From positions 62,001 through 126,000 of the forward strand of contig MKWP01000016.1 in assembly GCA_001899805.1 (NCBI GenBank): a stretch of DNA of 64,000 nt, given 5' to 3'. A program made the position numbers and the translations under genes. The notes below the pieces were generated by a model. It saw nothing but the letters and a program-made list of their open reading frames with translations, made no database searches and had not been told where the DNA came from. This document shows positions 1-64,000 of the stretch, piece after piece. Source of the stretch: Lysobacterales bacterium 66-474 (GTDB lineage Bacteria > Pseudomonadota > Gammaproteobacteria > Xanthomonadales > Rhodanobacteraceae). Position 1 is the stretch's first letter. Each line of letters starts with the position of its first letter.

Positions 1-171
1 CGGCATGACGACGGTCGCAACGATCACGAATGGGCGCAGCGCACGGACAAGTGCATGGGCGTCGCGCAACTCGGTGATTGCATCGACGAGCAATCGCGAC
101 GATCGATCTCGAAGCGCGACCGTGAAGAAGAACGTGCCGCCGGGAACACGGTTTCGACGGTAAGCAACCAT
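1..171 (-). CDS. REP-associated tyrosine transposase (RAYT), 5' part only
   Basis: This partial gene is absent from the ORF track. Reading leftward from the ATG at 171 gives 57 codons up to the window edge. The protein starts MVAYRRNRVPGGTFFFTVAL and ends ...FVIVATVVMP, which matches the N-terminus of IS200/IS605-like Y1 transposases of the RAYT type. In that family the run V-V-x-P is followed by D-H-x-H, carrying the metal-binding HxH motif, but here it is cut off by the edge. RAYTs are usually single-copy, domesticated transposases that bind REP palindromes with a GTAG foot and are thought to spread them. A matching REP pair lies about 80 bases upstream of the start (250-335), which supports the call. 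The catalytic tyrosine is outside the window, so activity cannot be judged. Confidence 0.8.
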   Translation of the reverse strand, partial: MVAYRRNRVPGGTFFFTVALRDRSSRLLVDAITELRDAHALVRALRPFVIVATVVMP

Positions 172-249
172 CGCCGCAGTTTGCCGCGCGGCGTGCCCGT
201 GGCCAGCGGCAGATGCCGCAATTCCTTGTCAGGCGATGCCCCGAACGTG

Positions 250-335
250 GTAGCCAGGATGGAGCCGTGCAGTCGCGAAATCCGGGAACGTTCGATGAGT
301 TCAACCCCGGATTCCGCTTCGCTGCATCCGGGCTA
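250..335. repeat. REPIN: two inverted REP elements with GTAG feet
   Basis: REP 1 (about 250-287, plus) begins GTAGCCAGGATGGAGC and ends AATCCGGGA. REP 2 (about 305-335) is in the opposite orientation and reads, on the minus strand, GTAGCCCGGATGCAGCGAAG and then GGAATCCGGGG. Each has the GTAG tetranucleotide plus an imperfect palindrome, as described for REPs served by RAYTs. The head-to-head pair separated by about 17 bases is the REPIN arrangement. It sits just upstream of the RAYT gene at the window edge. Confidence 0.8.
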
Positions 336-367
336 CTTGCCCGAATATTGTCGCGTACCGGCAGACG

Positions 368-580
368 TCATCGTCCGCCGCCGATTCCAGTGCGTTTCGC
401 GACTCGCCGTACAGCTTTCTTGGCAGCCTTTTTAACTGAGCCAGCTTTTTTCGTAATCCGCTTGGCGGCGCGCTTCTTTACGACGGAACCTTTGCGCGCA
501 ATTTTCTTGATTGCCTTCTTGGCGGCTTTACGAATCTTCTTGCTTGCTTTTTTTACTACACGCTTGCTGCGCGATTTCAT
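368..580 (-). CDS. Small lysine/alanine-rich histone-H1-like basic protein
   Basis: This 70-residue protein (MKSRSKRVVKKASKKIRKAA...) consists almost wholly of K, A, R, V and I in KKAxKK-type repeats. That composition is typical of the bacterial histone-H1-like nucleoid proteins and the AlgP/Hc1-like tails. A GGGAGG ribosome-binding site about 8 bases before the ATG supports expression as a separate gene. It probably binds DNA or RNA through charge, but no globular domain is visible and no specific role can be assigned. It lies downstream of nrdJb on the same strand. A second and longer protein of the same composition lies on the other side of nrdJb (1563-1958). Confidence 0.7.
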   Translation of the reverse strand: MKSRSKRVVKKASKKIRKAAKKAIKKIARKGSVVKKRAAKRITKKAGSVKKAAKKAVRRVAKRTGIGGGR

Positions 581-640
581 GTCTCATACCCTCCCGTGAA
601 CACAAAGTCGCGAAAATAAAGCTTGTATGCAGTCCTATCT

Positions 641-1474
641 CTAACCGCACTTGCTGTAGCCGCAGTTGAGACAGGTCTGGCAGCCGTCGAGCAGCACCAG
701 CGCCTGGGTATTGCACTTGCCGCACATCATCGCGCCGGGCGGAAAGGCACCGGCGTCGGCGGGGGCTTCGAGGACGTCGTCGGGGTCGCCGGAACCTGGC
801 TTGGGGGTGAGTGACGATTGCGACGACGCATCGTCATCGACCATCGCGCCGCCCATTTCGCCGGCGGTGCTTATTTCAGAGTTTTTTTTTGCGCCCTTGC
901 GCTCGTAGGCGGCGCGCTTCTCGGCGATCAGTTGCTTCTGCGCATCGGAGAGTTCGGCGCCCTTGAGCAGGCCGATCATGGTCAGGTGCGCCTCGATGAT
1001 GTTGCCGAGCTCGGCCACGATCGAGGGCATGTACACGCCGCCGGCCTTGAAGTAGCCGCCGCGCGGGTCGAACACGGCCTTCAGTTCCTCGACCAGGAAG
1101 GTGACGTCGCCGCCCTTGCGGAACACCGCGGACATGATGCGGGTGAGCGCCACGATCCACTGGAAGTGGTCCATGTTCTTCGAGTTGATGAAGATCTCGA
1201 AGGGGCGGCGCATCTCGAATTCGGTGCCGGCGTTCAGCACGATGTCGTTGATGGTGACGTACAGCGCGTGCTCGAACAGCGGCGATTTGATCTTGTAGGT
1301 GGCGCCGATCAGGATTTCCGGACGCTCGAGCTTCTCGTGCATCTGGATGATTTCGGCGGCCACCGGTTCGGCTGCCTGCCCGGCGGACGCGGGGGTCGCG
1401 GTTGTAGCGGCGGCAGGCGTCTCGTTGCCGAGCACCTGGTAGCCCTTGATCTTCTTGTTGATGCGGATGGTCAT
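641..1474 (-). CDS. nrdJb: Class II ribonucleotide reductase, small second subunit NrdJb (TSCPD domain)
   Basis: The chosen start, MTIRINKKIKGYQVL, has an AGGAA-like site about 9 bases upstream; the ORF track extends 14 residues further. The protein has 277 residues. The central part (IQMHEKLERPEILIGATYKI... and the FRKGGDVTFLVEELKAVFDP segment) is a TSCPD-type domain. The C-terminus carries cysteine pairs (CGKCN..., CQTCLNCGYSKCG), which in this family act as the redox-active tail or a zinc ribbon. Split adenosylcobalamin-dependent reductases made of NrdJa and NrdJb are known from Pseudomonas, where NrdJb supports NrdJa activity. Here the catalytic subunit is at 2296-4443 and a histone-like gene lies between the two. 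A low-complexity A/T/P-rich linker follows the first 20 residues. Confidence 0.85.
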   Translation of the reverse strand: MTIRINKKIKGYQVLGNETPAAATTATPASAGQAAEPVAAEIIQMHEKLERPEILIGATYKIKSPLFEHALYVTINDIVLNAGTEFEMRRPFEIFINSKNMDHFQWIVALTRIMSAVFRKGGDVTFLVEELKAVFDPRGGYFKAGGVYMPSIVAELGNIIEAHLTMIGLLKGAELSDAQKQLIAEKRAAYERKGAKKNSEISTAGEMGGAMVDDDASSQSSLTPKPGSGDPDDVLEAPADAGAFPPGAMMCGKCNTQALVLLDGCQTCLNCGYSKCG

Positions 1475-1562
1475 GTGGTGATGTTCCTGCGCCCGGTCCG
1501 GCAGGGCGTGATCCAAAAGCGACGCCGGCCCGGCTGGGGCCGGCGTCCCGGGTACCGCGGTA

Positions 1563-1958
1563 TTACTTTTTCTTTCGGGCAGCCTTGCGGGCGCCTTTCT
1601 TCGCGGCCTTCTTCCTGGCGCCGCCCTTCTTCACGGCCTTGCGCGCGCCTTTCTTGACCGCCTTGCGGCTGGTCTTCCTGGCAGCCTTGCGTGCACCTTT
1701 CTTCGCGGCCTTCTTCCTGGCGCCGCCCTTCTTCGCGGCCTTGCGCGCAGTCTTCTTGGCCGCCTTCTTCACGGCCTTTTTGGCAGCCTTCCTGGCAGGC
1801 TTGGCCTTCTTCGCCGCCTTCTTGGCAGCCGGTTTCCTGGCGGCCTTCTTCTTCGCGGGTTTCTTGGCGGCCGGTTTGGCAGCGGCCGGGGCCGGTGCAG
1901 CGGGCGCTGCCGCGGGCTCTTCGGTGATGCTCCACGGGAACGTGGTTTCGTTGCTCAT
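1563..1958 (-). CDS. Histone-H1-like lysine/alanine-rich nucleoid protein
   Basis: This 131-residue protein has a short acidic head (MSNETTFPWSITEEP), then a proline/alanine hinge, then a long run of AAKK, ARKAAKK and GGARKKAAKKGARKA units. The last unit occurs twice almost identically, and the DNA is tandemly repeated in the same way. The composition matches bacterial H1-like proteins (AlgP, Hc-like), which bind DNA without sequence specificity. GGAGGAG about 7 bases before the ATG marks the start. It sits between nrdJa and nrdJb, an unusual interruption of a functional pair. The repeats make copy-number variation between strains likely. Confidence 0.8.
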   Translation of the reverse strand: MSNETTFPWSITEEPAAAPAAPAPAAAKPAAKKPAKKKAARKPAAKKAAKKAKPARKAAKKAVKKAAKKTARKAAKKGGARKKAAKKGARKAARKTSRKAVKKGARKAVKKGGARKKAAKKGARKAARKKK

Positions 1959-2295
1959 CGGATGCTCCTCCGGATGGATCGTTGACAGTGGACCACTGGT
2001 TGCAACATCACGACGGCGACGCGCGTCGCCGTGGACGCATTCTCACACAACGCGAAGCACGTGCGCGCTTTTTTTTGTATCGTCCATGACCGCTGATTTT
2101 GAAGCGTCCGAGAGTGCTCACGTTCCCGGTTGGGGCCCCTGAAGAACCGTCGCGAGCGAACAACGCCATCCATGGCGAAAGGGCTCCGTGATTGCGTGAC
2201 GCCGGAGCACAGCAAGCGGAGCGTACACGTCAGTACGTGGGCATTGCGAGCACCGCCGGCACGTAAGCTGCCGAGCGCAGCAGGTTGTTCAGGGG
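1959..2295. other. Intergenic region with two palindromes and a repeat-like segment
   Basis: This stretch lies between the nrdJa stop and the histone-like start. It contains CAGTG-GAC-CACTG at 1986-1998 and a perfect 20-base palindrome, ACGGCGACGCGCGTCGCCGT, at 2013-2032, both in the probable leader of the histone-like gene. An eight-base A/T tract lies near 2070. From about 2130 to 2290 the sequence is non-coding and repeat-like, and includes CCATCCATGGCGAA, a motif seen again near 26350. I recognise no promoter hexamers with confidence. Confidence 0.5.
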
Positions 2296-4443
2296 TTAAA
2301 ACTTTCCGTAGTAACCCTCTTTCAGAGCATCGAACAGGTTGGCGGCGGTGTGGGTTTCGCCGTCGTACTCGACTTCCTCATTGCCTTTCACCTCGACCAC
2401 GCTGCCGTCTTCCAGCTCGAAGCGGTAGGTGGTGTTGGCAAGGTCGGCGTCCTTCACCAGCACGCCCTGGAAGGCGGCCGGGTTGAAGCGGAAGGTGGTG
2501 CAGCCCTTGAGGCCGGCCTTGTAGGCGTGGAAATAGATGTCCTTGAAATCCTCGTACGGATAGTCGGTCGGCACGTTGGCGGTCTTGGAGATCGACGAAT
2601 CCACCCACTTCTGCGCCGCGGCCTGGATGTCGACGTGCTGGACCGGGCTGATGTCGTCGGCGGCCACGAAATAGTCCGGCAGCTTTTCGTTGGGTTCGTC
2701 GGAACCGGGCCTGGCCTCGGCATTGATCAGCGCGCGGTAGGCGAGCAGTTCGTAACTCATCACCTCGACCTTTTCCTTGGTCTTCTTGCCGGGCCGGATC
2801 ACGTTGCGCGAATAGCTGTGCGCGAACGAGGGCTCGATGCCGTTCGAGGCGTTGTTGGCCAGCGACAGGGAAATGGTGCCGGTGGGCGCGATCGAGGTGT
2901 GGTGGGTGAAGCGCGCGCCGGTTTCGGCAAGCTTGTCGACCAGCCCGGGCGCCGCTTCGGCGACTCGCTGCATGTAGCGCGAATACTTCGCGTGCAGCAC
3001 GCGGCCGGGAATGCGGTCGCCGGCCTTGTAACCATCGCGCGCCATCTCCGGGCGCTTGCGCAGCATGTCGCCGGTGACCGTGAAGTCCTGCATGAGGATT
3101 GGCGCGGGGCCTTTTTCCCTGGCGAGATCGAGCGCGACTTCCCAGCCGGCCAGCGCCATCTCGCGCGAAACGTCTTCGGTGAACGCGATCGCCTCGGGCG
3201 AGCCGTAGCGCAGCTTCAACATCGCCAGCGTGCTCCCCAGGCCCAGGAAACCCATGCCGTGGCGGCGCTTGTTCATGATTTCGTCGCGCTGCTTGGCCAA
3301 TGGCAGGCCGTTCACCTCGACCACGTTGTCGAGCATGCGGGTGAACACGCGCACGACTTCCTTGTACTCGTCCATGTCGAAGTGCGCCTTGGGCCCGAAC
3401 GGGTCGCGCACGAAGCGGGTCAGGTTCACCGAGCCCAGCAGGCACGAACCGTAAGGCGGCAGCGGTTGTTCGCCGCAGGGGTTGGTCGCGCGGATGTGCT
3501 CGCACCACCAGTTGTTGTTCATCTCGTTGACGCGGTCGATCAGGATGAAGCCCGGCTCGGCGTAGTCGTACGTCGAGACCATGATCATGTCCCACAGGTG
3601 GCGCGCGCGGATGTGGCCGTAGATCTTGCAGGCGACCAGGCCGTCGTCGCGCACGAGGTAGTTGTCGTGGCTGGGCCATTCGCGCCACACGACCTGGCTG
3701 GAATCACCCAGGTCCACTTCGTCTTTTTCCTTGACGTGCACCGGGAACACCAGCGGCCAGTCGGCATCGGTTTCCACCGCCTGCATGAAGCCGTCGGTGA
3801 TCAGCAAGGAAAGATTGAACTGGCGCAGGCGTCCATCCTCGCGCTTGGCGCGGATGAACTCTTTCACGTCCGGGTGCGAGACATCGAACGTGCCCATCTG
3901 CGCGCCGCGCCGGCCGCCGGCCGACGATACGGTGAAACACATCTTGTCGTAGATGTCCATGAACGACAGCGGGCCCGAGGTGTAGGCGCCCGCGCCGGAC
4001 ACGTAGGCGTTGCGCGGGCGCAGCGTCGAGAATTCGTAGCCGATGCCGCAACCGGCCTTCAGCGTGAGTCCGGCCTCGTGGACTTTTTCGAGGATGTCGT
4101 CCATCGAATCGGTGATGGTGCCGGATACTGTGCAGTTGATGGTGGACGTGGCCGGCTTGTGCTCGCGCGCTCCGGCGTTGGAGGTGATGCGCCCGGCCGG
4201 GATCGCGCCATGGCGCAGCGCCCACAGGAAACGTTCGTGCCACTTCTCGCGCAATTCGGGCGTGGTTTCGACGTCGGCCAGCGCGCGCGCGACCCGCGAC
4301 CAGGTGTCGTCCACGGTCGCGTCGACCGGTTCGCCCTGCTTGGTCTTGAGGCGGTATTTCTTGTCCCAGATGTCCAGTGATGCCGGTTGCAGGGGAACCT
4401 CCGTTGCCGCCCGCGTCAATTGCTGTGCCCGCGCCGTACCCAT
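2296..4443 (-). CDS. nrdJa: Adenosylcobalamin-dependent ribonucleoside-diphosphate reductase, catalytic subunit NrdJa
   Basis: This enzyme reduces ribonucleotides to deoxyribonucleotides with a B12-derived radical and so works with or without oxygen. The chosen start, MGTARAQQ, has GGAGG about 11 bases upstream; the ORF track's 71 extra residues look non-coding. The protein has 715 residues. It shows the family's NCTVSGTI segment (Cys104, one of the reductive pair) and NPCGEQ (Cys322 at the thiyl-radical loop), followed by the TRFV/SVNL region. The TSCPD tail is not in this protein but is encoded separately as NrdJb (641-1474), so this is the split class II type. A NrdR-box-like palindrome lies about 240 bases upstream (4683-4698). 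Confidence 0.9.
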   Translation of the reverse strand: MGTARAQQLTRAATEVPLQPASLDIWDKKYRLKTKQGEPVDATVDDTWSRVARALADVETTPELREKWHERFLWALRHGAIPAGRITSNAGAREHKPATSTINCTVSGTITDSMDDILEKVHEAGLTLKAGCGIGYEFSTLRPRNAYVSGAGAYTSGPLSFMDIYDKMCFTVSSAGGRRGAQMGTFDVSHPDVKEFIRAKREDGRLRQFNLSLLITDGFMQAVETDADWPLVFPVHVKEKDEVDLGDSSQVVWREWPSHDNYLVRDDGLVACKIYGHIRARHLWDMIMVSTYDYAEPGFILIDRVNEMNNNWWCEHIRATNPCGEQPLPPYGSCLLGSVNLTRFVRDPFGPKAHFDMDEYKEVVRVFTRMLDNVVEVNGLPLAKQRDEIMNKRRHGMGFLGLGSTLAMLKLRYGSPEAIAFTEDVSREMALAGWEVALDLAREKGPAPILMQDFTVTGDMLRKRPEMARDGYKAGDRIPGRVLHAKYSRYMQRVAEAAPGLVDKLAETGARFTHHTSIAPTGTISLSLANNASNGIEPSFAHSYSRNVIRPGKKTKEKVEVMSYELLAYRALINAEARPGSDEPNEKLPDYFVAADDISPVQHVDIQAAAQKWVDSSISKTANVPTDYPYEDFKDIYFHAYKAGLKGCTTFRFNPAAFQGVLVKDADLANTTYRFELEDGSVVEVKGNEEVEYDGETHTAANLFDALKEGYYGKF

Positions 4444-4872
4444 CTTGTTATTGCCTCCGTGTCTTTCCGGGCTTGTTGGTTGAGTGCCCGGGTGCCGACG
4501 ATAGTGCCTCGACGCCGTGCCCTGAGGCACCGCGTTCCGGATTCGATTCAGTTGCCTGGGCCGCCCCGCCTCGGCGTGTGCCGAATGCGTTGAGCCAAGC
4601 CCGACCGCCAGACCCGCATCTTCGAGTATCCCCCGTTCGAACCGTCTTGAAGCCAAACCCTTGGGCTATCCGACAGCCCAGGACACAAGATGTTGTGATC
4701 ACGAGCGGAATCCAACCCTACGCTGACGCGGCGGGTCTGTAAAGGGCCGGCGCAAAAAAATTCGCGGGATCGATGCAGAGTCGCATGGAGGCTGGGGTCG
4801 GGGTACGTGAACGCCATCGCGACGATGGCTGTCCGATAATGCCGGGATACTTTCTTGAGCCGAGGAGCCACC
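4444..4872. other. Divergent intergenic region between nrdJa and the DegQ-like gene
   Basis: This 429-base region contains no gene. It holds the NrdR-box-like palindrome (4683-4698) and a small hairpin next to it, GGGCT-atccgac-AGCCC. I looked for a cobalamin riboswitch on the nrdJa side and did not find the GCCACTG B12 box. Promoters for both flanking genes are expected here but cannot be placed with confidence. Confidence 0.5.
4683..4698. promoter_or_regulatory. Putative NrdR box upstream of nrdJa
   Basis: The 16-mer ACACAAGATGTTGTGA matches the published NrdR-box consensus (acaCwAtATaTwGtgt) at 13 of 16 positions and has perfect CACAA/TTGTG arms. NrdR is the general repressor of ribonucleotide reductase genes. 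Boxes usually come in pairs about 31 bases apart; only a weak partner (GCCAAACCCTTGGGCT, 4652-4667) is visible at that spacing. The distance to the chosen nrdJa start implies a long leader. Confidence 0.45.
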
Positions 4873-6258
4873 ATGACGTCCGCCGCCCACCTGCGCCTTT
4901 CCTGCCTGATCGCGACCGCCGCGCTGGCGCTGTTGCTGGCGATCCCGGCCCCGGCGGGAACCCTGCCGGAAGCGGTGAACGGCCAGCCGTTGCCGTCGTT
5001 GGCGCCGATGCTGGCCAGGGTGTCGCCGGCGGTCGTCAACATCTCCTCGACCAGCCACCGCCGGGTCGCGGTGAATCCGTTCTTCAGCGATCCGATCATG
5101 CGCCAGTTCTTCGGGCTGCCCGCGGTGCCGCCCTCGCGCGAGTTGGTCCAGCAATCATTGGGGTCGGGCGTGATCGTCGATGCGAAACAGGGTTACATCC
5201 TCACCAACAACCACGTGATCGCGGGCGCCGACGAAATCCAGGTGACCCTCACCGACGGCAAGTCGTACAAGGCCAAGCTGATCGGCACCGATCCGCAGAC
5301 CGACCTCGCGGTGATCCAGATCCAGGCGCCCGGCCTGGTCGCCTTGCCGCTGGCGGATTCGTCGAAACTGCGGGTGGGCGATTTCGTGGTGGCGGTCGGC
5401 GATCCGTTCGGGCTGGGCCAGTCGGCGACCTCGGGGATCGTTTCGGGTTTGCAGCGCCAGGACCTGCGCCGCAGCGGCGTGCAGAACTACATCCAGACCG
5501 ACGCCTCGATCAATCCCGGCAACTCCGGCGGCGCGCTGGTCAACCTCGACGGCGCACTGGTCGGCATCAATTCGATGATCTATTCGCCTTCGGGCGCAAG
5601 CGCGGGCCTTGGTTTCGCGATTCCCTCCGATCTCGCCAGCGAGGTCATGCAACAGTTGATCGCGCACGGCAAGGTGGTGCGCGGCAGCCTCGGCGTGGAC
5701 GCGCAGGACCTCTCGTCGCGGGTGGCCGCGGCGCTCGGCATCAAGGCGACGCGTGGCGCGTTGATCACCAACGTGATGCCCGATTCGCCGGCCGCCAAGG
5801 CGGGACTGAAGCCGGGCGACCTCGTCACCAGCGTCAACGGCAAGCCCATCACCGACGCCCAGGATTTGCGCAACGTGCAGGGCCTCGCGCCGCTCGGCAG
5901 CACGCTCGCGCTGGGCGTCGACCGCGGCGGCCGCGCGCTGACCATCGACGCGAAGCTCACCGCCGTCAGCAACCAGGCCGATGGCGCGTCGCTGGACGCG
6001 CGCCTCGCCGGCGCGACCCTGGTCGACGCGCCGGCCGGCGACGACCAGGGCGTCGAAGGCGTCACGATCGAGACCGTCGCGACGGGCAGCCGTGCCGCGC
6101 GCAACGGCCTCGCCGGTGGCGACATCGTGGTCGGCGTCAACAACGTGGCCACGCCCGACCTTGCGCAATTGCGCCGCGTGTTCGCGCTGCACCCGCGCGT
6201 GCTGGTGCTGTCGCTGGTGCGCGAGGGACAGCTCGTGCAAATCCAGATCGGTGGCTGA
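4873..6258 (+). CDS. degQ: Periplasmic serine endoprotease, DegP/DegQ family
   Basis: This is an ATP-independent periplasmic protease and chaperone that clears misfolded envelope proteins. The start MTSAAHLRL follows GAGGAG; the ORF track begins 6 codons earlier. The protein has 461 residues. A signal peptide covers about residues 1-28. The trypsin-like domain carries the triad His114 (TNNHVI), Asp144 (DPQTDLAV) and Ser218 (NPGNSGGA). Two PDZ domains follow, one around RGSLGVDAQDL...PAAKAGLKPGD and one at the C-terminus. The short loop between NPFF and LGSG resembles DegQ more than DegP, so the symbol is a family-level choice. It is divergent from nrdJa. Confidence 0.88.
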   Translation: MTSAAHLRLSCLIATAALALLLAIPAPAGTLPEAVNGQPLPSLAPMLARVSPAVVNISSTSHRRVAVNPFFSDPIMRQFFGLPAVPPSRELVQQSLGSGVIVDAKQGYILTNNHVIAGADEIQVTLTDGKSYKAKLIGTDPQTDLAVIQIQAPGLVALPLADSSKLRVGDFVVAVGDPFGLGQSATSGIVSGLQRQDLRRSGVQNYIQTDASINPGNSGGALVNLDGALVGINSMIYSPSGASAGLGFAIPSDLASEVMQQLIAHGKVVRGSLGVDAQDLSSRVAAALGIKATRGALITNVMPDSPAAKAGLKPGDLVTSVNGKPITDAQDLRNVQGLAPLGSTLALGVDRGGRALTIDAKLTAVSNQADGASLDARLAGATLVDAPAGDDQGVEGVTIETVATGSRAARNGLAGGDIVVGVNNVATPDLAQLRRVFALHPRVLVLSLVREGQLVQIQIGG

Positions 6259-6448
6259 GGACCGCTGCATGACCTGCTGCGGTCCTTCACCTGCCCGTTC
6301 ATCAGGGCAGCCGCTGCCTGTTCGTGAAAACGTGAGCGGCGTCATCGAAACACGGTGCGGGAAGCTGAACGGCGGCGTCGCAGCCAACGCCGGTTCCGCC
6401 ATAATCGGGCCGCTTCCCTTCTCCTGACCCTCGCACGGTATCCCGTTC

Positions 6449-7771
6449 ATGCTCAAACGTTCGCTGCGTCCCCTCGTCCTCCCTTTCGCGGTCGCGTTCT
6501 GCACTGTCGCGCTGGCGGCTCCCGCCAAGCACAAGCCGCGCCACGAAACCACCCACTCCGGGAGCTCCGGCACCGCGCTGATCGTGCGCGGCGACCAGGT
6601 CAGCACGGCCGGCCTCGTCAACGCCGTCGCCAATGCCTTCGCCGACACCGGCGACGGCCATCTCGACGTGCAACCGTTCAACACCATCGACGGCATCGAC
6701 CGTGCGCTGGACGGTTCGGTCGACCTCGCCGCCAGCGCGCGTCCGGCGTACCCGAAGCGCGCCCAGGAAGCGGGGCTGACCTTTACCCCGGTGGCGTGGG
6801 ACGCGCTGGTGATGATCACCAACGAAGCCAACCCGGTCGGCAACCTGACGCTGAAGCAGTTGCACGACATCTACTACGGCAAGATCAGGAACTGGTCCGA
6901 AGTGGGCGGCCGCGACGAGCCGATCGACCTCGATGGCGTGGCCTCGCCGCTGGACGGCATCCAGTTCAGTTTCCGCCGGCTGGTGTTCGGCAACGGCGAC
7001 TACCCGGTCGCGGTGCCGCGCCTGTTCATCAACATCGATTCGCTGCAGCAGGAAGTGTCGCTGGACGGCAAGGCGCTGGCGCTCTCCACGCTGGTGCACG
7101 CGCGCCGCCAGAAGGGCATCAGGATCATCCCGATCGAAGGCGTCACCCCCAGCATCGCCACGCTGCAAAACGCGACTTATCCGCTGCCCGTGACGATCTA
7201 CCTCGCCTACAAGGCCGACAGCCCGAAGATCGCCGCGATCCAGAAGTTCCTCGGCTTCCTGGGCGGCGGCGAGGCGGACGGCATCCTGCGCAGCCACGAT
7301 TTGCTGCCTTACGCGCAGGCCACCGTGCTGAACGCCAAGAGCGAGATGGACCGCATCAATACCATCGGCGCGCGCATGATCACCGAAGGCTTGCCGCCCG
7401 AATACGCGCCCGGCAACGAATTCGCGCGCCTGGCCGGCAATCCGCAGGAAGTCGCGCGTGCCGCGGCGCTGCAACAGGCCGCCGCCAGGCAGGTCGCCGC
7501 GGCGGACGCGCAGCGCGCGGCACTGAGCCAGGCCGCGGGCGTCGATCCCGCGCCGAGCGCTGCGCCAGCAACCGCGCGGGCCGCCGACTACACCGTGGTG
7601 GGTGGCGACACGCTTTCGAAGATCGCCAAGAGCCACTCGATCAGCGTCGACGACTTGCGCAAGTGGAACCACCTGCGCGGCGACATGCTGCAGGTCGGGC
7701 AGGTGCTGAAGCTGTCCTCGAACGCGACCGCGGGCAGCGCCACCTGCTCGGCAAGTGCAACGGCGTGCTGA
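6449..7771 (+). CDS. PstS-like substrate-binding protein with a C-terminal LysM domain
   Basis: This 440-residue protein begins with a signal peptide (MLKRSLRPLVLPFAVAFCTVALAA). Residues about 40-310 resemble the periplasmic phosphate-binding fold (IVRGDQVSTAGLVNAV..., DLAASARPAYPKRAQ..., LTLKQLHDIYYGKIRNWSEVGG, the last typical of PstS-like proteins). After an alanine-rich linker, about residues 375-420 form a LysM domain (YTVVGGDTLSKIAKSHSISV), which binds peptidoglycan. The fusion suggests a solute-binding protein tethered to the cell wall rather than a free ABC receptor. No pst permease genes are nearby. The ligand is inferred from family resemblance only. Confidence 0.75.
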   Translation: MLKRSLRPLVLPFAVAFCTVALAAPAKHKPRHETTHSGSSGTALIVRGDQVSTAGLVNAVANAFADTGDGHLDVQPFNTIDGIDRALDGSVDLAASARPAYPKRAQEAGLTFTPVAWDALVMITNEANPVGNLTLKQLHDIYYGKIRNWSEVGGRDEPIDLDGVASPLDGIQFSFRRLVFGNGDYPVAVPRLFINIDSLQQEVSLDGKALALSTLVHARRQKGIRIIPIEGVTPSIATLQNATYPLPVTIYLAYKADSPKIAAIQKFLGFLGGGEADGILRSHDLLPYAQATVLNAKSEMDRINTIGARMITEGLPPEYAPGNEFARLAGNPQEVARAAALQQAAARQVAAADAQRAALSQAAGVDPAPSAAPATARAADYTVVGGDTLSKIAKSHSISVDDLRKWNHLRGDMLQVGQVLKLSSNATAGSATCSASATAC

Positions 7772-7819
7772 AGACCGCCTGCGCGTGATGCGAGCCGCCG
7801 GTCCCGGGAAGCGCGCCGC

Positions 7820-9193
7820 GTGCTCGGGCTGAGCGAGGACCGCCGCGCCCGGCGCGCCTTGCCGTTGACGCCGCTGTCGCGTGACGGCTGGGCCGCGTTC
7901 GCGAAAACCCTGGGTGCGCGGCAACGGCGCTGGGCGGAGGCCAACGGATTCGCGGGACAGGCCGGCGCGTTCTGCATGCTGCCCGATGCGCGCGGCGGCA
8001 GCGCGCGCGCGCTGTGCGGCATCGACCCCGCCTCGCCGCCGCTTGCCTTGGGTGCATTTCCGTACCGACTGCCCGCGCAGGATTACCGCCTCGACGGCGA
8101 CGCGCTGTCCGCCCGCGATGCCGCGCTCGGCTGGGCGCTGGGCAGCTACCGCTTCACGAAGTACCACAAGCCGCACACGGAGCCCGCACGGCTGCTGGTG
8201 CCGCGCGCGGTGCTGGACGACATCGCGCCGACCGTCGATGCCATCACGCGCCTTCGCGACATGATCAATACGCCGGCGCAGGACTTCGGACCCGCGGAAG
8301 TCTGCGCGGCGGTGCGCGAAGTCGCGGAACGTTTCGGCGCGAAGTGCCGCGAGTGGAGCGGCGACGGTCTGTTGAAAGCCGGGTTCCCGACCGTGCACGC
8401 GGTCGGGCGCGCCAGCCCGCGCGCACCGCGCTTGATCGAACTGCGCTGGGGCAGTCCGGAACACCCGTTGCTCGCCATCGTCGGCAAGGGCGTGTGCTTC
8501 GACACCGGCGGCCTGAACCTCAAGACCGGCGACGGCATGCGCTGGATGAAGAAGGACATGGGCGGCGCCGCGCACGCGCTGGCGCTGGCGCAACTGGTGA
8601 TGGCGTCGAACCTGCCGGTGCGGTTGCTGCTGGTGATCCCGACCGTGGACAACGCGGTCGCGGGCGACGCGCTGCGTCCCGGCGACGTGATCCGCACCCG
8701 CGCCGGCACCACGGTCGAAGTCGACAACACCGACGCCGAAGGCCGCTTGATCCTGTGCGATGCGCTGGCGCTGGCGGTGGAGAACAAGCCCGACCTGCTG
8801 ATCGATTTCGCCACCCTCACCGGCGCCGCGCGCGTCGCGCTCGGGCCCGACCTGCCCGCGCTGTTCGCCAATCGCGATGATGTCGCCAACGGCTTGATCG
8901 CGGCCGCCGACGCGCAACACGATCTCGTCTGGCGCCTGCCGTTGTGGCAGCCGTACCGCGCGATGCTCGCCTCCGCATTCGCCGACACCTGCAACACCGG
9001 CGCCTCGCGCCATGCCGGCGCGATCACCGCCGCGCTGTACCTGCAGCACTTCGTGCCGGCGAACGTGCCCTGGATGCACGTCGACGTGTACGCCTGGAAC
9101 GACGCCGAGCGCCCCGGCCGCCCGCGCGGCGGCGACGCGCAATCGTTGCGCGCGTTCCACGCCTTCCTGCGGCAACGCTACGCGCGCGGCTGA
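7820..9193 (+). CDS. Leucyl aminopeptidase family protein (peptidase M17)
   Basis: This is a two-metal cytosolic aminopeptidase that removes N-terminal residues from peptides. The 457-residue protein shows the M17 signatures VGKGVCFDTGGLNLK (metal-binding Lys and Asp) and NTDAEGRL, plus DFATLTGAARVALG. The N-terminal domain is short, as in the PepB-like branch rather than PepA. No ATG lies between the upstream stop (7771) and the GTG at 7820 in this frame, so GTG is taken as the start; its ribosome-binding site is weak. It follows the LysM gene by 48 bases and may be co-transcribed. It converges on the histidine kinase gene with an 18-base gap. Confidence 0.85.
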   Translation: MLGLSEDRRARRALPLTPLSRDGWAAFAKTLGARQRRWAEANGFAGQAGAFCMLPDARGGSARALCGIDPASPPLALGAFPYRLPAQDYRLDGDALSARDAALGWALGSYRFTKYHKPHTEPARLLVPRAVLDDIAPTVDAITRLRDMINTPAQDFGPAEVCAAVREVAERFGAKCREWSGDGLLKAGFPTVHAVGRASPRAPRLIELRWGSPEHPLLAIVGKGVCFDTGGLNLKTGDGMRWMKKDMGGAAHALALAQLVMASNLPVRLLLVIPTVDNAVAGDALRPGDVIRTRAGTTVEVDNTDAEGRLILCDALALAVENKPDLLIDFATLTGAARVALGPDLPALFANRDDVANGLIAAADAQHDLVWRLPLWQPYRAMLASAFADTCNTGASRHAGAITAALYLQHFVPANVPWMHVDVYAWNDAERPGRPRGGDAQSLRAFHAFLRQRYARG

Positions 9194-9211
9194 CGCCGCG
9201 CACGGCGCACG

Positions 9212-10693
9212 TCACGTCCGCCAGCGCAGGCTCGCGTGCAACACGCCTTCGCGCAGCTCGAACGACAGCATCATCCGCAGCGCGCGCGCCGCGGCGCCGG
9301 CCAGCGCAAGCCCGAGTCCGGCGTGTCCGGGACCATGCTCGCCCTTGCGCCAGAAGCGTTGGCCGAAATTGGCGAGATCGTCCTGCTGCAATGCCGGTGC
9401 CGCGTTGCGCACGCACACCACACCGTGTCCGCAATGCAACCCGACGGTCGTGCCGGCGGGCGCGTAGGCGACTGCATTGCCGAGCAGGTTGTCGAAGACG
9501 ATTTCGAGCAGCGCGGGATCGGCCGCGACGGTCGCGTCGGCGTCCGGCGTGGATGACGATTCGACGCGCACGCCCCGTCCTTGCGCCGTGTCCTGGTGCC
9601 GCACGCACACCCGCGCCAGCAAGGCCGCCAGCGGCACGGGTTCCGGGCGCGCCGCTTCCAGCCCCGACTGGATGCGCGTCAGCTGCAACAGGGCGGTGAC
9701 GGTCGCTTCCAGTTCCGCGCCGATGCTGCCGACCTCGCCGAGCACGGCGTGCAGGTCGCGCCCGCTGGGATAACGCGTCTCGACCTCCACCAGCGTGCGC
9801 AATTCCGCCAGCCGCGTGCGGAATTCGTGGGCCAGCCCCGACGCGAATTGGCGTTCGCGCGCGAGGCCCTCGTCCATCCGCGCCAGCACTTCATTGAAGC
9901 GCACCACCAGCGGCACCAGTTCGGTGGTGTCGCTGGCCGGCAAACGCCCGCCGGGCGCATCGGGACCGATCCCGGCCATCGCACGATCCAGCACCGCCAC
10001 CGGGCGCAGCCCGCGCCGCACCAGCCACGGCGTCGCCAGCAGCACCAGCAGGCACGCGCCCAGCAGGCTGCCGAGCAGGATGTAATCCAGCGTTCCCAGG
10101 ATTTCGTCGAGCGGACCGCGGTCGAGCGCGTAGTGCAGCGTGCAGGCCGTAGCCGCGGCGTGCGCGCCGTGCGCGCTTTCGCGTTCGGGGTGGAAGCGCA
10201 GCGTCACGACGCGCAATGTGCGACCGGCCAGTTGCGCATCGTCGAAGGTCGGCTCGTCACCCGCCGCCGCATCGGGTGGCACCTCGGCGGTGCGGGCGAT
10301 CACGCGCTTGCCGCAACTGAGCGCGTACCAGCTCGTATCCGCATTGCCGGGGAATACCGCCGTGGCCGCGTCTTCGGCTTCGACGCTGATCCTGCCGCCC
10401 TCGATCTGCACCAACGAAGCCAGCGACTGCGCGCGCGCCAGCAGCGATGCGTCGAAACGTTGCTGCATCTCCGAATCGGCCCGCCAGTCCACGATCTTGG
10501 CGGCGCCGCCCAACGCCACCAGCACCGCCAGCGCCAGCAGCAGCGTCAGGCGTGCGCGCAACGAGAAGGTTTGCTTTTTTTTCCCGGGCCTCAAGTTTCG
10601 CTTCCCCGCATCCGGCCCTGCGGGCGAAAGAAAAAGCGGCGTTCCGCCCCTTCTGCCGCTCGCGGGAGAAGGAAAACATGCGCGGCGTGCCAC
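9212..10693 (-). CDS. Sensor histidine kinase of a two-component system
   Basis: This is a membrane sensor that phosphorylates the response regulator encoded just upstream. It has a first transmembrane segment (LTLLLALAVLVALGG), a periplasmic region of about 130 residues, and a second segment (LLGSLLGACLLVLLAT). Then come a HAMP-like linker, an H-box with HEFRTRLAEL (usually HELRTPL), an N-box FDNLLGNAVAYA and a G-box GHAGLGLALAG. The listed start is a GTG. The first 35 residues or so (FPSPASGRRGG..., SPAGPDAGKRN) look like translated repeat DNA rather than native protein. The original start may have been the ATG that overlaps the regulator's stop codon (10707), now out of frame. The N-terminus is therefore uncertain. 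Confidence 0.82.
   Translation of the reverse strand: MARRACFPSPASGRRGGTPLFLSPAGPDAGKRNLRPGKKKQTFSLRARLTLLLALAVLVALGGAAKIVDWRADSEMQQRFDASLLARAQSLASLVQIEGGRISVEAEDAATAVFPGNADTSWYALSCGKRVIARTAEVPPDAAAGDEPTFDDAQLAGRTLRVVTLRFHPERESAHGAHAAATACTLHYALDRGPLDEILGTLDYILLGSLLGACLLVLLATPWLVRRGLRPVAVLDRAMAGIGPDAPGGRLPASDTTELVPLVVRFNEVLARMDEGLARERQFASGLAHEFRTRLAELRTLVEVETRYPSGRDLHAVLGEVGSIGAELEATVTALLQLTRIQSGLEAARPEPVPLAALLARVCVRHQDTAQGRGVRVESSSTPDADATVAADPALLEIVFDNLLGNAVAYAPAGTTVGLHCGHGVVCVRNAAPALQQDDLANFGQRFWRKGEHGPGHAGLGLALAGAAARALRMMLSFELREGVLHASLRWRT
10594..10690. repeat. Possible dispersed repeat at the regulator/kinase junction
   Basis: On the minus strand this stretch reads CCTTCTCCCGCGAGCGGCAG followed by a purine/pyrimidine-skewed segment and GCCCGCAGGGC. 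It encodes the peptide style (FPSPASGRR) typical of CCCTCTCC-type intergenic repeats in Xanthomonadales. It covers the expected 5' end of the kinase gene. The similarity to the copies at 20488 and 35905 is partial, so membership in the same family is uncertain. Confidence 0.4.
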
Positions 10694-10703
10694 CGCATCA
10701 CGC

Positions 10704-11369
10704 TCATGGAATCAGGTATCCCGCGCCACGCCGGTTCTCGATCAGGTTGCTGCAACCCGCATCGGCCAGCTTGCGGCGCAATCCGAACACCACCACCTCG
10801 ATGCTGCGGTCGGAGGCCTCGCTCTCGCTGCCGGCGATGCGTTCCAGGATTTCCGCGCGCGCAAACACGCGGCCGCGATGCCGCAGCAACAATTCCAGCA
10901 ACGCGAATTCGCGCGGCGTCAGTTGCAACACGCCGCCGTTCGCGGTCACCCGGTGCGCCTGCGGATCGAGCCGCACGCCGGCGCGCTCCAGCACGTCCGC
11001 CTGCGTTTCGGCGGGCCGCCGCGCCAGCGCATGCAGCCGCGCCAGCAATTCCTCGAACGCGAACGGCTTGACCAGGTAATCGTCGGCGCCGGCATTCAGC
11101 GCCTCGACGCGGTCGCCGATCCGGTCGCGCGCGGACAACACCAGCACTCGCGGACGCGCGCCGCCCGCGGGCAACGCGCGCAGCACGCCGAAGCCGTCCA
11201 GCCGAGGCAAGCCGAGATCGAGCACCACGAAATCGTAGCCGTACCCGGCCAGGAACCCGTTGGCCTCCACCCCGTCGCCGGCGACGTCCACCGTGAAGCC
11301 GGCCGCGCGCAGGCCGCGCGCGAGCGTGCCGCGCAGGCGTTCCGAATCCTCGACCAGCAGCAGCTTCAT
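10704..11369 (-). CDS. OmpR/PhoB-family response regulator
   Basis: This is a DNA-binding response regulator of 221 residues. The start MKLLLVEDSERLRG is chosen because the acidic VED pocket marks the receiver N-terminus; the ORF track adds about 219 residues of antisense sequence. The phosphoacceptor lies in DFVVLDLGLPRLDG, and the conserved Lys is in DDYLVKPF. The winged-helix output domain covers about residues 125-221 (LTPREFALLELLLRHRGRVF..., VVVFGLRRKLADAG, RGAGYLIP). It is divergent from a PepSY-domain gene (11511), a common target arrangement for such systems, and directly precedes its kinase. Confidence 0.88.
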   Translation of the reverse strand: MKLLLVEDSERLRGTLARGLRAAGFTVDVAGDGVEANGFLAGYGYDFVVLDLGLPRLDGFGVLRALPAGGARPRVLVLSARDRIGDRVEALNAGADDYLVKPFAFEELLARLHALARRPAETQADVLERAGVRLDPQAHRVTANGGVLQLTPREFALLELLLRHRGRVFARAEILERIAGSESEASDRSIEVVVFGLRRKLADAGCSNLIENRRGAGYLIP

Positions 11370-11510
11370 GCACGATGCTCCGACGCCGTTGTGCGAAACG
11401 TAGCAGCGTGCTTGGCCGGGAGCCACTAAGCAAATCCCAAGCAGCCACAAAGCGACGGCGAAGGTTGGTGGCCGATGATGCTGCCTCGGCCCACGCAAGG
11501 AGTTTGCAAC

Positions 11511-12053
11511 ATGAATCACGCACTGGCACGAACCATCGCCGCAACGCTCGCGGCGTGCGCGGCCACCGCCGCCATGGCCGGCACCATCGATTCCGGCGAC
11601 CGCCTGGAAATGGCGGCGGTGCTGCAGGCGCCGATCTCGCCCACCAGGGCCGTGCGGATCGCCGAAAGCGGCGGCGGCCGTGCCTACGGCTACGGCATGG
11701 AAGCCACCCGCCGCGGGCATTGGTACGAAGTCGACGTGCTGCGCGGCAATGCCAGGCTCGAGCTGCGCATCGACGCGAACACCGGCAAGCTGATCGGCAG
11801 CGGCGCGGCGCGCGGCGAGGATGCGCGAGGCGTGCACGCACTCGACGGCAGCAAGCTCGGCTTCGGCGAGGCGATCGCGCAAGCCGAGCGCATGGGCGGC
11901 GGCCCGGCGCTGGAGGCCAGTGCGGCAGGCCGCGGTGCCCAAGCCCATGTCGACGTGGACATCATCCAGGATCACGGCCAACGCATCGCGCACTATCGGG
12001 TGTCGATGCAGCATGGCGAGTTCCACACCGTCATGACCGGCACCGATTCCTGA
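11511..12053 (+). CDS. PepSY domain-containing periplasmic protein
   Basis: This 180-residue protein starts at MNHALARTI with AAGGAG 10 bases upstream. A signal peptide covers about residues 1-24 (TIAATLAACAATAAMAG). A PepSY domain follows (ISPTRAVRIAESGGGRAYGYGMEA...WYEVDVLRGNARLELRIDANTGKLIG), and a second weaker copy covers the C-terminal half. PepSY proteins are proposed inhibitors or modulators of secreted proteases. The gene diverges from the two-component operon, so control by that regulator is a reasonable inference. Confidence 0.75.
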   Translation: MNHALARTIAATLAACAATAAMAGTIDSGDRLEMAAVLQAPISPTRAVRIAESGGGRAYGYGMEATRRGHWYEVDVLRGNARLELRIDANTGKLIGSGAARGEDARGVHALDGSKLGFGEAIAQAERMGGGPALEASAAGRGAQAHVDVDIIQDHGQRIAHYRVSMQHGEFHTVMTGTDS

Positions 12054-12180
12054 CCTGAACGGAGCAGGTAGCTGCCGCGCGGCATTGCCGCCTGCGGCAG
12101 GCCTGCAAGGTTCGCGAAAGCCACGACTAAGAAGGCGCTAAGCGAGTGCGGTCATAAATGTCGTTCATCGCATCCGGACG

Positions 12181-12834
12181 ATGGACGACATGCGTTCCGA
12201 TTCCTGCATGCGGCGATTCGCCGCCTTGCTCCTGCTCTGCGTTTGCGCGGCGGCTCCGCTGCGCGCGGCGTTGGCGGCGAGCGGCCCCTTCGGCATCGAC
12301 CATCGCATCGCCTACGACAACAGCGGCATCTGGGCGCGCGGCAACCAGAAGGCACTGATGGGCGCGACCATCCTGACCGTGGTGGGCGGCTCGCTCGCGC
12401 TCGGCGACCAGGACAAGCTGGGCGACACGTTCTGGCGTTCGCTGGACTCGATGGCGGTGTCATCGGCGATCGCGCAGGGCGCGAAATGGACCTTCCAGCG
12501 CGAACGCCCGTCGCAAACCAACGACCCGAATCAGTTCTTCCGTGGCTTCAAATACCAGAGTTTCCCGAGCGGCGAAGTGACCGCGATCGCGGGCGCCGTC
12601 ACCCCGTTCGTGGTGGCGTACGGCCACGACCATCCCGCGGTGTACGCGTTGGAACTGCTGCCGCTGTACGACGCCGTCGCGCGCGTCAAGACGCGCGGCC
12701 ACTGGCAGAGCGACGTGCTGGCCGGCTGGGCCATCGGCACGGCCGTCGGCATCTGGGCCGCGCGCCGCGACTCGCCATTGATCCTCGGCTGGCTGCCCGG
12801 CGGCTTCCAGGTCGGTTTCATCCACCGCTTCTGA
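12181..12834 (+). CDS. PAP2-superfamily phosphatase-like protein with altered PSGH motif
   Basis: This 217-residue protein has an N-terminal signal or anchor (RRFAALLLLCVCAAAPLRA). It carries PAP2 motif C1 (KWTFQRERP, matching Kx6RP) and C3 (RVKTRGHWQSD, matching Rx5HxxxD), so it belongs to the phosphatidic acid/undecaprenyl-diphosphate phosphatase superfamily. Motif C2 reads PSGE instead of PSGH, replacing a residue thought to be catalytic. It may be inactive or act differently. ATGs at residues 1, 4 and 10 are all possible starts. The following gene is a GT9 glycosyltransferase, so a cell-envelope role fits. Confidence 0.75.
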   Translation: MDDMRSDSCMRRFAALLLLCVCAAAPLRAALAASGPFGIDHRIAYDNSGIWARGNQKALMGATILTVVGGSLALGDQDKLGDTFWRSLDSMAVSSAIAQGAKWTFQRERPSQTNDPNQFFRGFKYQSFPSGEVTAIAGAVTPFVVAYGHDHPAVYALELLPLYDAVARVKTRGHWQSDVLAGWAIGTAVGIWAARRDSPLILGWLPGGFQVGFIHRF

Positions 12835-12906
12835 GCGCGCGGCCGCATCGGCCGTGGATCCCGCGGAAATGCGCACCGGCCACCCGCGATTTCGATTCGT
12901 GCCGAC

Positions 12907-14010
12907 ATGACCTCACGATCCGCCTTGAATTTCTCGACCGGCATCGAGGATGTCCGCCGCCGCGTCACCGCACGCATGATGCGTGGCGTGTTTCGCGCGG
13001 GCAGCGTGGGCGGCGCACGGCTGCCGCGCACGGGCATCCACCGGGTCCTGATTTGCCGCAGCGTGCATACCCTCGGCGATTCGCTGACCCTGACGCCGTT
13101 GCTGGCCGAACTCGCCGAGGTCTATCCCGGCGCGGAAGTGGACATCGTGTCCCGCTGCCCGACTGCGGACGTCCTGTTCGAGGCGTTTCCCAACGTACGC
13201 AACGTCCTTCGCATTCCACGCCATGCAGCCGGGCACCTTCTGGCGACCGCGCGTACCTTGCACGCGATGCGCCGCGCGCACTACGACCTCGTGATCGATC
13301 CCGATCCCCAATCGCAATCGGGGCGCTTGCTGGCCCTGTCCGCGCGCGCCAGGTTTTCGCTGGGGTATGTCGGCCCGAAGAAAAGCGGCACGCTCACGCA
13401 CGGCGTGGCGATTCCCGCCGAGCTTCACCACAAGGCCATGACGCCGGTCTATCTGCTGCGCAGCGCAACGGGAGAAGACCCGGCGGCACGCCCGTACCCG
13501 CAGCCAAGCCTGGTGCTGACGGATGCAGAGCTGGCATGCGGACGCGGCACGCTGGGCCGCCTGGCCCCGGTCGCGGACGATCCGCCTGGCGGGTGCCGTC
13601 CCCGCATCGGCATTTTCGCCAACGCGACCCGCAACAAGTTGCTGGCGGGCGATTGGTGGCAGGCGTTCATCGAAGCCTTGCGTGCCGAAGTGCCCCGCGG
13701 CCGCATCGTGGAAATCCTGCCGGCGTTCGGCAAGTCGATGCTGGAGGATCATTTCCCCTGCTTCTACTCCAGCGACGTGCGCAAGATGGCAGCCGTGATT
13801 GCAAACATGGACGCGTTCGTGAGTGCCGATTGTGGCGTGATGCACCTGGCCTGGGCCACCGGCACCCCTACCGTCGGGCTGTTCAACGTCACCAATCCGG
13901 TCGAATGGGGGCCGTTCGGTCCACGCATGGGCGCCTTGCCGCTGGACGAAGCGACGCCCGCCGAAATCGCGCAGCGGACCGTGGCAAGGCTCGCGCTGCC
14001 GCGCGCATAG
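12907..14010 (+). CDS. Glycosyltransferase family 9 (heptosyltransferase-like)
   Basis: This is a GT-B enzyme of 367 residues that probably adds heptose or a related sugar in LPS core assembly. The N-terminal half opens with IHRVLICRSVHTLGDSLTLTPLLAEL, the GT9 signature of a glycine/aspartate loop after the first strand. The C-terminal half has RIGIFANATRNK and, near the end, FVSADCGVMHLAWATGTPTVGLF, the nucleotide-sugar-binding region shared by WaaC/WaaF. The specific acceptor cannot be assigned. It stands apart from the main LPS cluster and converges on the IDH gene. Confidence 0.82.
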   Translation: MTSRSALNFSTGIEDVRRRVTARMMRGVFRAGSVGGARLPRTGIHRVLICRSVHTLGDSLTLTPLLAELAEVYPGAEVDIVSRCPTADVLFEAFPNVRNVLRIPRHAAGHLLATARTLHAMRRAHYDLVIDPDPQSQSGRLLALSARARFSLGYVGPKKSGTLTHGVAIPAELHHKAMTPVYLLRSATGEDPAARPYPQPSLVLTDAELACGRGTLGRLAPVADDPPGGCRPRIGIFANATRNKLLAGDWWQAFIEALRAEVPRGRIVEILPAFGKSMLEDHFPCFYSSDVRKMAAVIANMDAFVSADCGVMHLAWATGTPTVGLFNVTNPVEWGPFGPRMGALPLDEATPAEIAQRTVARLALPRA

Positions 14011-14014
14011 CCCC

Positions 14015-14028
14015 ATCCGCAACGCGGA

Positions 14029-14029
<1 letters not shown>
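14015..14029. terminator. Short hairpin between convergent GT9 and IDH genes
   Basis: ATCCGC-AAC-GCGGAT forms a six-base-pair stem exactly between the two convergent genes, reaching the IDH stop codon. It lacks a U-tract, so a role as a bidirectional terminator is tentative. Confidence 0.3.
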
Positions 14030-16365
<2,336 letters not shown>

Positions 16366-16375
16366 TCATTGCAGC

Positions 16376-17521
16376 ATGCATCTTCCTTCCATCATGTTCG
16401 CGCTGCTGCTCGTCTGCACATGCGCGACCGCGCGAACCACGGCATCGGCCGCAGACACCACCAGTCCTGCGCCCACCACAACATCCGACGTGCCCGCGCC
16501 CGCCTCGTCGGTCACCATCCTGCAGGCCATCAACGTGACCGGCGTGGTGCCGGGCCCCGGTTTGTGGAAGGTCACGCACGGCGATCATGTGCTGTGGATC
16601 CTCGGCGTCGTGCCGACGCTGCCGGCCGGGATCGAGTGGCGCTCCAGCCAGGTCGCGCAAACCATCGCCGCCTCGCAGGCCGTGTTGGCGTCGCCCGGGG
16701 TCGAGCTGAAGGTCGATACCAACTGGTTCGGCAAACTGTTCCTGTTGCCGTCGATCTATCGTGCGCAACGCAATCCCGACGGCAAGACCCTGCAAGACGT
16801 GTTGCCGGCACCGATGTACGCGCGCTGGGAAACCGCGAAGCAGCATTACTTCGGCGACGACCGCGGCGTCGAACGCTACCTGCCGATCCTCGCAGCCTCC
16901 AGATTGATGAAGGAGGCGCAGAAGGCCAACAACCTGCGCGGCGACGGCGAAATCACCGACCGCGTGGCCGCGCTCGCGCAACAGCACGGCGTTGCCGTGG
17001 TGAAACCGGAAACCACGCTGGAAATCAGGGAACCGCGCCAGGCGGTGAAGGCGTTCGCGGCGTCGGGGCCGGACGGCATCGCCTGCCTCGGACTGGTGCT
17101 GGACGCGGTCGAACACGAATTGCCGAACTTCCGCGCGCGCGCCAACGCCTGGGCCACCGGCGACATCGAAACCCTGCGCAAGGTACCGGAAAGCGCCTAC
17201 CGCGAGACGTGCCAATCCGCAATCACCGGCGCGGGCTTTGCCAAGGCACTCGGCATCGACAACCTGCCCGCGCGCGTCGAAGGCGCGTGGCTGGCCGCCG
17301 CGGACGCCGCGCTGGCGACGAACCGGCAGAGCTTCGCGGTGCTGCCGATGCACGACCTGCTCGACCCGCACGGCTATCTCGCCGCACTGCAGGCGCGCGG
17401 CTACACCGTGGAGGCGCCCGATGCCGAACCGGCGGACGATCCCGCCCCGGCTTCCAGCATGTCGCCGGCCGACGGCGCGGCGATCCCCGCATCCGCGGCT
17501 TCGACGCATTCGCGCGACTAG
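16376..17521 (+). CDS. TraB/GumN family protein
   Basis: This 381-residue protein starts at MHLPSIMFALLLVC, a signal peptide; the ORF track adds 43 residues antisense to the IDH leader. After a T/P/A-rich spacer comes the family block GLWKVTHGDHVLWILGVVPTLPAGIEW. Near the C-terminus is FAVLPMHDLLDPHGYLAALQARGYTVEAP, typical of TraB/GumN proteins. GumN is encoded next to the xanthan cluster in Xanthomonas. The family resembles Tiki-type metalloproteases, but the biochemical role here is not established. A proline/alanine-rich tail ends the protein. It lies just upstream of rluE on the same strand. Confidence 0.75.
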   Translation: MHLPSIMFALLLVCTCATARTTASAADTTSPAPTTTSDVPAPASSVTILQAINVTGVVPGPGLWKVTHGDHVLWILGVVPTLPAGIEWRSSQVAQTIAASQAVLASPGVELKVDTNWFGKLFLLPSIYRAQRNPDGKTLQDVLPAPMYARWETAKQHYFGDDRGVERYLPILAASRLMKEAQKANNLRGDGEITDRVAALAQQHGVAVVKPETTLEIREPRQAVKAFAASGPDGIACLGLVLDAVEHELPNFRARANAWATGDIETLRKVPESAYRETCQSAITGAGFAKALGIDNLPARVEGAWLAAADAALATNRQSFAVLPMHDLLDPHGYLAALQARGYTVEAPDAEPADDPAPASSMSPADGAAIPASAASTHSRD

Positions 17522-17534
17522 GACCTGTCGCGCA

Positions 17535-18113
17535 ATGCTCGTCCTCTTCCACAAACCGTTCAACGTGCTGTGCCAGTTCACCGACCGCAGCGCGACGCCG
17601 CGACGCACGCTGGCGGAATTCGGCTTGCCGCCGAACGTCTATCCGGCAGGCAGGCTCGACTTCGATTCCGAAGGTTTGTTGCTGCTGACCGACGACGGCG
17701 CGCTGGCGCACCGCATCACCGATCCGCGCCACAAGCTGGCGAAAACCTACCTGGCGCAAGTGGAGGGCACGCCGACTGCGACCGCCCTGCAACGCCTGCG
17801 CAGCGGGGTCGATCTGAAGGACGGCACCACGCTGCCGGCCGAAGCGCGTCCTCTGGAACGCGCGCCCGAGTGGCTGGGACCGCGCGACCCGCCGGTGCGC
17901 TTCCGCAAGACGGTGCCGGATGCATGGATCGAACTGACGATCCGCGAAGGCCGCAACCGCCAGGTGCGGCGCATGACCGCAGCGGTGGGCCTGCCGACGT
18001 TGCGGCTGGTGCGCGTCCGGGTCGGTGACTGTTCGCTCGATGATCTCGCACCCGGTGCGCACCGCATCATCGAATCGCAAGCCAGGCGTCATCCACGAGG
18101 AACACCGCGATGA
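17535..18113 (+). CDS. rluE: 23S rRNA pseudouridine synthase, RluE-like
   Basis: This is a 192-residue RsuA/RluB/E/F-family pseudouridine synthase without an N-terminal S4 domain, as in RluE, which modifies a single uridine of 23S rRNA. It starts directly at MLVLFHKPFNVLCQF. The catalytic motif is AGRLDFDSEGLLLLTDDG with the active Asp in GRLD. The block LTIREGRNRQVRRMTAAVGLPTLRLVRVRVG is also diagnostic. The ORF track's longer form begins inside the TraB-like gene. Its stop overlaps the methyltransferase start (ATGA), indicating translational coupling. Confidence 0.88.
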   Translation: MLVLFHKPFNVLCQFTDRSATPRRTLAEFGLPPNVYPAGRLDFDSEGLLLLTDDGALAHRITDPRHKLAKTYLAQVEGTPTATALQRLRSGVDLKDGTTLPAEARPLERAPEWLGPRDPPVRFRKTVPDAWIELTIREGRNRQVRRMTAAVGLPTLRLVRVRVGDCSLDDLAPGAHRIIESQARRHPRGTPR

Positions 18114-18883
18114 ACTTCAAGGATCATTTTTCCAACCACGCCGATTTGTATGCGAAGGCACGGCCGCACTATCCGGAGGCACTGTTCGACTGGCTCGCGG
18201 CCGAAGCGCCCGCGCGCGGGTGTGCGTGGGACGCTGGCTGCGGCAACGGGCAAGCGGGCATCGCGCTGGCGCAACGTTTCGAACGCGTCATCGCAACCGA
18301 CCCGAGCGAGCAGCAACTCGCCAAGGCCGCCGCACATCCGCGCATCGAATACCGCAACGAGCCGCGGAATTTTTCCGCGGGGGATGGCGCCGGATATCAC
18401 ACGAGCATCGACACGGATTCCATCGATGCCGTCACCGTCGCGCAGGCACTGCACTGGTTCGACCTGCCCGCCTTCATCGCGGAAGTGCGCCGCGTCGCCA
18501 AACCCGGCGCGTTGTTCGCCGCATGGTGCTACGCCCATTGCAACGTGACGCCGGCTGTCGACACCGTGGTCGCGCACTTGTACGACGACGTCCTCGGCGC
18601 TTACTGGTCGTCCGAGCGCAAGCTGGTGGATGAAGGCTACGCTTCGCTGGACATTCCATTCGCGCCCGTCGCGGCGCCGGCATTCGAAATGCGTGTCGAC
18701 TGGACGGCCCGGCAACTGCTTGCCTACCTCGCTTCATGGTCGGCGGCGCAGAAGTACCTCAAGACCACGGGCCGCGACGCGATCGCCGCGATCACGGATG
18801 AACTGCTGGCGGCCTGGCACGATCCGGAACACGTGCGGCGGGTGCACTGGACGCTCGCCATGCGCGCGGGACGCGTCGAATAA
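18110..18883 (+). CDS. Class I SAM-dependent methyltransferase
   Basis: This 257-residue protein has a Rossmann-fold methyltransferase signature, AWDAGCGNGQAGIALAQ, followed by VIATDPSEQQLAKA. The later VAQALHWFDLPAFIAEVRRVAKPGALFAAWCY is typical of methyltransferase-11-like enzymes related to trans-aconitate methyltransferases. The substrate is unknown. Its ATG overlaps the rluE stop, so the two are probably co-translated. Confidence 0.82.
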   Translation: MNFKDHFSNHADLYAKARPHYPEALFDWLAAEAPARGCAWDAGCGNGQAGIALAQRFERVIATDPSEQQLAKAAAHPRIEYRNEPRNFSAGDGAGYHTSIDTDSIDAVTVAQALHWFDLPAFIAEVRRVAKPGALFAAWCYAHCNVTPAVDTVVAHLYDDVLGAYWSSERKLVDEGYASLDIPFAPVAAPAFEMRVDWTARQLLAYLASWSAAQKYLKTTGRDAIAAITDELLAAWHDPEHVRRVHWTLAMRAGRVE

Positions 18884-18886
18884 AAG

Positions 18887-19678
18887 CTAAGGAGGCAACC
18901 CGAAAAACGCGCGGGCATTGGCTGTCGTTTGCGTTGCGGTCACTTCCAATGTTTCGCCGCGCAAGCCGGCAACCACTTCGCAAATGTGCGCGAGGTACAT
19001 CGGCTCGTTGCGCCGGTGCGGGGGCTGCGGACGGATGTCGCGCGGCAACAGGTAGGGGGCGTCGGTCTCCAGCATCAACCGGTTCGCGGGGATTTCACGC
19101 ACCAGTTCGCGCAGGTGCACGCCGCGGCGTTCGTCGCAAACCCAGCCGGTGATGCCGACGTGGCAATCAAGGTCGAGGTAATCGAACAACGCGCGGCGCT
19201 GGTCGGTGAAGCAATGCACCACGACCGCGGGCACCTGGTCGCGTGCGGCTTTCAGCAGCGCGAGGAAATCCTCGTGCGCATCGCGCTGGTGCAGGAACAG
19301 CGGCATCCGCAGCTCGACCGCGATCGCGAGTTGCTTCTCGAACGCCGCGCGCTGCGCGGGGCGCGGCGACAGGTCGCGGAAATAATCGAGCCCGGTTTCA
19401 CCGATCGCGACCACCTCGGGTTCGCGTGCCAGCGCGCGCAGCAGCGCATCCGTTTCCGCACCGTAATCGCCGGCATGGTGCGGATGCACGCCGGCCGTCG
19501 CATGCAGCGTGCCGGGGTGCTCGCGCGCCAGTGCCAGCGCGTGCTCGCTGCCCACGCGCGAGGCGCCGGTCACGACCATGCGTGCCACGCCGGCCTTGCG
19601 CGCGCGTTCCAGCACCGCGTCGAAATCGCGGCGGAAGGATTCGTGGGTGAGGTTGGCGCCGATGTCGATCAGTTGCAT
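18887..19678 (-). CDS. tatD: TatD-family metal-dependent hydrolase
   Basis: This 263-residue enzyme belongs to the TatD DNase/deacylase family of metal-dependent (beta/alpha)8-barrel hydrolases. It starts MQLIDIGANLTHESF; the usual HxH is replaced in this sub-branch by the NLTH segment, as in E. coli TatD. Further metal-binding segments are ATAGVHPHHA, AIGETGLDYFRD, FLHQRDA, VVHCFTD and LETDAPYLLP. It converges with the methyltransferase, leaving three bases between them, and diverges from hrpB. Confidence 0.88.
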   Translation of the reverse strand: MQLIDIGANLTHESFRRDFDAVLERARKAGVARMVVTGASRVGSEHALALAREHPGTLHATAGVHPHHAGDYGAETDALLRALAREPEVVAIGETGLDYFRDLSPRPAQRAAFEKQLAIAVELRMPLFLHQRDAHEDFLALLKAARDQVPAVVVHCFTDQRRALFDYLDLDCHVGITGWVCDERRGVHLRELVREIPANRLMLETDAPYLLPRDIRPQPPHRRNEPMYLAHICEVVAGLRGETLEVTATQTTANARAFFGLPP

Positions 19679-19723
19679 GCGGCCATTTTACGTGAGGTTG
19701 TCGCCGCGACCGGAGGTTGTCGG

Positions 19724-22399
19724 ATGCCCGCCTACAATGCCGCGATGGATCGCGCCGACTTCCCGATCGCCCCGCTGCTGCCGCGCATCCGCGCGTCGTT
19801 GCGCGAACATCCGCGACTGGTGCTGGAAGCGCCGCCGGGCGCAGGCAAGACCACGCAGGTGCCGGCCGCGTTGCTCGACGAAGCCTGGCTGGCGGGCCGC
19901 AAGATCGTGGTGCTCGAACCGCGCCGGATCGCGGCGCGCGCGGCGGCGGAGTTCATGGCCGCGCAGCGCGGGGAAGCGGTCGGACAGACGATCGGCTATC
20001 GCATCCGTTTCGAGTCACACGTATCCGATGCAACCCGCGTCGAGGTGGTCACCGAGGGCATCCTGACGCGGATGCTGCAGGACGACCCGGAATTGCCGGA
20101 CGTCGGCGCGATCGTGTTCGACGAATTCCACGAGCGGCATCTGGCCGGTGACCTGGGCGCGGCGCTGGCGCTGGACGTGCAGGCGTCGTTGCGGCCCGAG
20201 CTGCGCATCGTGGTGATGTCGGCGACGCTGGAAGGCGAGCGCGTGGCACAATGGTTGAATGCGCCGCTTCTGCGCAGCGAGGGCCGCGCGTTTCCGGTGC
20301 GCATCGTATACCCGCCCCCACGGCGCGGGGAGAACGAGCTCGCGCATCTGCGTCGCGTGGTGCTGCAAGCCCTGGACGAAACCGATGGCGACGTGCTGGC
20401 GTTCCTGCCGGGGCGGCGCGAGATCGCGCAGGCGCAGCGAATGCTTGCAGCAGCTTTGGATACCAAACAAGCGGTGCGCGCTTTTATCCCTCTCCCTCCG
20501 GGAGAGGGTGGCGCGCAGCGCCGGGTGAGGGTCCGGGACCGTGCGCAGGACTCGAACCCTCACCCCAACCCCTCTCCCGGGGGGAGAGGAGATCCAATCG
20601 GCGAATTTGAAGTTCTAGTGCTGCACGGAGAGCTTGCGCTGGCCGAACAACAGGCTGCGCTCGCGCCGGGCGAAGCCGGCACGCGCCGCGTGATCCTCGC
20701 CACCAACGTTGCCGAATCCTCCATCACGGTGCCGGGCGTGCGTGCGGTGATCGACAGCGGACTCGCGCGCGAGCCGCGTTTCGACCCGAACTCGGGGTTC
20801 ACGCGGCTTGCCACCGTCAACATTTCGCAAGCATCCGCCGATCAACGCGCCGGGCGCGCGGGCCGACTTGCGCCGGGCAGCGCCTACCGGCTGTGGCCGG
20901 AAAGCAAGCGCCTCGAGGCCTCGCGCATGCCGGAGATCATGCAAGCCGAATTGTCGGGACTCGCGCTCGAGCTCGCGGCATGGGGCGTCGGTGCGGATGC
21001 CGGAGTGATGCATTGGTTGGATGCGCCGCCGAAGGGTGCGCTGGCCGCCGCCCGCGATCTGCTGCAACGGCTCGGCGCCATCGATGCCGAACTGCGCGTC
21101 ACGCCGCTGGGCCGCGAGATGCTGCAGCTGGGTGCAAACCCCCGCATGGCCGCCGCCGCACAGCGTGCGCCGGATGCGCTGCGCCCGCTGCTTGCCGACC
21201 TGCTCGCACTGGTGGACGCACGCTCACCGCTGCGGGGGGCGTTCAACGATGACTTGCGCGCGCGCGTCGCTGCGTTGCATCGCTGGCGCGACGGCGGCCC
21301 ACGCGTGGTACGCGACGCGGACAGCGGCGCCCTGTCCGCGATCGAGCAGGCCGCGCGCGGCTGGCGCAAGCGCCTCGGCATTCTGCACGGCGCCAGCGGC
21401 ACGCCGGATGCGTTGAGCGTGGGCAACCTTTTGTTGCACGCGTTTCCCGATCGCGTGGCGAAACAGGATACGAAGGACCCGCGTCGGTATCTGCTCGCCA
21501 ACGGTCGCGGCGTGCGCCTGCACGACGACTCCGGCTTGTTCGGGGAACCCTGGCTGGTCGTCACCGAGGCGCGCTTCGATGCGCGCGACAGCCTGGTCCT
21601 GGCCGCGGCGCCGTTCGATGCCTCGCTGCTGGAACGCGATTACCCGCAACGCTTCGTGCGCGAACGCGTGGTGAAGCAGAACGCGAACGACGTGGTCGAA
21701 GCTTTCGAGGAGCGTCGTTTCGACGCCATCGTGCTGGAGCGCCGCTCTGTTCCCGCGGAAGCGGAGGACACATTGCCCGCGCTGCTGGCGACGATCCGTG
21801 CGCGCGGTCTCGCGTCGCTTCCGTGGAGCGATGCGGCGCTGCGCCTGCGCGCGCGGATCGAGTGGCTGCGCCGCGTGATGCCGGAAGCCGGTTTGCCGAA
21901 CGTCGCCGACGATGCGCTGCTGGCGGCACTGGGAACCTGGCTGGCGCCCGTGCTCGCCGGCAAGCGCAAGCTGGGGGCGCTGTCGTCGGAGGACTTGTCG
22001 AATGCACTGGCCGGCCTGCTCGACTGGCCGCAGCGCAAGCTGCTGGAAGAAGCCGCACCCGATGCGCTCGCGATGCCGAGCGGAATGACGCGCAAGCTCG
22101 ACTACGCGGCGGCAGTGGACGGGGAATCGAACGCGGCGTCGCCGGTGCTCGCGGTGAAACTGCAGGAACTGTTCGGGCTGGCCGAAACCCCGCGCGTCGC
22201 CAACGGCCGCGTGCCCGTGATGTTGCACCTGCTCTCGCCCGGCGGTCGCCCGATCCAGGTCACGCAGGACCTGCGCGGCTTCTGGGATCGCACCTATGCC
22301 GAAGTGAAAAAGGAATTGAAGGGTCGTTATCCGCGCCATCCATGGCCAGACGATCCATGGAACGCAACACCCACCCATCGCGTCAAACCCCGTCGATGA
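19724..22399 (+). CDS. hrpB: ATP-dependent RNA helicase HrpB with in-frame repeat insertion
   Basis: This is a DEAH-box helicase of 891 residues. The start MPAYNAAMDRADF is preceded by GGAGG at 8 bases; MDRADF at 19745 is an alternative. Motifs in order are APPGAGKTTQVP (I), FDEFHERHLAGDL (II, DEFH), VMSATL (III), LATNVAESSITVPGV (V) and QRAGRAGRLAPG (VI). The HrpB C-terminal domain ends near FWDRTYAEVKKELKGRYPRHPWPDDP. At about residues 255-290 a peptide of about 38 residues (LPPGEGGAQRRVRVRD..., NPHPNPSPGGRGD) interrupts RecA domain 2. It is encoded by a CCCTCTCC-type repeat that keeps the frame open. The residues on both sides fit a continuous HrpB alignment without it. Confidence 0.9.
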   Translation: MPAYNAAMDRADFPIAPLLPRIRASLREHPRLVLEAPPGAGKTTQVPAALLDEAWLAGRKIVVLEPRRIAARAAAEFMAAQRGEAVGQTIGYRIRFESHVSDATRVEVVTEGILTRMLQDDPELPDVGAIVFDEFHERHLAGDLGAALALDVQASLRPELRIVVMSATLEGERVAQWLNAPLLRSEGRAFPVRIVYPPPRRGENELAHLRRVVLQALDETDGDVLAFLPGRREIAQAQRMLAAALDTKQAVRAFIPLPPGEGGAQRRVRVRDRAQDSNPHPNPSPGGRGDPIGEFEVLVLHGELALAEQQAALAPGEAGTRRVILATNVAESSITVPGVRAVIDSGLAREPRFDPNSGFTRLATVNISQASADQRAGRAGRLAPGSAYRLWPESKRLEASRMPEIMQAELSGLALELAAWGVGADAGVMHWLDAPPKGALAAARDLLQRLGAIDAELRVTPLGREMLQLGANPRMAAAAQRAPDALRPLLADLLALVDARSPLRGAFNDDLRARVAALHRWRDGGPRVVRDADSGALSAIEQAARGWRKRLGILHGASGTPDALSVGNLLLHAFPDRVAKQDTKDPRRYLLANGRGVRLHDDSGLFGEPWLVVTEARFDARDSLVLAAAPFDASLLERDYPQRFVRERVVKQNANDVVEAFEERRFDAIVLERRSVPAEAEDTLPALLATIRARGLASLPWSDAALRLRARIEWLRRVMPEAGLPNVADDALLAALGTWLAPVLAGKRKLGALSSEDLSNALAGLLDWPQRKLLEEAAPDALAMPSGMTRKLDYAAAVDGESNAASPVLAVKLQELFGLAETPRVANGRVPVMLHLLSPGGRPIQVTQDLRGFWDRTYAEVKKELKGRYPRHPWPDDPWNATPTHRVKPRR
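20488..20590. repeat. CCCTCTCC-type inverted-repeat element inside hrpB
   Basis: This element of about 103 bases is made of two hairpins, CCCTCTCCCTCCGGGAGAGGG (shown as one arm pair) at 20488-20508 and CCTCTCCCGGGGGGAGAGG at 20571-20589. Perfect inverted 10-mers, GGGTGAGGGT (20523-20532) and ACCCTCACCC (20556-20565), link the two. The same 15-base start and GGGTGAGGGT end occur in the intergenic element at 35905-36057. Confidence 0.75.
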
Positions 22400-22403
22400 G
22401 CGG

Positions 22404-23123
22404 TTAATCCTTCAAGGTGTAGTCCAGCGTCGCGACCACGCGCACGGTCTTGTCGACCTGCTTGTCCTCCTGCAGCATCGGCGCCTTGTCGCGCGGCAGG
22501 ATCTGGAACACGCCCTGGTTGGCGCGCCGGATGCCGCCCAGCTTGCTGCCGGAATCCTGCGCGAACTGTTCGGCGGCTTCGCGCGCATTTTTCATGGCCT
22601 CGGCGATCATCGACGGCTTCAACGCATTGATGCCGTCGAACAGATAGGTCGGGCCTTCGTCGTTGCCGCCGTTGGCATCACCCAGCACCACGCCCTGCGC
22701 GATCAACGCGCCGGTGTCCTGCGCGGCGGCCGCGACCGCATCGACGTTTTTCGTTCGCACCATGATGGTGCCCGTGACGATGAAGCGGGTCTTGTACTGC
22801 TGGTTGCCGTACATCTGCGCGGCGCGGTCGGTGACTTGCACGTTGCGGAACGCGATGTCGTCCTTGCCGAGCTTGTGCTGGCCGAGGAACGCCGTGACGG
22901 CGGCATCATCGTGCTGGACCGCGGCCTGCACCTCGGCGAGCTTGTCGCCGGTCTCGACGAAGCGCAGACGCCACAACGCGATGTCGGCCCTGACGTCGTG
23001 CTCCGCCAGGCCCTTGACGGTCACGAAACGTTCGTTGCGCGAGTGCGCGAATCCGTTGCCGATGAACCAGCCGCCAACGATCAATCCGATGGCGATGAAC
23101 AAACCGGCGACGAGACGGGTCAT
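22404..23123 (-). CDS. SIMPL (DUF541) domain-containing protein
   Basis: This 239-residue protein starts at MTRLVAGLFIAIGLIVGGWFIGNG, one membrane anchor or signal segment, with GGGAGAA upstream. The remainder is a SIMPL/DUF541 domain (FVTVKGLAEHDVRADIALWRLRF..., AEAMKNAREAAEQFAQDSGSKLGGIRRANQG). Such periplasmic or membrane-anchored proteins form oligomeric assemblies, and their function is poorly known. Its ATG overlaps the stop of the M28 peptidase gene by four bases (ATGA), so the two are translationally coupled and may act together at the envelope. Confidence 0.82.
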   Translation of the reverse strand: MTRLVAGLFIAIGLIVGGWFIGNGFAHSRNERFVTVKGLAEHDVRADIALWRLRFVETGDKLAEVQAAVQHDDAAVTAFLGQHKLGKDDIAFRNVQVTDRAAQMYGNQQYKTRFIVTGTIMVRTKNVDAVAAAAQDTGALIAQGVVLGDANGGNDEGPTYLFDGINALKPSMIAEAMKNAREAAEQFAQDSGSKLGGIRRANQGVFQILPRDKAPMLQEDKQVDKTVRVVATLDYTLKD

Positions 23124-24625
23124 GGCGTTCTCCCGGATGATGGTTTGCCGCCAGTCTGCCACGACGCCGGGCCGACTGCTCCGCCGCCGAACTTGCCGAA
23201 CAGGCGCGGGTAGCGCTCATCGACCGGCTTGCCGCCCGGTCCCAGTTTGGGCGAACGCGCGAAGCTCCCGGCAAAGCCGGGAAATTCCACCGGACTTTCC
23301 CAGCCGTCCTTGCTGATCGCCGACACGCCGAAGAACCAGTCATCGAGGATGATATTTTTCAACACCACCGAATCGGCATCGCCCGCATTCTGCACGTGCT
23401 GCCACTGCGGCGCGGTGGTCTCGCGCCACCAGGCGTTGTAGCTGGCCGCACCCGGCGAGGGTTTCCAAGACAGCGTGGTGTCGTAGGCCACGGCACCTTT
23501 CACGCCGAGGTCCGAAGGCGGCGGCGGCGCCATCGCCAGTGACGCCATGGTGATCGCGTCGAGCCGCGTGACATTGGCGAGGTAATCGAAGTCGACGCCC
23601 GAGATCACGTCGCCGTAGTGCACGCCGTTTTCGACACGCACGTTCTGGTGCTGGCGGTCGTAGTCCTCGTTCGATTCCGACAACCGCACCGCGGGAAAGC
23701 CCTGTTCGAGGAACGGCACCTGGTCGCCCGAGCGTCCCCAGCGGTCGGTGCGATACACCATGCGCACGTGGAAATCGTCGAGGTATTGCTCGGCGAGCGA
23801 CTGCATGTAGCGCGCGATGTTGCGCGAAGGCGAATCCACGCCGCCGCCGTGGTAACGGCGATACGCCGCCTGCTGCAGCGTCTCGTTGGTCTTGGTGCCT
23901 TCCGAGAACACGCGGATCGTGTGCGGGTCGTACGCGCCGTTGCCGCCGTGCGAGTTGCCGACCATGTCGTTGTTGAGGTTGGCCTCGACGTTCCAGCCGT
24001 GGTCGACCGCGTACTGCGCGATGATCTTGCCGCCGAACAGGCCCTGCTCTTCGCCGGAATCCGCCGAATACACCAGCGTCGCCGGGAACTTGTACTTCGA
24101 CAGCACGCGCGCGGTTTCGATCAGCGCGGCGACGCCGGCAGCATCGTCGTTGGCGCCGGGTGAATCGCCGGTTGCATCCATCACGTCGCTGCGGCGTGAA
24201 TCGAGATGCGCGGTCATCACGATCACGCGGTTCGCGACATCCATGGCGGAAGAGCTCCCTTGCTGGATCGCGACCACATCCATCACCTCGGCGCCGTCCT
24301 TGGGCATGCGTTCGCCGGTGAACACCTGCGAAGGTGTCACGATTTCGAGGCAGCCACCGCAGCCTTTGGAAATCATCTCGAACTGCGCCGCCACCCAGCG
24401 GCGCGCCGCACCGATGCCCCGCGTCTTCGAAGTGGTGGTCGAGAGCGTGTGGCGCGTGCCGAAACCGACCAGCGCCGCGTCGGTGGCGTGCAGGTTGGAC
24501 GCCTTCACCGCGCCCGCCATCTCGCGGAGTTCCGGATGATTGTTGACGGGCGGCGGCGCAGCGAAGGCCACGGCTGTCACCAGCGATGCAGCAGCCAACA
24601 TGGGCAGCGATCGAATGCGCAGCAT
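23120..24625 (-). CDS. Secreted M28-family zinc aminopeptidase
   Basis: This 501-residue protein starts at MLRIRSLPMLAAASLV, a signal peptide, after GGAGG; the ORF track adds 34 residues. The M28 metal-binding residues are visible in order: TAHLDS (His), GANDDAAG (bridging Asp), DSGEEQGL (catalytic Glu and ligand), NNDMVGN (Asp) and RQHQNVR (His). A C-terminal region of about 110 residues (TTLSWKPSPGAASYNAWWRET...) looks like a fibronectin-III/Ig-type module, often found on secreted peptidases. It is coupled to the downstream SIMPL gene. Confidence 0.85.
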   Translation of the reverse strand: MLRIRSLPMLAAASLVTAVAFAAPPPVNNHPELREMAGAVKASNLHATDAALVGFGTRHTLSTTTSKTRGIGAARRWVAAQFEMISKGCGGCLEIVTPSQVFTGERMPKDGAEVMDVVAIQQGSSSAMDVANRVIVMTAHLDSRRSDVMDATGDSPGANDDAAGVAALIETARVLSKYKFPATLVYSADSGEEQGLFGGKIIAQYAVDHGWNVEANLNNDMVGNSHGGNGAYDPHTIRVFSEGTKTNETLQQAAYRRYHGGGVDSPSRNIARYMQSLAEQYLDDFHVRMVYRTDRWGRSGDQVPFLEQGFPAVRLSESNEDYDRQHQNVRVENGVHYGDVISGVDFDYLANVTRLDAITMASLAMAPPPPSDLGVKGAVAYDTTLSWKPSPGAASYNAWWRETTAPQWQHVQNAGDADSVVLKNIILDDWFFGVSAISKDGWESPVEFPGFAGSFARSPKLGPGGKPVDERYPRLFGKFGGGAVGPASWQTGGKPSSGRTP

Positions 24626-24692
24626 GATGTTTTCCTCCGAAGGCAACCGCCCGAGCGTAAACCTGCCGCCGCCCGATTGCACGTGGCGAAGG

Positions 24693-26267
24693 TCAGTGCG
24701 TGGCTGCGTCCAGGATTTGCGAAGCACGCCATGCAGCGATGCGGTGGCTGCCGGACAGGAAATACGGCCAGGTTTCGAACGGAACGACGCCTTTCGGTTC
24801 GTCGCTGCGATCGCTGGTCAAGAGGATCCCTTCGGGATGCGCACGGCACCACGCCTGTACCTCGTCACCCGGAATCCATGGCAACGGCTGGTGCAGGTGC
24901 CCGGTGTAACCGAACAGGCCGTTGTGCCACTCGATATGCGCGATCGCGGTGTGCTGTTCGAGTGCCTGTTTCACGAACGCCGCTTCGGGGCGCACGTCCA
25001 GCGCAGGCAGGTACGCCAGTGCAGCGGCCAGCATCGCGGAGGAAATCAGCGCCGTCGCGGACAGCGCCAACGAACGCGCACCACGTCCCCACACGCGCCA
25101 GACGCCGACCGCGATGATCAGACCAACCATCGCAAAGGTGGCGATCGCCGGCTGCACGAGATAGCCAAACGTCTTCGCCGCCTGCCACGGCAATGACGCC
25201 ACCCCGATTGCCGCAACCAGCGCGAGCAACCCGAACAACAGCGGCCGCAGGCGCGCACCGGATTGTTGCAACAACCACGCGCCCGCCAGCGCCCACGCCG
25301 GCAGCAGCGGCAACAGGTAATGGATCTGCTTGCCGCTGATCGCGCAGAACGCGGCGAACGGCACCACCCACCAGCACCACACGAAGCGTCCGAAGCGACC
25401 CCGCCACAGGCCTGACCACGCCGCGAGCGGCGCGCGCAGGGTCAGCAGCCATGGCAGCAACAACACCGGCACCAGCGGCAGGTACCACCAGAACGGCCGG
25501 TTGTGCGCGAAACTCTTGGCGAGGCGCCCGCTGACCTTGTCCAGCAACGGCTGCCAATAGGTGGGCCCGGCGTACCGCGCGGCCGGCAGCAACCAGCACA
25601 GCGCGATCGCGACGCCGATCAGCAATCCGGCCAGCAGCGCGAAGTACCAACGCAGCTTGCGCGCGCGCGCGGTGTCGCTCCAGAGCGGCGCCAGCACCGC
25701 GACCGCCACCACGTGCAGCAGTATCACCGGACCCTTGGCGAGGATGCCGAGTCCGATCATCACACCCAGCCACACGATGCCGCGTTTCCATTTTCCCGCG
25801 TCGAGATCCAGCAACGCGTGCAGAGCGCCCAGCACCGTCAGCGCCAGCAGCAGATCGAACATGATCGCGGTGCTGAACACCGTGAAACCGACGCAGCCCG
25901 CGAGCAGCCACATCGCGGTATCGGCGCCACGCGCGTCCATCCCGAGTCGCGCAGCCAGACGGCGTAGCGCCAGCAGCATGCCCAGTGCGACGATCAACGC
26001 CTCGACGCGCGCGACCCAGGTGTGCACGCCCACGATTTTCCAGCCGCCCGCGATCAGCCAGAACAGCAGCGGCGACTTGTCCGAATACCACGCGCCGTTG
26101 ACGGTCGGCACCAGCCACTGTCCCGAGTTGAACATCTCCCACGCGGCGGTGAGGTAGCGCGTCTCGTCAATCGGAATCGGCGGAAACAGGATCGCGAGCG
26201 GCAGCAGCAGCGCGCACCACAGTGCCAGCCAGCGCCATGGGCGATCGGAATGCGTGGAAGTGTTCAT
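24693..26267 (-). CDS. GT39/ArnT-like lipid-linked glycosyltransferase, integral membrane
   Basis: This 524-residue protein with about 11 hydrophobic segments begins MNTSTHSDRPWRWLALWCALLLPLAILFPP. The first periplasmic loop carries PIDETRYLTAAWEMFNSGQWLVP and WYSDKSPLLFW, the acidic DE-type motif and KxPLxxW pattern typical of PMT/ArnT family GT-C enzymes. These enzymes use polyprenyl-phosphate sugars. ArnT adds aminoarabinose to lipid A, but no arn genes are present, so the substrate is open. The ORF track's 83 extra N-terminal residues come from the repeat region upstream. It sits 67 bases downstream of no related gene and is probably its own unit. Confidence 0.75.
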   Translation of the reverse strand: MNTSTHSDRPWRWLALWCALLLPLAILFPPIPIDETRYLTAAWEMFNSGQWLVPTVNGAWYSDKSPLLFWLIAGGWKIVGVHTWVARVEALIVALGMLLALRRLAARLGMDARGADTAMWLLAGCVGFTVFSTAIMFDLLLALTVLGALHALLDLDAGKWKRGIVWLGVMIGLGILAKGPVILLHVVAVAVLAPLWSDTARARKLRWYFALLAGLLIGVAIALCWLLPAARYAGPTYWQPLLDKVSGRLAKSFAHNRPFWWYLPLVPVLLLPWLLTLRAPLAAWSGLWRGRFGRFVWCWWVVPFAAFCAISGKQIHYLLPLLPAWALAGAWLLQQSGARLRPLLFGLLALVAAIGVASLPWQAAKTFGYLVQPAIATFAMVGLIIAVGVWRVWGRGARSLALSATALISSAMLAAALAYLPALDVRPEAAFVKQALEQHTAIAHIEWHNGLFGYTGHLHQPLPWIPGDEVQAWCRAHPEGILLTSDRSDEPKGVVPFETWPYFLSGSHRIAAWRASQILDAATH

Positions 26268-26291
26268 GCGCCGCGCAGCATAGTGGGGAAC

Positions 26292-26328
26292 AAGCGGCAC
26301 GCGATGCCGGTGGCATCGCGTGCCGCTT
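26292..26328. repeat. Perfect 17-bp inverted repeat with three-base loop
   Basis: AAGCGGCACGCGATGCC is followed by GGT and then by its exact reverse complement. The hairpin lies 25 bases upstream of the GT39-type gene and about 210 bases after the ferritin-like gene. No U-tract follows on either strand, so a REP-like or cruciform element is as likely as a terminator. Confidence 0.65.
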
Positions 26329-26537
26329 CGAGCGGGCGGCCAACAGCCACCGTCCATGGCGAAGAGCTCCGTGGCCGCACCGGCCCCCCGCACCATGGAT
26401 GGTTGCTTGCGCAGTTCTGCCTGCTCGAAACAAAGGGCTCGCGAGGCATGGAACAGCACACGCCGGCCAGCTGCGAGACTTGCATCACGCCTGACAAGCC
26501 CGGACACCAACATCAATCAAGACGATGGCCGCCCGGA
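26329..26537. other. Non-coding, repeat-like spacer downstream of the ferritin-like gene
   Basis: I see no gene in this spacer. It contains CCGTCCATGGCGAAGAGCTC (about 26350), similar to CCATCCATGGCGAAAGGGCTC at 2167-2187, and then an opposing CACCATGGATGGTTG (about 26390-26404). Together these make an imperfect inverted repeat of about 60 bases, which suggests a small dispersed element. Confidence 0.4.
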
Positions 26538-27119
26538 TTACTTGCGCTTGGCGGGACGCGGTCGGGCCGGTTCGCCCTTGTGGCCCAGCTCGGCCAGCAT
26601 CGTGGAAAGATCCTCGGCGTGTTCCTCCTCCATCGCGAGGATGCCCTCCATCATGCGCCGCGTGGTGGGATCGTCGGTGCCAAGGTAGCGGATGATTTCG
26701 CTGTAGCTCTCGATCGCGATGCGTTCGGCGACCAGATCCTCCTTGATCATGTCCACGAGGTCCGTGCCTTCGACGTATTCGGAGTGGCTGCGCGTCAACA
26801 GGCCTTCCGGCGACAGGTTGGGCGTTCCGTCGAGCTGGGTGATGCGCTGGGAAATCTGGTCGGCGTGGCCCTGCTCTTCGTTGGCGTGCACGAGGAACTC
26901 GTCGGCGATCGCCTTGGCATTGATGCCGGACGCCATGAAGTAGTGGTACTTGTAGCGCAGCACGCACACGATCTCGGTGGCGAGCGCTTCGTTGAGCACC
27001 TTCAGCACCGTTTCGCGGTCGGCCTTGTAACCCTCGGTCACTGCGCCGCGGTGGATGTGCTCGCGCGCACGCCTGCGCAGGGTCTTGATGTCGGTGAGGA
27101 ACGGTTGTTTCGCGGCCAT
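26538..27119 (-). CDS. Ferritin-like di-iron domain protein (bacterioferritin-like)
   Basis: This 193-residue protein starts at MAAKQPFLTDIKTLRRRARE with GGAGAG upstream; the ORF track adds 30 residues. It is a four-helix ferritin-like protein. Carboxylate/histidine ligands are visible in NEALATEIVCVLRYKYHYFMASG, ANEEQGHADQISQRI, DLVAERIAIESYSEIIRYLG and AMEEEHAEDLSTML, fitting two ExxH-type iron sites. The lysine/arginine-rich tail (RPRPAKRK) may contact nucleic acid. It probably stores iron or protects against peroxide. It follows the hydroxylase-sulfotransferase gene by 90 bases on the same strand. Confidence 0.82.
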   Translation of the reverse strand: MAAKQPFLTDIKTLRRRAREHIHRGAVTEGYKADRETVLKVLNEALATEIVCVLRYKYHYFMASGINAKAIADEFLVHANEEQGHADQISQRITQLDGTPNLSPEGLLTRSHSEYVEGTDLVDMIKEDLVAERIAIESYSEIIRYLGTDDPTTRRMMEGILAMEEEHAEDLSTMLAELGHKGEPARPRPAKRK

Positions 27120-27209
27120 GGCTTCTCTCCTTCGTTGGCGTCGCTGCTGGCGCACCACACTAGCACGCGCCGCGCGAACACGACCCCATGCGGCTCCGGT
27201 GCCGGTCAT

Positions 27210-29069
27210 TCAGCGGCTTGCCTGCACGCCGTACCGTGCCGCGGCCTGCTCGGCCTGCGAGGCCACGGCCGCGATCCCCGCCAACTGCGGCAGGATCTCG
27301 GATTCGCGCGCGCGCCACTTGCCGGGACGCGGCGCAGACACCGTGTAGCGGGCCTTGGGCAACGTCTTGCCCAGCGCGCGATCCCAGCGCAGGTCAAGCC
27401 TTGCACAAAGTTTGCGGATTTCCGTGTCCGGATCGGCAATGAATTGGTCGTAGCGCGCGGCGACGCGTTGCGCCACCGGCAGACGTTCGAGGTCGTCCAG
27501 CAGCATGCGCGTCGCCACACTCCACTGCGCCGCCACGATTTCCGGCAGCGGTTTGCCGACCAGATCGCGCCAGCCCGGGATCAACAGCAGGGACCATTGC
27601 AAACCGGTCCAGCCGGGCAGGTTCGGATAGGTTCGGAAGCGGCCCGACTCCCACGCCTCCAGCATGCTGGCCAGTACTTCGCGCGGGTCGCGATACAAGT
27701 ACACGAAGCGCGCATCGGGAAACACGCGCGCAAGGAACGGCACGCGCAAGGCGTTCTTCGGGGTTTTTTCCAGCAGTCGGACCGGATCGGGCGGGCGCTG
27801 TCCTTCGCGGTCGAACGCGGCCGCATGGAAGCGTTCGCGCAACTCATCCGCAATCGCCGGCGTGGCGTCACCGGCATCGAGCCGATTGGAGGGATAGCCG
27901 CGCGCGATGGTTCCAAGCGATCCCGACGCCAGGTCGACTTCGAGCACGAGGTGGCTTTCGCCGCCGATGGTGCAGGCGTCGGGACTCTGTGAAAGCGCCT
28001 CGAACAACATCGTCGACCCCGAACGCGGCGGCGACACGATGAACACCGGGCGATCAAAATCAGCGCGCGCGGCCGTCCCGTGCCGAGCCGGGCGCGTTGC
28101 GGATGCTGCCGGCGTGGTCGCCACGGGGGCATCCCCGCGCAACGCGAACCTGCCGATCATCGCGCGCCAGGCCAACAAAAACTCCGTGCCGTTCTGCAGT
28201 TGCAACGCGGCGGCATGGGACTGGACCCAACCGTCGAAACGATCCAGCAGCTCCCGATAGTGCGCGCGCCCCTCGGGCGCCTCGCCAAAGCGCGCCCACA
28301 ACGTGCGCCAGCTCGCGGCAAACTGCGTGCCCGCCTGCTCGACGACCGCCGCCTGCGGGTCGGGACGGATATGCGCAATCAGGAACTCCAGGTGCTCGCG
28401 CAGTTCCCACGGCGTCATCACCTCCGGCACGTTGGTCTGTTCGACCATCAGCCGGGAGCTTGCATCGGAATCGTCGCCCGCGAACGGGATGGTGTACCAA
28501 CCTTCGGCACCCGGCTGGCCGGGCGCCCGCCCGTGCGCGGCGAATTGCCAAAACCTGTCGCCGCCGACGGTATCTGCAACCAGGTGAACGCGTTCGCGAT
28601 CGGGCATGTTCAGCACCCGGTGCAGCCGCCAGGTGTCGAAGATCCAGCACTCGCCGGCAGCCATGTGTACTTCGGCTTCACCGCACAGGAAGCGCACGCC
28701 GGGCTGGGTCCTGATCGGCACATGCACGCGCATGTGTTCACGCCAGTAGTAGTTGATGTCGACGTGCGGAGTGACCTCGGCGCCACCCGAGAGCTTCATC
28801 AGCCGGGTACGGCCCCACACCGCGCCGATCCGCTCCAGCACCTGCATCAGGTACGGACAACGTCCCAGCCACGCCGTCGGCCGCATCGGCCCGGCGACTT
28901 CATCGTTGTCGGGATCACCATCGACCGCGATCAACGGCAAGGAGAAATTGCCGGGATACTTGTTCGGATGTTCACGCCACGCATCCGGACCCAATGCATC
29001 CATTTCGGCGGCCAACCTGGTGGCGTCGAACTGCAGCGGCAACTGGATGAACGGAACTTGCAGTTTCAT
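27210..29069 (-). CDS. Aspartyl/asparaginyl beta-hydroxylase-like and sulfotransferase fusion protein
   Basis: This 619-residue two-domain protein is unusual. Residues about 1-200 match the aspartyl/asparaginyl beta-hydroxylase (Fe(II)/2-oxoglutarate) fold, with TPHVDINYYWREHMRVHVPI giving the HxD-type site and later WIFDTWRLHRVLNMPDRERVHLV supplying the distal His and Arg. After a linker of about 140 residues, a sulfotransferase domain begins with VFIVSPPRSGSTMLFEALS, the PAPS-binding loop. It continues through LLEKTPKNALRVPFLARVFPDARFVYLYRDPREVLASM, a strong PAPS-sulfotransferase pattern. Modification of a peptide or small molecule by hydroxylation and then sulfation is an inference; the substrate is unknown. 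It starts 32 bases after thiC and may be read from the same transcript. Confidence 0.8.
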   Translation of the reverse strand: MKLQVPFIQLPLQFDATRLAAEMDALGPDAWREHPNKYPGNFSLPLIAVDGDPDNDEVAGPMRPTAWLGRCPYLMQVLERIGAVWGRTRLMKLSGGAEVTPHVDINYYWREHMRVHVPIRTQPGVRFLCGEAEVHMAAGECWIFDTWRLHRVLNMPDRERVHLVADTVGGDRFWQFAAHGRAPGQPGAEGWYTIPFAGDDSDASSRLMVEQTNVPEVMTPWELREHLEFLIAHIRPDPQAAVVEQAGTQFAASWRTLWARFGEAPEGRAHYRELLDRFDGWVQSHAAALQLQNGTEFLLAWRAMIGRFALRGDAPVATTPAASATRPARHGTAARADFDRPVFIVSPPRSGSTMLFEALSQSPDACTIGGESHLVLEVDLASGSLGTIARGYPSNRLDAGDATPAIADELRERFHAAAFDREGQRPPDPVRLLEKTPKNALRVPFLARVFPDARFVYLYRDPREVLASMLEAWESGRFRTYPNLPGWTGLQWSLLLIPGWRDLVGKPLPEIVAAQWSVATRMLLDDLERLPVAQRVAARYDQFIADPDTEIRKLCARLDLRWDRALGKTLPKARYTVSAPRPGKWRARESEILPQLAGIAAVASQAEQAAARYGVQASR

Positions 29070-29101
29070 GCGCGGAGGTTAGCCGGGCCCGCCGCCGGAT
29101 G

Positions 29102-31144
<2,043 letters not shown>

Positions 31145-31325
31145 GCTTCAAGCCGCCATTGAAGCACGTTCGAGGGGCGATGGCGAATGCCCGCGACACT
31201 CGTGGCGACGCGCCAATGACATTCATTCGGAGCGGCTGTTGTGAAAAGTCAGGCCATGGATGGCCGTTCTGGATCAGCCGAAACCGGGAAGCTCCGCCTG
31301 CGCGCGAGACCGTACGAAGCCGCGA

Positions 31326-31967
31326 TCAGGGACGATCACAAGAATAAGCTCGGAGGAACATGTCCACGGTGGCTTCCACGTGCGCCTCGGCTTCCTCCGC
31401 GCTGGGCTGGCCGCAACCGAAACACACGCGCGCGTGGTGCTCGCCCTTCAGCAGGGCGAAGAACTGGCTGGCGGCGCGGCGGGTGTCGGCAATGTCGAGC
31501 TGGCGCGCATCGACCTCTTTCTGCAGCATCGCGGCGAGCGCGGTCTGCACCTGCATCGGACCCACTTCCCAGAAAAGCCTGGCGAGCTTGGGCGACTGCT
31601 GCGAGCTTGCCACCAGCGTGCGGTGCATGCCCAGTGCGCCGTCGCTCATCATCATCGCGAAAAACGCGCGTGCGACGCCCAGCAACTGGTCGCGCACCGG
31701 TGCGTCCACGTCGACTTCGAACAGCGTGCGCGGCAGCAGCCCATCGCACTTGCAGCGCACCGTTTCGATGAACAGTGCTTCCTTGCCGCCGAAATGGCTG
31801 TAGACGGTGAGCTTGGATACCCCGGCTTCGGCCGCGACCGCGTCCATGCTGGTGCCTTCGAAACCGTGCTGCGGGAACAGCCGCTTGGCCGCTTCCAGGA
31901 TCGCGGCACGTTTTTCCAGGTCCTTGGGCCTTCCGGGTCCATTGCAGCGTTCGGGCGCGGCGTTCAT
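31326..31967 (-). CDS. TetR/AcrR-family transcriptional repressor
   Basis: This 213-residue regulator starts at MNAAPERCNGPGRPKDLEKRAAILEAAKRLF. The helix-turn-helix is FEGTSMDAVAAEAGVSKLTVYSHFGGKEALF, a clear TetR_N domain. The C-terminal ligand-binding region is of the AefR-like type (DQLLGVARAFFAMMMSD..., SQFFALLKGEHHARVCFG). Its promoter contains the inverted repeat TGACA-AC-TGTCA, pointing to autoregulation. The pcm-tolC unit diverges from it, so efflux-linked control of tolC is a plausible inference. Confidence 0.88.
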   Translation of the reverse strand: MNAAPERCNGPGRPKDLEKRAAILEAAKRLFPQHGFEGTSMDAVAAEAGVSKLTVYSHFGGKEALFIETVRCKCDGLLPRTLFEVDVDAPVRDQLLGVARAFFAMMMSDGALGMHRTLVASSQQSPKLARLFWEVGPMQVQTALAAMLQKEVDARQLDIADTRRAASQFFALLKGEHHARVCFGCGQPSAEEAEAHVEATVDMFLRAYSCDRP

Positions 31968-32331
31968 GGGGATTACCAAAAGTGTCGAAATGGTAGTGAC
32001 AACTGTCAGGTTATTATACGCACGAGTTCATATATGTCCGAATGACCTGGATCACAACCCGCGTCCACGCCGTCCGCACACTGTCCGCGGACACCTTGGC
32101 GTGCCACGATGGCTTTCGCAGGTCATTGAAAACATGAATGAACCCAGGGACGGATGGTTGGCCCGCAATGTGCTGTACATGGCATGCACCCGCGGATGAC
32201 CGCTATCAGGGCAGCGCGGTGACTTCCGGCACTTCGTCACCGACGGGCCGACCGTCACCCTGCACGCATTGCCCGCGTTGCGCAGTCCGGCTTAAGCTTG
32301 GACGGTTGGACCACGCAGGAACCCGATCGAC
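31968..32331. other. Divergent intergenic region between the tetR-like gene and pcm
   Basis: The left end holds the TetR promoter and operator (31997-32040). The rest, about 290 bases, shows no convincing ORF, RNA gene or repeat. It presumably includes the pcm-tolC promoter, which I could not place. Confidence 0.4.
31997..32040 (-). promoter_or_regulatory. Sigma-70 promoter and TetR operator upstream of the tetR-like gene
   Basis: On the minus strand, a -35-like CGGACA (32035-32040) and a perfect -10 TATAAT (32013-32018) are separated by 16 bases. Just downstream is TGACA-AC-TGTCA (31997-32008), with the typical spacing and symmetry of a TetR-family operator. Binding there would block the gene's own promoter. 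Confidence 0.6.
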
Positions 32332-32997
32332 ATGAACACCCATTCCGATTTCGCGACCGCGCGCCAGAACATGGTCGAAAACCAGGTCCGGCCGTGGGAA
32401 GTGCTGGACGCGCGCGTGCTGGATGTGCTGGCGACGCTGCCGCGGGAACATTTCGTGCCGGCCGCGTACCGCGCGGTGGCGTACGCCGACATCGCGTTGC
32501 CGATCGGGCACGGCGAAGTGATGCTGAAGCCGGTCGTCGAGGGCCGCTTCCTGCAGGCCCTGTTGCCCGCCAGCGGTGAACGTGTACTGGAAATCGGCAC
32601 CGGCACCGGCTATTTCGCGGCCTGCCTCGCGAAGCTCGGCGGGCACGTCACCAGCATCGACCACCGTGCCGAATTCGTGGACGCCGCACGCGCGCGCCTG
32701 CAGGCACTCGCGATCGACAACGTCGAGTGCCTGCGCGCCGACGCACTTTCCGGCTTCGCGCCAACCGAACGCTTCGATGCCATCGCCGTGACCGGCGCGG
32801 TCGCCACGGTGCCCGGGCGGTTCGTCGAATGGCTGAAGCCGGCGGGCCGCATGGTGCTGGTGCGCGGCGTCGAGCCCGCGATGCAGGCGGTGCTGTTGCA
32901 GCGCGCGTCCGACGGCGGCTGGATCGAGGACCGCCTGTTCGAGACCGATGTTCCCTACCTCGCCGGTGCCGAGCCCGCGCCGCGATTCCATCTGTAA
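32332..32997 (+). CDS. pcm: Protein-L-isoaspartate O-methyltransferase family protein
   Basis: This 221-residue enzyme of the PCMT family normally methylates isoaspartyl residues in damaged proteins, using SAM. Conserved segments are ARQNMVENQVRPWEV, LATLPREHFVPAAYR, ALPIGHGEVMLKP and the SAM loop VLEIGTGTGYFAACLAKLGG followed by VTSIDH. Members located next to tolC form a distinct branch (PcmA-like) whose substrate may differ from classic Pcm. It ends 53 bases before tolC on the same strand. Confidence 0.82.
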   Translation: MNTHSDFATARQNMVENQVRPWEVLDARVLDVLATLPREHFVPAAYRAVAYADIALPIGHGEVMLKPVVEGRFLQALLPASGERVLEIGTGTGYFAACLAKLGGHVTSIDHRAEFVDAARARLQALAIDNVECLRADALSGFAPTERFDAIAVTGAVATVPGRFVEWLKPAGRMVLVRGVEPAMQAVLLQRASDGGWIEDRLFETDVPYLAGAEPAPRFHL

Positions 32998-33050
32998 TGC
33001 AAGCGCGTCGCCCGCAGTCGCCGCGCTCCATGCCAAGGATGTTTACCCGC

Positions 33051-34484
33051 ATGACTTCCCGTTCCGATTCCCGCCGCCGTTTCGCGCTCCGCACCTGTGC
33101 CGCTGCCGTGGTTGCGGCGCTGGGCCTCGCCGGGGCCGCTTCCGCGCACGCCGAGGACCTGATGGACGCCTACCGCCAGGCGCTGCAATCCGACCCGGTG
33201 CTGATGCAGGCCGAAGCCGGAAGCCGGATCGGCCACGAGGGCATGGTGCAGTCCCGCGCGCTGCTGTTGCCGCAGATCAACGGCAGCGTTTCGTACAACG
33301 ACAGCCACGGCACCAGTACCGGCACGACGTTCGTGGACACCACGACCGGCCCCGCGGTCGTTTCCTCGTACGGAGACAACGAAGGGCGTTCGCGCACCGC
33401 GGCGGTCGGCCTCAACCAGGTCTTGTTCGACCTCGGGAAATTCTCGCAACTGCGCGCCAGCAAGGCCAGCGCGGACGCAGCCGCCGCGCAGTACGTCGCC
33501 GCGGAGCAGAACCTGATCCTGCGCGTGGCGACCGCGTACTTCACCGTGCTCACCGATGAAGACCAGTTGCGTTACGCCGAAGCCAACCAGACGGCGCTCA
33601 GCAAGCAACTGGAAGCGGCGCAGGCCAAGTATGCGGTCGGCCTGTCCGCGGTCACCGACGCCGACAACGCCAAGGCCCAGCAGGCCGCCGCCGCGGCCAG
33701 CGTGATCCAGGCGCAGACGACGCTCTACAACGACCGCGAAGCACTGGCCCAGATCACCGGCACGGTGCCCGTGGCCCTGAAAGCGCTGATCGACAACCTG
33801 CCGCTGGACCACCCGCAACCCGACAACGTGGAAGACTGGGTGAAAACCGCGCTGGCCAGCAACCCCATGCTGCAGGCGCAACGCGACCAGCTCGCCGCCT
33901 CGCAACACGACATCACCACCGCGCGCGCGGGTCACCTGCCGACCTTGAACGCCTCGGTGCAATACTCGCGCAGCCCTTCGTGGGGTCCCGGTGGCCGCGG
34001 CGACTTGTCGGGCCTGCCCAGCAACGTCACCAACGTGCTGCACGCCAACAGTCGCACCACCGACACCACGCTGGGACTGGTGCTGTCCGTGCCGCTGTTC
34101 GCCGGCGGCGGCACCCAGTCGCGGGTACGCCAGGCGATCGCCCAACGCGACCAGACCAGCGACATCCTGGAACAGGACCGCCGCCAGATCGTCGCCACCA
34201 CCCGCAACGCGTTCAATTCCATCGAAGCCGGCATCAGCCAGGTCGAGGCCCAGAAGGACGCAGTCGCTTCGGCACAGAAGGCGCTGCAGTCCACCCAGGC
34301 CGGCTACGAGGTCGGCAGCCAGACCATCCTGGACGTGCTGTTCGCGCAGCAAACCCTGTTCCAGGCGCAAAGCGCGTACTCGCAGGCGCGGCATGCCTAC
34401 GTGATCAACCGGCTCGACCTGAAATACGCGGCCGGCGTGTTGTCGGTGAAGGACCTCGAAACGGTCAACGCGTTGCTGCAATAG
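33051..34484 (+). CDS. tolC: TolC-family outer membrane efflux channel
   Basis: This is a trimeric outer-membrane channel for type I secretion and RND/ABC efflux. The chosen start, MTSRSDSRRRFALRTC, has AAGGA 11 bases upstream; ATGs at 33030 and 33039 are alternatives. The protein has 477 residues. The signal peptide ends at ASAHA. The mature part begins EDLMDAYRQALQSDPVLMQAEAG and shows two long helical hairpin repeats (QYVAAEQNLILRVATAYFTVLTDEDQLRYAEAN and DRRQIVATTRNAFNSIEAGISQVEAQKDAVASAQKAL). GYEVGSQTILDVLFAQQTLFQAQ is diagnostic. It is downstream of pcm and divergent in direction from the TetR gene. Confidence 0.93.
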   Translation: MTSRSDSRRRFALRTCAAAVVAALGLAGAASAHAEDLMDAYRQALQSDPVLMQAEAGSRIGHEGMVQSRALLLPQINGSVSYNDSHGTSTGTTFVDTTTGPAVVSSYGDNEGRSRTAAVGLNQVLFDLGKFSQLRASKASADAAAAQYVAAEQNLILRVATAYFTVLTDEDQLRYAEANQTALSKQLEAAQAKYAVGLSAVTDADNAKAQQAAAAASVIQAQTTLYNDREALAQITGTVPVALKALIDNLPLDHPQPDNVEDWVKTALASNPMLQAQRDQLAASQHDITTARAGHLPTLNASVQYSRSPSWGPGGRGDLSGLPSNVTNVLHANSRTTDTTLGLVLSVPLFAGGGTQSRVRQAIAQRDQTSDILEQDRRQIVATTRNAFNSIEAGISQVEAQKDAVASAQKALQSTQAGYEVGSQTILDVLFAQQTLFQAQSAYSQARHAYVINRLDLKYAAGVLSVKDLETVNALLQ

Positions 34485-34493
34485 GGCGGAGCC

Positions 34494-34516
34494 AGCCCCG
34501 GATTCGTGCCGGGGTT
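34494..34516. terminator. Bidirectional hairpin between tolC and waaA
   Basis: AGCCCCGG-attcgtg-CCGGGGTT forms an eight-pair stem (one G-U) centred in the 35-base gap between the two convergent genes. The downstream runs are short, so Rho-independent strength is moderate at best. Confidence 0.5.
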
Positions 34517-34519
34517 CCT

Positions 34520-35854
34520 CTAGTGCGTCTTCTGCGCCGGCAGATCCGTGTGGCCGGGCTCGGGGCTTGTCTCGCTTTGTGCATAGCGCGCACGCGCGAA
34601 GATCCGGCCCAGCAACGCCATGGTGCGCCGCGCCGCACCGCGCTCGCGCGCGCACACCGCGCGCGCCGCGGTGCCCATCCGCGCCAGCTCCGGCGGGTCG
34701 CGCAGCAGCTCCAGCACCACTTCGCCCAATTCCTGTGCGGACCCGACCCGCCGCGCGGCGCCGGCCTCGATCATGCTGCGGGTGATCTCCTCGAAATTGA
34801 ACGTGTACGGGCCGACCACCACCGGCTTGGACAGCGCCGCCGGCTCCAGCACGTTGTGGCCCCCGATCGGCACCAGCGAGCCCGCGACGAAGGCCAGGTC
34901 GCAGGCCGCGAAATAACGCATCATCACGCCCATCGCGTCGATCACGAGGCATTGCGTTTCCGCGTTGGCGTCGGCGGCGGAATGCGTGGCCACGGCGAAC
35001 CCGAGATTGCGCGCGGCGTGTTCGACCAGGCGAAAGCGCTCCGGGTGCCGGGCCGCCACCAGCAGCAATGCATCCGGCATCCGCGCCAGCACCCTGAGAT
35101 GCGCCTCGAACGCGGCCAGTTCCTCGCCTTCGTGGGTGCTGGCCGCGAACCAGACCGGACGCGCCGCACCCCATTGCATGCGCATTTCGTCACCGCGCTG
35201 GCGCGCGCCCTTGGGCAACGGCATGTCGTATTTGAGATTGCCGGAAACGTGCACGCAGCCCGGCCGGGCACCCAGCACGCGATAGCGCCGTGCGTCCGCG
35301 TGCGATTGCGCGGCGACCAGCGCCACGTTCGCGAGCGCCTGCCGCACCAGCGCACGGATCGGACGATAGCCGCGCAGCGAACGTTCCGACAGGCGCGCGT
35401 TCACCACCGCCATGGGAATGCCACGCCGCCCGCACTGGTGGAACAGGTTCGGCCAGATCTCGGTTTCCATCACCACCGCCAGCGCCGGCCGGACACGGTC
35501 CAGGAAACGCGCCACCGCGCGCGGCAGGTCGTAGGGCAAATAGACATGGAACACCGCATCGCCGAACAACTTGCGCACCCGCTCGGAACCGGTCGGCGTC
35601 ACCGTGGTGACCACCATCGGGCGCGGCGCGTAACGCCGCTGCAGCGACTGGATCAACGGCAATGCCGCGTTGACCTCGCCCACCGACACCGCGTGCACCC
35701 AGATGGAATCGCGCAGGCCCGGATCGGGAAAACGCCCGAAGCGTTCGCGCCAGCGCCGGAAATACCCGCGATAGCGAAACCCGCGCGCCACCAGCCGCCA
35801 CACGATCACCGGCGTGGCGAGATACATCGCGACGGTATAGAAGAATCGCAGCAT
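34520..35854 (-). CDS. waaA: 3-deoxy-D-manno-octulosonic acid (Kdo) transferase WaaA
   Basis: This enzyme transfers Kdo from CMP-Kdo to lipid IVA in LPS inner-core synthesis. The start MLRFFYTVAMYLATPVIVWRLV is a membrane anchor; the ORF track's 59 extra residues derive from the upstream repeat. The protein has 444 residues. Hallmarks are IWVHAVSVGEVNAALPLI, VTTVTPTGSERV, VVMETEIWPNLFHQCGRRGIPMAVVNARLSERS, STHEGEE and FVAGSLVPIGGHNVLEPAALSKPVVVGP. It is membrane-associated on the cytoplasmic face. Confidence 0.95.
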   Translation of the reverse strand: MLRFFYTVAMYLATPVIVWRLVARGFRYRGYFRRWRERFGRFPDPGLRDSIWVHAVSVGEVNAALPLIQSLQRRYAPRPMVVTTVTPTGSERVRKLFGDAVFHVYLPYDLPRAVARFLDRVRPALAVVMETEIWPNLFHQCGRRGIPMAVVNARLSERSLRGYRPIRALVRQALANVALVAAQSHADARRYRVLGARPGCVHVSGNLKYDMPLPKGARQRGDEMRMQWGAARPVWFAASTHEGEELAAFEAHLRVLARMPDALLLVAARHPERFRLVEHAARNLGFAVATHSAADANAETQCLVIDAMGVMMRYFAACDLAFVAGSLVPIGGHNVLEPAALSKPVVVGPYTFNFEEITRSMIEAGAARRVGSAQELGEVVLELLRDPPELARMGTAARAVCARERGAARRTMALLGRIFARARYAQSETSPEPGHTDLPAQKTH

Positions 35855-35904
35855 GACGCGGGACCGGGACGGCAGCGGGCGAGTATAACTTTCGCGCGAT
35901 GTTT

Positions 35905-36057
35905 CCCTCTCCCTCCGGGTGAAAGGCTGTGGTTGCGAACTGCCAGTGGCAGTTCGCGCCGGCTCGAACGCCCGAGGCAGGGCGCCGAGGGCCAAGTTGC
36001 TTGGCGAGCGCCGGATGCGCGGGCCTGGCAACGGTGCCAGTAGGGCGGGTGAGGGTT
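35905..36057. repeat. CCCTCTCC-type repeat element between waaA and the permease gene
   Basis: This roughly 153-base intergenic element starts CCCTCTCCCTCCGGG and ends GGGTGAGGGT, the same ends as the element inside hrpB. Its middle is different and includes a perfect hairpin GCGAACTGCC-AGT-GGCAGTTCGC (35936-35958). The different cargo between shared ends suggests a composite or non-autonomous family. Confidence 0.65.
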
Positions 36058-36079
36058 CGGCTCCTCGCGCGGTGCCGCA

Positions 36080-37108
36080 TCAAACCAACTTCGCAGCGGT
36101 CAACTCGCTCTTGAGGTACGCGTAGTAGATCGGCGCGGCGACGATGCCGGGCAGGCCGAACGCGGCTTCCATCACCAGCATCGCCAACAGGATTTCCCAG
36201 GCGCGTGCGTGGATGCGGTTGCCGACGATGTTGGCGTTGAGGAAGTATTCGAGCTTGTGGATCAGGATCAGGAAGATCAGCGCGCCCAGCGCGACCCACA
36301 GCGACACCGACAGCGCGACGATCACGATCAGCGTGTTGGAGATCAGGTTGCCGACCACCGGCAGCAGGCCGACGATGAAGGTGATCGCGATCAGGGTCTT
36401 GGCGAGCGGCAGGTGCACCCCGGCCAGCGGCAATGCGATCAACAGGAAGATCGCGGTGAAAAGGGTGTTCAGCGCCGAAATGCGCGCCTGCGCGAACACG
36501 ATGTCGTGGAAGGCCTGCGTGAAACGCGTGCATCGCGTCGTCAGGTCGCTGCGCAACGGACCGGCGCCGTCGCCGGGGCGCACGTGGGTCAATGCGACCA
36601 GGGCACCCAGCGCGAGTCCCACCAGGATGCGACCGAACACGTGCGCGGTCTCCTTGCCGGCGACCTGCAGCTGCGCGGAGTGCGCGCGCGCCAGTTGCGT
36701 CGCGGTGTAGCGGAAATCCTCGGCGCTCACCGGCAGGTACGCGACGATCCACGTCGGCAACTGGGTACGCGCGCGATCGATCATCGGCATCATGCGGTCG
36801 AACAGGGTGTCGGGATCGCCGAGTTCCGCGCGGAAGAACGCGACTACACCGAAGATGAGCAGCGCGAGCAGTCCCGCCACCACGATCGCGAGCACGCCCA
36901 CCACCAACTGCCGCGACAACTCACCCGGCAACTTGCGTTCCAGCAGCGGCGACAGGGTACCCACGACCGCATACACCAGCAGGCCCGCGATCAGGGCCGG
37001 CAACAGGTGCACGAACATCACGAACAGCAGGGCCACCGCGGCGGCGAGGTAGCTCGCGATGGCGGTGGGGCGGGTGGCGTGGGGAGGTGCGTCGGCATCG
37101 TCGTTCAT
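36080..37108 (-). CDS. AI-2E family transporter (PerM/YdiK-type permease)
   Basis: This is an integral membrane protein of 342 residues starting MNDDADAPPHATRPTAIAS; the ORF track adds 45 residues antisense to the pyrF leader. About seven hydrophobic segments are visible, including IASYLAAAVALLFVMFVHLLPALIAGLLVYAVVG and LLALLIFGVVAFF. The C-terminal block, ITFIVGLLPVVGNLISNTLIVIVALSVS..., then AAFGLPGIVAAPIYYAYLK, is typical of the family. Family members include the AI-2 exporter TqsA and Na+/H+ antiporters, so the substrate is open. It diverges from pyrF with 92 bases between. Confidence 0.82.
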   Translation of the reverse strand: MNDDADAPPHATRPTAIASYLAAAVALLFVMFVHLLPALIAGLLVYAVVGTLSPLLERKLPGELSRQLVVGVLAIVVAGLLALLIFGVVAFFRAELGDPDTLFDRMMPMIDRARTQLPTWIVAYLPVSAEDFRYTATQLARAHSAQLQVAGKETAHVFGRILVGLALGALVALTHVRPGDGAGPLRSDLTTRCTRFTQAFHDIVFAQARISALNTLFTAIFLLIALPLAGVHLPLAKTLIAITFIVGLLPVVGNLISNTLIVIVALSVSLWVALGALIFLILIHKLEYFLNANIVGNRIHARAWEILLAMLVMEAAFGLPGIVAAPIYYAYLKSELTAAKLV

Positions 37109-37200
37109 GCGGGTCGAGTCTGGCAGCGGAGCGTGCGCGACTCCAGTGCCGGAGGTGCCGCTAGAATCCCGCGCTGACGCCACCTTGAGCAACCACGCCG

Positions 37201-37908
37201 ATGTCCGAGTCCATCTCCGCCCGCGATCGCCTGATCTTCGCACTCGACGTGCCGGATCGCGCCGCAGCCGTCGCGTGGATGGATCGGCTGGGCGATGCCG
37301 TGTCGTTCTACAAGATCGGCCTGGAGCTGCTCAGCGGCGGCGATTACTTCGCCGTGCTGGACGAACTGGCGCGACGCGGCAAGAAAATCTTCGCCGACCT
37401 GAAATTCCACGACGTGCCGGCCACGGTCGCGGGTGCGGTGCGCGGCATGGCGCAGCATCCGGTCACGTTCGCGACGATCCACTGCGACAGCCGCGCGATG
37501 CTGGAAGCCGCGGCCGCGGCGAAAGGTTCGCTGCAGTTGCTGGCGGTCACCGTGTTGACCAGCAACGACGCCGGCGACCTCGCCGCGCTGGGCGTGCACG
37601 GCGATCCCGCCGACGTGGTGATCCAGCGCGCGCAGCTCGCGCAAGGCGCCGGCATCGACGGCGTCGTGTGCTCCGGCGCCGACCTGCCGCGCCTGCGCGA
37701 CGCGCTCGGGCCGGAACTCCTCACGGTTTGTCCCGGCATCCGACCGGCCGGTCCAGCGGGCGACGACCAGAAGCGCACCGTCGACGTGCCGACCGCGTTC
37801 GCGCAAGGCGCCGATTACATCGTGGTGGGCCGGCCGATCCGCCAGGCCGCCGATCCGCGTGCGGCGGCCGAGGCCATCGTCGACCAGATCGCCGCCGCGA
37901 CCGCCTGA
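37201..37908 (+). CDS. pyrF: Orotidine 5'-phosphate decarboxylase PyrF
   Basis: This enzyme performs the last step of UMP synthesis, decarboxylating OMP. The 235-residue protein opens with [22 protein letters not shown]. It has the catalytic Asp-Lys-Asp array in [19 protein letters not shown]. The C-terminal phosphate-binding region is [21 protein letters not shown]. It is a stand-alone gene, divergent from the permease gene and followed 46 bases later by a lipoprotein gene. Confidence 0.96.
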
Positions 37909-37954
37909 ACGGCAGCGCTTGCCTATCCGGCCCGGGCTCGCCACACTCCGGCGC

Positions 37955-38977
37955 ATGTCCACCACCCGCCGCTCCCGTCCGGCCTGCCGGCACGCCGTTG
38001 CGCTGGTTTGCGCAAGTACCTTCGCGCTGGCGCTCGCGGCCTGCCATCAAGCACCACCACCGCCCAGCAACGCCACCCCCGAAAAGGCGGTCGCCACCAG
38101 CCTGCAGTTGACCGCGACGGGCGATTTCGACGGCTTGATGCAGAACCGCCTGCCGCCCGCCGATTACGCCACGTGGCGCGCGGAGTGGGACAAGCAGCAC
38201 GCGCAGCCCGTGCCGGCCTCGGTCGAACAGCAGAAGCAGTTCGCGGAAGTCATGCGGATGCTGACCGAACCCGGCGCCGAGGCGAAGCTCGCCAAGCGCC
38301 TCCAGCCGGAGCTTGCCGACCCGCGCGGCAAGGGCCAGCCGATGCCGATTTTCGGCGGCATCCTCGAAGCCGCGATCAAGCAGATGATCGCCGAATCGCC
38401 GCAGCTCGGACCGGCCCAGCAGACCCTCGCGAACCAGGGCTTGGATGCGCTGGCGGCGTGGGCCGGCACGACCGATTTCAGCGATGCCAAAAAGGCCGGC
38501 AAGGCGATCGCGCTGGTCTGCGCCAGCGCGCGTGAACTGCACGTGCAGACACTCGACCAGTGGCGCGCGCTCGATTACGCGGCCACGATGAAGAATTACG
38601 GGATCATCTGGAACGGCCTCGAGAAGCTGCTGGACCTGTACGGGCTCGACATCGCGGGCAGCCTCACCGACGCGAAGGTCGGCGCCACCGCAAGCGACGC
38701 CGACCACGCCACGGTCAAGCTCGACCTGAAGCTGGCGGGCAAGCCGCTTTCAGGCGAATGGCCGATGCTGAAGCAGGGCGGCCATTGGTACGATGCCGCG
38801 CTGCTGGAAGCTTGGCACAAGGCGCATCCGGCAGCGGCGACGAGCACAGGCGCGCCGGCGCCGGCAAACACCGCAGCCGCTTCGGGCCCGGCCACGTCGG
38901 CAACACCCGCGCCGCCAGCTTCCGCCGCCGCCCCGGCACCCCATGCAAGCGCGACGCCCGCAGCCAGCCATTCCTGA
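37955..38977 (+). CDS. Putative lipoprotein of unknown function
   Basis: I do not recognise a family. The 340-residue protein starts at MSTTRRSRPACRHAVAL. The hydrophobic stretch ends with the lipobox LALAAC, predicting lipid attachment at that cysteine. The body is mostly helical-looking and charged (TPEKAVATSLQLTATGDFDGLMQNRLPPADYATWRAEW), with a C-terminal beta-like segment TVKLDLKLAGKPLSGEWPMLKQGGHWY. That resembles DUF-type lipoproteins with a 'wrong substrate analogue' tail. The last 50 residues are an alanine/proline/threonine-rich low-complexity tail. It lies between pyrF and plsB. Confidence 0.6.
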   Translation: MSTTRRSRPACRHAVALVCASTFALALAACHQAPPPPSNATPEKAVATSLQLTATGDFDGLMQNRLPPADYATWRAEWDKQHAQPVPASVEQQKQFAEVMRMLTEPGAEAKLAKRLQPELADPRGKGQPMPIFGGILEAAIKQMIAESPQLGPAQQTLANQGLDALAAWAGTTDFSDAKKAGKAIALVCASARELHVQTLDQWRALDYAATMKNYGIIWNGLEKLLDLYGLDIAGSLTDAKVGATASDADHATVKLDLKLAGKPLSGEWPMLKQGGHWYDAALLEAWHKAHPAAATSTGAPAPANTAAASGPATSATPAPPASAAAPAPHASATPAASHS

Positions 38978-39115
38978 CATTTTCCTGACGCCGCGCGGCC
39001 GATTGTCGGGCTCGGCGCTTGCGCGAGGTCCATCCGGACCTCGATCCACGGGGATTTTCCGGGGTTGTGGGAGAATCGCGGGTCCCGCATCCTTTCAGGC
39101 CGGCGCATCGAACCG

Positions 39116-41644
39116 ATGGCACGCGTGATGACCGAAGCCCTTTCCCGCGACACGCTGGTGCACGCCGGCTGGTGGCGGGCGCTGTGGGGGGCGTTGCTCG
39201 CGCCGTGGGTGCGGATCAAGCGCGATCCGGCCGAGCCGGTGGCGTTGCTGGCACCCGACACGCCGGTGCTGTACGTGATCGAACGCAACGGCTTTTCCGA
39301 CAGCCTGATCCTGGAACGCGCCTGCCACGAGGCCGGCCTGCCCAGTCCGCTGGCGCTGGTGCCGGGACTCGGCAAGCGGCGGCGCGCGATGTTCGCGATG
39401 CGCGGTACCGGCGGCTGGTTCCAGCGACGCGGCGGCGACCATGCCGCGCAGGACACGGTGCGGCAACTGCTGCGGATGCTGGAGGCCGACCCCGAACGCA
39501 ACGTGCAACTGATGCCGGTGGCGATCTACGTGGGCCGCGTGCCGAACCGCCCATCCGGCTGGTTCCGCGTGCTGTTCTCGGAAAACTGGGCGGTGGTCGG
39601 CCACTTCCGCCGGCTGCTGGCGTTGCTGCTGAACGGGCGCGACACCATCGTGCGCTTCTCCCAGCCGATCTCGCTCGCCGCCCTGCGCGAGGACGCCGCC
39701 GAGGAGCGCATCGAACGCCTGCAGCGCAAGCTGGCGCGCGTGCTGCGCGTGCACTTCCGGCGCGTGCGCACCGCCGTGATCGGGCCCGACCTTTCGCACC
39801 GGCGCACCGTGCTCGATTCGGTGCTGAACGCCGAGGGCGTGCGTGCCGCGATTGCGTCCACCGCGGCCCGGGAAAACATCAGCCCCGCCAAGGCATGGAA
39901 GCGCGCCGAACACTACGCGCGCGAGATCGCCGCCGACTATTCGCCGCCTTTCGTGCGCTCGGTATCCTTCCTGCTGTCGAACTTCTGGAACAAGTTGTAC
40001 GACGGCATCACCATGCACCATTTCGACACCCTGCGCGCCAACGCGCCGGGCCACGAAGTCGTGTACGTGCCCTGCCACCGCAGCCACGCCGATTACGTGC
40101 TGATGTCCTACCAGCTTTTCGCGAGCGGCGTGGTGGTGCCGCACATCGCGGCCGGCGTGAACCTGAATCTGCCGGTGCTGGGCCCGTTCCTGCGCAAGGG
40201 CGGCGCGTTCTTCCTGCGCCGCAGCTTCAAGTCCAACGCGCTGTACTCGGCGGTGTTCTCCGAATACGTCAGCCAGCTGGTGCAGCGCGGCGTGCCGCTG
40301 GAATATTTCATCGAAGGCACCCGCTCCCGCACCGGACGGTTGCTGGCGCCGCGCGCGGGAATGCTGGCGATGACGGTGCGCGCGTTCCTGCGCGCGCCGC
40401 GCCGGCCGGTGTTGTTCCAGCCGGTCTACATCGGCTACGAAAAACTGATGGAAGGCCGTTCCTACATCGGCGAGCTGTCCGGCCAGAAGAAGGAAAAGGA
40501 ATCCTGGCTGGGCCTGCTGCGCGGCCTGCGTGCGCTGCGCCAGCACTACGGACGCGTCACGCTGAACTTCGGCGAGCCGGTGCTGCTGAACCCGCTGCTC
40601 GACGCGGCCGAACCCGCGTGGCGCGAACAGGCCGGCGGCGAAGCCAGGCCTGAATGGTTGCCGGGCGTGATCGATACGCTGGCCGAGCGCATCCAGGTGG
40701 AGGTCAACCGCGCCGCCGACGTCAATCCGATCAACCTGATCGCGGTCGCATTGCTGGCTTCGCCGCGCCACGCGCTGGCGGAAGCCGACCTGCTGGCGCA
40801 GCTCGAGTTGATGAAGGCCATCCTGACCGAGCTGCCGTATTCGGCACGCACCACGGTGACGCCGATGGCGCCGGCCGACATCGTCGCCTATGCCGAACAG
40901 ATGGGCTGGATCCAGCGCATCGAGCACCCGCTCGGCGACGTGCTGGCGGTCGAGGGCGAGAAGGCGGTGCTGCTTTCCTATTTCCGCAACAACGTGCTGC
41001 ACCTGTTCGCGGCCGGTGCGTGGGTGTCGTGCTGCTTCATCAACAACCGCCGCATCGCGCGCGAGGTGGTCACGCGGCTCGGCCGCACGGTGTACCCGTT
41101 CATCCAGTCCGAATTGTTCCTGCCGTGGGACAGCGACGGCTTCACCGCGCGCATCGAGGCGCTGATCGACTTCCTGGTCGCACGCGGCCTGCTCGCGGCG
41201 GGTGGCGATGGCCGCCTGTTGCACCATGCCGCGGGCCGCGAGGACGACGCCTACCAGTTGCGGCTGCTGGCCCACAGCCTGCTGCAGGCCTTCGAGCGCT
41301 ACTACATCGCGGTCGCGGCGCTGGTGAAGAACGGCCCGCACGCACTCACCGCCGGGCAACTGGAAAACCTGTGCCAGCTCGCGGCGCAGCGGCTGTCGCT
41401 GCTGTACCAGCAGAGCGCACCGGAATTCTTCGACAAGAGCCTGTTCCGGGGTTTCATCCAGAAGCTGCGCGAACGCCGCATCATCTGGACCGACGCCGAT
41501 GGCAAGCTGGAGTTCGACGCGGTGCTGGACGACGTGGCGCGCGACGCGCGCCTGATCCTCGCGCGCGAGGTGCGCCAGTCGATCATGAAGATCACGCCGG
41601 ACGTGGTGCGCGACGCGGACGTCGCCTCACGCGACGCCGCTTGA
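39116..41644 (+). CDS. plsB: Glycerol-3-phosphate 1-O-acyltransferase PlsB
   Basis: This inner-membrane enzyme acylates sn-glycerol-3-phosphate in the first step of phospholipid synthesis. The protein has 842 residues, full length for the family. The acyltransferase boxes are YVPCHRSHADYVLMSYQ (HxxxxD), GGAFFLRRSFKSNALYSAVF, EYFIEGTRSRTGRLLAPR and RPVLFQPVYIGYEKLMEG. The start MARVMTEALSRD is chosen within a weak ribosome-binding context; MTEAL at 39128 is an alternative. It converges on a DnaJ-domain gene. Confidence 0.94.
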   Translation: MARVMTEALSRDTLVHAGWWRALWGALLAPWVRIKRDPAEPVALLAPDTPVLYVIERNGFSDSLILERACHEAGLPSPLALVPGLGKRRRAMFAMRGTGGWFQRRGGDHAAQDTVRQLLRMLEADPERNVQLMPVAIYVGRVPNRPSGWFRVLFSENWAVVGHFRRLLALLLNGRDTIVRFSQPISLAALREDAAEERIERLQRKLARVLRVHFRRVRTAVIGPDLSHRRTVLDSVLNAEGVRAAIASTAARENISPAKAWKRAEHYAREIAADYSPPFVRSVSFLLSNFWNKLYDGITMHHFDTLRANAPGHEVVYVPCHRSHADYVLMSYQLFASGVVVPHIAAGVNLNLPVLGPFLRKGGAFFLRRSFKSNALYSAVFSEYVSQLVQRGVPLEYFIEGTRSRTGRLLAPRAGMLAMTVRAFLRAPRRPVLFQPVYIGYEKLMEGRSYIGELSGQKKEKESWLGLLRGLRALRQHYGRVTLNFGEPVLLNPLLDAAEPAWREQAGGEARPEWLPGVIDTLAERIQVEVNRAADVNPINLIAVALLASPRHALAEADLLAQLELMKAILTELPYSARTTVTPMAPADIVAYAEQMGWIQRIEHPLGDVLAVEGEKAVLLSYFRNNVLHLFAAGAWVSCCFINNRRIAREVVTRLGRTVYPFIQSELFLPWDSDGFTARIEALIDFLVARGLLAAGGDGRLLHHAAGREDDAYQLRLLAHSLLQAFERYYIAVAALVKNGPHALTAGQLENLCQLAAQRLSLLYQQSAPEFFDKSLFRGFIQKLRERRIIWTDADGKLEFDAVLDDVARDARLILAREVRQSIMKITPDVVRDADVASRDAA

Positions 41645-41647
41645 TCG

Positions 41648-41670
41648 CGCCACGCGTTCAACGCGTGGCG
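41648..41670. terminator. Bidirectional hairpin at the plsB/dnaJ-like convergence
   Basis: CGCCACGCG-ttcaa-CGCGTGGCG forms a perfect nine-pair stem (eleven pairs if the loop is closed). It lies just after the plsB stop and overlaps the last codons of the DnaJ-domain gene. Position between convergent genes supports a terminator role; there is no U-run. Confidence 0.5.
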
Positions 41671-42086
41671 ATGCCGAAACCCCACACGGCAAACGCCAGC
41701 GCCAGCAGCACCGCCAGCGCGAAGTAGTAACGCGCACGGTTGCGGCGCGGTTCGGGACGCAGTCGCATGCGCGGCTGCATGCGGCGTTCGTGGCCGCCAA
41801 CGGCGCGGACGGCCATCGTCGGCTCCGCGTGCATGACCGGCTCGGGCCGGCGTGACGTCACCGCCGCCGCGGGCAGGCGCCCGTAGCGTTGCTCGAAGGC
41901 CAGCGCGGCGCCATACAGCCGGTTCAGGCGCTGCAACCGCGCGGGGTCACTGTCGCCGCCACCACGGTCGGGGTGCAACTGCGCCACGCGCCGGCGATAC
42001 GCCTGCTTCAGGGCGTCGAGGTCGCTGACGCCGGGTGCAAGACCCAATTCGTCGTACAGCGTCAGGAAATCGGTATCGTCCGCCAT
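41658..42086 (-). CDS. J-domain protein with C-terminal membrane anchor
   Basis: This 142-residue protein starts at MADDTDFLTLYDELGLAPG. Residues about 10-75 form a J domain (DALKQAYRRRVAQLHPDRGG with the HPD motif), so it should stimulate an Hsp70 (DnaK) ATPase. An arginine-rich stretch follows, and then a single transmembrane helix near the C-terminus (YYFALAVLLALAFAVWGF), so the J domain faces the cytoplasm from a tail anchor. This layout suggests recruitment of DnaK to the membrane. Confidence 0.82.
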   Translation of the reverse strand: MADDTDFLTLYDELGLAPGVSDLDALKQAYRRRVAQLHPDRGGGDSDPARLQRLNRLYGAALAFEQRYGRLPAAAVTSRRPEPVMHAEPTMAVRAVGGHERRMQPRMRLRPEPRRNRARYYFALAVLLALAFAVWGFGIATR

Positions 42087-42156
42087 GGCGCCAGTATCCA
42101 GCATCAGCGCCGCGCGCGGCGCATTCCCGCGCGGCGCGACGTCCCCCGCGGACGCG

Positions 42157-43560
42157 TCACCGCGCGCCGCGCCCGAACAGTACCACTTCCACGGTCTGGA
42201 CCAGGATCGCCAGATCGAACACGAAGTTGTGGTTCTTCACGTAGAACAGGTCGAACTTCAACTTCTCCTCGGCGTCCTCGAACGAGGAGCCGTAGGGATA
42301 GCGCAGTTGTGCCCAGCCGGTCAATCCGGGTTTCACGCAATGGCGCAGCGAGTAGTAGCGGATCCTGGCGTTGAAGTCGTCCACGAACTGCGGGCGTTCC
42401 GGGCGCGGGCCGATCACGCTCATGTCGCCGCGCAACACGTTCCACAACTGCGGCAGTTCGTCCAGCCTGACCTTGCGGATGAAGCGGCCGACCCGGGTCA
42501 CGCGGTCGTCGTTCTTGGTGGCCCAACGCGCCTTGCCATCGCTTTCGGCGTCGGTGCGCATGCTGCGGAACTTGAGCACCGGGAAGGTCTTGCCGTTCTC
42601 GCCGACGCGTTCCTGCGAATACAGGATCGGCGCGCCGCGACCGGATTCGAGACGGATCGCCAGCGCCGTCAGCAGCATGAACGGCCACGCCACCACCAGC
42701 ACCAGCGCGGCGGTGGCCATGTCGAAGCCACGCTTGATGGTGCGCCGTACCGGGGAAATGTTGAAGCCGTCGGAGAACACCAGCCACGAGGGGTTGGTGA
42801 GGTCCATCTTGATCTTGCCGGCCTCGCGCTCGAAGAACTCGGCGAGTTCGGTCACCGCCACCCCGCGTTGCTTGCACTCCAGCAGCGCGTCCACCGGCAA
42901 GGTGCCGCGGCGGTCATCCGGACCGACCACGATTTCATCCACGCCGAGGCGGCTAATCCAGTCGCGCAGGGATTCGTCGGGGCGCAGCAGCGAAGACCCC
43001 GGCACCATCACCTGGTCCGCGCCGATCGGCACGTACCCCAGGATCTTGAAGCCGCGCTGGTCGGTCTTGCGGCGCATCTTGCGCGCCACCTCGGCGGCAC
43101 GCTCGCCGGCACCCAGCATCACCACCCGCCGCTTGAACAGGTCGGCATCCACGAACCGCAGGAATGCGACGCGCCAGAAAGTCACGGCCAGATACCCGAG
43201 TATCAATGCAATGCCGAGTACCCCACGCCCGATGTAGGCGGCGGGCAATGCGTAATACAAAACGGTCAGTGCGACCCAGCCCAATACGAACGCGACGCCC
43301 TGGCGGCTGAACCTTCCCACCCAGCTGGCGCGCAAATGGACCTGGTACAACCCGAGTGCCGCCATCGCGATGACCAACACCACCGCCACCAGCGGCGCCC
43401 GCCAGTGCAGATAAGCGTGGCCGAACGCGGCCTGGGAATCGACGTCCCACCAATAACGCAACACCACCGCGGCGTAGACGCCGCCCACCAGCAACGTGAA
43501 TTCGACCAGCACCAGCAACAGCTGCCAGCGCAGCGCTCTTTGCCTGAATAATCGGAACAT
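42157..43560 (-). CDS. Undecaprenyl-phosphate sugar transferase, EpsB/XrtA-associated (TIGR03013-like) type
   Basis: This polyprenyl-phosphate sugar-1-phosphate transferase of 467 residues starts exopolysaccharide repeat assembly on undecaprenyl phosphate. About four N-terminal membrane segments are followed by a nucleotide-binding CoA-binding-like domain (VVMLGAGERAAEVARKM). The C-terminal bacterial sugar transferase domain runs from KRGFDMATAALVLVVAWPFMLLTALAIRLES through KFRSMR, VTRVGRFIRKVRLDELPQLWNVLRGDMSVIGPRPERPQFV to PGLTGWAQL. The overall pattern fits the PEP-CTERM/exosortase-associated subgroup, but no exosortase gene is visible. It is divergent from glmS, which makes the amino-sugar precursor. 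Confidence 0.85.
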   Translation of the reverse strand: MFRLFRQRALRWQLLLVLVEFTLLVGGVYAAVVLRYWWDVDSQAAFGHAYLHWRAPLVAVVLVIAMAALGLYQVHLRASWVGRFSRQGVAFVLGWVALTVLYYALPAAYIGRGVLGIALILGYLAVTFWRVAFLRFVDADLFKRRVVMLGAGERAAEVARKMRRKTDQRGFKILGYVPIGADQVMVPGSSLLRPDESLRDWISRLGVDEIVVGPDDRRGTLPVDALLECKQRGVAVTELAEFFEREAGKIKMDLTNPSWLVFSDGFNISPVRRTIKRGFDMATAALVLVVAWPFMLLTALAIRLESGRGAPILYSQERVGENGKTFPVLKFRSMRTDAESDGKARWATKNDDRVTRVGRFIRKVRLDELPQLWNVLRGDMSVIGPRPERPQFVDDFNARIRYYSLRHCVKPGLTGWAQLRYPYGSSFEDAEEKLKFDLFYVKNHNFVFDLAILVQTVEVVLFGRGAR

Positions 43561-43779
43561 GGCCGCAACCCCCTGTAATCGCTGGCGCCTTCTGCCGTCC
43601 CGCCGGTTCAGAAGGGGGGCCTACGTTATACTCAAACGTGACCCAGTTCAAATTTTCGACACTCCCGGTTTCCCCTGCATGAAGCGTGCCGGAAAGCATC
43701 AAGCGGTGGCCTCCGGACATACTTTTCGCACCCGTTCCCTGTATCTTTCGGGTTCTTTGGACGCGCCAAGGCCCTGCCC
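43561..43779. promoter_or_regulatory. Shared leader region between the sugar transferase and glmS
   Basis: This 219-base gene-free region holds GTTATACTCAAACGTG near 43624. On the minus strand it reads TTGAAC, 15 bases, then TATAAC, a weak sigma-70-like promoter toward the sugar transferase. On the plus strand TATACT could serve glmS. I see no riboswitch or ribozyme (the glmS ribozyme is not expected in this group). Confidence 0.35.
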
Positions 43780-45612
<1,833 letters not shown>

Positions 45613-45666
45613 CCGCCCCTCACACGGCAACGCGGCGATCAATGGCAGGAACGGGGGTTTCCAGTC

Positions 45667-47484
45667 CTAGCGTGGAGCACGGTCACGTCCCTGCACCAGG
45701 CCATCCAGCCGCGCATCCCCGACCTCGGACACATTCGCCCTCACGATCGCCGCGATGCCGCCGCGACCGATGCGCAGACACTGGTCCGCGATGCGAAACG
45801 GTCCCTGTCGATGCGACACGACGATCAGGATCGTTTGCGGAAGGCGCCGCTTCAAGACCGCGAGCACGTTCATTTCGGAATCTGCATCGAGCGCACCGGT
45901 CGCCTCGTCCAGCACGGCGATGAACGGTTGCCGCAGGATCACTTGCACCAGCAGCAACCGCTGGAGCTCGCCACCGGAAAGGCGGCAGGACGATCCTTGC
46001 AACTCCAGGTCGAGACCGTCGCGCGTGCCGTGCAAACGAGCGCCGAGGCCCACGTCCGCCAGCACGGCGTGCAGGCATTCGTCGCTGCTGTCCGGCGCTG
46101 CCCACAACAGGCACTCGCGTACCGTGCGTTGCCACGGACGGATGCTCTGGCTGAGGTAGGCGCCCTTGCGCACGAGTTGCCGGTACCCGTCGAAATCCAT
46201 GAAATGTCCGTTGCTGCGAGCCGCAAAAAAAACGGGCGCCGTCATTCCCGCCAGGACATCCACCAGGCTGGTTTTGCCGATGCCGGAATCGCCGGCAATC
46301 AGGGTCATCTCACCGGGGGTCAGCACCAGGTCCTCGACATCGAGGCGCAGTGAAGGAAATTGCACTCGCACGCGTTCGATGTGCACGCACCGTGTGGTGC
46401 CGCGGACAGCCGTCGCCGGTTGCATCGGCGACCTGACGCGATCCAGGTTCGCATAGCGCTGCCAGAGTTCGAAAGCCGGCACGGCCAGGCGCAATTGCTG
46501 GAAGTTGTGCCGGGTCGAAGCCATGTAGGGCAACAAGCGGCCGAGCAACAGGCCCACCGCGATCCACGACGCCTGGTCGACGCCATGCCAGCGGCCGGCG
46601 ATCAGGAACATGCCGGCCATGCCGACTATCGCGAGCAGTTCCACCACGAGTTTTCCGGATGCCGTCAATTCGATCTGGCGCCGATACGCATGTGCCAGCC
46701 TTGCGGAAACGGCACCGTAGCCGGCCCGCTCGGCACCCTCTCGCTCGAACGAGCGGACGTGGCGCAACCGCCGCGGAAAATCCTCGCTGAACCAGAACAG
46801 CCGGGTCGTGTCCTCGACGTACTGTCGGCTGACCCGCGACTGCTCGCGGCCATTCCAACGCAATGCGACAAGACCGAGTCCCGCCAACGCCGGCAGGATC
46901 AGCGTGAGCACCGGCGATACCCAGAATGCGAACGCGAGGTTGACGGCCGTCGTCACGCCGGCCACCCACAACTGCAACATCGCGCCGACTCCCTGGGTGG
47001 CGAGTTCGACGTTGGCGGTCAGGACATTGGCGATTTCGGCCGAGGTCAAACCGTTCAGTGCGACGACGTCGGCATCGATCAGCCGTGCGTGCACCCTGCC
47101 CCGCAATCGCATCGCGCAATCGCTGATGATGCGCGCACCCAATCCTGAAACGATCCAGCGCAGCAACACGTGGCTACCTATCGACGCCACGAAGATCGAT
47201 GCAAGCACCCCTGCGCCCGCAGGCAGCACCAACACTTGGCCGCCGAACATCGGTGCGTGGCCGGATTGGATCAGGGGAACGAGCACGATGGCGGCGATGC
47301 TTCCCAGCAGCGCCGCGATCAACGACAACACCACGTATGCACTGGCGCGCACTGCACCGGCGCGGCCGATGATGGGCATGAGTTCGCGCAGCAGGTCAAG
47401 ACGCCGACGCCGCGGCGGTGAAACCGGGTCGGACGTGGCCGCGGCTGCGCGGCGTGCGTCAGTCGAGCAATCGGCAGAGCGCAT
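45667..47484 (-). CDS. ABC exporter with fused permease and ATPase domains
   Basis: This 605-residue half-transporter has an N-terminal six-helix permease domain (SAYVVLSLIAALLGSIAAIVLVPLI, FWVSPVLTLILPALAGLGLVALRW, LLAIVGMAGMFLIAG) and a C-terminal ATPase. Walker A is IAGDSGIGKTSLV, the signature LSGGELQR, and Walker B IAVLDEATGALD, followed by the H-loop in VVSHRQ. The start MRSADCSTD overlaps the HprK-like stop by 26 bases, so the pair is an operon. The domain order resembles peptide or lipid exporters such as the CydC/MsbA-type and lasso-peptide D proteins. The substrate is unknown. It converges on glmS. Confidence 0.82.
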   Translation of the reverse strand: MRSADCSTDARRAAAATSDPVSPPRRRRLDLLRELMPIIGRAGAVRASAYVVLSLIAALLGSIAAIVLVPLIQSGHAPMFGGQVLVLPAGAGVLASIFVASIGSHVLLRWIVSGLGARIISDCAMRLRGRVHARLIDADVVALNGLTSAEIANVLTANVELATQGVGAMLQLWVAGVTTAVNLAFAFWVSPVLTLILPALAGLGLVALRWNGREQSRVSRQYVEDTTRLFWFSEDFPRRLRHVRSFEREGAERAGYGAVSARLAHAYRRQIELTASGKLVVELLAIVGMAGMFLIAGRWHGVDQASWIAVGLLLGRLLPYMASTRHNFQQLRLAVPAFELWQRYANLDRVRSPMQPATAVRGTTRCVHIERVRVQFPSLRLDVEDLVLTPGEMTLIAGDSGIGKTSLVDVLAGMTAPVFFAARSNGHFMDFDGYRQLVRKGAYLSQSIRPWQRTVRECLLWAAPDSSDECLHAVLADVGLGARLHGTRDGLDLELQGSSCRLSGGELQRLLLVQVILRQPFIAVLDEATGALDADSEMNVLAVLKRRLPQTILIVVSHRQGPFRIADQCLRIGRGGIAAIVRANVSEVGDARLDGLVQGRDRAPR

Positions 47485-48442
47485 CGACGGAATCACGCGG
47501 ATGACGTCCGCGCCGCAATTGATGGACACCCCTGCGCATGATCTCCCGCTTGAAGCGCCGCCAACCCGGTTGACTCGGCGCGTAGGGCTGGTCGGCCTCG
47601 AACAGATGGTCGGCTGCACGCGCGTCCAGCCGGGTCAACGGTGCGTCGGGACGATCGGCGGGTTGGGCGGAAACGAATACCGCGCCGACCAATGCCAGCG
47701 GACCCATGGCCGGCCGGCCGTATTCCTGCCGAAGATCGACCTCGAATTTCTCGACGCCGCTGCGGCGGCGGATGATCGGTGCGCGGGTGATCCAGCCGCG
47801 GATCGCGTCGTCCTCCACGAAGTCCAGCGCCTCGCTTCTCAAATGCAAATAGTTGGAAACACCGGTCGCGGCCAGTTCCCCGGGACGCACGAAGACAGCG
47901 TCCTCGGCCAGCAGCTCCAGTCCCCGCAACAGGCCATGCAAGGCCAATGTCGACTTGCCCGAACCGCTGCCGCCGAGCAGCAGCAACCCGCGGCCGTGTC
48001 GCCCCACGCACGCGGCGTGCAGGGGCACCAGGCCCAGGCCGCGCGCGGCCAGGATGAACACCGCGAACTCGATCAACTCGCTGCGCAGGTGATAGCCGTG
48101 CAGCAGCATGTCCTCCGATGCAACGAGTCGTGCGCGCCGGCGTGCGGGGTCGATCACCGCGCAATTCGAAGCATCGATGTCGGCGCGAAGCAGCTTTCCC
48201 TCTTGCCATATCCGCGGCGCAGGCGGCTCGACCGTCCATGGATCCGCACGCCGCGGCAGCAAGCGCATCTCGACCCGGAATTCGGCAGCGACACCCGGGA
48301 ATGTCTGTGAGGGGAGTCCGTCATAGGCGGCCTCGACCAGACCGATCAAATCGTGGCTGTCGCTCTCGAACCGGAAAAGGCCGCCCAGAACCCGCTTGGT
48401 TGCGATGTGGGGGAGACAAGCGGGTCCGGGCGGTGGGGACAC
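47459..48442 (-). CDS. HprK-related serine kinase-like protein
   Basis: This protein of about 327 residues resembles the HprK-related kinases found outside the sugar phosphotransferase system. The kinase core carries Walker A, LLGGSGSGKSTLALHGL, and then GLELLAEDAVFV, the acidic loop of HPr kinases. The preceding block LRSELIEFAVFILAARGLGLVPLHAACVGRHGRG is typical of the HprK-rel group. The start is uncertain: the ORF opens at 48637, but the first 65 residues look non-coding, so a GTG at 48442 is used. Such kinases accompany PqqD-like and nucleotidyltransferase genes or modify lasso peptides. It is operonic with the ABC exporter and divergent from the radical SAM gene. Confidence 0.72.
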   Translation of the reverse strand: MSPPPGPACLPHIATKRVLGGLFRFESDSHDLIGLVEAAYDGLPSQTFPGVAAEFRVEMRLLPRRADPWTVEPPAPRIWQEGKLLRADIDASNCAVIDPARRRARLVASEDMLLHGYHLRSELIEFAVFILAARGLGLVPLHAACVGRHGRGLLLLGGSGSGKSTLALHGLLRGLELLAEDAVFVRPGELAATGVSNYLHLRSEALDFVEDDAIRGWITRAPIIRRRSGVEKFEVDLRQEYGRPAMGPLALVGAVFVSAQPADRPDAPLTRLDARAADHLFEADQPYAPSQPGWRRFKREIMRRGVHQLRRGRHPRDSVDALCRLLD

Positions 48443-48709
48443 TTTCTGGCGAAACCCATCGCCACCACGAGTCGCTTCGCGACGATCGATCGAAGGCTCC
48501 AGGTTGGATCGCACGGGATTCGCAATCTCCGGATGGCACCGTAGGTGCGACGCCACGCGAAAAAGGTTGCACACCCGGCGCCGCGCGACGATCGGCGCCC
48601 GAAATCCACCGGCAACCTGCCGCGGCATGCGTGGCACTCACCCTCACGCGGCAATCGACGAAGCGCGCCGCCGATCCCCGTCGGGCACCCCCAGCAGGCC
48701 TCCTTGCCG

Positions 48710-50221
48710 ATGTTGAAGATCCAGGTTACCCATTCCTACTTCCTGGAATACGACCCCAAGCAATGGGAGCGCGGCAAGCCTTATCCACCGCTCGCGACCC
48801 TCCAGGTCGCCGCTTTGCTGAGGCGGCTTGGGCATGGCGTCGCGCTGTTCGACGCGATGCTTGCCGACGGCGTCGAGGCCTATGAAAGATCCTTGCCGTC
48901 CGCCGCGCCGGACGTCGTGGTCCTGTACGAGGACAACTTCAACTTCCTGACCAAGATGTGCCTGGACCGCATGCGCGAGGCCGCCTGCCGGATGATTGCC
49001 TCGGCGCGCGCGCACGGCGCGAGGGTGATCGTCGCAGGCTCGGACGCTTCCGATCATCCGGAATCCTTTCTGGCCGCGGGCGCCGACGTGGTGCTGGTGG
49101 GCGAAGGCATTGCGGCGCTCGTCCAACTGATCGAACGCATGGACCGGGATCCGTCCATCGAAACCCCAAGCTGGGTGGCCGGACTATCCGGCGTTTCCAT
49201 TCTCGACGGCGGGGCATCGCGAACGACCCGCCTTGGGGTGCAACCGCCGGATCCGAAACTGACCGGCCACCCGGCCTGGGACCTGATCGACATCGAGCGC
49301 TACCGGGCGATGTGGCGCGAGCGACACGGTTATTTCAGCCTCAACATGACGGCCTCGCGGGGTTGCCCGTTCCACTGCAACTGGTGCGCCAAGCCGATCT
49401 GGGGCAATCATTACCGGCGCCGCGATGCCGGCGAAGTCGCCGCGGAAATGAGTTACCTGAAGCACGCCTTCCGCCCCGACCACATCTGGTTCGCCGACGA
49501 CATCTTCGGATTCCACAGCGATTGGGTGGACGCATTCGCCGACTGTTTGCGCGGCAGCGACGGCATGGTGCCGTTCACGATCCAGACCCGCGCCGACCTG
49601 TTGACCGAGCCGATGGCGGCCGCGCTCGAACGCGCCGGTTGCGCGGAGGCGTGGATCGGCGCGGAGAGCGGCAGCCAGCGCGTACTCGACTGGATGGACA
49701 AGGGCACCCGGGTCGGCAAGTTGGTCGATGCCCGCGAGCGCCTCGGTTCGCACGGCATCCGCGTCGGCTTCTTCATCCAGCTCGGCTACCTCGGCGAGCA
49801 ACTCTCCGACCTGCTCGCGACCCGCGAACTGATCGCACTCGCGGCACCCGACGACATCGGCGTCAGCGTTTCGTACCCGCTTCCGGGCACCCGGTTCTAC
49901 GAACAGGTGAAGGCCCAGCTCGGCAACAAGACCCACTGGCGCGACAGCGGCGACCTGGCCATGATGTTCCGGGGCACCTACGATTCCGCGTTCTACCGCT
50001 GCTTCCGCGACCTGCTGCACGAGCAGGTTGTCCTGCAGCAATCGCGTGGCACCGATTCGCCCGAATCCCCCGGGCAGGCGTTTGCTGCGCTCGACGCGCG
50101 ATGGGATGCGCTGATCGCGAGCGAACACCTCCATCGCAATCCCGACCCAACCCCGGCGCCGGTGCGATCCAGCAAACATGCCGTACCCCTTCGCCGTGCC
50201 GTCACCGCCCAAAATCATTAG
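48710..50221 (+). CDS. B12-binding domain radical SAM enzyme
   Basis: This 503-residue enzyme starts at MLKIQVTHSYFLEYDPKQWERGKPYPPLATLQVAALL. Residues about 20-145 form a cobalamin-binding-like Rossmann domain (ARVIVAGSDASDHPESFLAAGADVVLVGEG). The radical SAM core has CPFHCNWC (Cys219, 223 and 226) coordinating the 4Fe-4S cluster. Later segments include HIWFADDIFGFHSDWV, AWIGAESGSQRVLDWMDKGT and VSYPLPGTRFYEQV. Relatives methylate or rearrange unactivated carbons, but the substrate cannot be named. It leads an apparent three-gene operon with the nucleotidyltransferase and GT2, and is divergent from the HprK-like kinase. Confidence 0.85.
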   Translation: MLKIQVTHSYFLEYDPKQWERGKPYPPLATLQVAALLRRLGHGVALFDAMLADGVEAYERSLPSAAPDVVVLYEDNFNFLTKMCLDRMREAACRMIASARAHGARVIVAGSDASDHPESFLAAGADVVLVGEGIAALVQLIERMDRDPSIETPSWVAGLSGVSILDGGASRTTRLGVQPPDPKLTGHPAWDLIDIERYRAMWRERHGYFSLNMTASRGCPFHCNWCAKPIWGNHYRRRDAGEVAAEMSYLKHAFRPDHIWFADDIFGFHSDWVDAFADCLRGSDGMVPFTIQTRADLLTEPMAAALERAGCAEAWIGAESGSQRVLDWMDKGTRVGKLVDARERLGSHGIRVGFFIQLGYLGEQLSDLLATRELIALAAPDDIGVSVSYPLPGTRFYEQVKAQLGNKTHWRDSGDLAMMFRGTYDSAFYRCFRDLLHEQVVLQQSRGTDSPESPGQAFAALDARWDALIASEHLHRNPDPTPAPVRSSKHAVPLRRAVTAQNH

Positions 50222-51476
50222 GGCGGGCCTGCGCCGCACCACCGAGGCGATGGCCTCGGAACTGGCGCGCCCCGGCGGTGCTACCCCTGCGTGGAGCGAC
50301 TTCGAATGGCGGCTTGCAACGGCCGCCGCGGCAGCACACGGCGTATCGCCATTGCTCTGGAAACTTTCGGGCTGGACGCAACCGCATTGGCGACGGTTCC
50401 TGGAAAACCAGCACGAACACGTCGCGATCCGTCATGCCAGGATCACGGCGCTGCTGGAAGACATCGATGCCTTGGCGCGCACGGCCGGGCTGGCGATGAC
50501 TCCGCTCAAGGGCGCCGCGTTGCACGCGCTCGGCCTCTACGCACAGGGCGACAGGCCGATGGCCGACATCGACCTGCTGGTCAACGAGACCGATGTCGAT
50601 GCGGCAACCGGGCTGATGTGCGAGATCGGTTATGCGCCGTCGTTCGATAGCTGGCGGCATCGGGTTTTCGAACCCGCGGCGGGAACGCCTCCCCTCGTGC
50701 TGGGCGAACATCGCGACACGCCGATCAACATCGAACTGCACGCGCGCGTCCGCGAGCGCTTGCCGGTATCCGACATCGATATCACCGAACGGATCCGCCC
50801 GCGCAACCCGGAACCCGGTTTGAATCCTTATCCGTCGCGCAGCGCGTTGCTCGCCCACTTGCTGTTGCACGCCGCCGGCAACATCTGCGGGCGCAGCCTG
50901 CGCCTGATGCACCTGCACGACATCGCGTTGCTGGCGCGCAGCCTGCGACCGGAGGAATGGGTCTTCCTGTGGCAGGATGTAGCGTACTGGTGGGCACTGC
51001 CGCCGCTGCAGATGGTCGCACGCTATTACCGGGACGCGATTCCGGATGTCGTGCTGGCCACGCTCGCCCGCGATTGCCCGCCGCTGCTGCGGGCAGTTTC
51101 CCGCCGCCAGACCCTCACGCGGGTTTCGTGTTCCGAACTGTGGCTGCATGCATTCCCGGGCCTCGAATGGTCGCGCAGCCTGCGCGAGGCCACGCGATTC
51201 ATCGTGGGCCGCATCAAACCTTCCGCCGAAAAGCAACGCGAACGTGCGGACATGGCGCGCACGCAACTGTGGCTCCACGACGGTGATTGGGTCACGGCCA
51301 GGCAATCAAGGCGGATCTTCACCTGGCTGACCCGGAAGGTGCCGCGGATGGACATGATGCACGTGGTGCGCATGGCGTTGGCGCACGCGACATCGACAAC
51401 AGGCTGGAATGGGGAAGACGGTGTGGAACGTGGAGCAACGGTCGTCGAGTGCATCCATGGGGGCCGCTGTCCATGA
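50178..51476 (+). CDS. Nucleotidyltransferase family protein (PF14907-like)
   Basis: This 432-residue protein of the large nucleotidyltransferase superfamily has the core block MTPLKGAALHALGLYAQGDRPMADIDLLVNETDVDAA, in which the DIDLLV aspartates bind the metal-nucleotide, followed by VFEPAAGTPPLVLGEHRDTPINIELHARV. The remainder is helical. Members occur in the HprK-related/PqqD systems and in lasso-peptide clusters, where one has been shown to add phosphate or nucleotide groups to the peptide. The start at 50178 overlaps the upstream gene by 44 bases and has a weak ribosome-binding site; an ATG at 50250 is possible. Its stop overlaps the GT2 start. Confidence 0.75.
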   Translation: MPYPFAVPSPPKIIRAGLRRTTEAMASELARPGGATPAWSDFEWRLATAAAAAHGVSPLLWKLSGWTQPHWRRFLENQHEHVAIRHARITALLEDIDALARTAGLAMTPLKGAALHALGLYAQGDRPMADIDLLVNETDVDAATGLMCEIGYAPSFDSWRHRVFEPAAGTPPLVLGEHRDTPINIELHARVRERLPVSDIDITERIRPRNPEPGLNPYPSRSALLAHLLLHAAGNICGRSLRLMHLHDIALLARSLRPEEWVFLWQDVAYWWALPPLQMVARYYRDAIPDVVLATLARDCPPLLRAVSRRQTLTRVSCSELWLHAFPGLEWSRSLREATRFIVGRIKPSAEKQRERADMARTQLWLHDGDWVTARQSRRIFTWLTRKVPRMDMMHVVRMALAHATSTTGWNGEDGVERGATVVECIHGGRCP

Positions 51477-52435
51477 GGAGGCCTGAGGTCTCCATCGTCC
51501 TGCCGACCTGGAACCGCTTGCCGTTGCTGCGCAGGGCAGTCGATTCCGTCCTCGCGCAGACTCATCGCGATTTCGAGCTCATCGTCGCGGATGACGGTTC
51601 GACCGACGGCACGCGGGATTATCTCGAAGCGATCGAAGATCGGCGTGTGCGCCCGATCTGGCTCGAACACCGCAGCGACCTCACTTCGGCCCGCAGCGCG
51701 GGACTCCGGCACGTGCGCGGCGAATGGGTGGCGTTCCTCGATTCGGACGACCTGTGGCTGCCCGAAAAACTGGCGCTGCAACGGCAACGACTCGCCGCGC
51801 ATCCGACTTGCCGGTGGAGCTACACGGGATATTCGCTGATCGATGCCGACGGGAGGCCGCTGCCGGAGCGTTCGGCTCGCCTTGACCGGCCGTTATCCGG
51901 ACGCATCCTCGAACTTGTGCTGGGATTCAAGATTGTTCCTGCGATTCAGACGACCCTCGTGCAGCGGTCCCTGATCGAAGAGATCGGTGGGTTCGACAAG
52001 GCGATCGCGATCCGGTCCGATTTCGATTTCACGCTGCGACTCGCTGCACGCAGCGAGGTCTGCGCGCTGCCCGAAAATCTGACACTGGTTCGCGAACACT
52101 CGGGGCGAACCACGGCGCAACTACGCCAGGTGGATCTGTATTGCGACAACGAACGGGCATTCCGCAAAGCGGCGGCCACGGCAACCGATCGCAGGATACG
52201 CATACTCTGCCTTCGCCAGTGTGCGATGCAGCTGATTGGACAGGCTGGCGCCCTGTCACGGGAGGGGTCGCACCGGGCTGCGTTGGCGGCGCTCGCCCAC
52301 GCCGCACGTGATGTGCCTTTCAACAAGGCACCAAAGCCGCCTTCGGTAATCTGCTCAGCGTCGACGACGTCATTAAATGGATCGACCATCTCTTGCCGAG
52401 GTCGACAGCGCGCGCTTGGGCGGGGTCTGCTCTAA
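51473..52435 (+). CDS. Glycosyltransferase family 2, probably frameshifted near its 3' end
   Basis: This GT-A enzyme starts MRRPEVSIVLPTWNRLPLLRRAVDSVLAQTHRDFELIVADDGSTDGT and carries the DxD-type FLDSDDLWLPEKL. Its ATG overlaps the previous stop (ATGA), indicating coupling. The predicted C-terminus after about residue 280 (KAPKPPSVICSAS...) looks unnatural. A neighbouring frame continues more convincingly as KAAFGNLLSVDDVIKWIDHLL with better codon usage, so a single-base indel near 52315-52330 is likely. The sugar is unknown. The last stop overlaps the stop of the converging radical SAM gene. Confidence 0.78.
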   Translation: MRRPEVSIVLPTWNRLPLLRRAVDSVLAQTHRDFELIVADDGSTDGTRDYLEAIEDRRVRPIWLEHRSDLTSARSAGLRHVRGEWVAFLDSDDLWLPEKLALQRQRLAAHPTCRWSYTGYSLIDADGRPLPERSARLDRPLSGRILELVLGFKIVPAIQTTLVQRSLIEEIGGFDKAIAIRSDFDFTLRLAARSEVCALPENLTLVREHSGRTTAQLRQVDLYCDNERAFRKAAATATDRRIRILCLRQCAMQLIGQAGALSREGSHRAALAALAHAARDVPFNKAPKPPSVICSASTTSLNGSTISCRGRQRALGRGLL

Positions 52436-53508
52436 GTACCAAAGCCGCCGCAACACCGGCTGCAGGCAGGCAGCAGGCCTCCGGCCTCGGTGAGCGTCGC
52501 CCGCAGCGCTTCTATGCTCGAGTGTTTCCAGATGCCTTCAAGACCGACGTCGCGAACATTGGCGATCGGAAACCGATAGCACCGCCCATGAACGGGCACA
52601 GACTCGCCATCAGCATCGACCATCAGGATGCGAAAGGCATCGTGGCAACGGCGGCCAATGAATTGCGAGGGATGGCGATAGTAGATGTCGAGGTCGGCCT
52701 CGCTCGTGCGATCGGGCTGGATCGTAACGGAGAACGGCCAAGTCGTCCCCTTGATGTCGGCCAGTTCGTCGGCCAGGCGAGCGATGTCGATCGTCGTCGG
52801 ATCGGATTCGAAGCTATTCGAGGGCGTGGCAGGATAGGCCGCGCCATAGAGCATATTGTGTTCATTGGCTTGCGCGGGCGTCACGAAATTATTGTGAATC
52901 AACCCAACCTGCTTCAGAGGCAGATCACTGATGTCGTCAAGAAAGGTCTTGAGGTGACCGACGTTGTATTCGCTGATCGTGCAGAAGACGGAGATCTCGG
53001 GCGCGCCCTCTAGCGCCGCTACGGCACGGATCCCCTCCACCGCCCGCGCGAAACTACCGACATGGCGCCGGATGCGATCATGCAGGGCCGCCGAACCATC
53101 GAGCGAGACGAACAGACCGCGGCAGCGGCCCACCGCAAACTCTGCTGCCCGTTTTGGCAGGAGCAGGCCATTGGTGGTGACCGTCGCATGCAAGCCCAGC
53201 GCAGAGGCATAGGCCAGTGCGTCACCGAGCGGCCGCCAGGCCAGCGGCTCGGTGAATGCGAAGCCAAGGTGTGCCTCGGGACAGAAGGCCGCCATATCGT
53301 CGGCGATGCGCTGGAACAGCCCCCACGGCATGGTCCGCGTCTGGGCACCCATCAAATTTGCGCCGAAATTGGTCTCGGCATTGCCGGTGCCAACGTCACA
53401 CATGACACAACGCAGGTTGCAAAAATTATTGACCCCGAGGACGACGTGTCTGGGCCGCGATCCCGCCGCGAGGCGTACTTCCGGAACTGGCTGGCTGGCT
53501 GCGGGCAT
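52432..53508 (-). CDS. Radical SAM enzyme with C-terminal SPASM-like cysteines
   Basis: This 358-residue enzyme has its start chosen at MPAASQPVPEVRLAAG after GAGGAAAG; a GTG 17 codons earlier is the ORF-track start. The cluster motif is CNLRCVMC (Cys30, 34 and 37 from this start). The C-terminal region carries further cysteines in VHGRCYRFPI and LLPACSRCCGG, consistent with a SPASM or twitch extra cluster. Such enzymes commonly modify peptides or carry out dehydrogenation. Codon use appears less GC-rich than in neighbours (for example ACGAAATTATTGTGAATC-like stretches), which may signal recent transfer. It ends head-on with the GT2. Confidence 0.8.
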   Translation of the reverse strand: MPAASQPVPEVRLAAGSRPRHVVLGVNNFCNLRCVMCDVGTGNAETNFGANLMGAQTRTMPWGLFQRIADDMAAFCPEAHLGFAFTEPLAWRPLGDALAYASALGLHATVTTNGLLLPKRAAEFAVGRCRGLFVSLDGSAALHDRIRRHVGSFARAVEGIRAVAALEGAPEISVFCTISEYNVGHLKTFLDDISDLPLKQVGLIHNNFVTPAQANEHNMLYGAAYPATPSNSFESDPTTIDIARLADELADIKGTTWPFSVTIQPDRTSEADLDIYYRHPSQFIGRRCHDAFRILMVDADGESVPVHGRCYRFPIANVRDVGLEGIWKHSSIEALRATLTEAGGLLPACSRCCGGFGT

Positions 53509-53648
53509 GGCGGGCAGCTTTCCTCGGGTGATCGTGTTTGTTTCTTTCGGCTCAAGCACGAAGCATGAACGTGCCTGCGCCTGGACGTAGGTGCTGTATC
53601 AGGGCCATATGGTTTACGATTGCCACGGAACGGCATTCGAGGCGACTT

Positions 53649-55718
53649 CTACCCGACAAGGTTCGATGCCTGCGGTGGTCCGCTCGCAGCTCGATTTGTC
53701 GTCACGGCATCCCTGCCGCCTTTCACCCATACGTCGTAGGTTCCAGACGAAAGCGATCGCCATCCCTGGCCTTCCATGACGTTTTCCATTTCCCCGCGCC
53801 ACGGCGCCGAATGCACCAACACCACGGCAGTCACTCCATACCGCCGCAATGCATCGGCAAACCACGCCGCCGAATCCGGCGGCCGATGTCGGCCTGCGAC
53901 ATAGCCCATCAGCGAACTCCGCTGCGCCGCGTCTTGCTGTGGGAACGCGCGGGTCAAATAAAGCTCCCGAACCCCCATCAGCTCCGGATGCACCACGAAA
54001 CCCGGCAACCAGATGGACACGGCCTCCGGAGCGAGGACGACGCCGTGCTCGGGCACTTCCTTGACCACCCGCTCGGCCACCCGGTATTCGACCGGATCGA
54101 CCTTGAGCCCCGGCAAGCCAAACGTCACGCCATTCGCGCTGCGCAGCGTTCCGAAGCGCCAACCGAACGCAATCGCGAAACCCGCCAATGCGGCACAGGC
54201 GCACGTTGCCAGCACCTTCGATCGCATGCCCCGTGCGCGTTCGATCACACCGTCCAGCAGCACGGCCAGGAAGAACGGCAGCGGCAACGCCCAGGTCAAC
54301 CGCCAGTAGGTGCGAACGCCGACGAAGTGATCCGCGACAACACGGACCGTGTAGGGATTGAGCGCGACGAGCAGGAAAAAGAACGCGCCGGCGGACAAGT
54401 AGCGCGCGCGGACCGGGTTGGCCACGAACGCCCACGCCGCGAGCAGCGCCGCCAGCAGCAGTTGCGTGCTCCACCAGCCCCAGGTGTCGCCGAGTATCTG
54501 CGGCACGCCGGGCATGGGACTGGAACTGACGAGGGCCTCGCCGCCGTGCGTGGCGGAAGCCATCGCCCAGGCCGCGCCGAATACATAGGCCGAAGCCAGC
54601 ATTCCCACTGCGAATCGTCGACTGCTCGCGCTGTTTGCCGACCAACCGCCGGCCAGGCCCAATGCCGCTGCCGCAGGTGCGACGAACAATGCGCTCGCGC
54701 TGGTGCCGAGGGCCGTGACTTCTGCGGCAAACAGCAAAAGCCAGTGACGCAGCCCACCATGCCGGGCAAACAGCAACGCCGAACCGGCGATGAGGGGAAC
54801 CATGCCGGTGACCAGGATCGCCTTGCCCTGGAACAGCCGCACGAAGGCGAAATTGCCGTAGGCGCGATGCATTTCACCGAGCGCCAACACGCAAAGAAAC
54901 AGAACCAGCAACACGGACGGCCAGCGCACGGGCACGATGCGCCGCAACAGGTAAGCCCATGCCAGCACGCACAGTGCGGCGAACACCGGCGGCAGGATCA
55001 TGTACGCAACCACCAGGTGATCGATCCCGGTGATCCGGGCCAGCGTCCCGACCAGGACGTCGTAGTTGCTCAACCGGTAGAACTGCAGCAGGACCGGAAT
55101 ATCCGGCAGCCGGTACAGCGTGTCGTGCACGAGCACCGGCTGTTGCGGATAGCGCAACAGGGTCGCCGAGATGCTCCGATAAAAGGCATCGTCCGCATCC
55201 GGCCGACTCGCGACCAGCGTGACGCAGACCGCCGCGACGACGACGACGAGCAGGACGATCCATGCTGCATGTTTGTTCGCACTGTCGGCTGATGTGACGT
55301 GAGGTGTGCCGCGCAGGTTCCCTATCCATGCGCCACCCGTTGCCAGCAACGCGATCCACCAGAACACCGGGTAAGGCATGCCGGCCGAGAGCAGCCCCAC
55401 CCACACGATCGCCAGTGCCAGTACCACGAAAGGCACGAACCGGGCGCCGATTGCACGCGCCACCCAGACTGCGACCGGACCGGAAACAACCCCGCCGCTG
55501 GCCGCGACGGGATCCGACTGCCTTGCCGGCACCGGCAAGCGGAACCACGCGAGCGTCGCAGCGGCGGCGATCAGCGCCATGCCCGGCAGCCCGTACAGCA
55601 GCGTGTCGAAGCTGGAATGCGTCGCAGTGATCAGGTGGACGTACATCGTCCAGATCGCGTACGGCAGCACGAACAGGGGGACGATTCGATCCGGAACGTC
55701 GTTCAATGCAAATCGCAT
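53649..55718 (-). CDS. Polytopic membrane protein, GT-C-like, function unknown
   Basis: This 689-residue protein begins MRFALNDVPDRIVPLFVLPYAIWTMYVHLIT and has about 13 hydrophobic segments in its first 500 residues, ending with a soluble C-terminal part (EYRVAERVVKEVPEHGVVLAPEAVSIWLPGFVVHPELMGVRELYL). The overall shape, many helices and then a periplasmic tail with DALRRYGVTAVVLV, resembles GT-C glycosyltransferases and DUF6077-type proteins. I see DADDAFYRSIS in the first big loop as a possible acidic motif. The ORF track adds 71 N-terminal residues that lie in the preceding spacer. It follows the fusion glycosyltransferase by 61 bases. Confidence 0.6.
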   Translation of the reverse strand: MRFALNDVPDRIVPLFVLPYAIWTMYVHLITATHSSFDTLLYGLPGMALIAAAATLAWFRLPVPARQSDPVAASGGVVSGPVAVWVARAIGARFVPFVVLALAIVWVGLLSAGMPYPVFWWIALLATGGAWIGNLRGTPHVTSADSANKHAAWIVLLVVVVAAVCVTLVASRPDADDAFYRSISATLLRYPQQPVLVHDTLYRLPDIPVLLQFYRLSNYDVLVGTLARITGIDHLVVAYMILPPVFAALCVLAWAYLLRRIVPVRWPSVLLVLFLCVLALGEMHRAYGNFAFVRLFQGKAILVTGMVPLIAGSALLFARHGGLRHWLLLFAAEVTALGTSASALFVAPAAAALGLAGGWSANSASSRRFAVGMLASAYVFGAAWAMASATHGGEALVSSSPMPGVPQILGDTWGWWSTQLLLAALLAAWAFVANPVRARYLSAGAFFFLLVALNPYTVRVVADHFVGVRTYWRLTWALPLPFFLAVLLDGVIERARGMRSKVLATCACAALAGFAIAFGWRFGTLRSANGVTFGLPGLKVDPVEYRVAERVVKEVPEHGVVLAPEAVSIWLPGFVVHPELMGVRELYLTRAFPQQDAAQRSSLMGYVAGRHRPPDSAAWFADALRRYGVTAVVLVHSAPWRGEMENVMEGQGWRSLSSGTYDVWVKGGRDAVTTNRAASGPPQASNLVG

Positions 55719-55779
55719 GTCATCGCCGCCCCTGCACCGGCGCGCCTGCACGAGAGGCGGGAGGCGACTTTCATTCGCC

Positions 55780-58700
55780 TCATTGGCGTATGCCGAAATA
55801 CACGTCGTTGGGCGCGAGGTTGGGGTTGTGGAAGGGATCGCGGTCGAAAAAGCCCGGATGCTTGCCGAACATGATCGTTCGTTCCCTGTCTCCCCTCGCC
55901 ATTCGCGCGCGGTCGAGCGAGTCCTTGCCACGACTCAACGATTCGTGATGGATCAACTCGACCCCCGGGCAGACGACCTGGTAGAAGCCGTGCTCGACCA
56001 GGCTGAGGCACAACGCGATATCGTTGTAGGTCACGGCAAGGTCTTCGTCGAAGCCGCCCACGGCCTCGAACTTTTCCCGCTCGATCATGAGGCACGCGCC
56101 CGTCACCGCGATCCAGTCGTGCTCGAGCATGTTGCGGGCGAAATAGCCCGGAGCATGTGCGTCGACGTTGACGAAAGCATGCCGCGGGCCACCGGTCAGA
56201 TTCAGGACCCCCGAATGCTGGACTGTCCGCGTGCCGGGATACAGCAGTTTCGCCCCCACCGCCCCGACGTGCGGCAATTGCGCATAGCCGCCCATGCACT
56301 CCAGCCAGTCGGCGGACAGCACTTCGGTGTCGTCGTTCAGGAACACGAGGAGCTCGCCACGGCTGTGGCGAACGCCAAAATTGTTGATTTCGGAATAATT
56401 GAACGGCACGTCGTGATCGAAGATGCAAACCTGCTCCTGCTTGCGCAGCCCGGCGAGATAATCGCGGGTGCATTTGTCCGTGGAACCGTTGTTGATCAGC
56501 ACGATCTCGAATACGCGGTACGCGGTGCGTTCGAAGATGCTGTCGATGCAGGCCTTGAGCACCGCGCCATGGTTCCTGCTCGGAATGATGATCGAGATCA
56601 GCGGCCGGCCCTGCATCCGGTAACGGGTGCGGAAGCACCCCGGAAGTTCGGGTATCGAAACGAGTTCGCCCGACTGGCTGCGTCTGCGCAGCGCATCTTC
56701 CCGCGCCCGTTTGCTGGCGTCGATTGCGTAAGGTTTGGCTTCGGGACCCGACGCACATGAAGTCGGCGTGATCCGCCAGTGATACAGCACCCTCGGAATG
56801 TGCGCGATGCGGTGTGTGCGTTCGCTCACCCTCAGCACGAAATCCCAGTCCTGGCTGCCGTCGTATTCGCTGCGCAGGCCACCCAGTTCCACGGCCAACG
56901 AGCGGCGCACGCACGACACGTGGCAGGTGAACATGATGCTCATCATGGTGTCCGGCGACCAATCCGGCTTGAAGAACGGATCCCGGAAACCGCCGTCGAC
57001 ATCGAGCTTGTCCTCGTCGCTGTACAGGTAATCCGGATCATCGAGATCGATGCGCCGTGCCAGCTCGTACAGGCAGTCCACGGTCAGTTCGTCGTCATGG
57101 TCCAGGAACACGAGGAAGTCGCCGGTCGCGCGCGCAATGCCTTCGTTGCTGGCCCCCGAAATGTGCTTGTGTTCCGCCAATTTGACAACGACGATCCTGG
57201 GATCGGTGAGACCATCGAGCATCTCGCAGACACTGGGCAAGCTGCTGTGGTCGTCCACCAGGACCAGTTCCCAGTGGGGGTACCATTGGGCTTCGACCGA
57301 AGCGATCATCCGCCGCAACAATCCGGGGTCGGTGTTGTAGATCGGCACGATGACCGAAAAGAGGGTGTGCCGCGAAAATGCGAGCATGGCCTTCCCGATC
57401 GCGGACGGCTCCGCTTTCGGTGGCGAGTAGGTGTACCCCGAAGACGCCGAAGGCGCCTGCCCCGGGCCGGCCGCTACTTCTGCAACGGCTTCGATGGCAA
57501 TCGGCCCCGGGCTTGCCGACTGTGCCGACAATTGTCGTGCCGCAACGCGTTGCTCCCGAAAAAAACGCATCCGCGCCGGGGTGTACCACGGCGTCACGAC
57601 CCACCACGCGGTCCTCATTCCCAGGCGAAGCGTCAGGCGCATGTTCGCGGGCAGGCACAGCAGGATCGATCGCACGCCAACCAGTGCCCGCCACAAGGTA
57701 CTGGCCTTGATCTCGTCAAGCTCGTGCCGCAACGAGGACTCCAGCTCATCCTTGTTCGCCTGCAACCCCGCGCAAGTCGTTTCCAGTTCCGCGTAGCGCG
57801 CCTCACAGTCGGCGATCCTGCTTCGTTCGGCCTCAAGTTGATTCGACAGATCGATGGATCTTGCCGTCATGCAGAACGTTTCCCGCTGCACCTGGGCCGC
57901 GCGTGAGCGGCTGGTGGCCAGCTCACCCTCCAGCCGGGCGTCATGGGCCTGCAACGCATCCATGCGCTGTTGCAAGCGGGTTTCGCGTTCACGGCTTGCA
58001 ACCAGCTCGTCCTCCAGCTGCGCCCCACGGTTCTCGGAGGCGCGCCGCTCCTCGAGCAGGGTCTCCACCCGGCCCAGGAAGGGCGGGGCCACCAATCGGT
58101 AATCGTCCACCAATCCCGAAATTGCCTTCCAGTCCTGCGTATCCGGGTCGAGCCTGCGGCAAAGTCCGTACAGGCGGTCCACGACTTCGGGCGTCGGGCA
58201 AAAGCCCTTCGAGAAAACATGATGCCGTTGTGTTTGATCGAGGAACGCATCGATCGCGGGATGCGCATCCTCGATGGGCACCGGCCACTTCACGCGCAAT
58301 GCACGGCCGACCCTGGCGAAAGCATCCCGCCAATCCGAGAGAAGGTCGTCGTACGAAAGCAGGCTGCGCGGCATGCCCCGGGTCGCGGTCTCCGCTTCCA
58401 CGAAGTGTTCAAGCCAGTTCAGGTACGTGGTTTCGGGACGCAGGCCTTCCCTGATGTCCAGCGACCGGACGACTTCCGCGGGATGACGCACGACCAAAAG
58501 GGCGACCGCCTCGAATCCGGATTCGAGGAGCACCTCGCGCCACAGTGGCACGAAGCGGCACAGGCGGGGATCCTTGACCGCCCAAAGCGCGCTGCCATCG
58601 AAGTCGTCGGCTATCAGTCTGGCGAGCGTGTTGCGCGCCTTGCGCGCCGCGGCCGAGAGAAGCCAGCCTTCCGGCAGGACGCGTGCGTCATGCCACACCC

Positions 58701-58941
58701 GGCCCAAATCCTTGAGCAGTTCTTCGTGGACCGCCACGACATCGGCGTGCTCCCAGAATCCCGACCGATTGTCGTCCGCGGGTGGAAGCAGTTTGTTTCC
58801 GACTTCGGCGCCCAGCAGGTTGAGGCAGCGGGTGACGGCCGAGGTGCCGCTGCGGTGCATGCCCAATACCAGGATGACCTTGCGCGTTTCCGCACTGCCG
58901 GCGAAGCGCGCGACGTTCGTACTTGACAAGGCCGTGGTCAC
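55780..58941 (-). CDS. Sulfotransferase-like, coiled-coil and tandem GT2 glycosyltransferase
   Basis: This large 1053-residue protein has three parts. Residues about 20-290 are a sulfotransferase-like P-loop domain (VILVLGMHRSGTSAVTRCLNLLG, then LWAVKDPRLCRFVPLWREVLL). Residues about 300-415 are a charged coiled coil (LEEERRASENRGAQLEDELVASRERETRLQQRM). Two GT2 domains follow, one from about 525 (FSVIVPIYNTDPGLLRRMIASVEAQ, with FLDHDDELT) and one from about 776 (PLISIIIPSRNHGAVLKACIDSIFE, with FLNDDTEVL). It starts with GTG overlapping the wzt stop (GTGA). The combination suggests a processive enzyme that extends and sulfates or caps an exported polysaccharide; the sulfation role is inferred. 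Confidence 0.82.
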   Translation of the reverse strand: MTTALSSTNVARFAGSAETRKVILVLGMHRSGTSAVTRCLNLLGAEVGNKLLPPADDNRSGFWEHADVVAVHEELLKDLGRVWHDARVLPEGWLLSAAARKARNTLARLIADDFDGSALWAVKDPRLCRFVPLWREVLLESGFEAVALLVVRHPAEVVRSLDIREGLRPETTYLNWLEHFVEAETATRGMPRSLLSYDDLLSDWRDAFARVGRALRVKWPVPIEDAHPAIDAFLDQTQRHHVFSKGFCPTPEVVDRLYGLCRRLDPDTQDWKAISGLVDDYRLVAPPFLGRVETLLEERRASENRGAQLEDELVASRERETRLQQRMDALQAHDARLEGELATSRSRAAQVQRETFCMTARSIDLSNQLEAERSRIADCEARYAELETTCAGLQANKDELESSLRHELDEIKASTLWRALVGVRSILLCLPANMRLTLRLGMRTAWWVVTPWYTPARMRFFREQRVAARQLSAQSASPGPIAIEAVAEVAAGPGQAPSASSGYTYSPPKAEPSAIGKAMLAFSRHTLFSVIVPIYNTDPGLLRRMIASVEAQWYPHWELVLVDDHSSLPSVCEMLDGLTDPRIVVVKLAEHKHISGASNEGIARATGDFLVFLDHDDELTVDCLYELARRIDLDDPDYLYSDEDKLDVDGGFRDPFFKPDWSPDTMMSIMFTCHVSCVRRSLAVELGGLRSEYDGSQDWDFVLRVSERTHRIAHIPRVLYHWRITPTSCASGPEAKPYAIDASKRAREDALRRRSQSGELVSIPELPGCFRTRYRMQGRPLISIIIPSRNHGAVLKACIDSIFERTAYRVFEIVLINNGSTDKCTRDYLAGLRKQEQVCIFDHDVPFNYSEINNFGVRHSRGELLVFLNDDTEVLSADWLECMGGYAQLPHVGAVGAKLLYPGTRTVQHSGVLNLTGGPRHAFVNVDAHAPGYFARNMLEHDWIAVTGACLMIEREKFEAVGGFDEDLAVTYNDIALCLSLVEHGFYQVVCPGVELIHHESLSRGKDSLDRARMARGDRERTIMFGKHPGFFDRDPFHNPNLAPNDVYFGIRQ

Positions 58942-60356
58942 GACACGCGCTCCACGCTCAAATCCGCAAGAACGTGGAAGTCCACGGTACCGGTCGCCAT
59001 GCGCTCGGCATCGTGCATCACTCGGAACATCAGGACGTCGATGACCCGATCGAGGTACGTCTCGCCTTCCGGTTCGGCCGCGGTCACGCCCGCGTTCATG
59101 AAGTAGACCCCGGGGGCGAGCATGGCGCGGAAACGGAAGCGGGCCTGCAGGCGTTGCCCGGCCGAAACGATCATGCCGCCCGCGGGGTGCGGTGCGGTGG
59201 CGGCGCCGCCCAACTCCAGGCCGGTGATGGTTTTGATCATCATGCCCAGGCGTACCCCGACCGCGGTCGTCTGGAACAGGACGTCGTACGTGTAGAGGTA
59301 TTCGCGTCCCGGGGACAGGACATTCACCTGCCGACCCATGCGGGTTTCGATCCTGGGACCTGCGATCGATGCCCCGCGCGACGGGTAGCGCACCGTGCTG
59401 AGCGGCAGCATGGCTTCGTCGAAGTACGCCGATTCCTCGATTTCCCTTATCTCGACGCCATCCACTTTGGCGGGAATTCCACCCTTCGCCGCCGCCTGCA
59501 TCCCCGAATCAATCGCCGACAGATCTTCGCGGAGCTTGCCTTCGATCCATTCGCGCCTGATGGATTCCCGTACCGCGGCCGCCTCGTCCGCCGGCGCATA
59601 CAGCAGCTTGTGATAGCGGGCCACCACGAACTTGGGTGTGCCGTCGGCGATCATTTCACCCTGGTCGAGCAGGATGGCCCGGTCGCAGAGTTCGATGACG
59701 GTGCCCGCCGCGTGGGACACGAACAGGACCGTTGCGCCTGCGTCGCGGATTGCATCGATGCGCGCGAAGCATTTCCGCTGGAAAGCCTCATCGCCCACCG
59801 AAAGCGCTTCGTCCACCACCAGCACATCGGGCGACACGTTGATCGCGACCGCGAACGCCAGCCGCACGTACATGCCGCTGGACCAGGTCTTGACCGGCTG
59901 GTCGATGAAGTCGCCGATCCCGGCAAAATCGAGGATGGCATCGAAGCGGGCGTCCAGTTCCTGCTGCGACAGCCCGTACAGCAGCCCGCCGAGGCGGACG
60001 TTTTCCCGGCCGGTGAACTCCGGGTTGAACCCCGCGCCCAGTTCCAGCAATGCCGCGATGCGGCCGTCCACGGCAACCGTTCCGAGCGTGGGGTTCAGTG
60101 TTCCGCAGATCATCTGCAGCAACGTCGATTTCCCCGACCCGTTGCGGCCCACGATGCCGACGGTTTCGCCCTTGCGCACGTCGAAACTCACGTCACGCAG
60201 CGCCCAGAACTCGCTGAAATAATTCCCTGCGGATCGACGCACCGCCCGCTGCAAGCGCGGCAGGATCATCTGCTTGAGCCGGTCGGCAGGCCGCGCATAG
60301 ATCTCGTAGCGCTTGGACAGGCCTTCGATGCGAATGCTCGAATCTTCAGACGACAT
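58938..60356 (-). CDS. wzt: ABC transporter ATPase Wzt with C-terminal carbohydrate-binding domain
   Basis: This is the ATPase subunit of an O-antigen/capsule ABC exporter. The 472-residue protein has Walker A GIVGRNGSGKSTLL, signature SSGMYVRLAFAVA and Walker B VLVVDEALSVGD in its first 250 residues. Beyond about residue 290 a beta-rich Wzt_C domain recognises the modified end of the sugar chain in the well-studied systems. The presence of this domain implies substrate-selective export. It overlaps wzm by 11 bases and the next gene by 4. Confidence 0.93.
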   Translation of the reverse strand: MSSEDSSIRIEGLSKRYEIYARPADRLKQMILPRLQRAVRRSAGNYFSEFWALRDVSFDVRKGETVGIVGRNGSGKSTLLQMICGTLNPTLGTVAVDGRIAALLELGAGFNPEFTGRENVRLGGLLYGLSQQELDARFDAILDFAGIGDFIDQPVKTWSSGMYVRLAFAVAINVSPDVLVVDEALSVGDEAFQRKCFARIDAIRDAGATVLFVSHAAGTVIELCDRAILLDQGEMIADGTPKFVVARYHKLLYAPADEAAAVRESIRREWIEGKLREDLSAIDSGMQAAAKGGIPAKVDGVEIREIEESAYFDEAMLPLSTVRYPSRGASIAGPRIETRMGRQVNVLSPGREYLYTYDVLFQTTAVGVRLGMMIKTITGLELGGAATAPHPAGGMIVSAGQRLQARFRFRAMLAPGVYFMNAGVTAAEPEGETYLDRVIDVLMFRVMHDAERMATGTVDFHVLADLSVERVS

Positions 60357-61173
60357 CGGCGAAGCCCTTGCGCGTCCGTTCGAACCAGGCGAACGCGAAC
60401 CACGCGAACAACGATGCGATCACGGCGTATGCGGCGAGATGGTCGAAGCGCGGCAACCGGCCCCAGACCAGCACATCCTGCGAGGCTTCCGCGATGACGG
60501 TCAGGGGATTGAAATAAAGCGCGAAGCGCCAGCGATCCGGAATCAGCGTGGCGGGATAGAGGATGGGCGCCAGGAACATCAGCGCCATGCTGACGATGCC
60601 CACCGCCTGCTTCAGGTCACGCAGGTACACGCCCAGCGACGCCAGCAGCCAGACGCTGCCCGCGACGAACGGCAGGAAACACGCGACGACGACAGGGAAG
60701 AAAACCACCGTCCACGGAATGTGGCCCATCACCCACGGCGAGATCGCCAACAACACCAGCGTGGACACGCACAGATGGAACAGCCCGGAGCCCAGCGTGC
60801 TCCAGGTCAGCGTCTCCAGTGGAAACACCACGCGCTTTACGAAATTGGTGTTCTCGATGACGAGCGTGGTGGCACGATTGGCGCATTCCGAGAAGAAGGT
60901 GTTGATGTTCAAGCCTGCGAACAACACCACGGCGTACTGGAACGGATTGGTGGTCTGCGCATTCCAGCGCGACTTGAAGATCACCCCGAACACGAAGGTG
61001 TAGACGACCAGGACCAGCAACGGATTGAGGAACGACCACGCGAGGCCCGCGAACGAACCTCGGTAGCGGCCCGCGACGTCGCGCCGGGCCATCTGCACCA
61101 CCAGCGCGAAATGACGGGTCAGCGCGAGGTACGGCGAGATCGGGTCCGTCAGCCGGTAGGCGGATGTCGTCAT
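60346..61173 (-). CDS. wzm: ABC-2 type polysaccharide exporter permease Wzm
   Basis: This integral-membrane ABC-2 permease of 275 residues has six hydrophobic segments, beginning at MTTSAYRLTDPISPYLALTRHFALVVQMARRDVAGRYRGSFAG. The short helix RYRGSFAGLAWSFLNPLLVLVVYTFVFGVIF and the C-terminal FLAPILYPATLIPDRWRFALYFNPLTVIAEASQDVLV are characteristic of Wzm/TagG/KpsM-type permeases. It pairs with Wzt, whose reading frame overlaps its end. Confidence 0.93.
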   Translation of the reverse strand: MTTSAYRLTDPISPYLALTRHFALVVQMARRDVAGRYRGSFAGLAWSFLNPLLVLVVYTFVFGVIFKSRWNAQTTNPFQYAVVLFAGLNINTFFSECANRATTLVIENTNFVKRVVFPLETLTWSTLGSGLFHLCVSTLVLLAISPWVMGHIPWTVVFFPVVVACFLPFVAGSVWLLASLGVYLRDLKQAVGIVSMALMFLAPILYPATLIPDRWRFALYFNPLTVIAEASQDVLVWGRLPRFDHLAAYAVIASLFAWFAFAWFERTRKGFADVV

Positions 61174-62123
61174 GGCAGGTGTGTGCTCCGCGCCACGCGG
61201 TTTAGGTTGCCGCCGCGGCGGATTTTTCCGCCCGCCTGCCGGTCGCCGGCGCGGGTGTCCGTAGCCGCTTGCCTTGTTCCCACCGCGAAGGTGAGGCTTT
61301 GCAGGAAATGGAAATCCGGGCGACGGAGCGCGTAGCGTTCATCGCCTGGATCACACAGCCATCCCAGTTCCTCGAAGTCTTGCGGGTCCAGGTATTTCCG
61401 AAGGCGCTCGCCCCACGTGCCCCGGAAGATGCACTCCAGCAGGTAACGCTCGTCTGTTTCCGCGAGCGGATGCGTGCGTTCGATCATGCGCGTGTGCACG
61501 CGCACGTCGCGCAACCCGGCTCCTGCCAGCCAGCCGGCGAGCGAACGGACCGCGGTGAAATCGCGTTCGCTGCGGCCGTAGCGCTCCCGGTAATAGGCGC
61601 GCACCGCTTCGTTCACGCGCGCCTCGAGGCGGGCATCCCACGCGAAGTACATGTCGGGCACCAGCGAACTTTGCCCCACCGCGATGCGTCCGCCCTGGCG
61701 CAACAGCTTCGATAATGTCCGCACGCCCGCGATGGGGTCGCCCAAATGATTGACGGCGTTGACAGCCCATACCAGATCGAACGCGCCATCCGCAAACGGC
61801 GGCCCCAGCATGTCACCCTGCACGATCGACGCCCTTGCCGATGCCAGTCCATGGGCGGCCTCGACGTGCGCGGCGGCCAGGTCCATCCCGACCACCATTC
61901 CCCGGCCGCGCATCGATGCATGCCACCAACCCAACGCCTCGCCGGTGCCGCAACCCGCGTCGAGCACGCATGACCCTGCGGGCATCGGCAGTGCATCGAT
62001 CGCCTCACGCAGCTCCGGTCGCGCGAAGGCGTTGAACAATCGCAGCTTCCCCGCGTAGTCGCGTTGCGGGGTATCGCCGAGCCACCCGGTTTCCGGCAAG
62101 CGTGATTGCACGATGCATTTCAT
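61170..62123 (-). CDS. Class I SAM-dependent methyltransferase in the polysaccharide operon
   Basis: This 317-residue protein starts at MKCIVQSRLPETGWLGDTPQRDYAGKLRLFNAFARPELREAI. The SAM motif is VLDAGCGTGEALGWWHASMRG followed by VVGMDLAAAHVEAA. LVWAVNAVNHLGDPIAGVRTLSKLLRQGGRIAVGQSSLVP completes the fold. It has ATGA overlaps with both neighbours. In ABC-exported O-antigens with a Wzt C-terminal domain, a methyl or methyl-phosphate cap at the chain end is often the export signal, so this gene may make such a cap (inference). Confidence 0.82.
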   Translation of the reverse strand: MKCIVQSRLPETGWLGDTPQRDYAGKLRLFNAFARPELREAIDALPMPAGSCVLDAGCGTGEALGWWHASMRGRGMVVGMDLAAAHVEAAHGLASARASIVQGDMLGPPFADGAFDLVWAVNAVNHLGDPIAGVRTLSKLLRQGGRIAVGQSSLVPDMYFAWDARLEARVNEAVRAYYRERYGRSERDFTAVRSLAGWLAGAGLRDVRVHTRMIERTHPLAETDERYLLECIFRGTWGERLRKYLDPQDFEELGWLCDPGDERYALRRPDFHFLQSLTFAVGTRQAATDTRAGDRQAGGKIRRGGNLNRVARSTHLP

Positions 62124-63229
62124 CCGCGAGAACAGCTGGCCAGGCGCTGGTAAAGCGCCTCGAACGTGCGCGCCGTGTAATCGGCGTCTTCCGACAAGGC
62201 CCTGCATTGCGCCGCGCGCGCGACGCGCAGCCTCAAATCCTCGTCGCCGAGCAGGGTATGGATGGCATCCGCCAGGCGTTCGGGATTGGCCACCGGCACG
62301 GCCAGCGCCGCCGAGGGTGCCCATTCGACGATATGTCCCACCGCCGTGCCGACCGTCGGCACGCCGGCCACCGCCGCTTCGAGCAGCACCGCCGGGCCGG
62401 CTTCATGGCGTGACGACACCACCAGCAGATCGGCGGATTCCACCAGCGGGCGCAACTCGCGTTGGGTCCTGAAGCCCAGATACCGCACGCGTCCACCCAG
62501 ATCGAGTCGGCCCAGCAGTTCCTGCATTTCGCCCTGCAACGTGTCCACGCCGACGATGTCCATCTCGAAGTCCATGCCGGTTTTCGCCAGCCTCGCCAGC
62601 GCGTGCAGCAAGGTCGGCTGATCCTTGACGCGATTGAGGCTCGCGACATGGATCAGCCGCGCCGGCCCCTCGCGACGCGGCCGCGGGGTGAGCGGCGGCC
62701 ATTTCCGAAGGTCCACGCCGAGCGGCACGCGCTGCGCCTGCACGCCGAACGCCCGCAGCTCGTCGATGATCGGCGCGCTGGTCGCGGTGACGGCATCGGC
62801 GCCGCGCAAGGTGAGGCGCTCGGACAGCCGCCCCTTCCAGTTCAGTTGTCCGCCGTAGCCGATATCCCGCAACGCCACGAGTTCGCCACTGGTGTAGTGC
62901 ACCATGCTCGGCAACCGCAACAGCCCGGCGGCAGCCACGGCGATCAGGCCGCACGGGCCCGCAAACACGGCGTGGACCAGATCGAAGGGTGCGCACCGAT
63001 GTTCGGCGCGGATCGCGGCGATGCCGCGCACGTGGGTCCGCCCGCGACCGATGTTGTGGATGGTGGCGCCGGCGAGTTTCCAGCACGCTGCCGCCGGCTC
63101 CTGCACCAGCGCGAAGACATGCACTTCATGGACGCGCGACAACCGTTCGATCAGTGCCAGCAACACCGGGATCACCGCGTACTCGCCGCTGCGATCGACG
63201 CCGCCCCCCACGACGAGCGCGAGTTTCAT
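62120..63229 (-). CDS. Glycosyltransferase family 4
   Basis: This GT-B enzyme of 369 residues starts at MKLALVVGGGVDRSGEYAVIPVLLALIERL after AGGAGG; the ORF track adds 59 residues from the upstream gene. The family features are an N-terminal glycine-rich start, middle VPLGVDLRKWPP, RLIHVASLNRVKDQPTLLHAL and the C-terminal EXE-type block SSRHEAGPAVLLEAAVAGVPTVGTAVGHI. The sugar and linkage are unknown. It overlaps the methyltransferase start by four bases. Confidence 0.88.
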   Translation of the reverse strand: MKLALVVGGGVDRSGEYAVIPVLLALIERLSRVHEVHVFALVQEPAAACWKLAGATIHNIGRGRTHVRGIAAIRAEHRCAPFDLVHAVFAGPCGLIAVAAAGLLRLPSMVHYTSGELVALRDIGYGGQLNWKGRLSERLTLRGADAVTATSAPIIDELRAFGVQAQRVPLGVDLRKWPPLTPRPRREGPARLIHVASLNRVKDQPTLLHALARLAKTGMDFEMDIVGVDTLQGEMQELLGRLDLGGRVRYLGFRTQRELRPLVESADLLVVSSRHEAGPAVLLEAAVAGVPTVGTAVGHIVEWAPSAALAVPVANPERLADAIHTLLGDEDLRLRVARAAQCRALSEDADYTARTFEALYQRLASCSRG

Positions 63230-64000
63230 GCCGCCCTCCTGCGCCAGCCATCGCGCATCTGCGAATAGGCATCCGCCCATAAGCGTCCCACGGCTTGGAA
63301 CGAAAGCGTGGCGTCGAAATGCGCACGTACCTGTTGCGGTGATGCTTGTCCGGTTGCCGCGAGGAACAGCGCATCGGCCAGGCGCTTTGCATCCCCGCAT
63401 GGCCACAGCTGGCCGATGCGTCTGCCACCGGTCAGTGCGCGAAATGCCGGGATGTCCGTCAGTACCGGCGTGACGCCGCAGGCGATGGCCTCCATCGCGG
63501 CATAACCGCTGCCCTCGGCGCGGCTGCCCGAGACGAACAGGTCGGCGGCGCGCAGCAGCGTTTCGACCTGGACATGCGGCACCTCACCCAGAAGATGCAC
63601 CCGCCCGGCCAACCGCGGGTCGTCGGCGATCCTCGCCCGCACCTCGGCCAGCATCGGCGCTGCTCCGAAAGCACACCAAAGCTGCAGACCCGGCAGACGT
63701 GACGCCGCGAGCGCGATACCCTCGAACACCGTCAGGGGATCCTTGCCGCGGCTAAGGCGCCCCACCCACAGCACGCAGGGATCGCCGTACAGGCCCGTGG
63801 CGGCGCGTGCGCGCGAACGATTGCCCGGCGTGAAACGGCTGCTGGACTCGGGGATCGCAAACAGCCGCGTAGTGGGGCCGAACATGCCGGCCGCCACGAA
63901 CGGCTGCGCCTGATCGAGCGACGTGAAGGCAACGCCGGACGCCTTCGCGAAACAGCGCCGGTGTCGCGGGCGCCGCCACCAGCGTGGCACGCGGTCCGCA
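63226..64000 (-). CDS. Glycosyltransferase family 4, C-terminal part (runs off window)
   Basis: This partial gene is open to the right edge; the frame continues past the ORF-track start at 63990. The visible 258 residues hold the C-terminal half of a GT-B enzyme: PCVLWVGRLSRGKDPLTVFEGIALAASRLPGLQLW, VHLLGEVPHVQVETLLRAADLFVSGSRAEGSGYAAMEAIACGVTPVLTDIPAF, and the EGSGYAAME block corresponding to the nucleotide-sugar-binding E-x7-E motif. Its stop overlaps the next GT4 start (ATGA), so it belongs to the same operon. Confidence 0.82.
   Translation of the reverse strand, partial: ADRVPRWWRRPRHRRCFAKASGVAFTSLDQAQPFVAAGMFGPTTRLFAIPESSSRFTPGNRSRARAATGLYGDPCVLWVGRLSRGKDPLTVFEGIALAASRLPGLQLWCAFGAAPMLAEVRARIADDPRLAGRVHLLGEVPHVQVETLLRAADLFVSGSRAEGSGYAAMEAIACGVTPVLTDIPAFRALTGGRRIGQLWPCGDAKRLADALFLAATGQASPQQVRAHFDATLSFQAVGRLWADAYSQMRDGWRRRAA

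Follow-up and report, generated by a model that had tools for sequence, protein, structure and literature searches.

Palindromic repeats within coding sequence are already known, as the palindromic elements of Rickettsia (Ogata 2000 and 2002, described in PMC10969869), as intragenic REPs (PMC3733652) and as ERIC/RU fusions (PMC2759123). The BoxC/PIT/TM repeats of E. coli are built on an intrastrand-triplex motif, 5'-CCCTCNCCCN3-6GGGNGAGGGN3GGGNGAGGG (Holder et al. 2015, PMC4666352). E. coli MG1655 has 23 such motifs, every one of them intergenic; their inverted pairs each join a type A to a type B motif, and no mobility genes were reported near them (PMC4666352). Here we describe a repeat of BoxC/PIT/TM-like architecture that lies in frame within the helicase gene hrpB.

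Within the window (the whole 64,000-nucleotide stretch of DNA that was analysed), the first-pass annotation had placed an inverted-repeat element inside hrpB at positions 20488-20590. Both the element and its limits were borne out. The insert is a 103-bp inverted pair of repeat units composed of the blocks CCCTCTCCC-GGGAGAGGG-GGGTGAGGG (Table 1), and a covariance model constructed from the other genomic copies, with hrpB excluded, matched exactly these positions (E=2.6e-20). The unit pattern matched the window twice and matched none of 100 shuffles, the facing units reading CTCTCCCTCCGGGAGAGGGTGGCGCGCAGCGCCGGGTGAGGG on the + strand and CTCTCCCCCCGGGAGAGGGGTTGGGGTGAGGG on the - strand. The predicted fold was 6.7 SD more stable than that of shuffled sequences as DNA (-43.5 kcal/mol, z -6.7) and was likewise stable as RNA (-84.8 kcal/mol, z -8.2). 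The mini-hairpin within the second loop of the long-loop units occurs among the copies as GGCGC..GCGCC, GCCCC..GGGGC and GCCGC..GCGGC; three of its five pairs show changes on both sides and 100% of the cells are paired, although these compensatory changes may represent few events because the copies are related.

Table 1. Positions in the window of the inserted repeat, its parts and its host gene.
Feature	Position	Strand	Evidence
hrpB, DEAH/RHA ATP-dependent helicase, 884 aa, host of the insertion	19745..22399	+	TIGR01970, HrpB_C Pfam, start codon read
Codons of the predicted disordered loop (model residues 240-284), motif-IV helix to next RecA2 strand	20465..20599	+	AlphaFold2
Inserted inverted pair, long-loop unit then short-loop unit, BoxC/TM-like	20488..20590	+	Covariance-model match; genome-wide units
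Long-loop (L) unit: CCCTCTCCC-TCC-GGGAGAGGG, 14-nt second loop, GGGTGAGGG	20488..20531	+	Pattern match; 18-copy alignment
Mini-hairpin GGCGCGCAGCGCC in second loop of L unit	20510..20522	+	Compensatory changes among copies
Inner stem GGGTGAGGG (20523-20531) / CCCTCACCC (20557-20565), joining the units around a variable spacer	20523..20565	+	Invariant, 18 copies
S unit (short second loop), which faces L	20557..20590	-	Pattern match

By sequence architecture, the hrpB element is a relative of BoxC/PIT/TM; the folding analysis covered hairpin energies. The C-rich, G-rich and G-rich blocks of BoxC/PIT/TM-ECO (CCCTCNCCC / GGGNGAGGG / GGGNGAGGG) are present in both hrpB units, the S unit departing from them by a single mismatch at its end, and also in the 18-copy alignment. 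Further shared properties are inverted pairs of two second-loop types, a high copy number and no linked transposase. In contrast, the second loops measure 14 nt (L) and 4 nt (S) in the hrpB units and exactly 3 nt in BoxC/PIT/TM-ECO; because of these loop lengths and the end mismatch, we describe the hrpB copy as BoxC/TM-like rather than as a strict TM-ECO member. The strict published consensus was matched exactly at four loci of this genome, one of them inside metG. A DNA search against E. coli returned just partial matches (32% coverage, E ~0.3), and unlike the intergenic motifs of MG1655, copies here lie in frame inside conserved genes. Delihas RU-3, which is also 103 bp long, was judged unrelated by eye against its published sequence. 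The earlier reading of the element as mobile and MITE-like stands insofar as a genome-wide repeat has inserted in frame, but the repeat is BoxC/PIT/TM-like and not an anonymous MITE.

The product of the host gene matches TIGR01970 in two pieces (E=2e-289) and the Pfam family HrpB_C (E=2e-50), and the element occupies residues 248-282, counted from Met1, of the open 884-aa frame. The HMMER alignment with E. coli HrpB (6eud) covers query residues 4-237 and 290-880 and is broken exactly at the element, and alignments with E. coli HrpB 6heg and other DEAH helicases break at the same point. The site falls in RecA domain 2, after the motif-IV helix and before the strand that follows it, where the loop has 69 residues compared with 20-26 in 70 empty relatives; about 35 of the ~45 extra residues come from the element itself. 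The conserved motifs of HrpB are intact despite the insert. In the AlphaFold2 model, whose best solved-structure match is E. coli HrpB, pLDDT is above 80 for most of the protein and below 50 for residues 240-284, which are flanked by a helix (223-238) and a strand (286-292). The inserted segment is probably translated, as an extra floppy loop that is predicted to be disordered. The element had been said to invade an essential-looking domain; it does lie in RecA domain 2, but in a loop that AlphaFold2 predicts to be disordered and outside the conserved core.

The genome (3.73 Mb in 16 contigs, 99.96% complete, with its named nearest relatives in the Rhodanobacteraceae) contains 79 exact matches to the unit pattern (42 forward, 37 reverse) at ~62 loci, compared with 0 and 0 for the reversed pattern used as a control. 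Two types of unit occur: in L the second loop is a hairpin of 14 nt or similar, in S it measures 3-5 nt. L is joined to S in 16 of the 18 inverted clusters, the remaining two being scored L-L. Examination of the outer flanks of 84 units of this genome revealed that positions -7 to -2 outside the CCCTCTCCC arm are A/T-rich, in a GC-rich genome, and that position -1 outside the outer arm is C in 66 units. This bias may reflect a target preference or the true end of the element.

Of the ~62 loci in this genome, 12 are in frame, in 10 genes of unrelated function recognised by family models. Single copies were found in hrpB, mpl, icmF, metG, ubiB, lysAC and the genes for a pgeF/yfiH-like laccase-domain protein and a molybdopterin oxidoreductase, and two copies each in the genes for an Lhr-like helicase and a DNA methylase of the type III mod kind. 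The paired copies are at C7:93861 and 94998 in the helicase gene (L003) and at G000:C15:206450 and 208694 in the methylase gene (L181). Separately, two neighbouring, similar membrane-protein ORFs (L022 and L030; G000:C2:109769 and C2:111986) each carry an in-frame copy of the repeat at a corresponding loop; neither has a Pfam or NCBIfam match. In Mpl, an insert is present at the same loop in nearly all congeners read, formed by several unrelated inverted repeats, and G006 is empty. The mpl insert loop (L193-L207) lies between SARLG and FV(I/L)EADEYD, and its inverted repeats include GGGGTCAGAGTGCACTTT..AAAGTGCACTCTGACCCC (L201) and GGGGACGGAGGCAATTAA..TTAATTGCCTCCGTCCCC (L196). The UbiB loop contains the repeat in G003, G008 and G012 and is empty in G002, G004, G005, G006 and G009.

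Comparison of HrpB from 105 distinct species-level genomes, with the loop measured between FLPG and LHGE/D, showed that the insertion is absent from many close relatives and that the peptide is not common to the HrpB family: the loop is empty in 73 of the 105 proteins, with a length of 20-26 aa in the 70 empty loops measured. Loops with a full repeat are 42-84 aa long, so that their lengths and those of empty loops are bimodal. With the covariance model that excluded hrpB (E<0.01), 18 HrpBs, among them that of the window, matched the element in their RecA2 loop; relative to hrpB, the orientation is L-S in the window and four others (L034, L036, L075 and L117) and S-L in the remaining 13, and L127 was also read by eye as S-L. 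The same loop contains a C/G variant palindrome in congeners (L032, L038) and GTAG-REP-like repeats at L033 and L041 (genomes G001 and G009); remnants, variants and GTAG-like cases were all classified by eye. Because many of the non-empty loops hold the same or other repeats, the event is recurrent and not unique. In Rhodanobacter, L073 retains a short hairpin remnant where its sister L065, with a 93% identical HrpB, has the full element, which indicates that an insert can also become shorter without loss of frame. The C-terminal loop of HrpB offers another in-frame site, which is filled in the congeners G004, G008, G013 and G014. The HrpB loops of L099 and L127 show a further palindrome, CCCGGATCAAGTCCGGGGC-like, that appears to be nested in the BoxC-like insert. 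All relatives are different species, with HrpB at most ~83% identical to that of the window, and for this reason the exact insertion points are unreadable. Across the related bacteria, palindromic repeats appear to have repeatedly entered and left this HrpB loop, as well as loops in further core proteins such as Mpl and UbiB, with the reading frame kept.

One alternative explanation is a single old insertion that the common ancestor of these families already carried, and that later diverged, underwent gene conversion with copies elsewhere and was lost in places. On an HrpB tree built with the loop columns removed, full BoxC loops (a by-eye set, also n=18, in which L127 replaces the shortened L066) and empty loops required at least 10 presence changes, compared with 12-18 for shuffled labels, and presence is therefore somewhat clustered, as an old insertion would predict. 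Likewise, G000, G005 and G010 have a common orientation, a common 3' frame and a similar spacer in the HrpB loop, and because of this they may represent one old insertion, in which case the filled loops are not all separate events. However, a single gain would require 24 losses on the tree, each restoring a loop of 20-26 aa, and would leave unexplained both the two orientations and the unrelated palindromes in the same loop. We consider this explanation unlikely.

If instead the repeat had evolved to code for a beneficial peptide (PLPPGEGG..NPHPNPSPGG) that adds a function to HrpB, its in-frame presence in many core genes would be expected. Yet frame and orientation differ from host to host, yielding unrelated peptides, the segment is predicted to be disordered (AlphaFold2), and an average of 2.94 of the six frames of the element are open compared with 3.24 in shuffles and 3.86 in flanks. 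Since shuffling leaves at least as many frames open, the element is tolerated and not made for coding, and where it is open in frame within a host, this suggests that selection acts on the gene that carries it. We therefore rejected an element optimised for open frames and regard a strict protein-coding function as very improbable. The likeness to the Rickettsia palindromic elements, which the first-pass annotation had pointed out, holds as regards effect. In the comparison of open frames, the element showed no sign of selection for coding. Removal or skipping of the insert at the level of RNA or translation, for example by hairpin bypassing, would give HrpB of normal length and would suit the very stable hairpin predicted in the mRNA. 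A skipped insert need not be stop-free or a multiple of three, however, and every loop read in HrpB, Mpl and UbiB has both properties, even though stops occur in about half of the element's frames; we give this last explanation hardly any credence.

Overall, the evidence strongly favors a short non-coding repeat, palindromic and BoxC/TM-like, that spreads within Xanthomonadales genomes, with one copy inserted into the hrpB coding sequence and tolerated there. Because no transposase was found and no target-site duplication was readable against such diverged relatives, mobility rests on the comparison of filled and empty sites. A RAYT/IS200-type transposase was rejected as the mover: the 99.96%-complete genome has no Y1_Tnp/RAYT match, roughly half of the genus members searched also lack Y1_Tnp, most of them with abundant copies of the element, and the presence of the transposase in congeners does not track element abundance. 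In the mechanism we propose, repeats would insert widely in the genome, and selection would remove insertions that shift the frame, bring a stop or strike folded structure. What would remain is a small group of permissive surface loops (the RecA2 and C-terminal loops of HrpB, Mpl, UbiB, and the LysAC and MetG linkers), which in the course of time would be filled, reduced and filled again; the peptide would be tolerated ballast. The least certain step is the movement itself, which may occur by trans-mobilisation through a candidate activity recognising the single-stranded hairpins; a switch of template from one copy to another at replication seems to us a somewhat less likely route. It is conceivable, though doubtful, that insertion prefers a recurring few loops of essential proteins, beyond merely being tolerated there, such that loops seeded by a palindrome attract further, unrelated families, giving nested and replaced inserts.

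A region at 35905-36057 had been taken for an intergenic copy with the same ends. This assignment was mistaken: the covariance model of the element gave no match there at E<=1, and the body of ~160 bp is a separate repeat, with one near-complete copy and seven partial body copies in the genome, while two further matches comprise just the shared GGGTGAGGG end. We therefore excluded the region from the family. As delimited at 35900-36062, this repeat has BoxC-like ends, its near-complete copy (86%) is at C9:39602, and the seven partial copies lack both ends; it is perhaps a composite repeat.

With the Rickettsia palindromic elements, the repeats described here share a short palindromic form, many families and in-frame placement in unrelated metabolic genes (PMC10969869). 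The resemblance we draw is one of behavior, namely hosts of unrelated function, here 12 loci in 10 genes; the differences are that orientation and frame here vary by host and that the same loop is refilled by different families across species. Intragenic GTAG/CGTC REPs are also dimeric palindromes in frame in DNA-repair and helicase genes (PMC3733652), but our element has no GTAG or CGTC tag and no RAYT was found in its genome. Intragenic ERIC/RU elements are likewise small repeats fused in frame with genes (Delihas 2007, PMC2759123), but their sequences differ, and the amidase fusion is at the 3' end of the gene whereas the insertions here are inside conserved domains with empty orthologues. 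We found no paper on an hrpB insertion in the literature searched. As far as that literature shows, with few subscription papers included, what is new is the presence of BoxC/TM-like repeats in coding loops and the reuse of one loop by several families.

Holder et al. (2015) left open whether BoxC/PIT/TM repeats move. The filled and empty orthologous sites, in a coding sequence that aligns well, indicate repeated insertion of these repeats or of very close relatives, and the question of mobility can now be tested directly by comparison of strains. Our findings widen the range of coding palindromes beyond Rickettsia, to a gammaproteobacterial group of high GC content, in which several unrelated repeat families have recurrently used the same loops. 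If these loops are preferred targets, then in this lineage core proteins would evolve at their surface loops by capturing one mobile hairpin after another.
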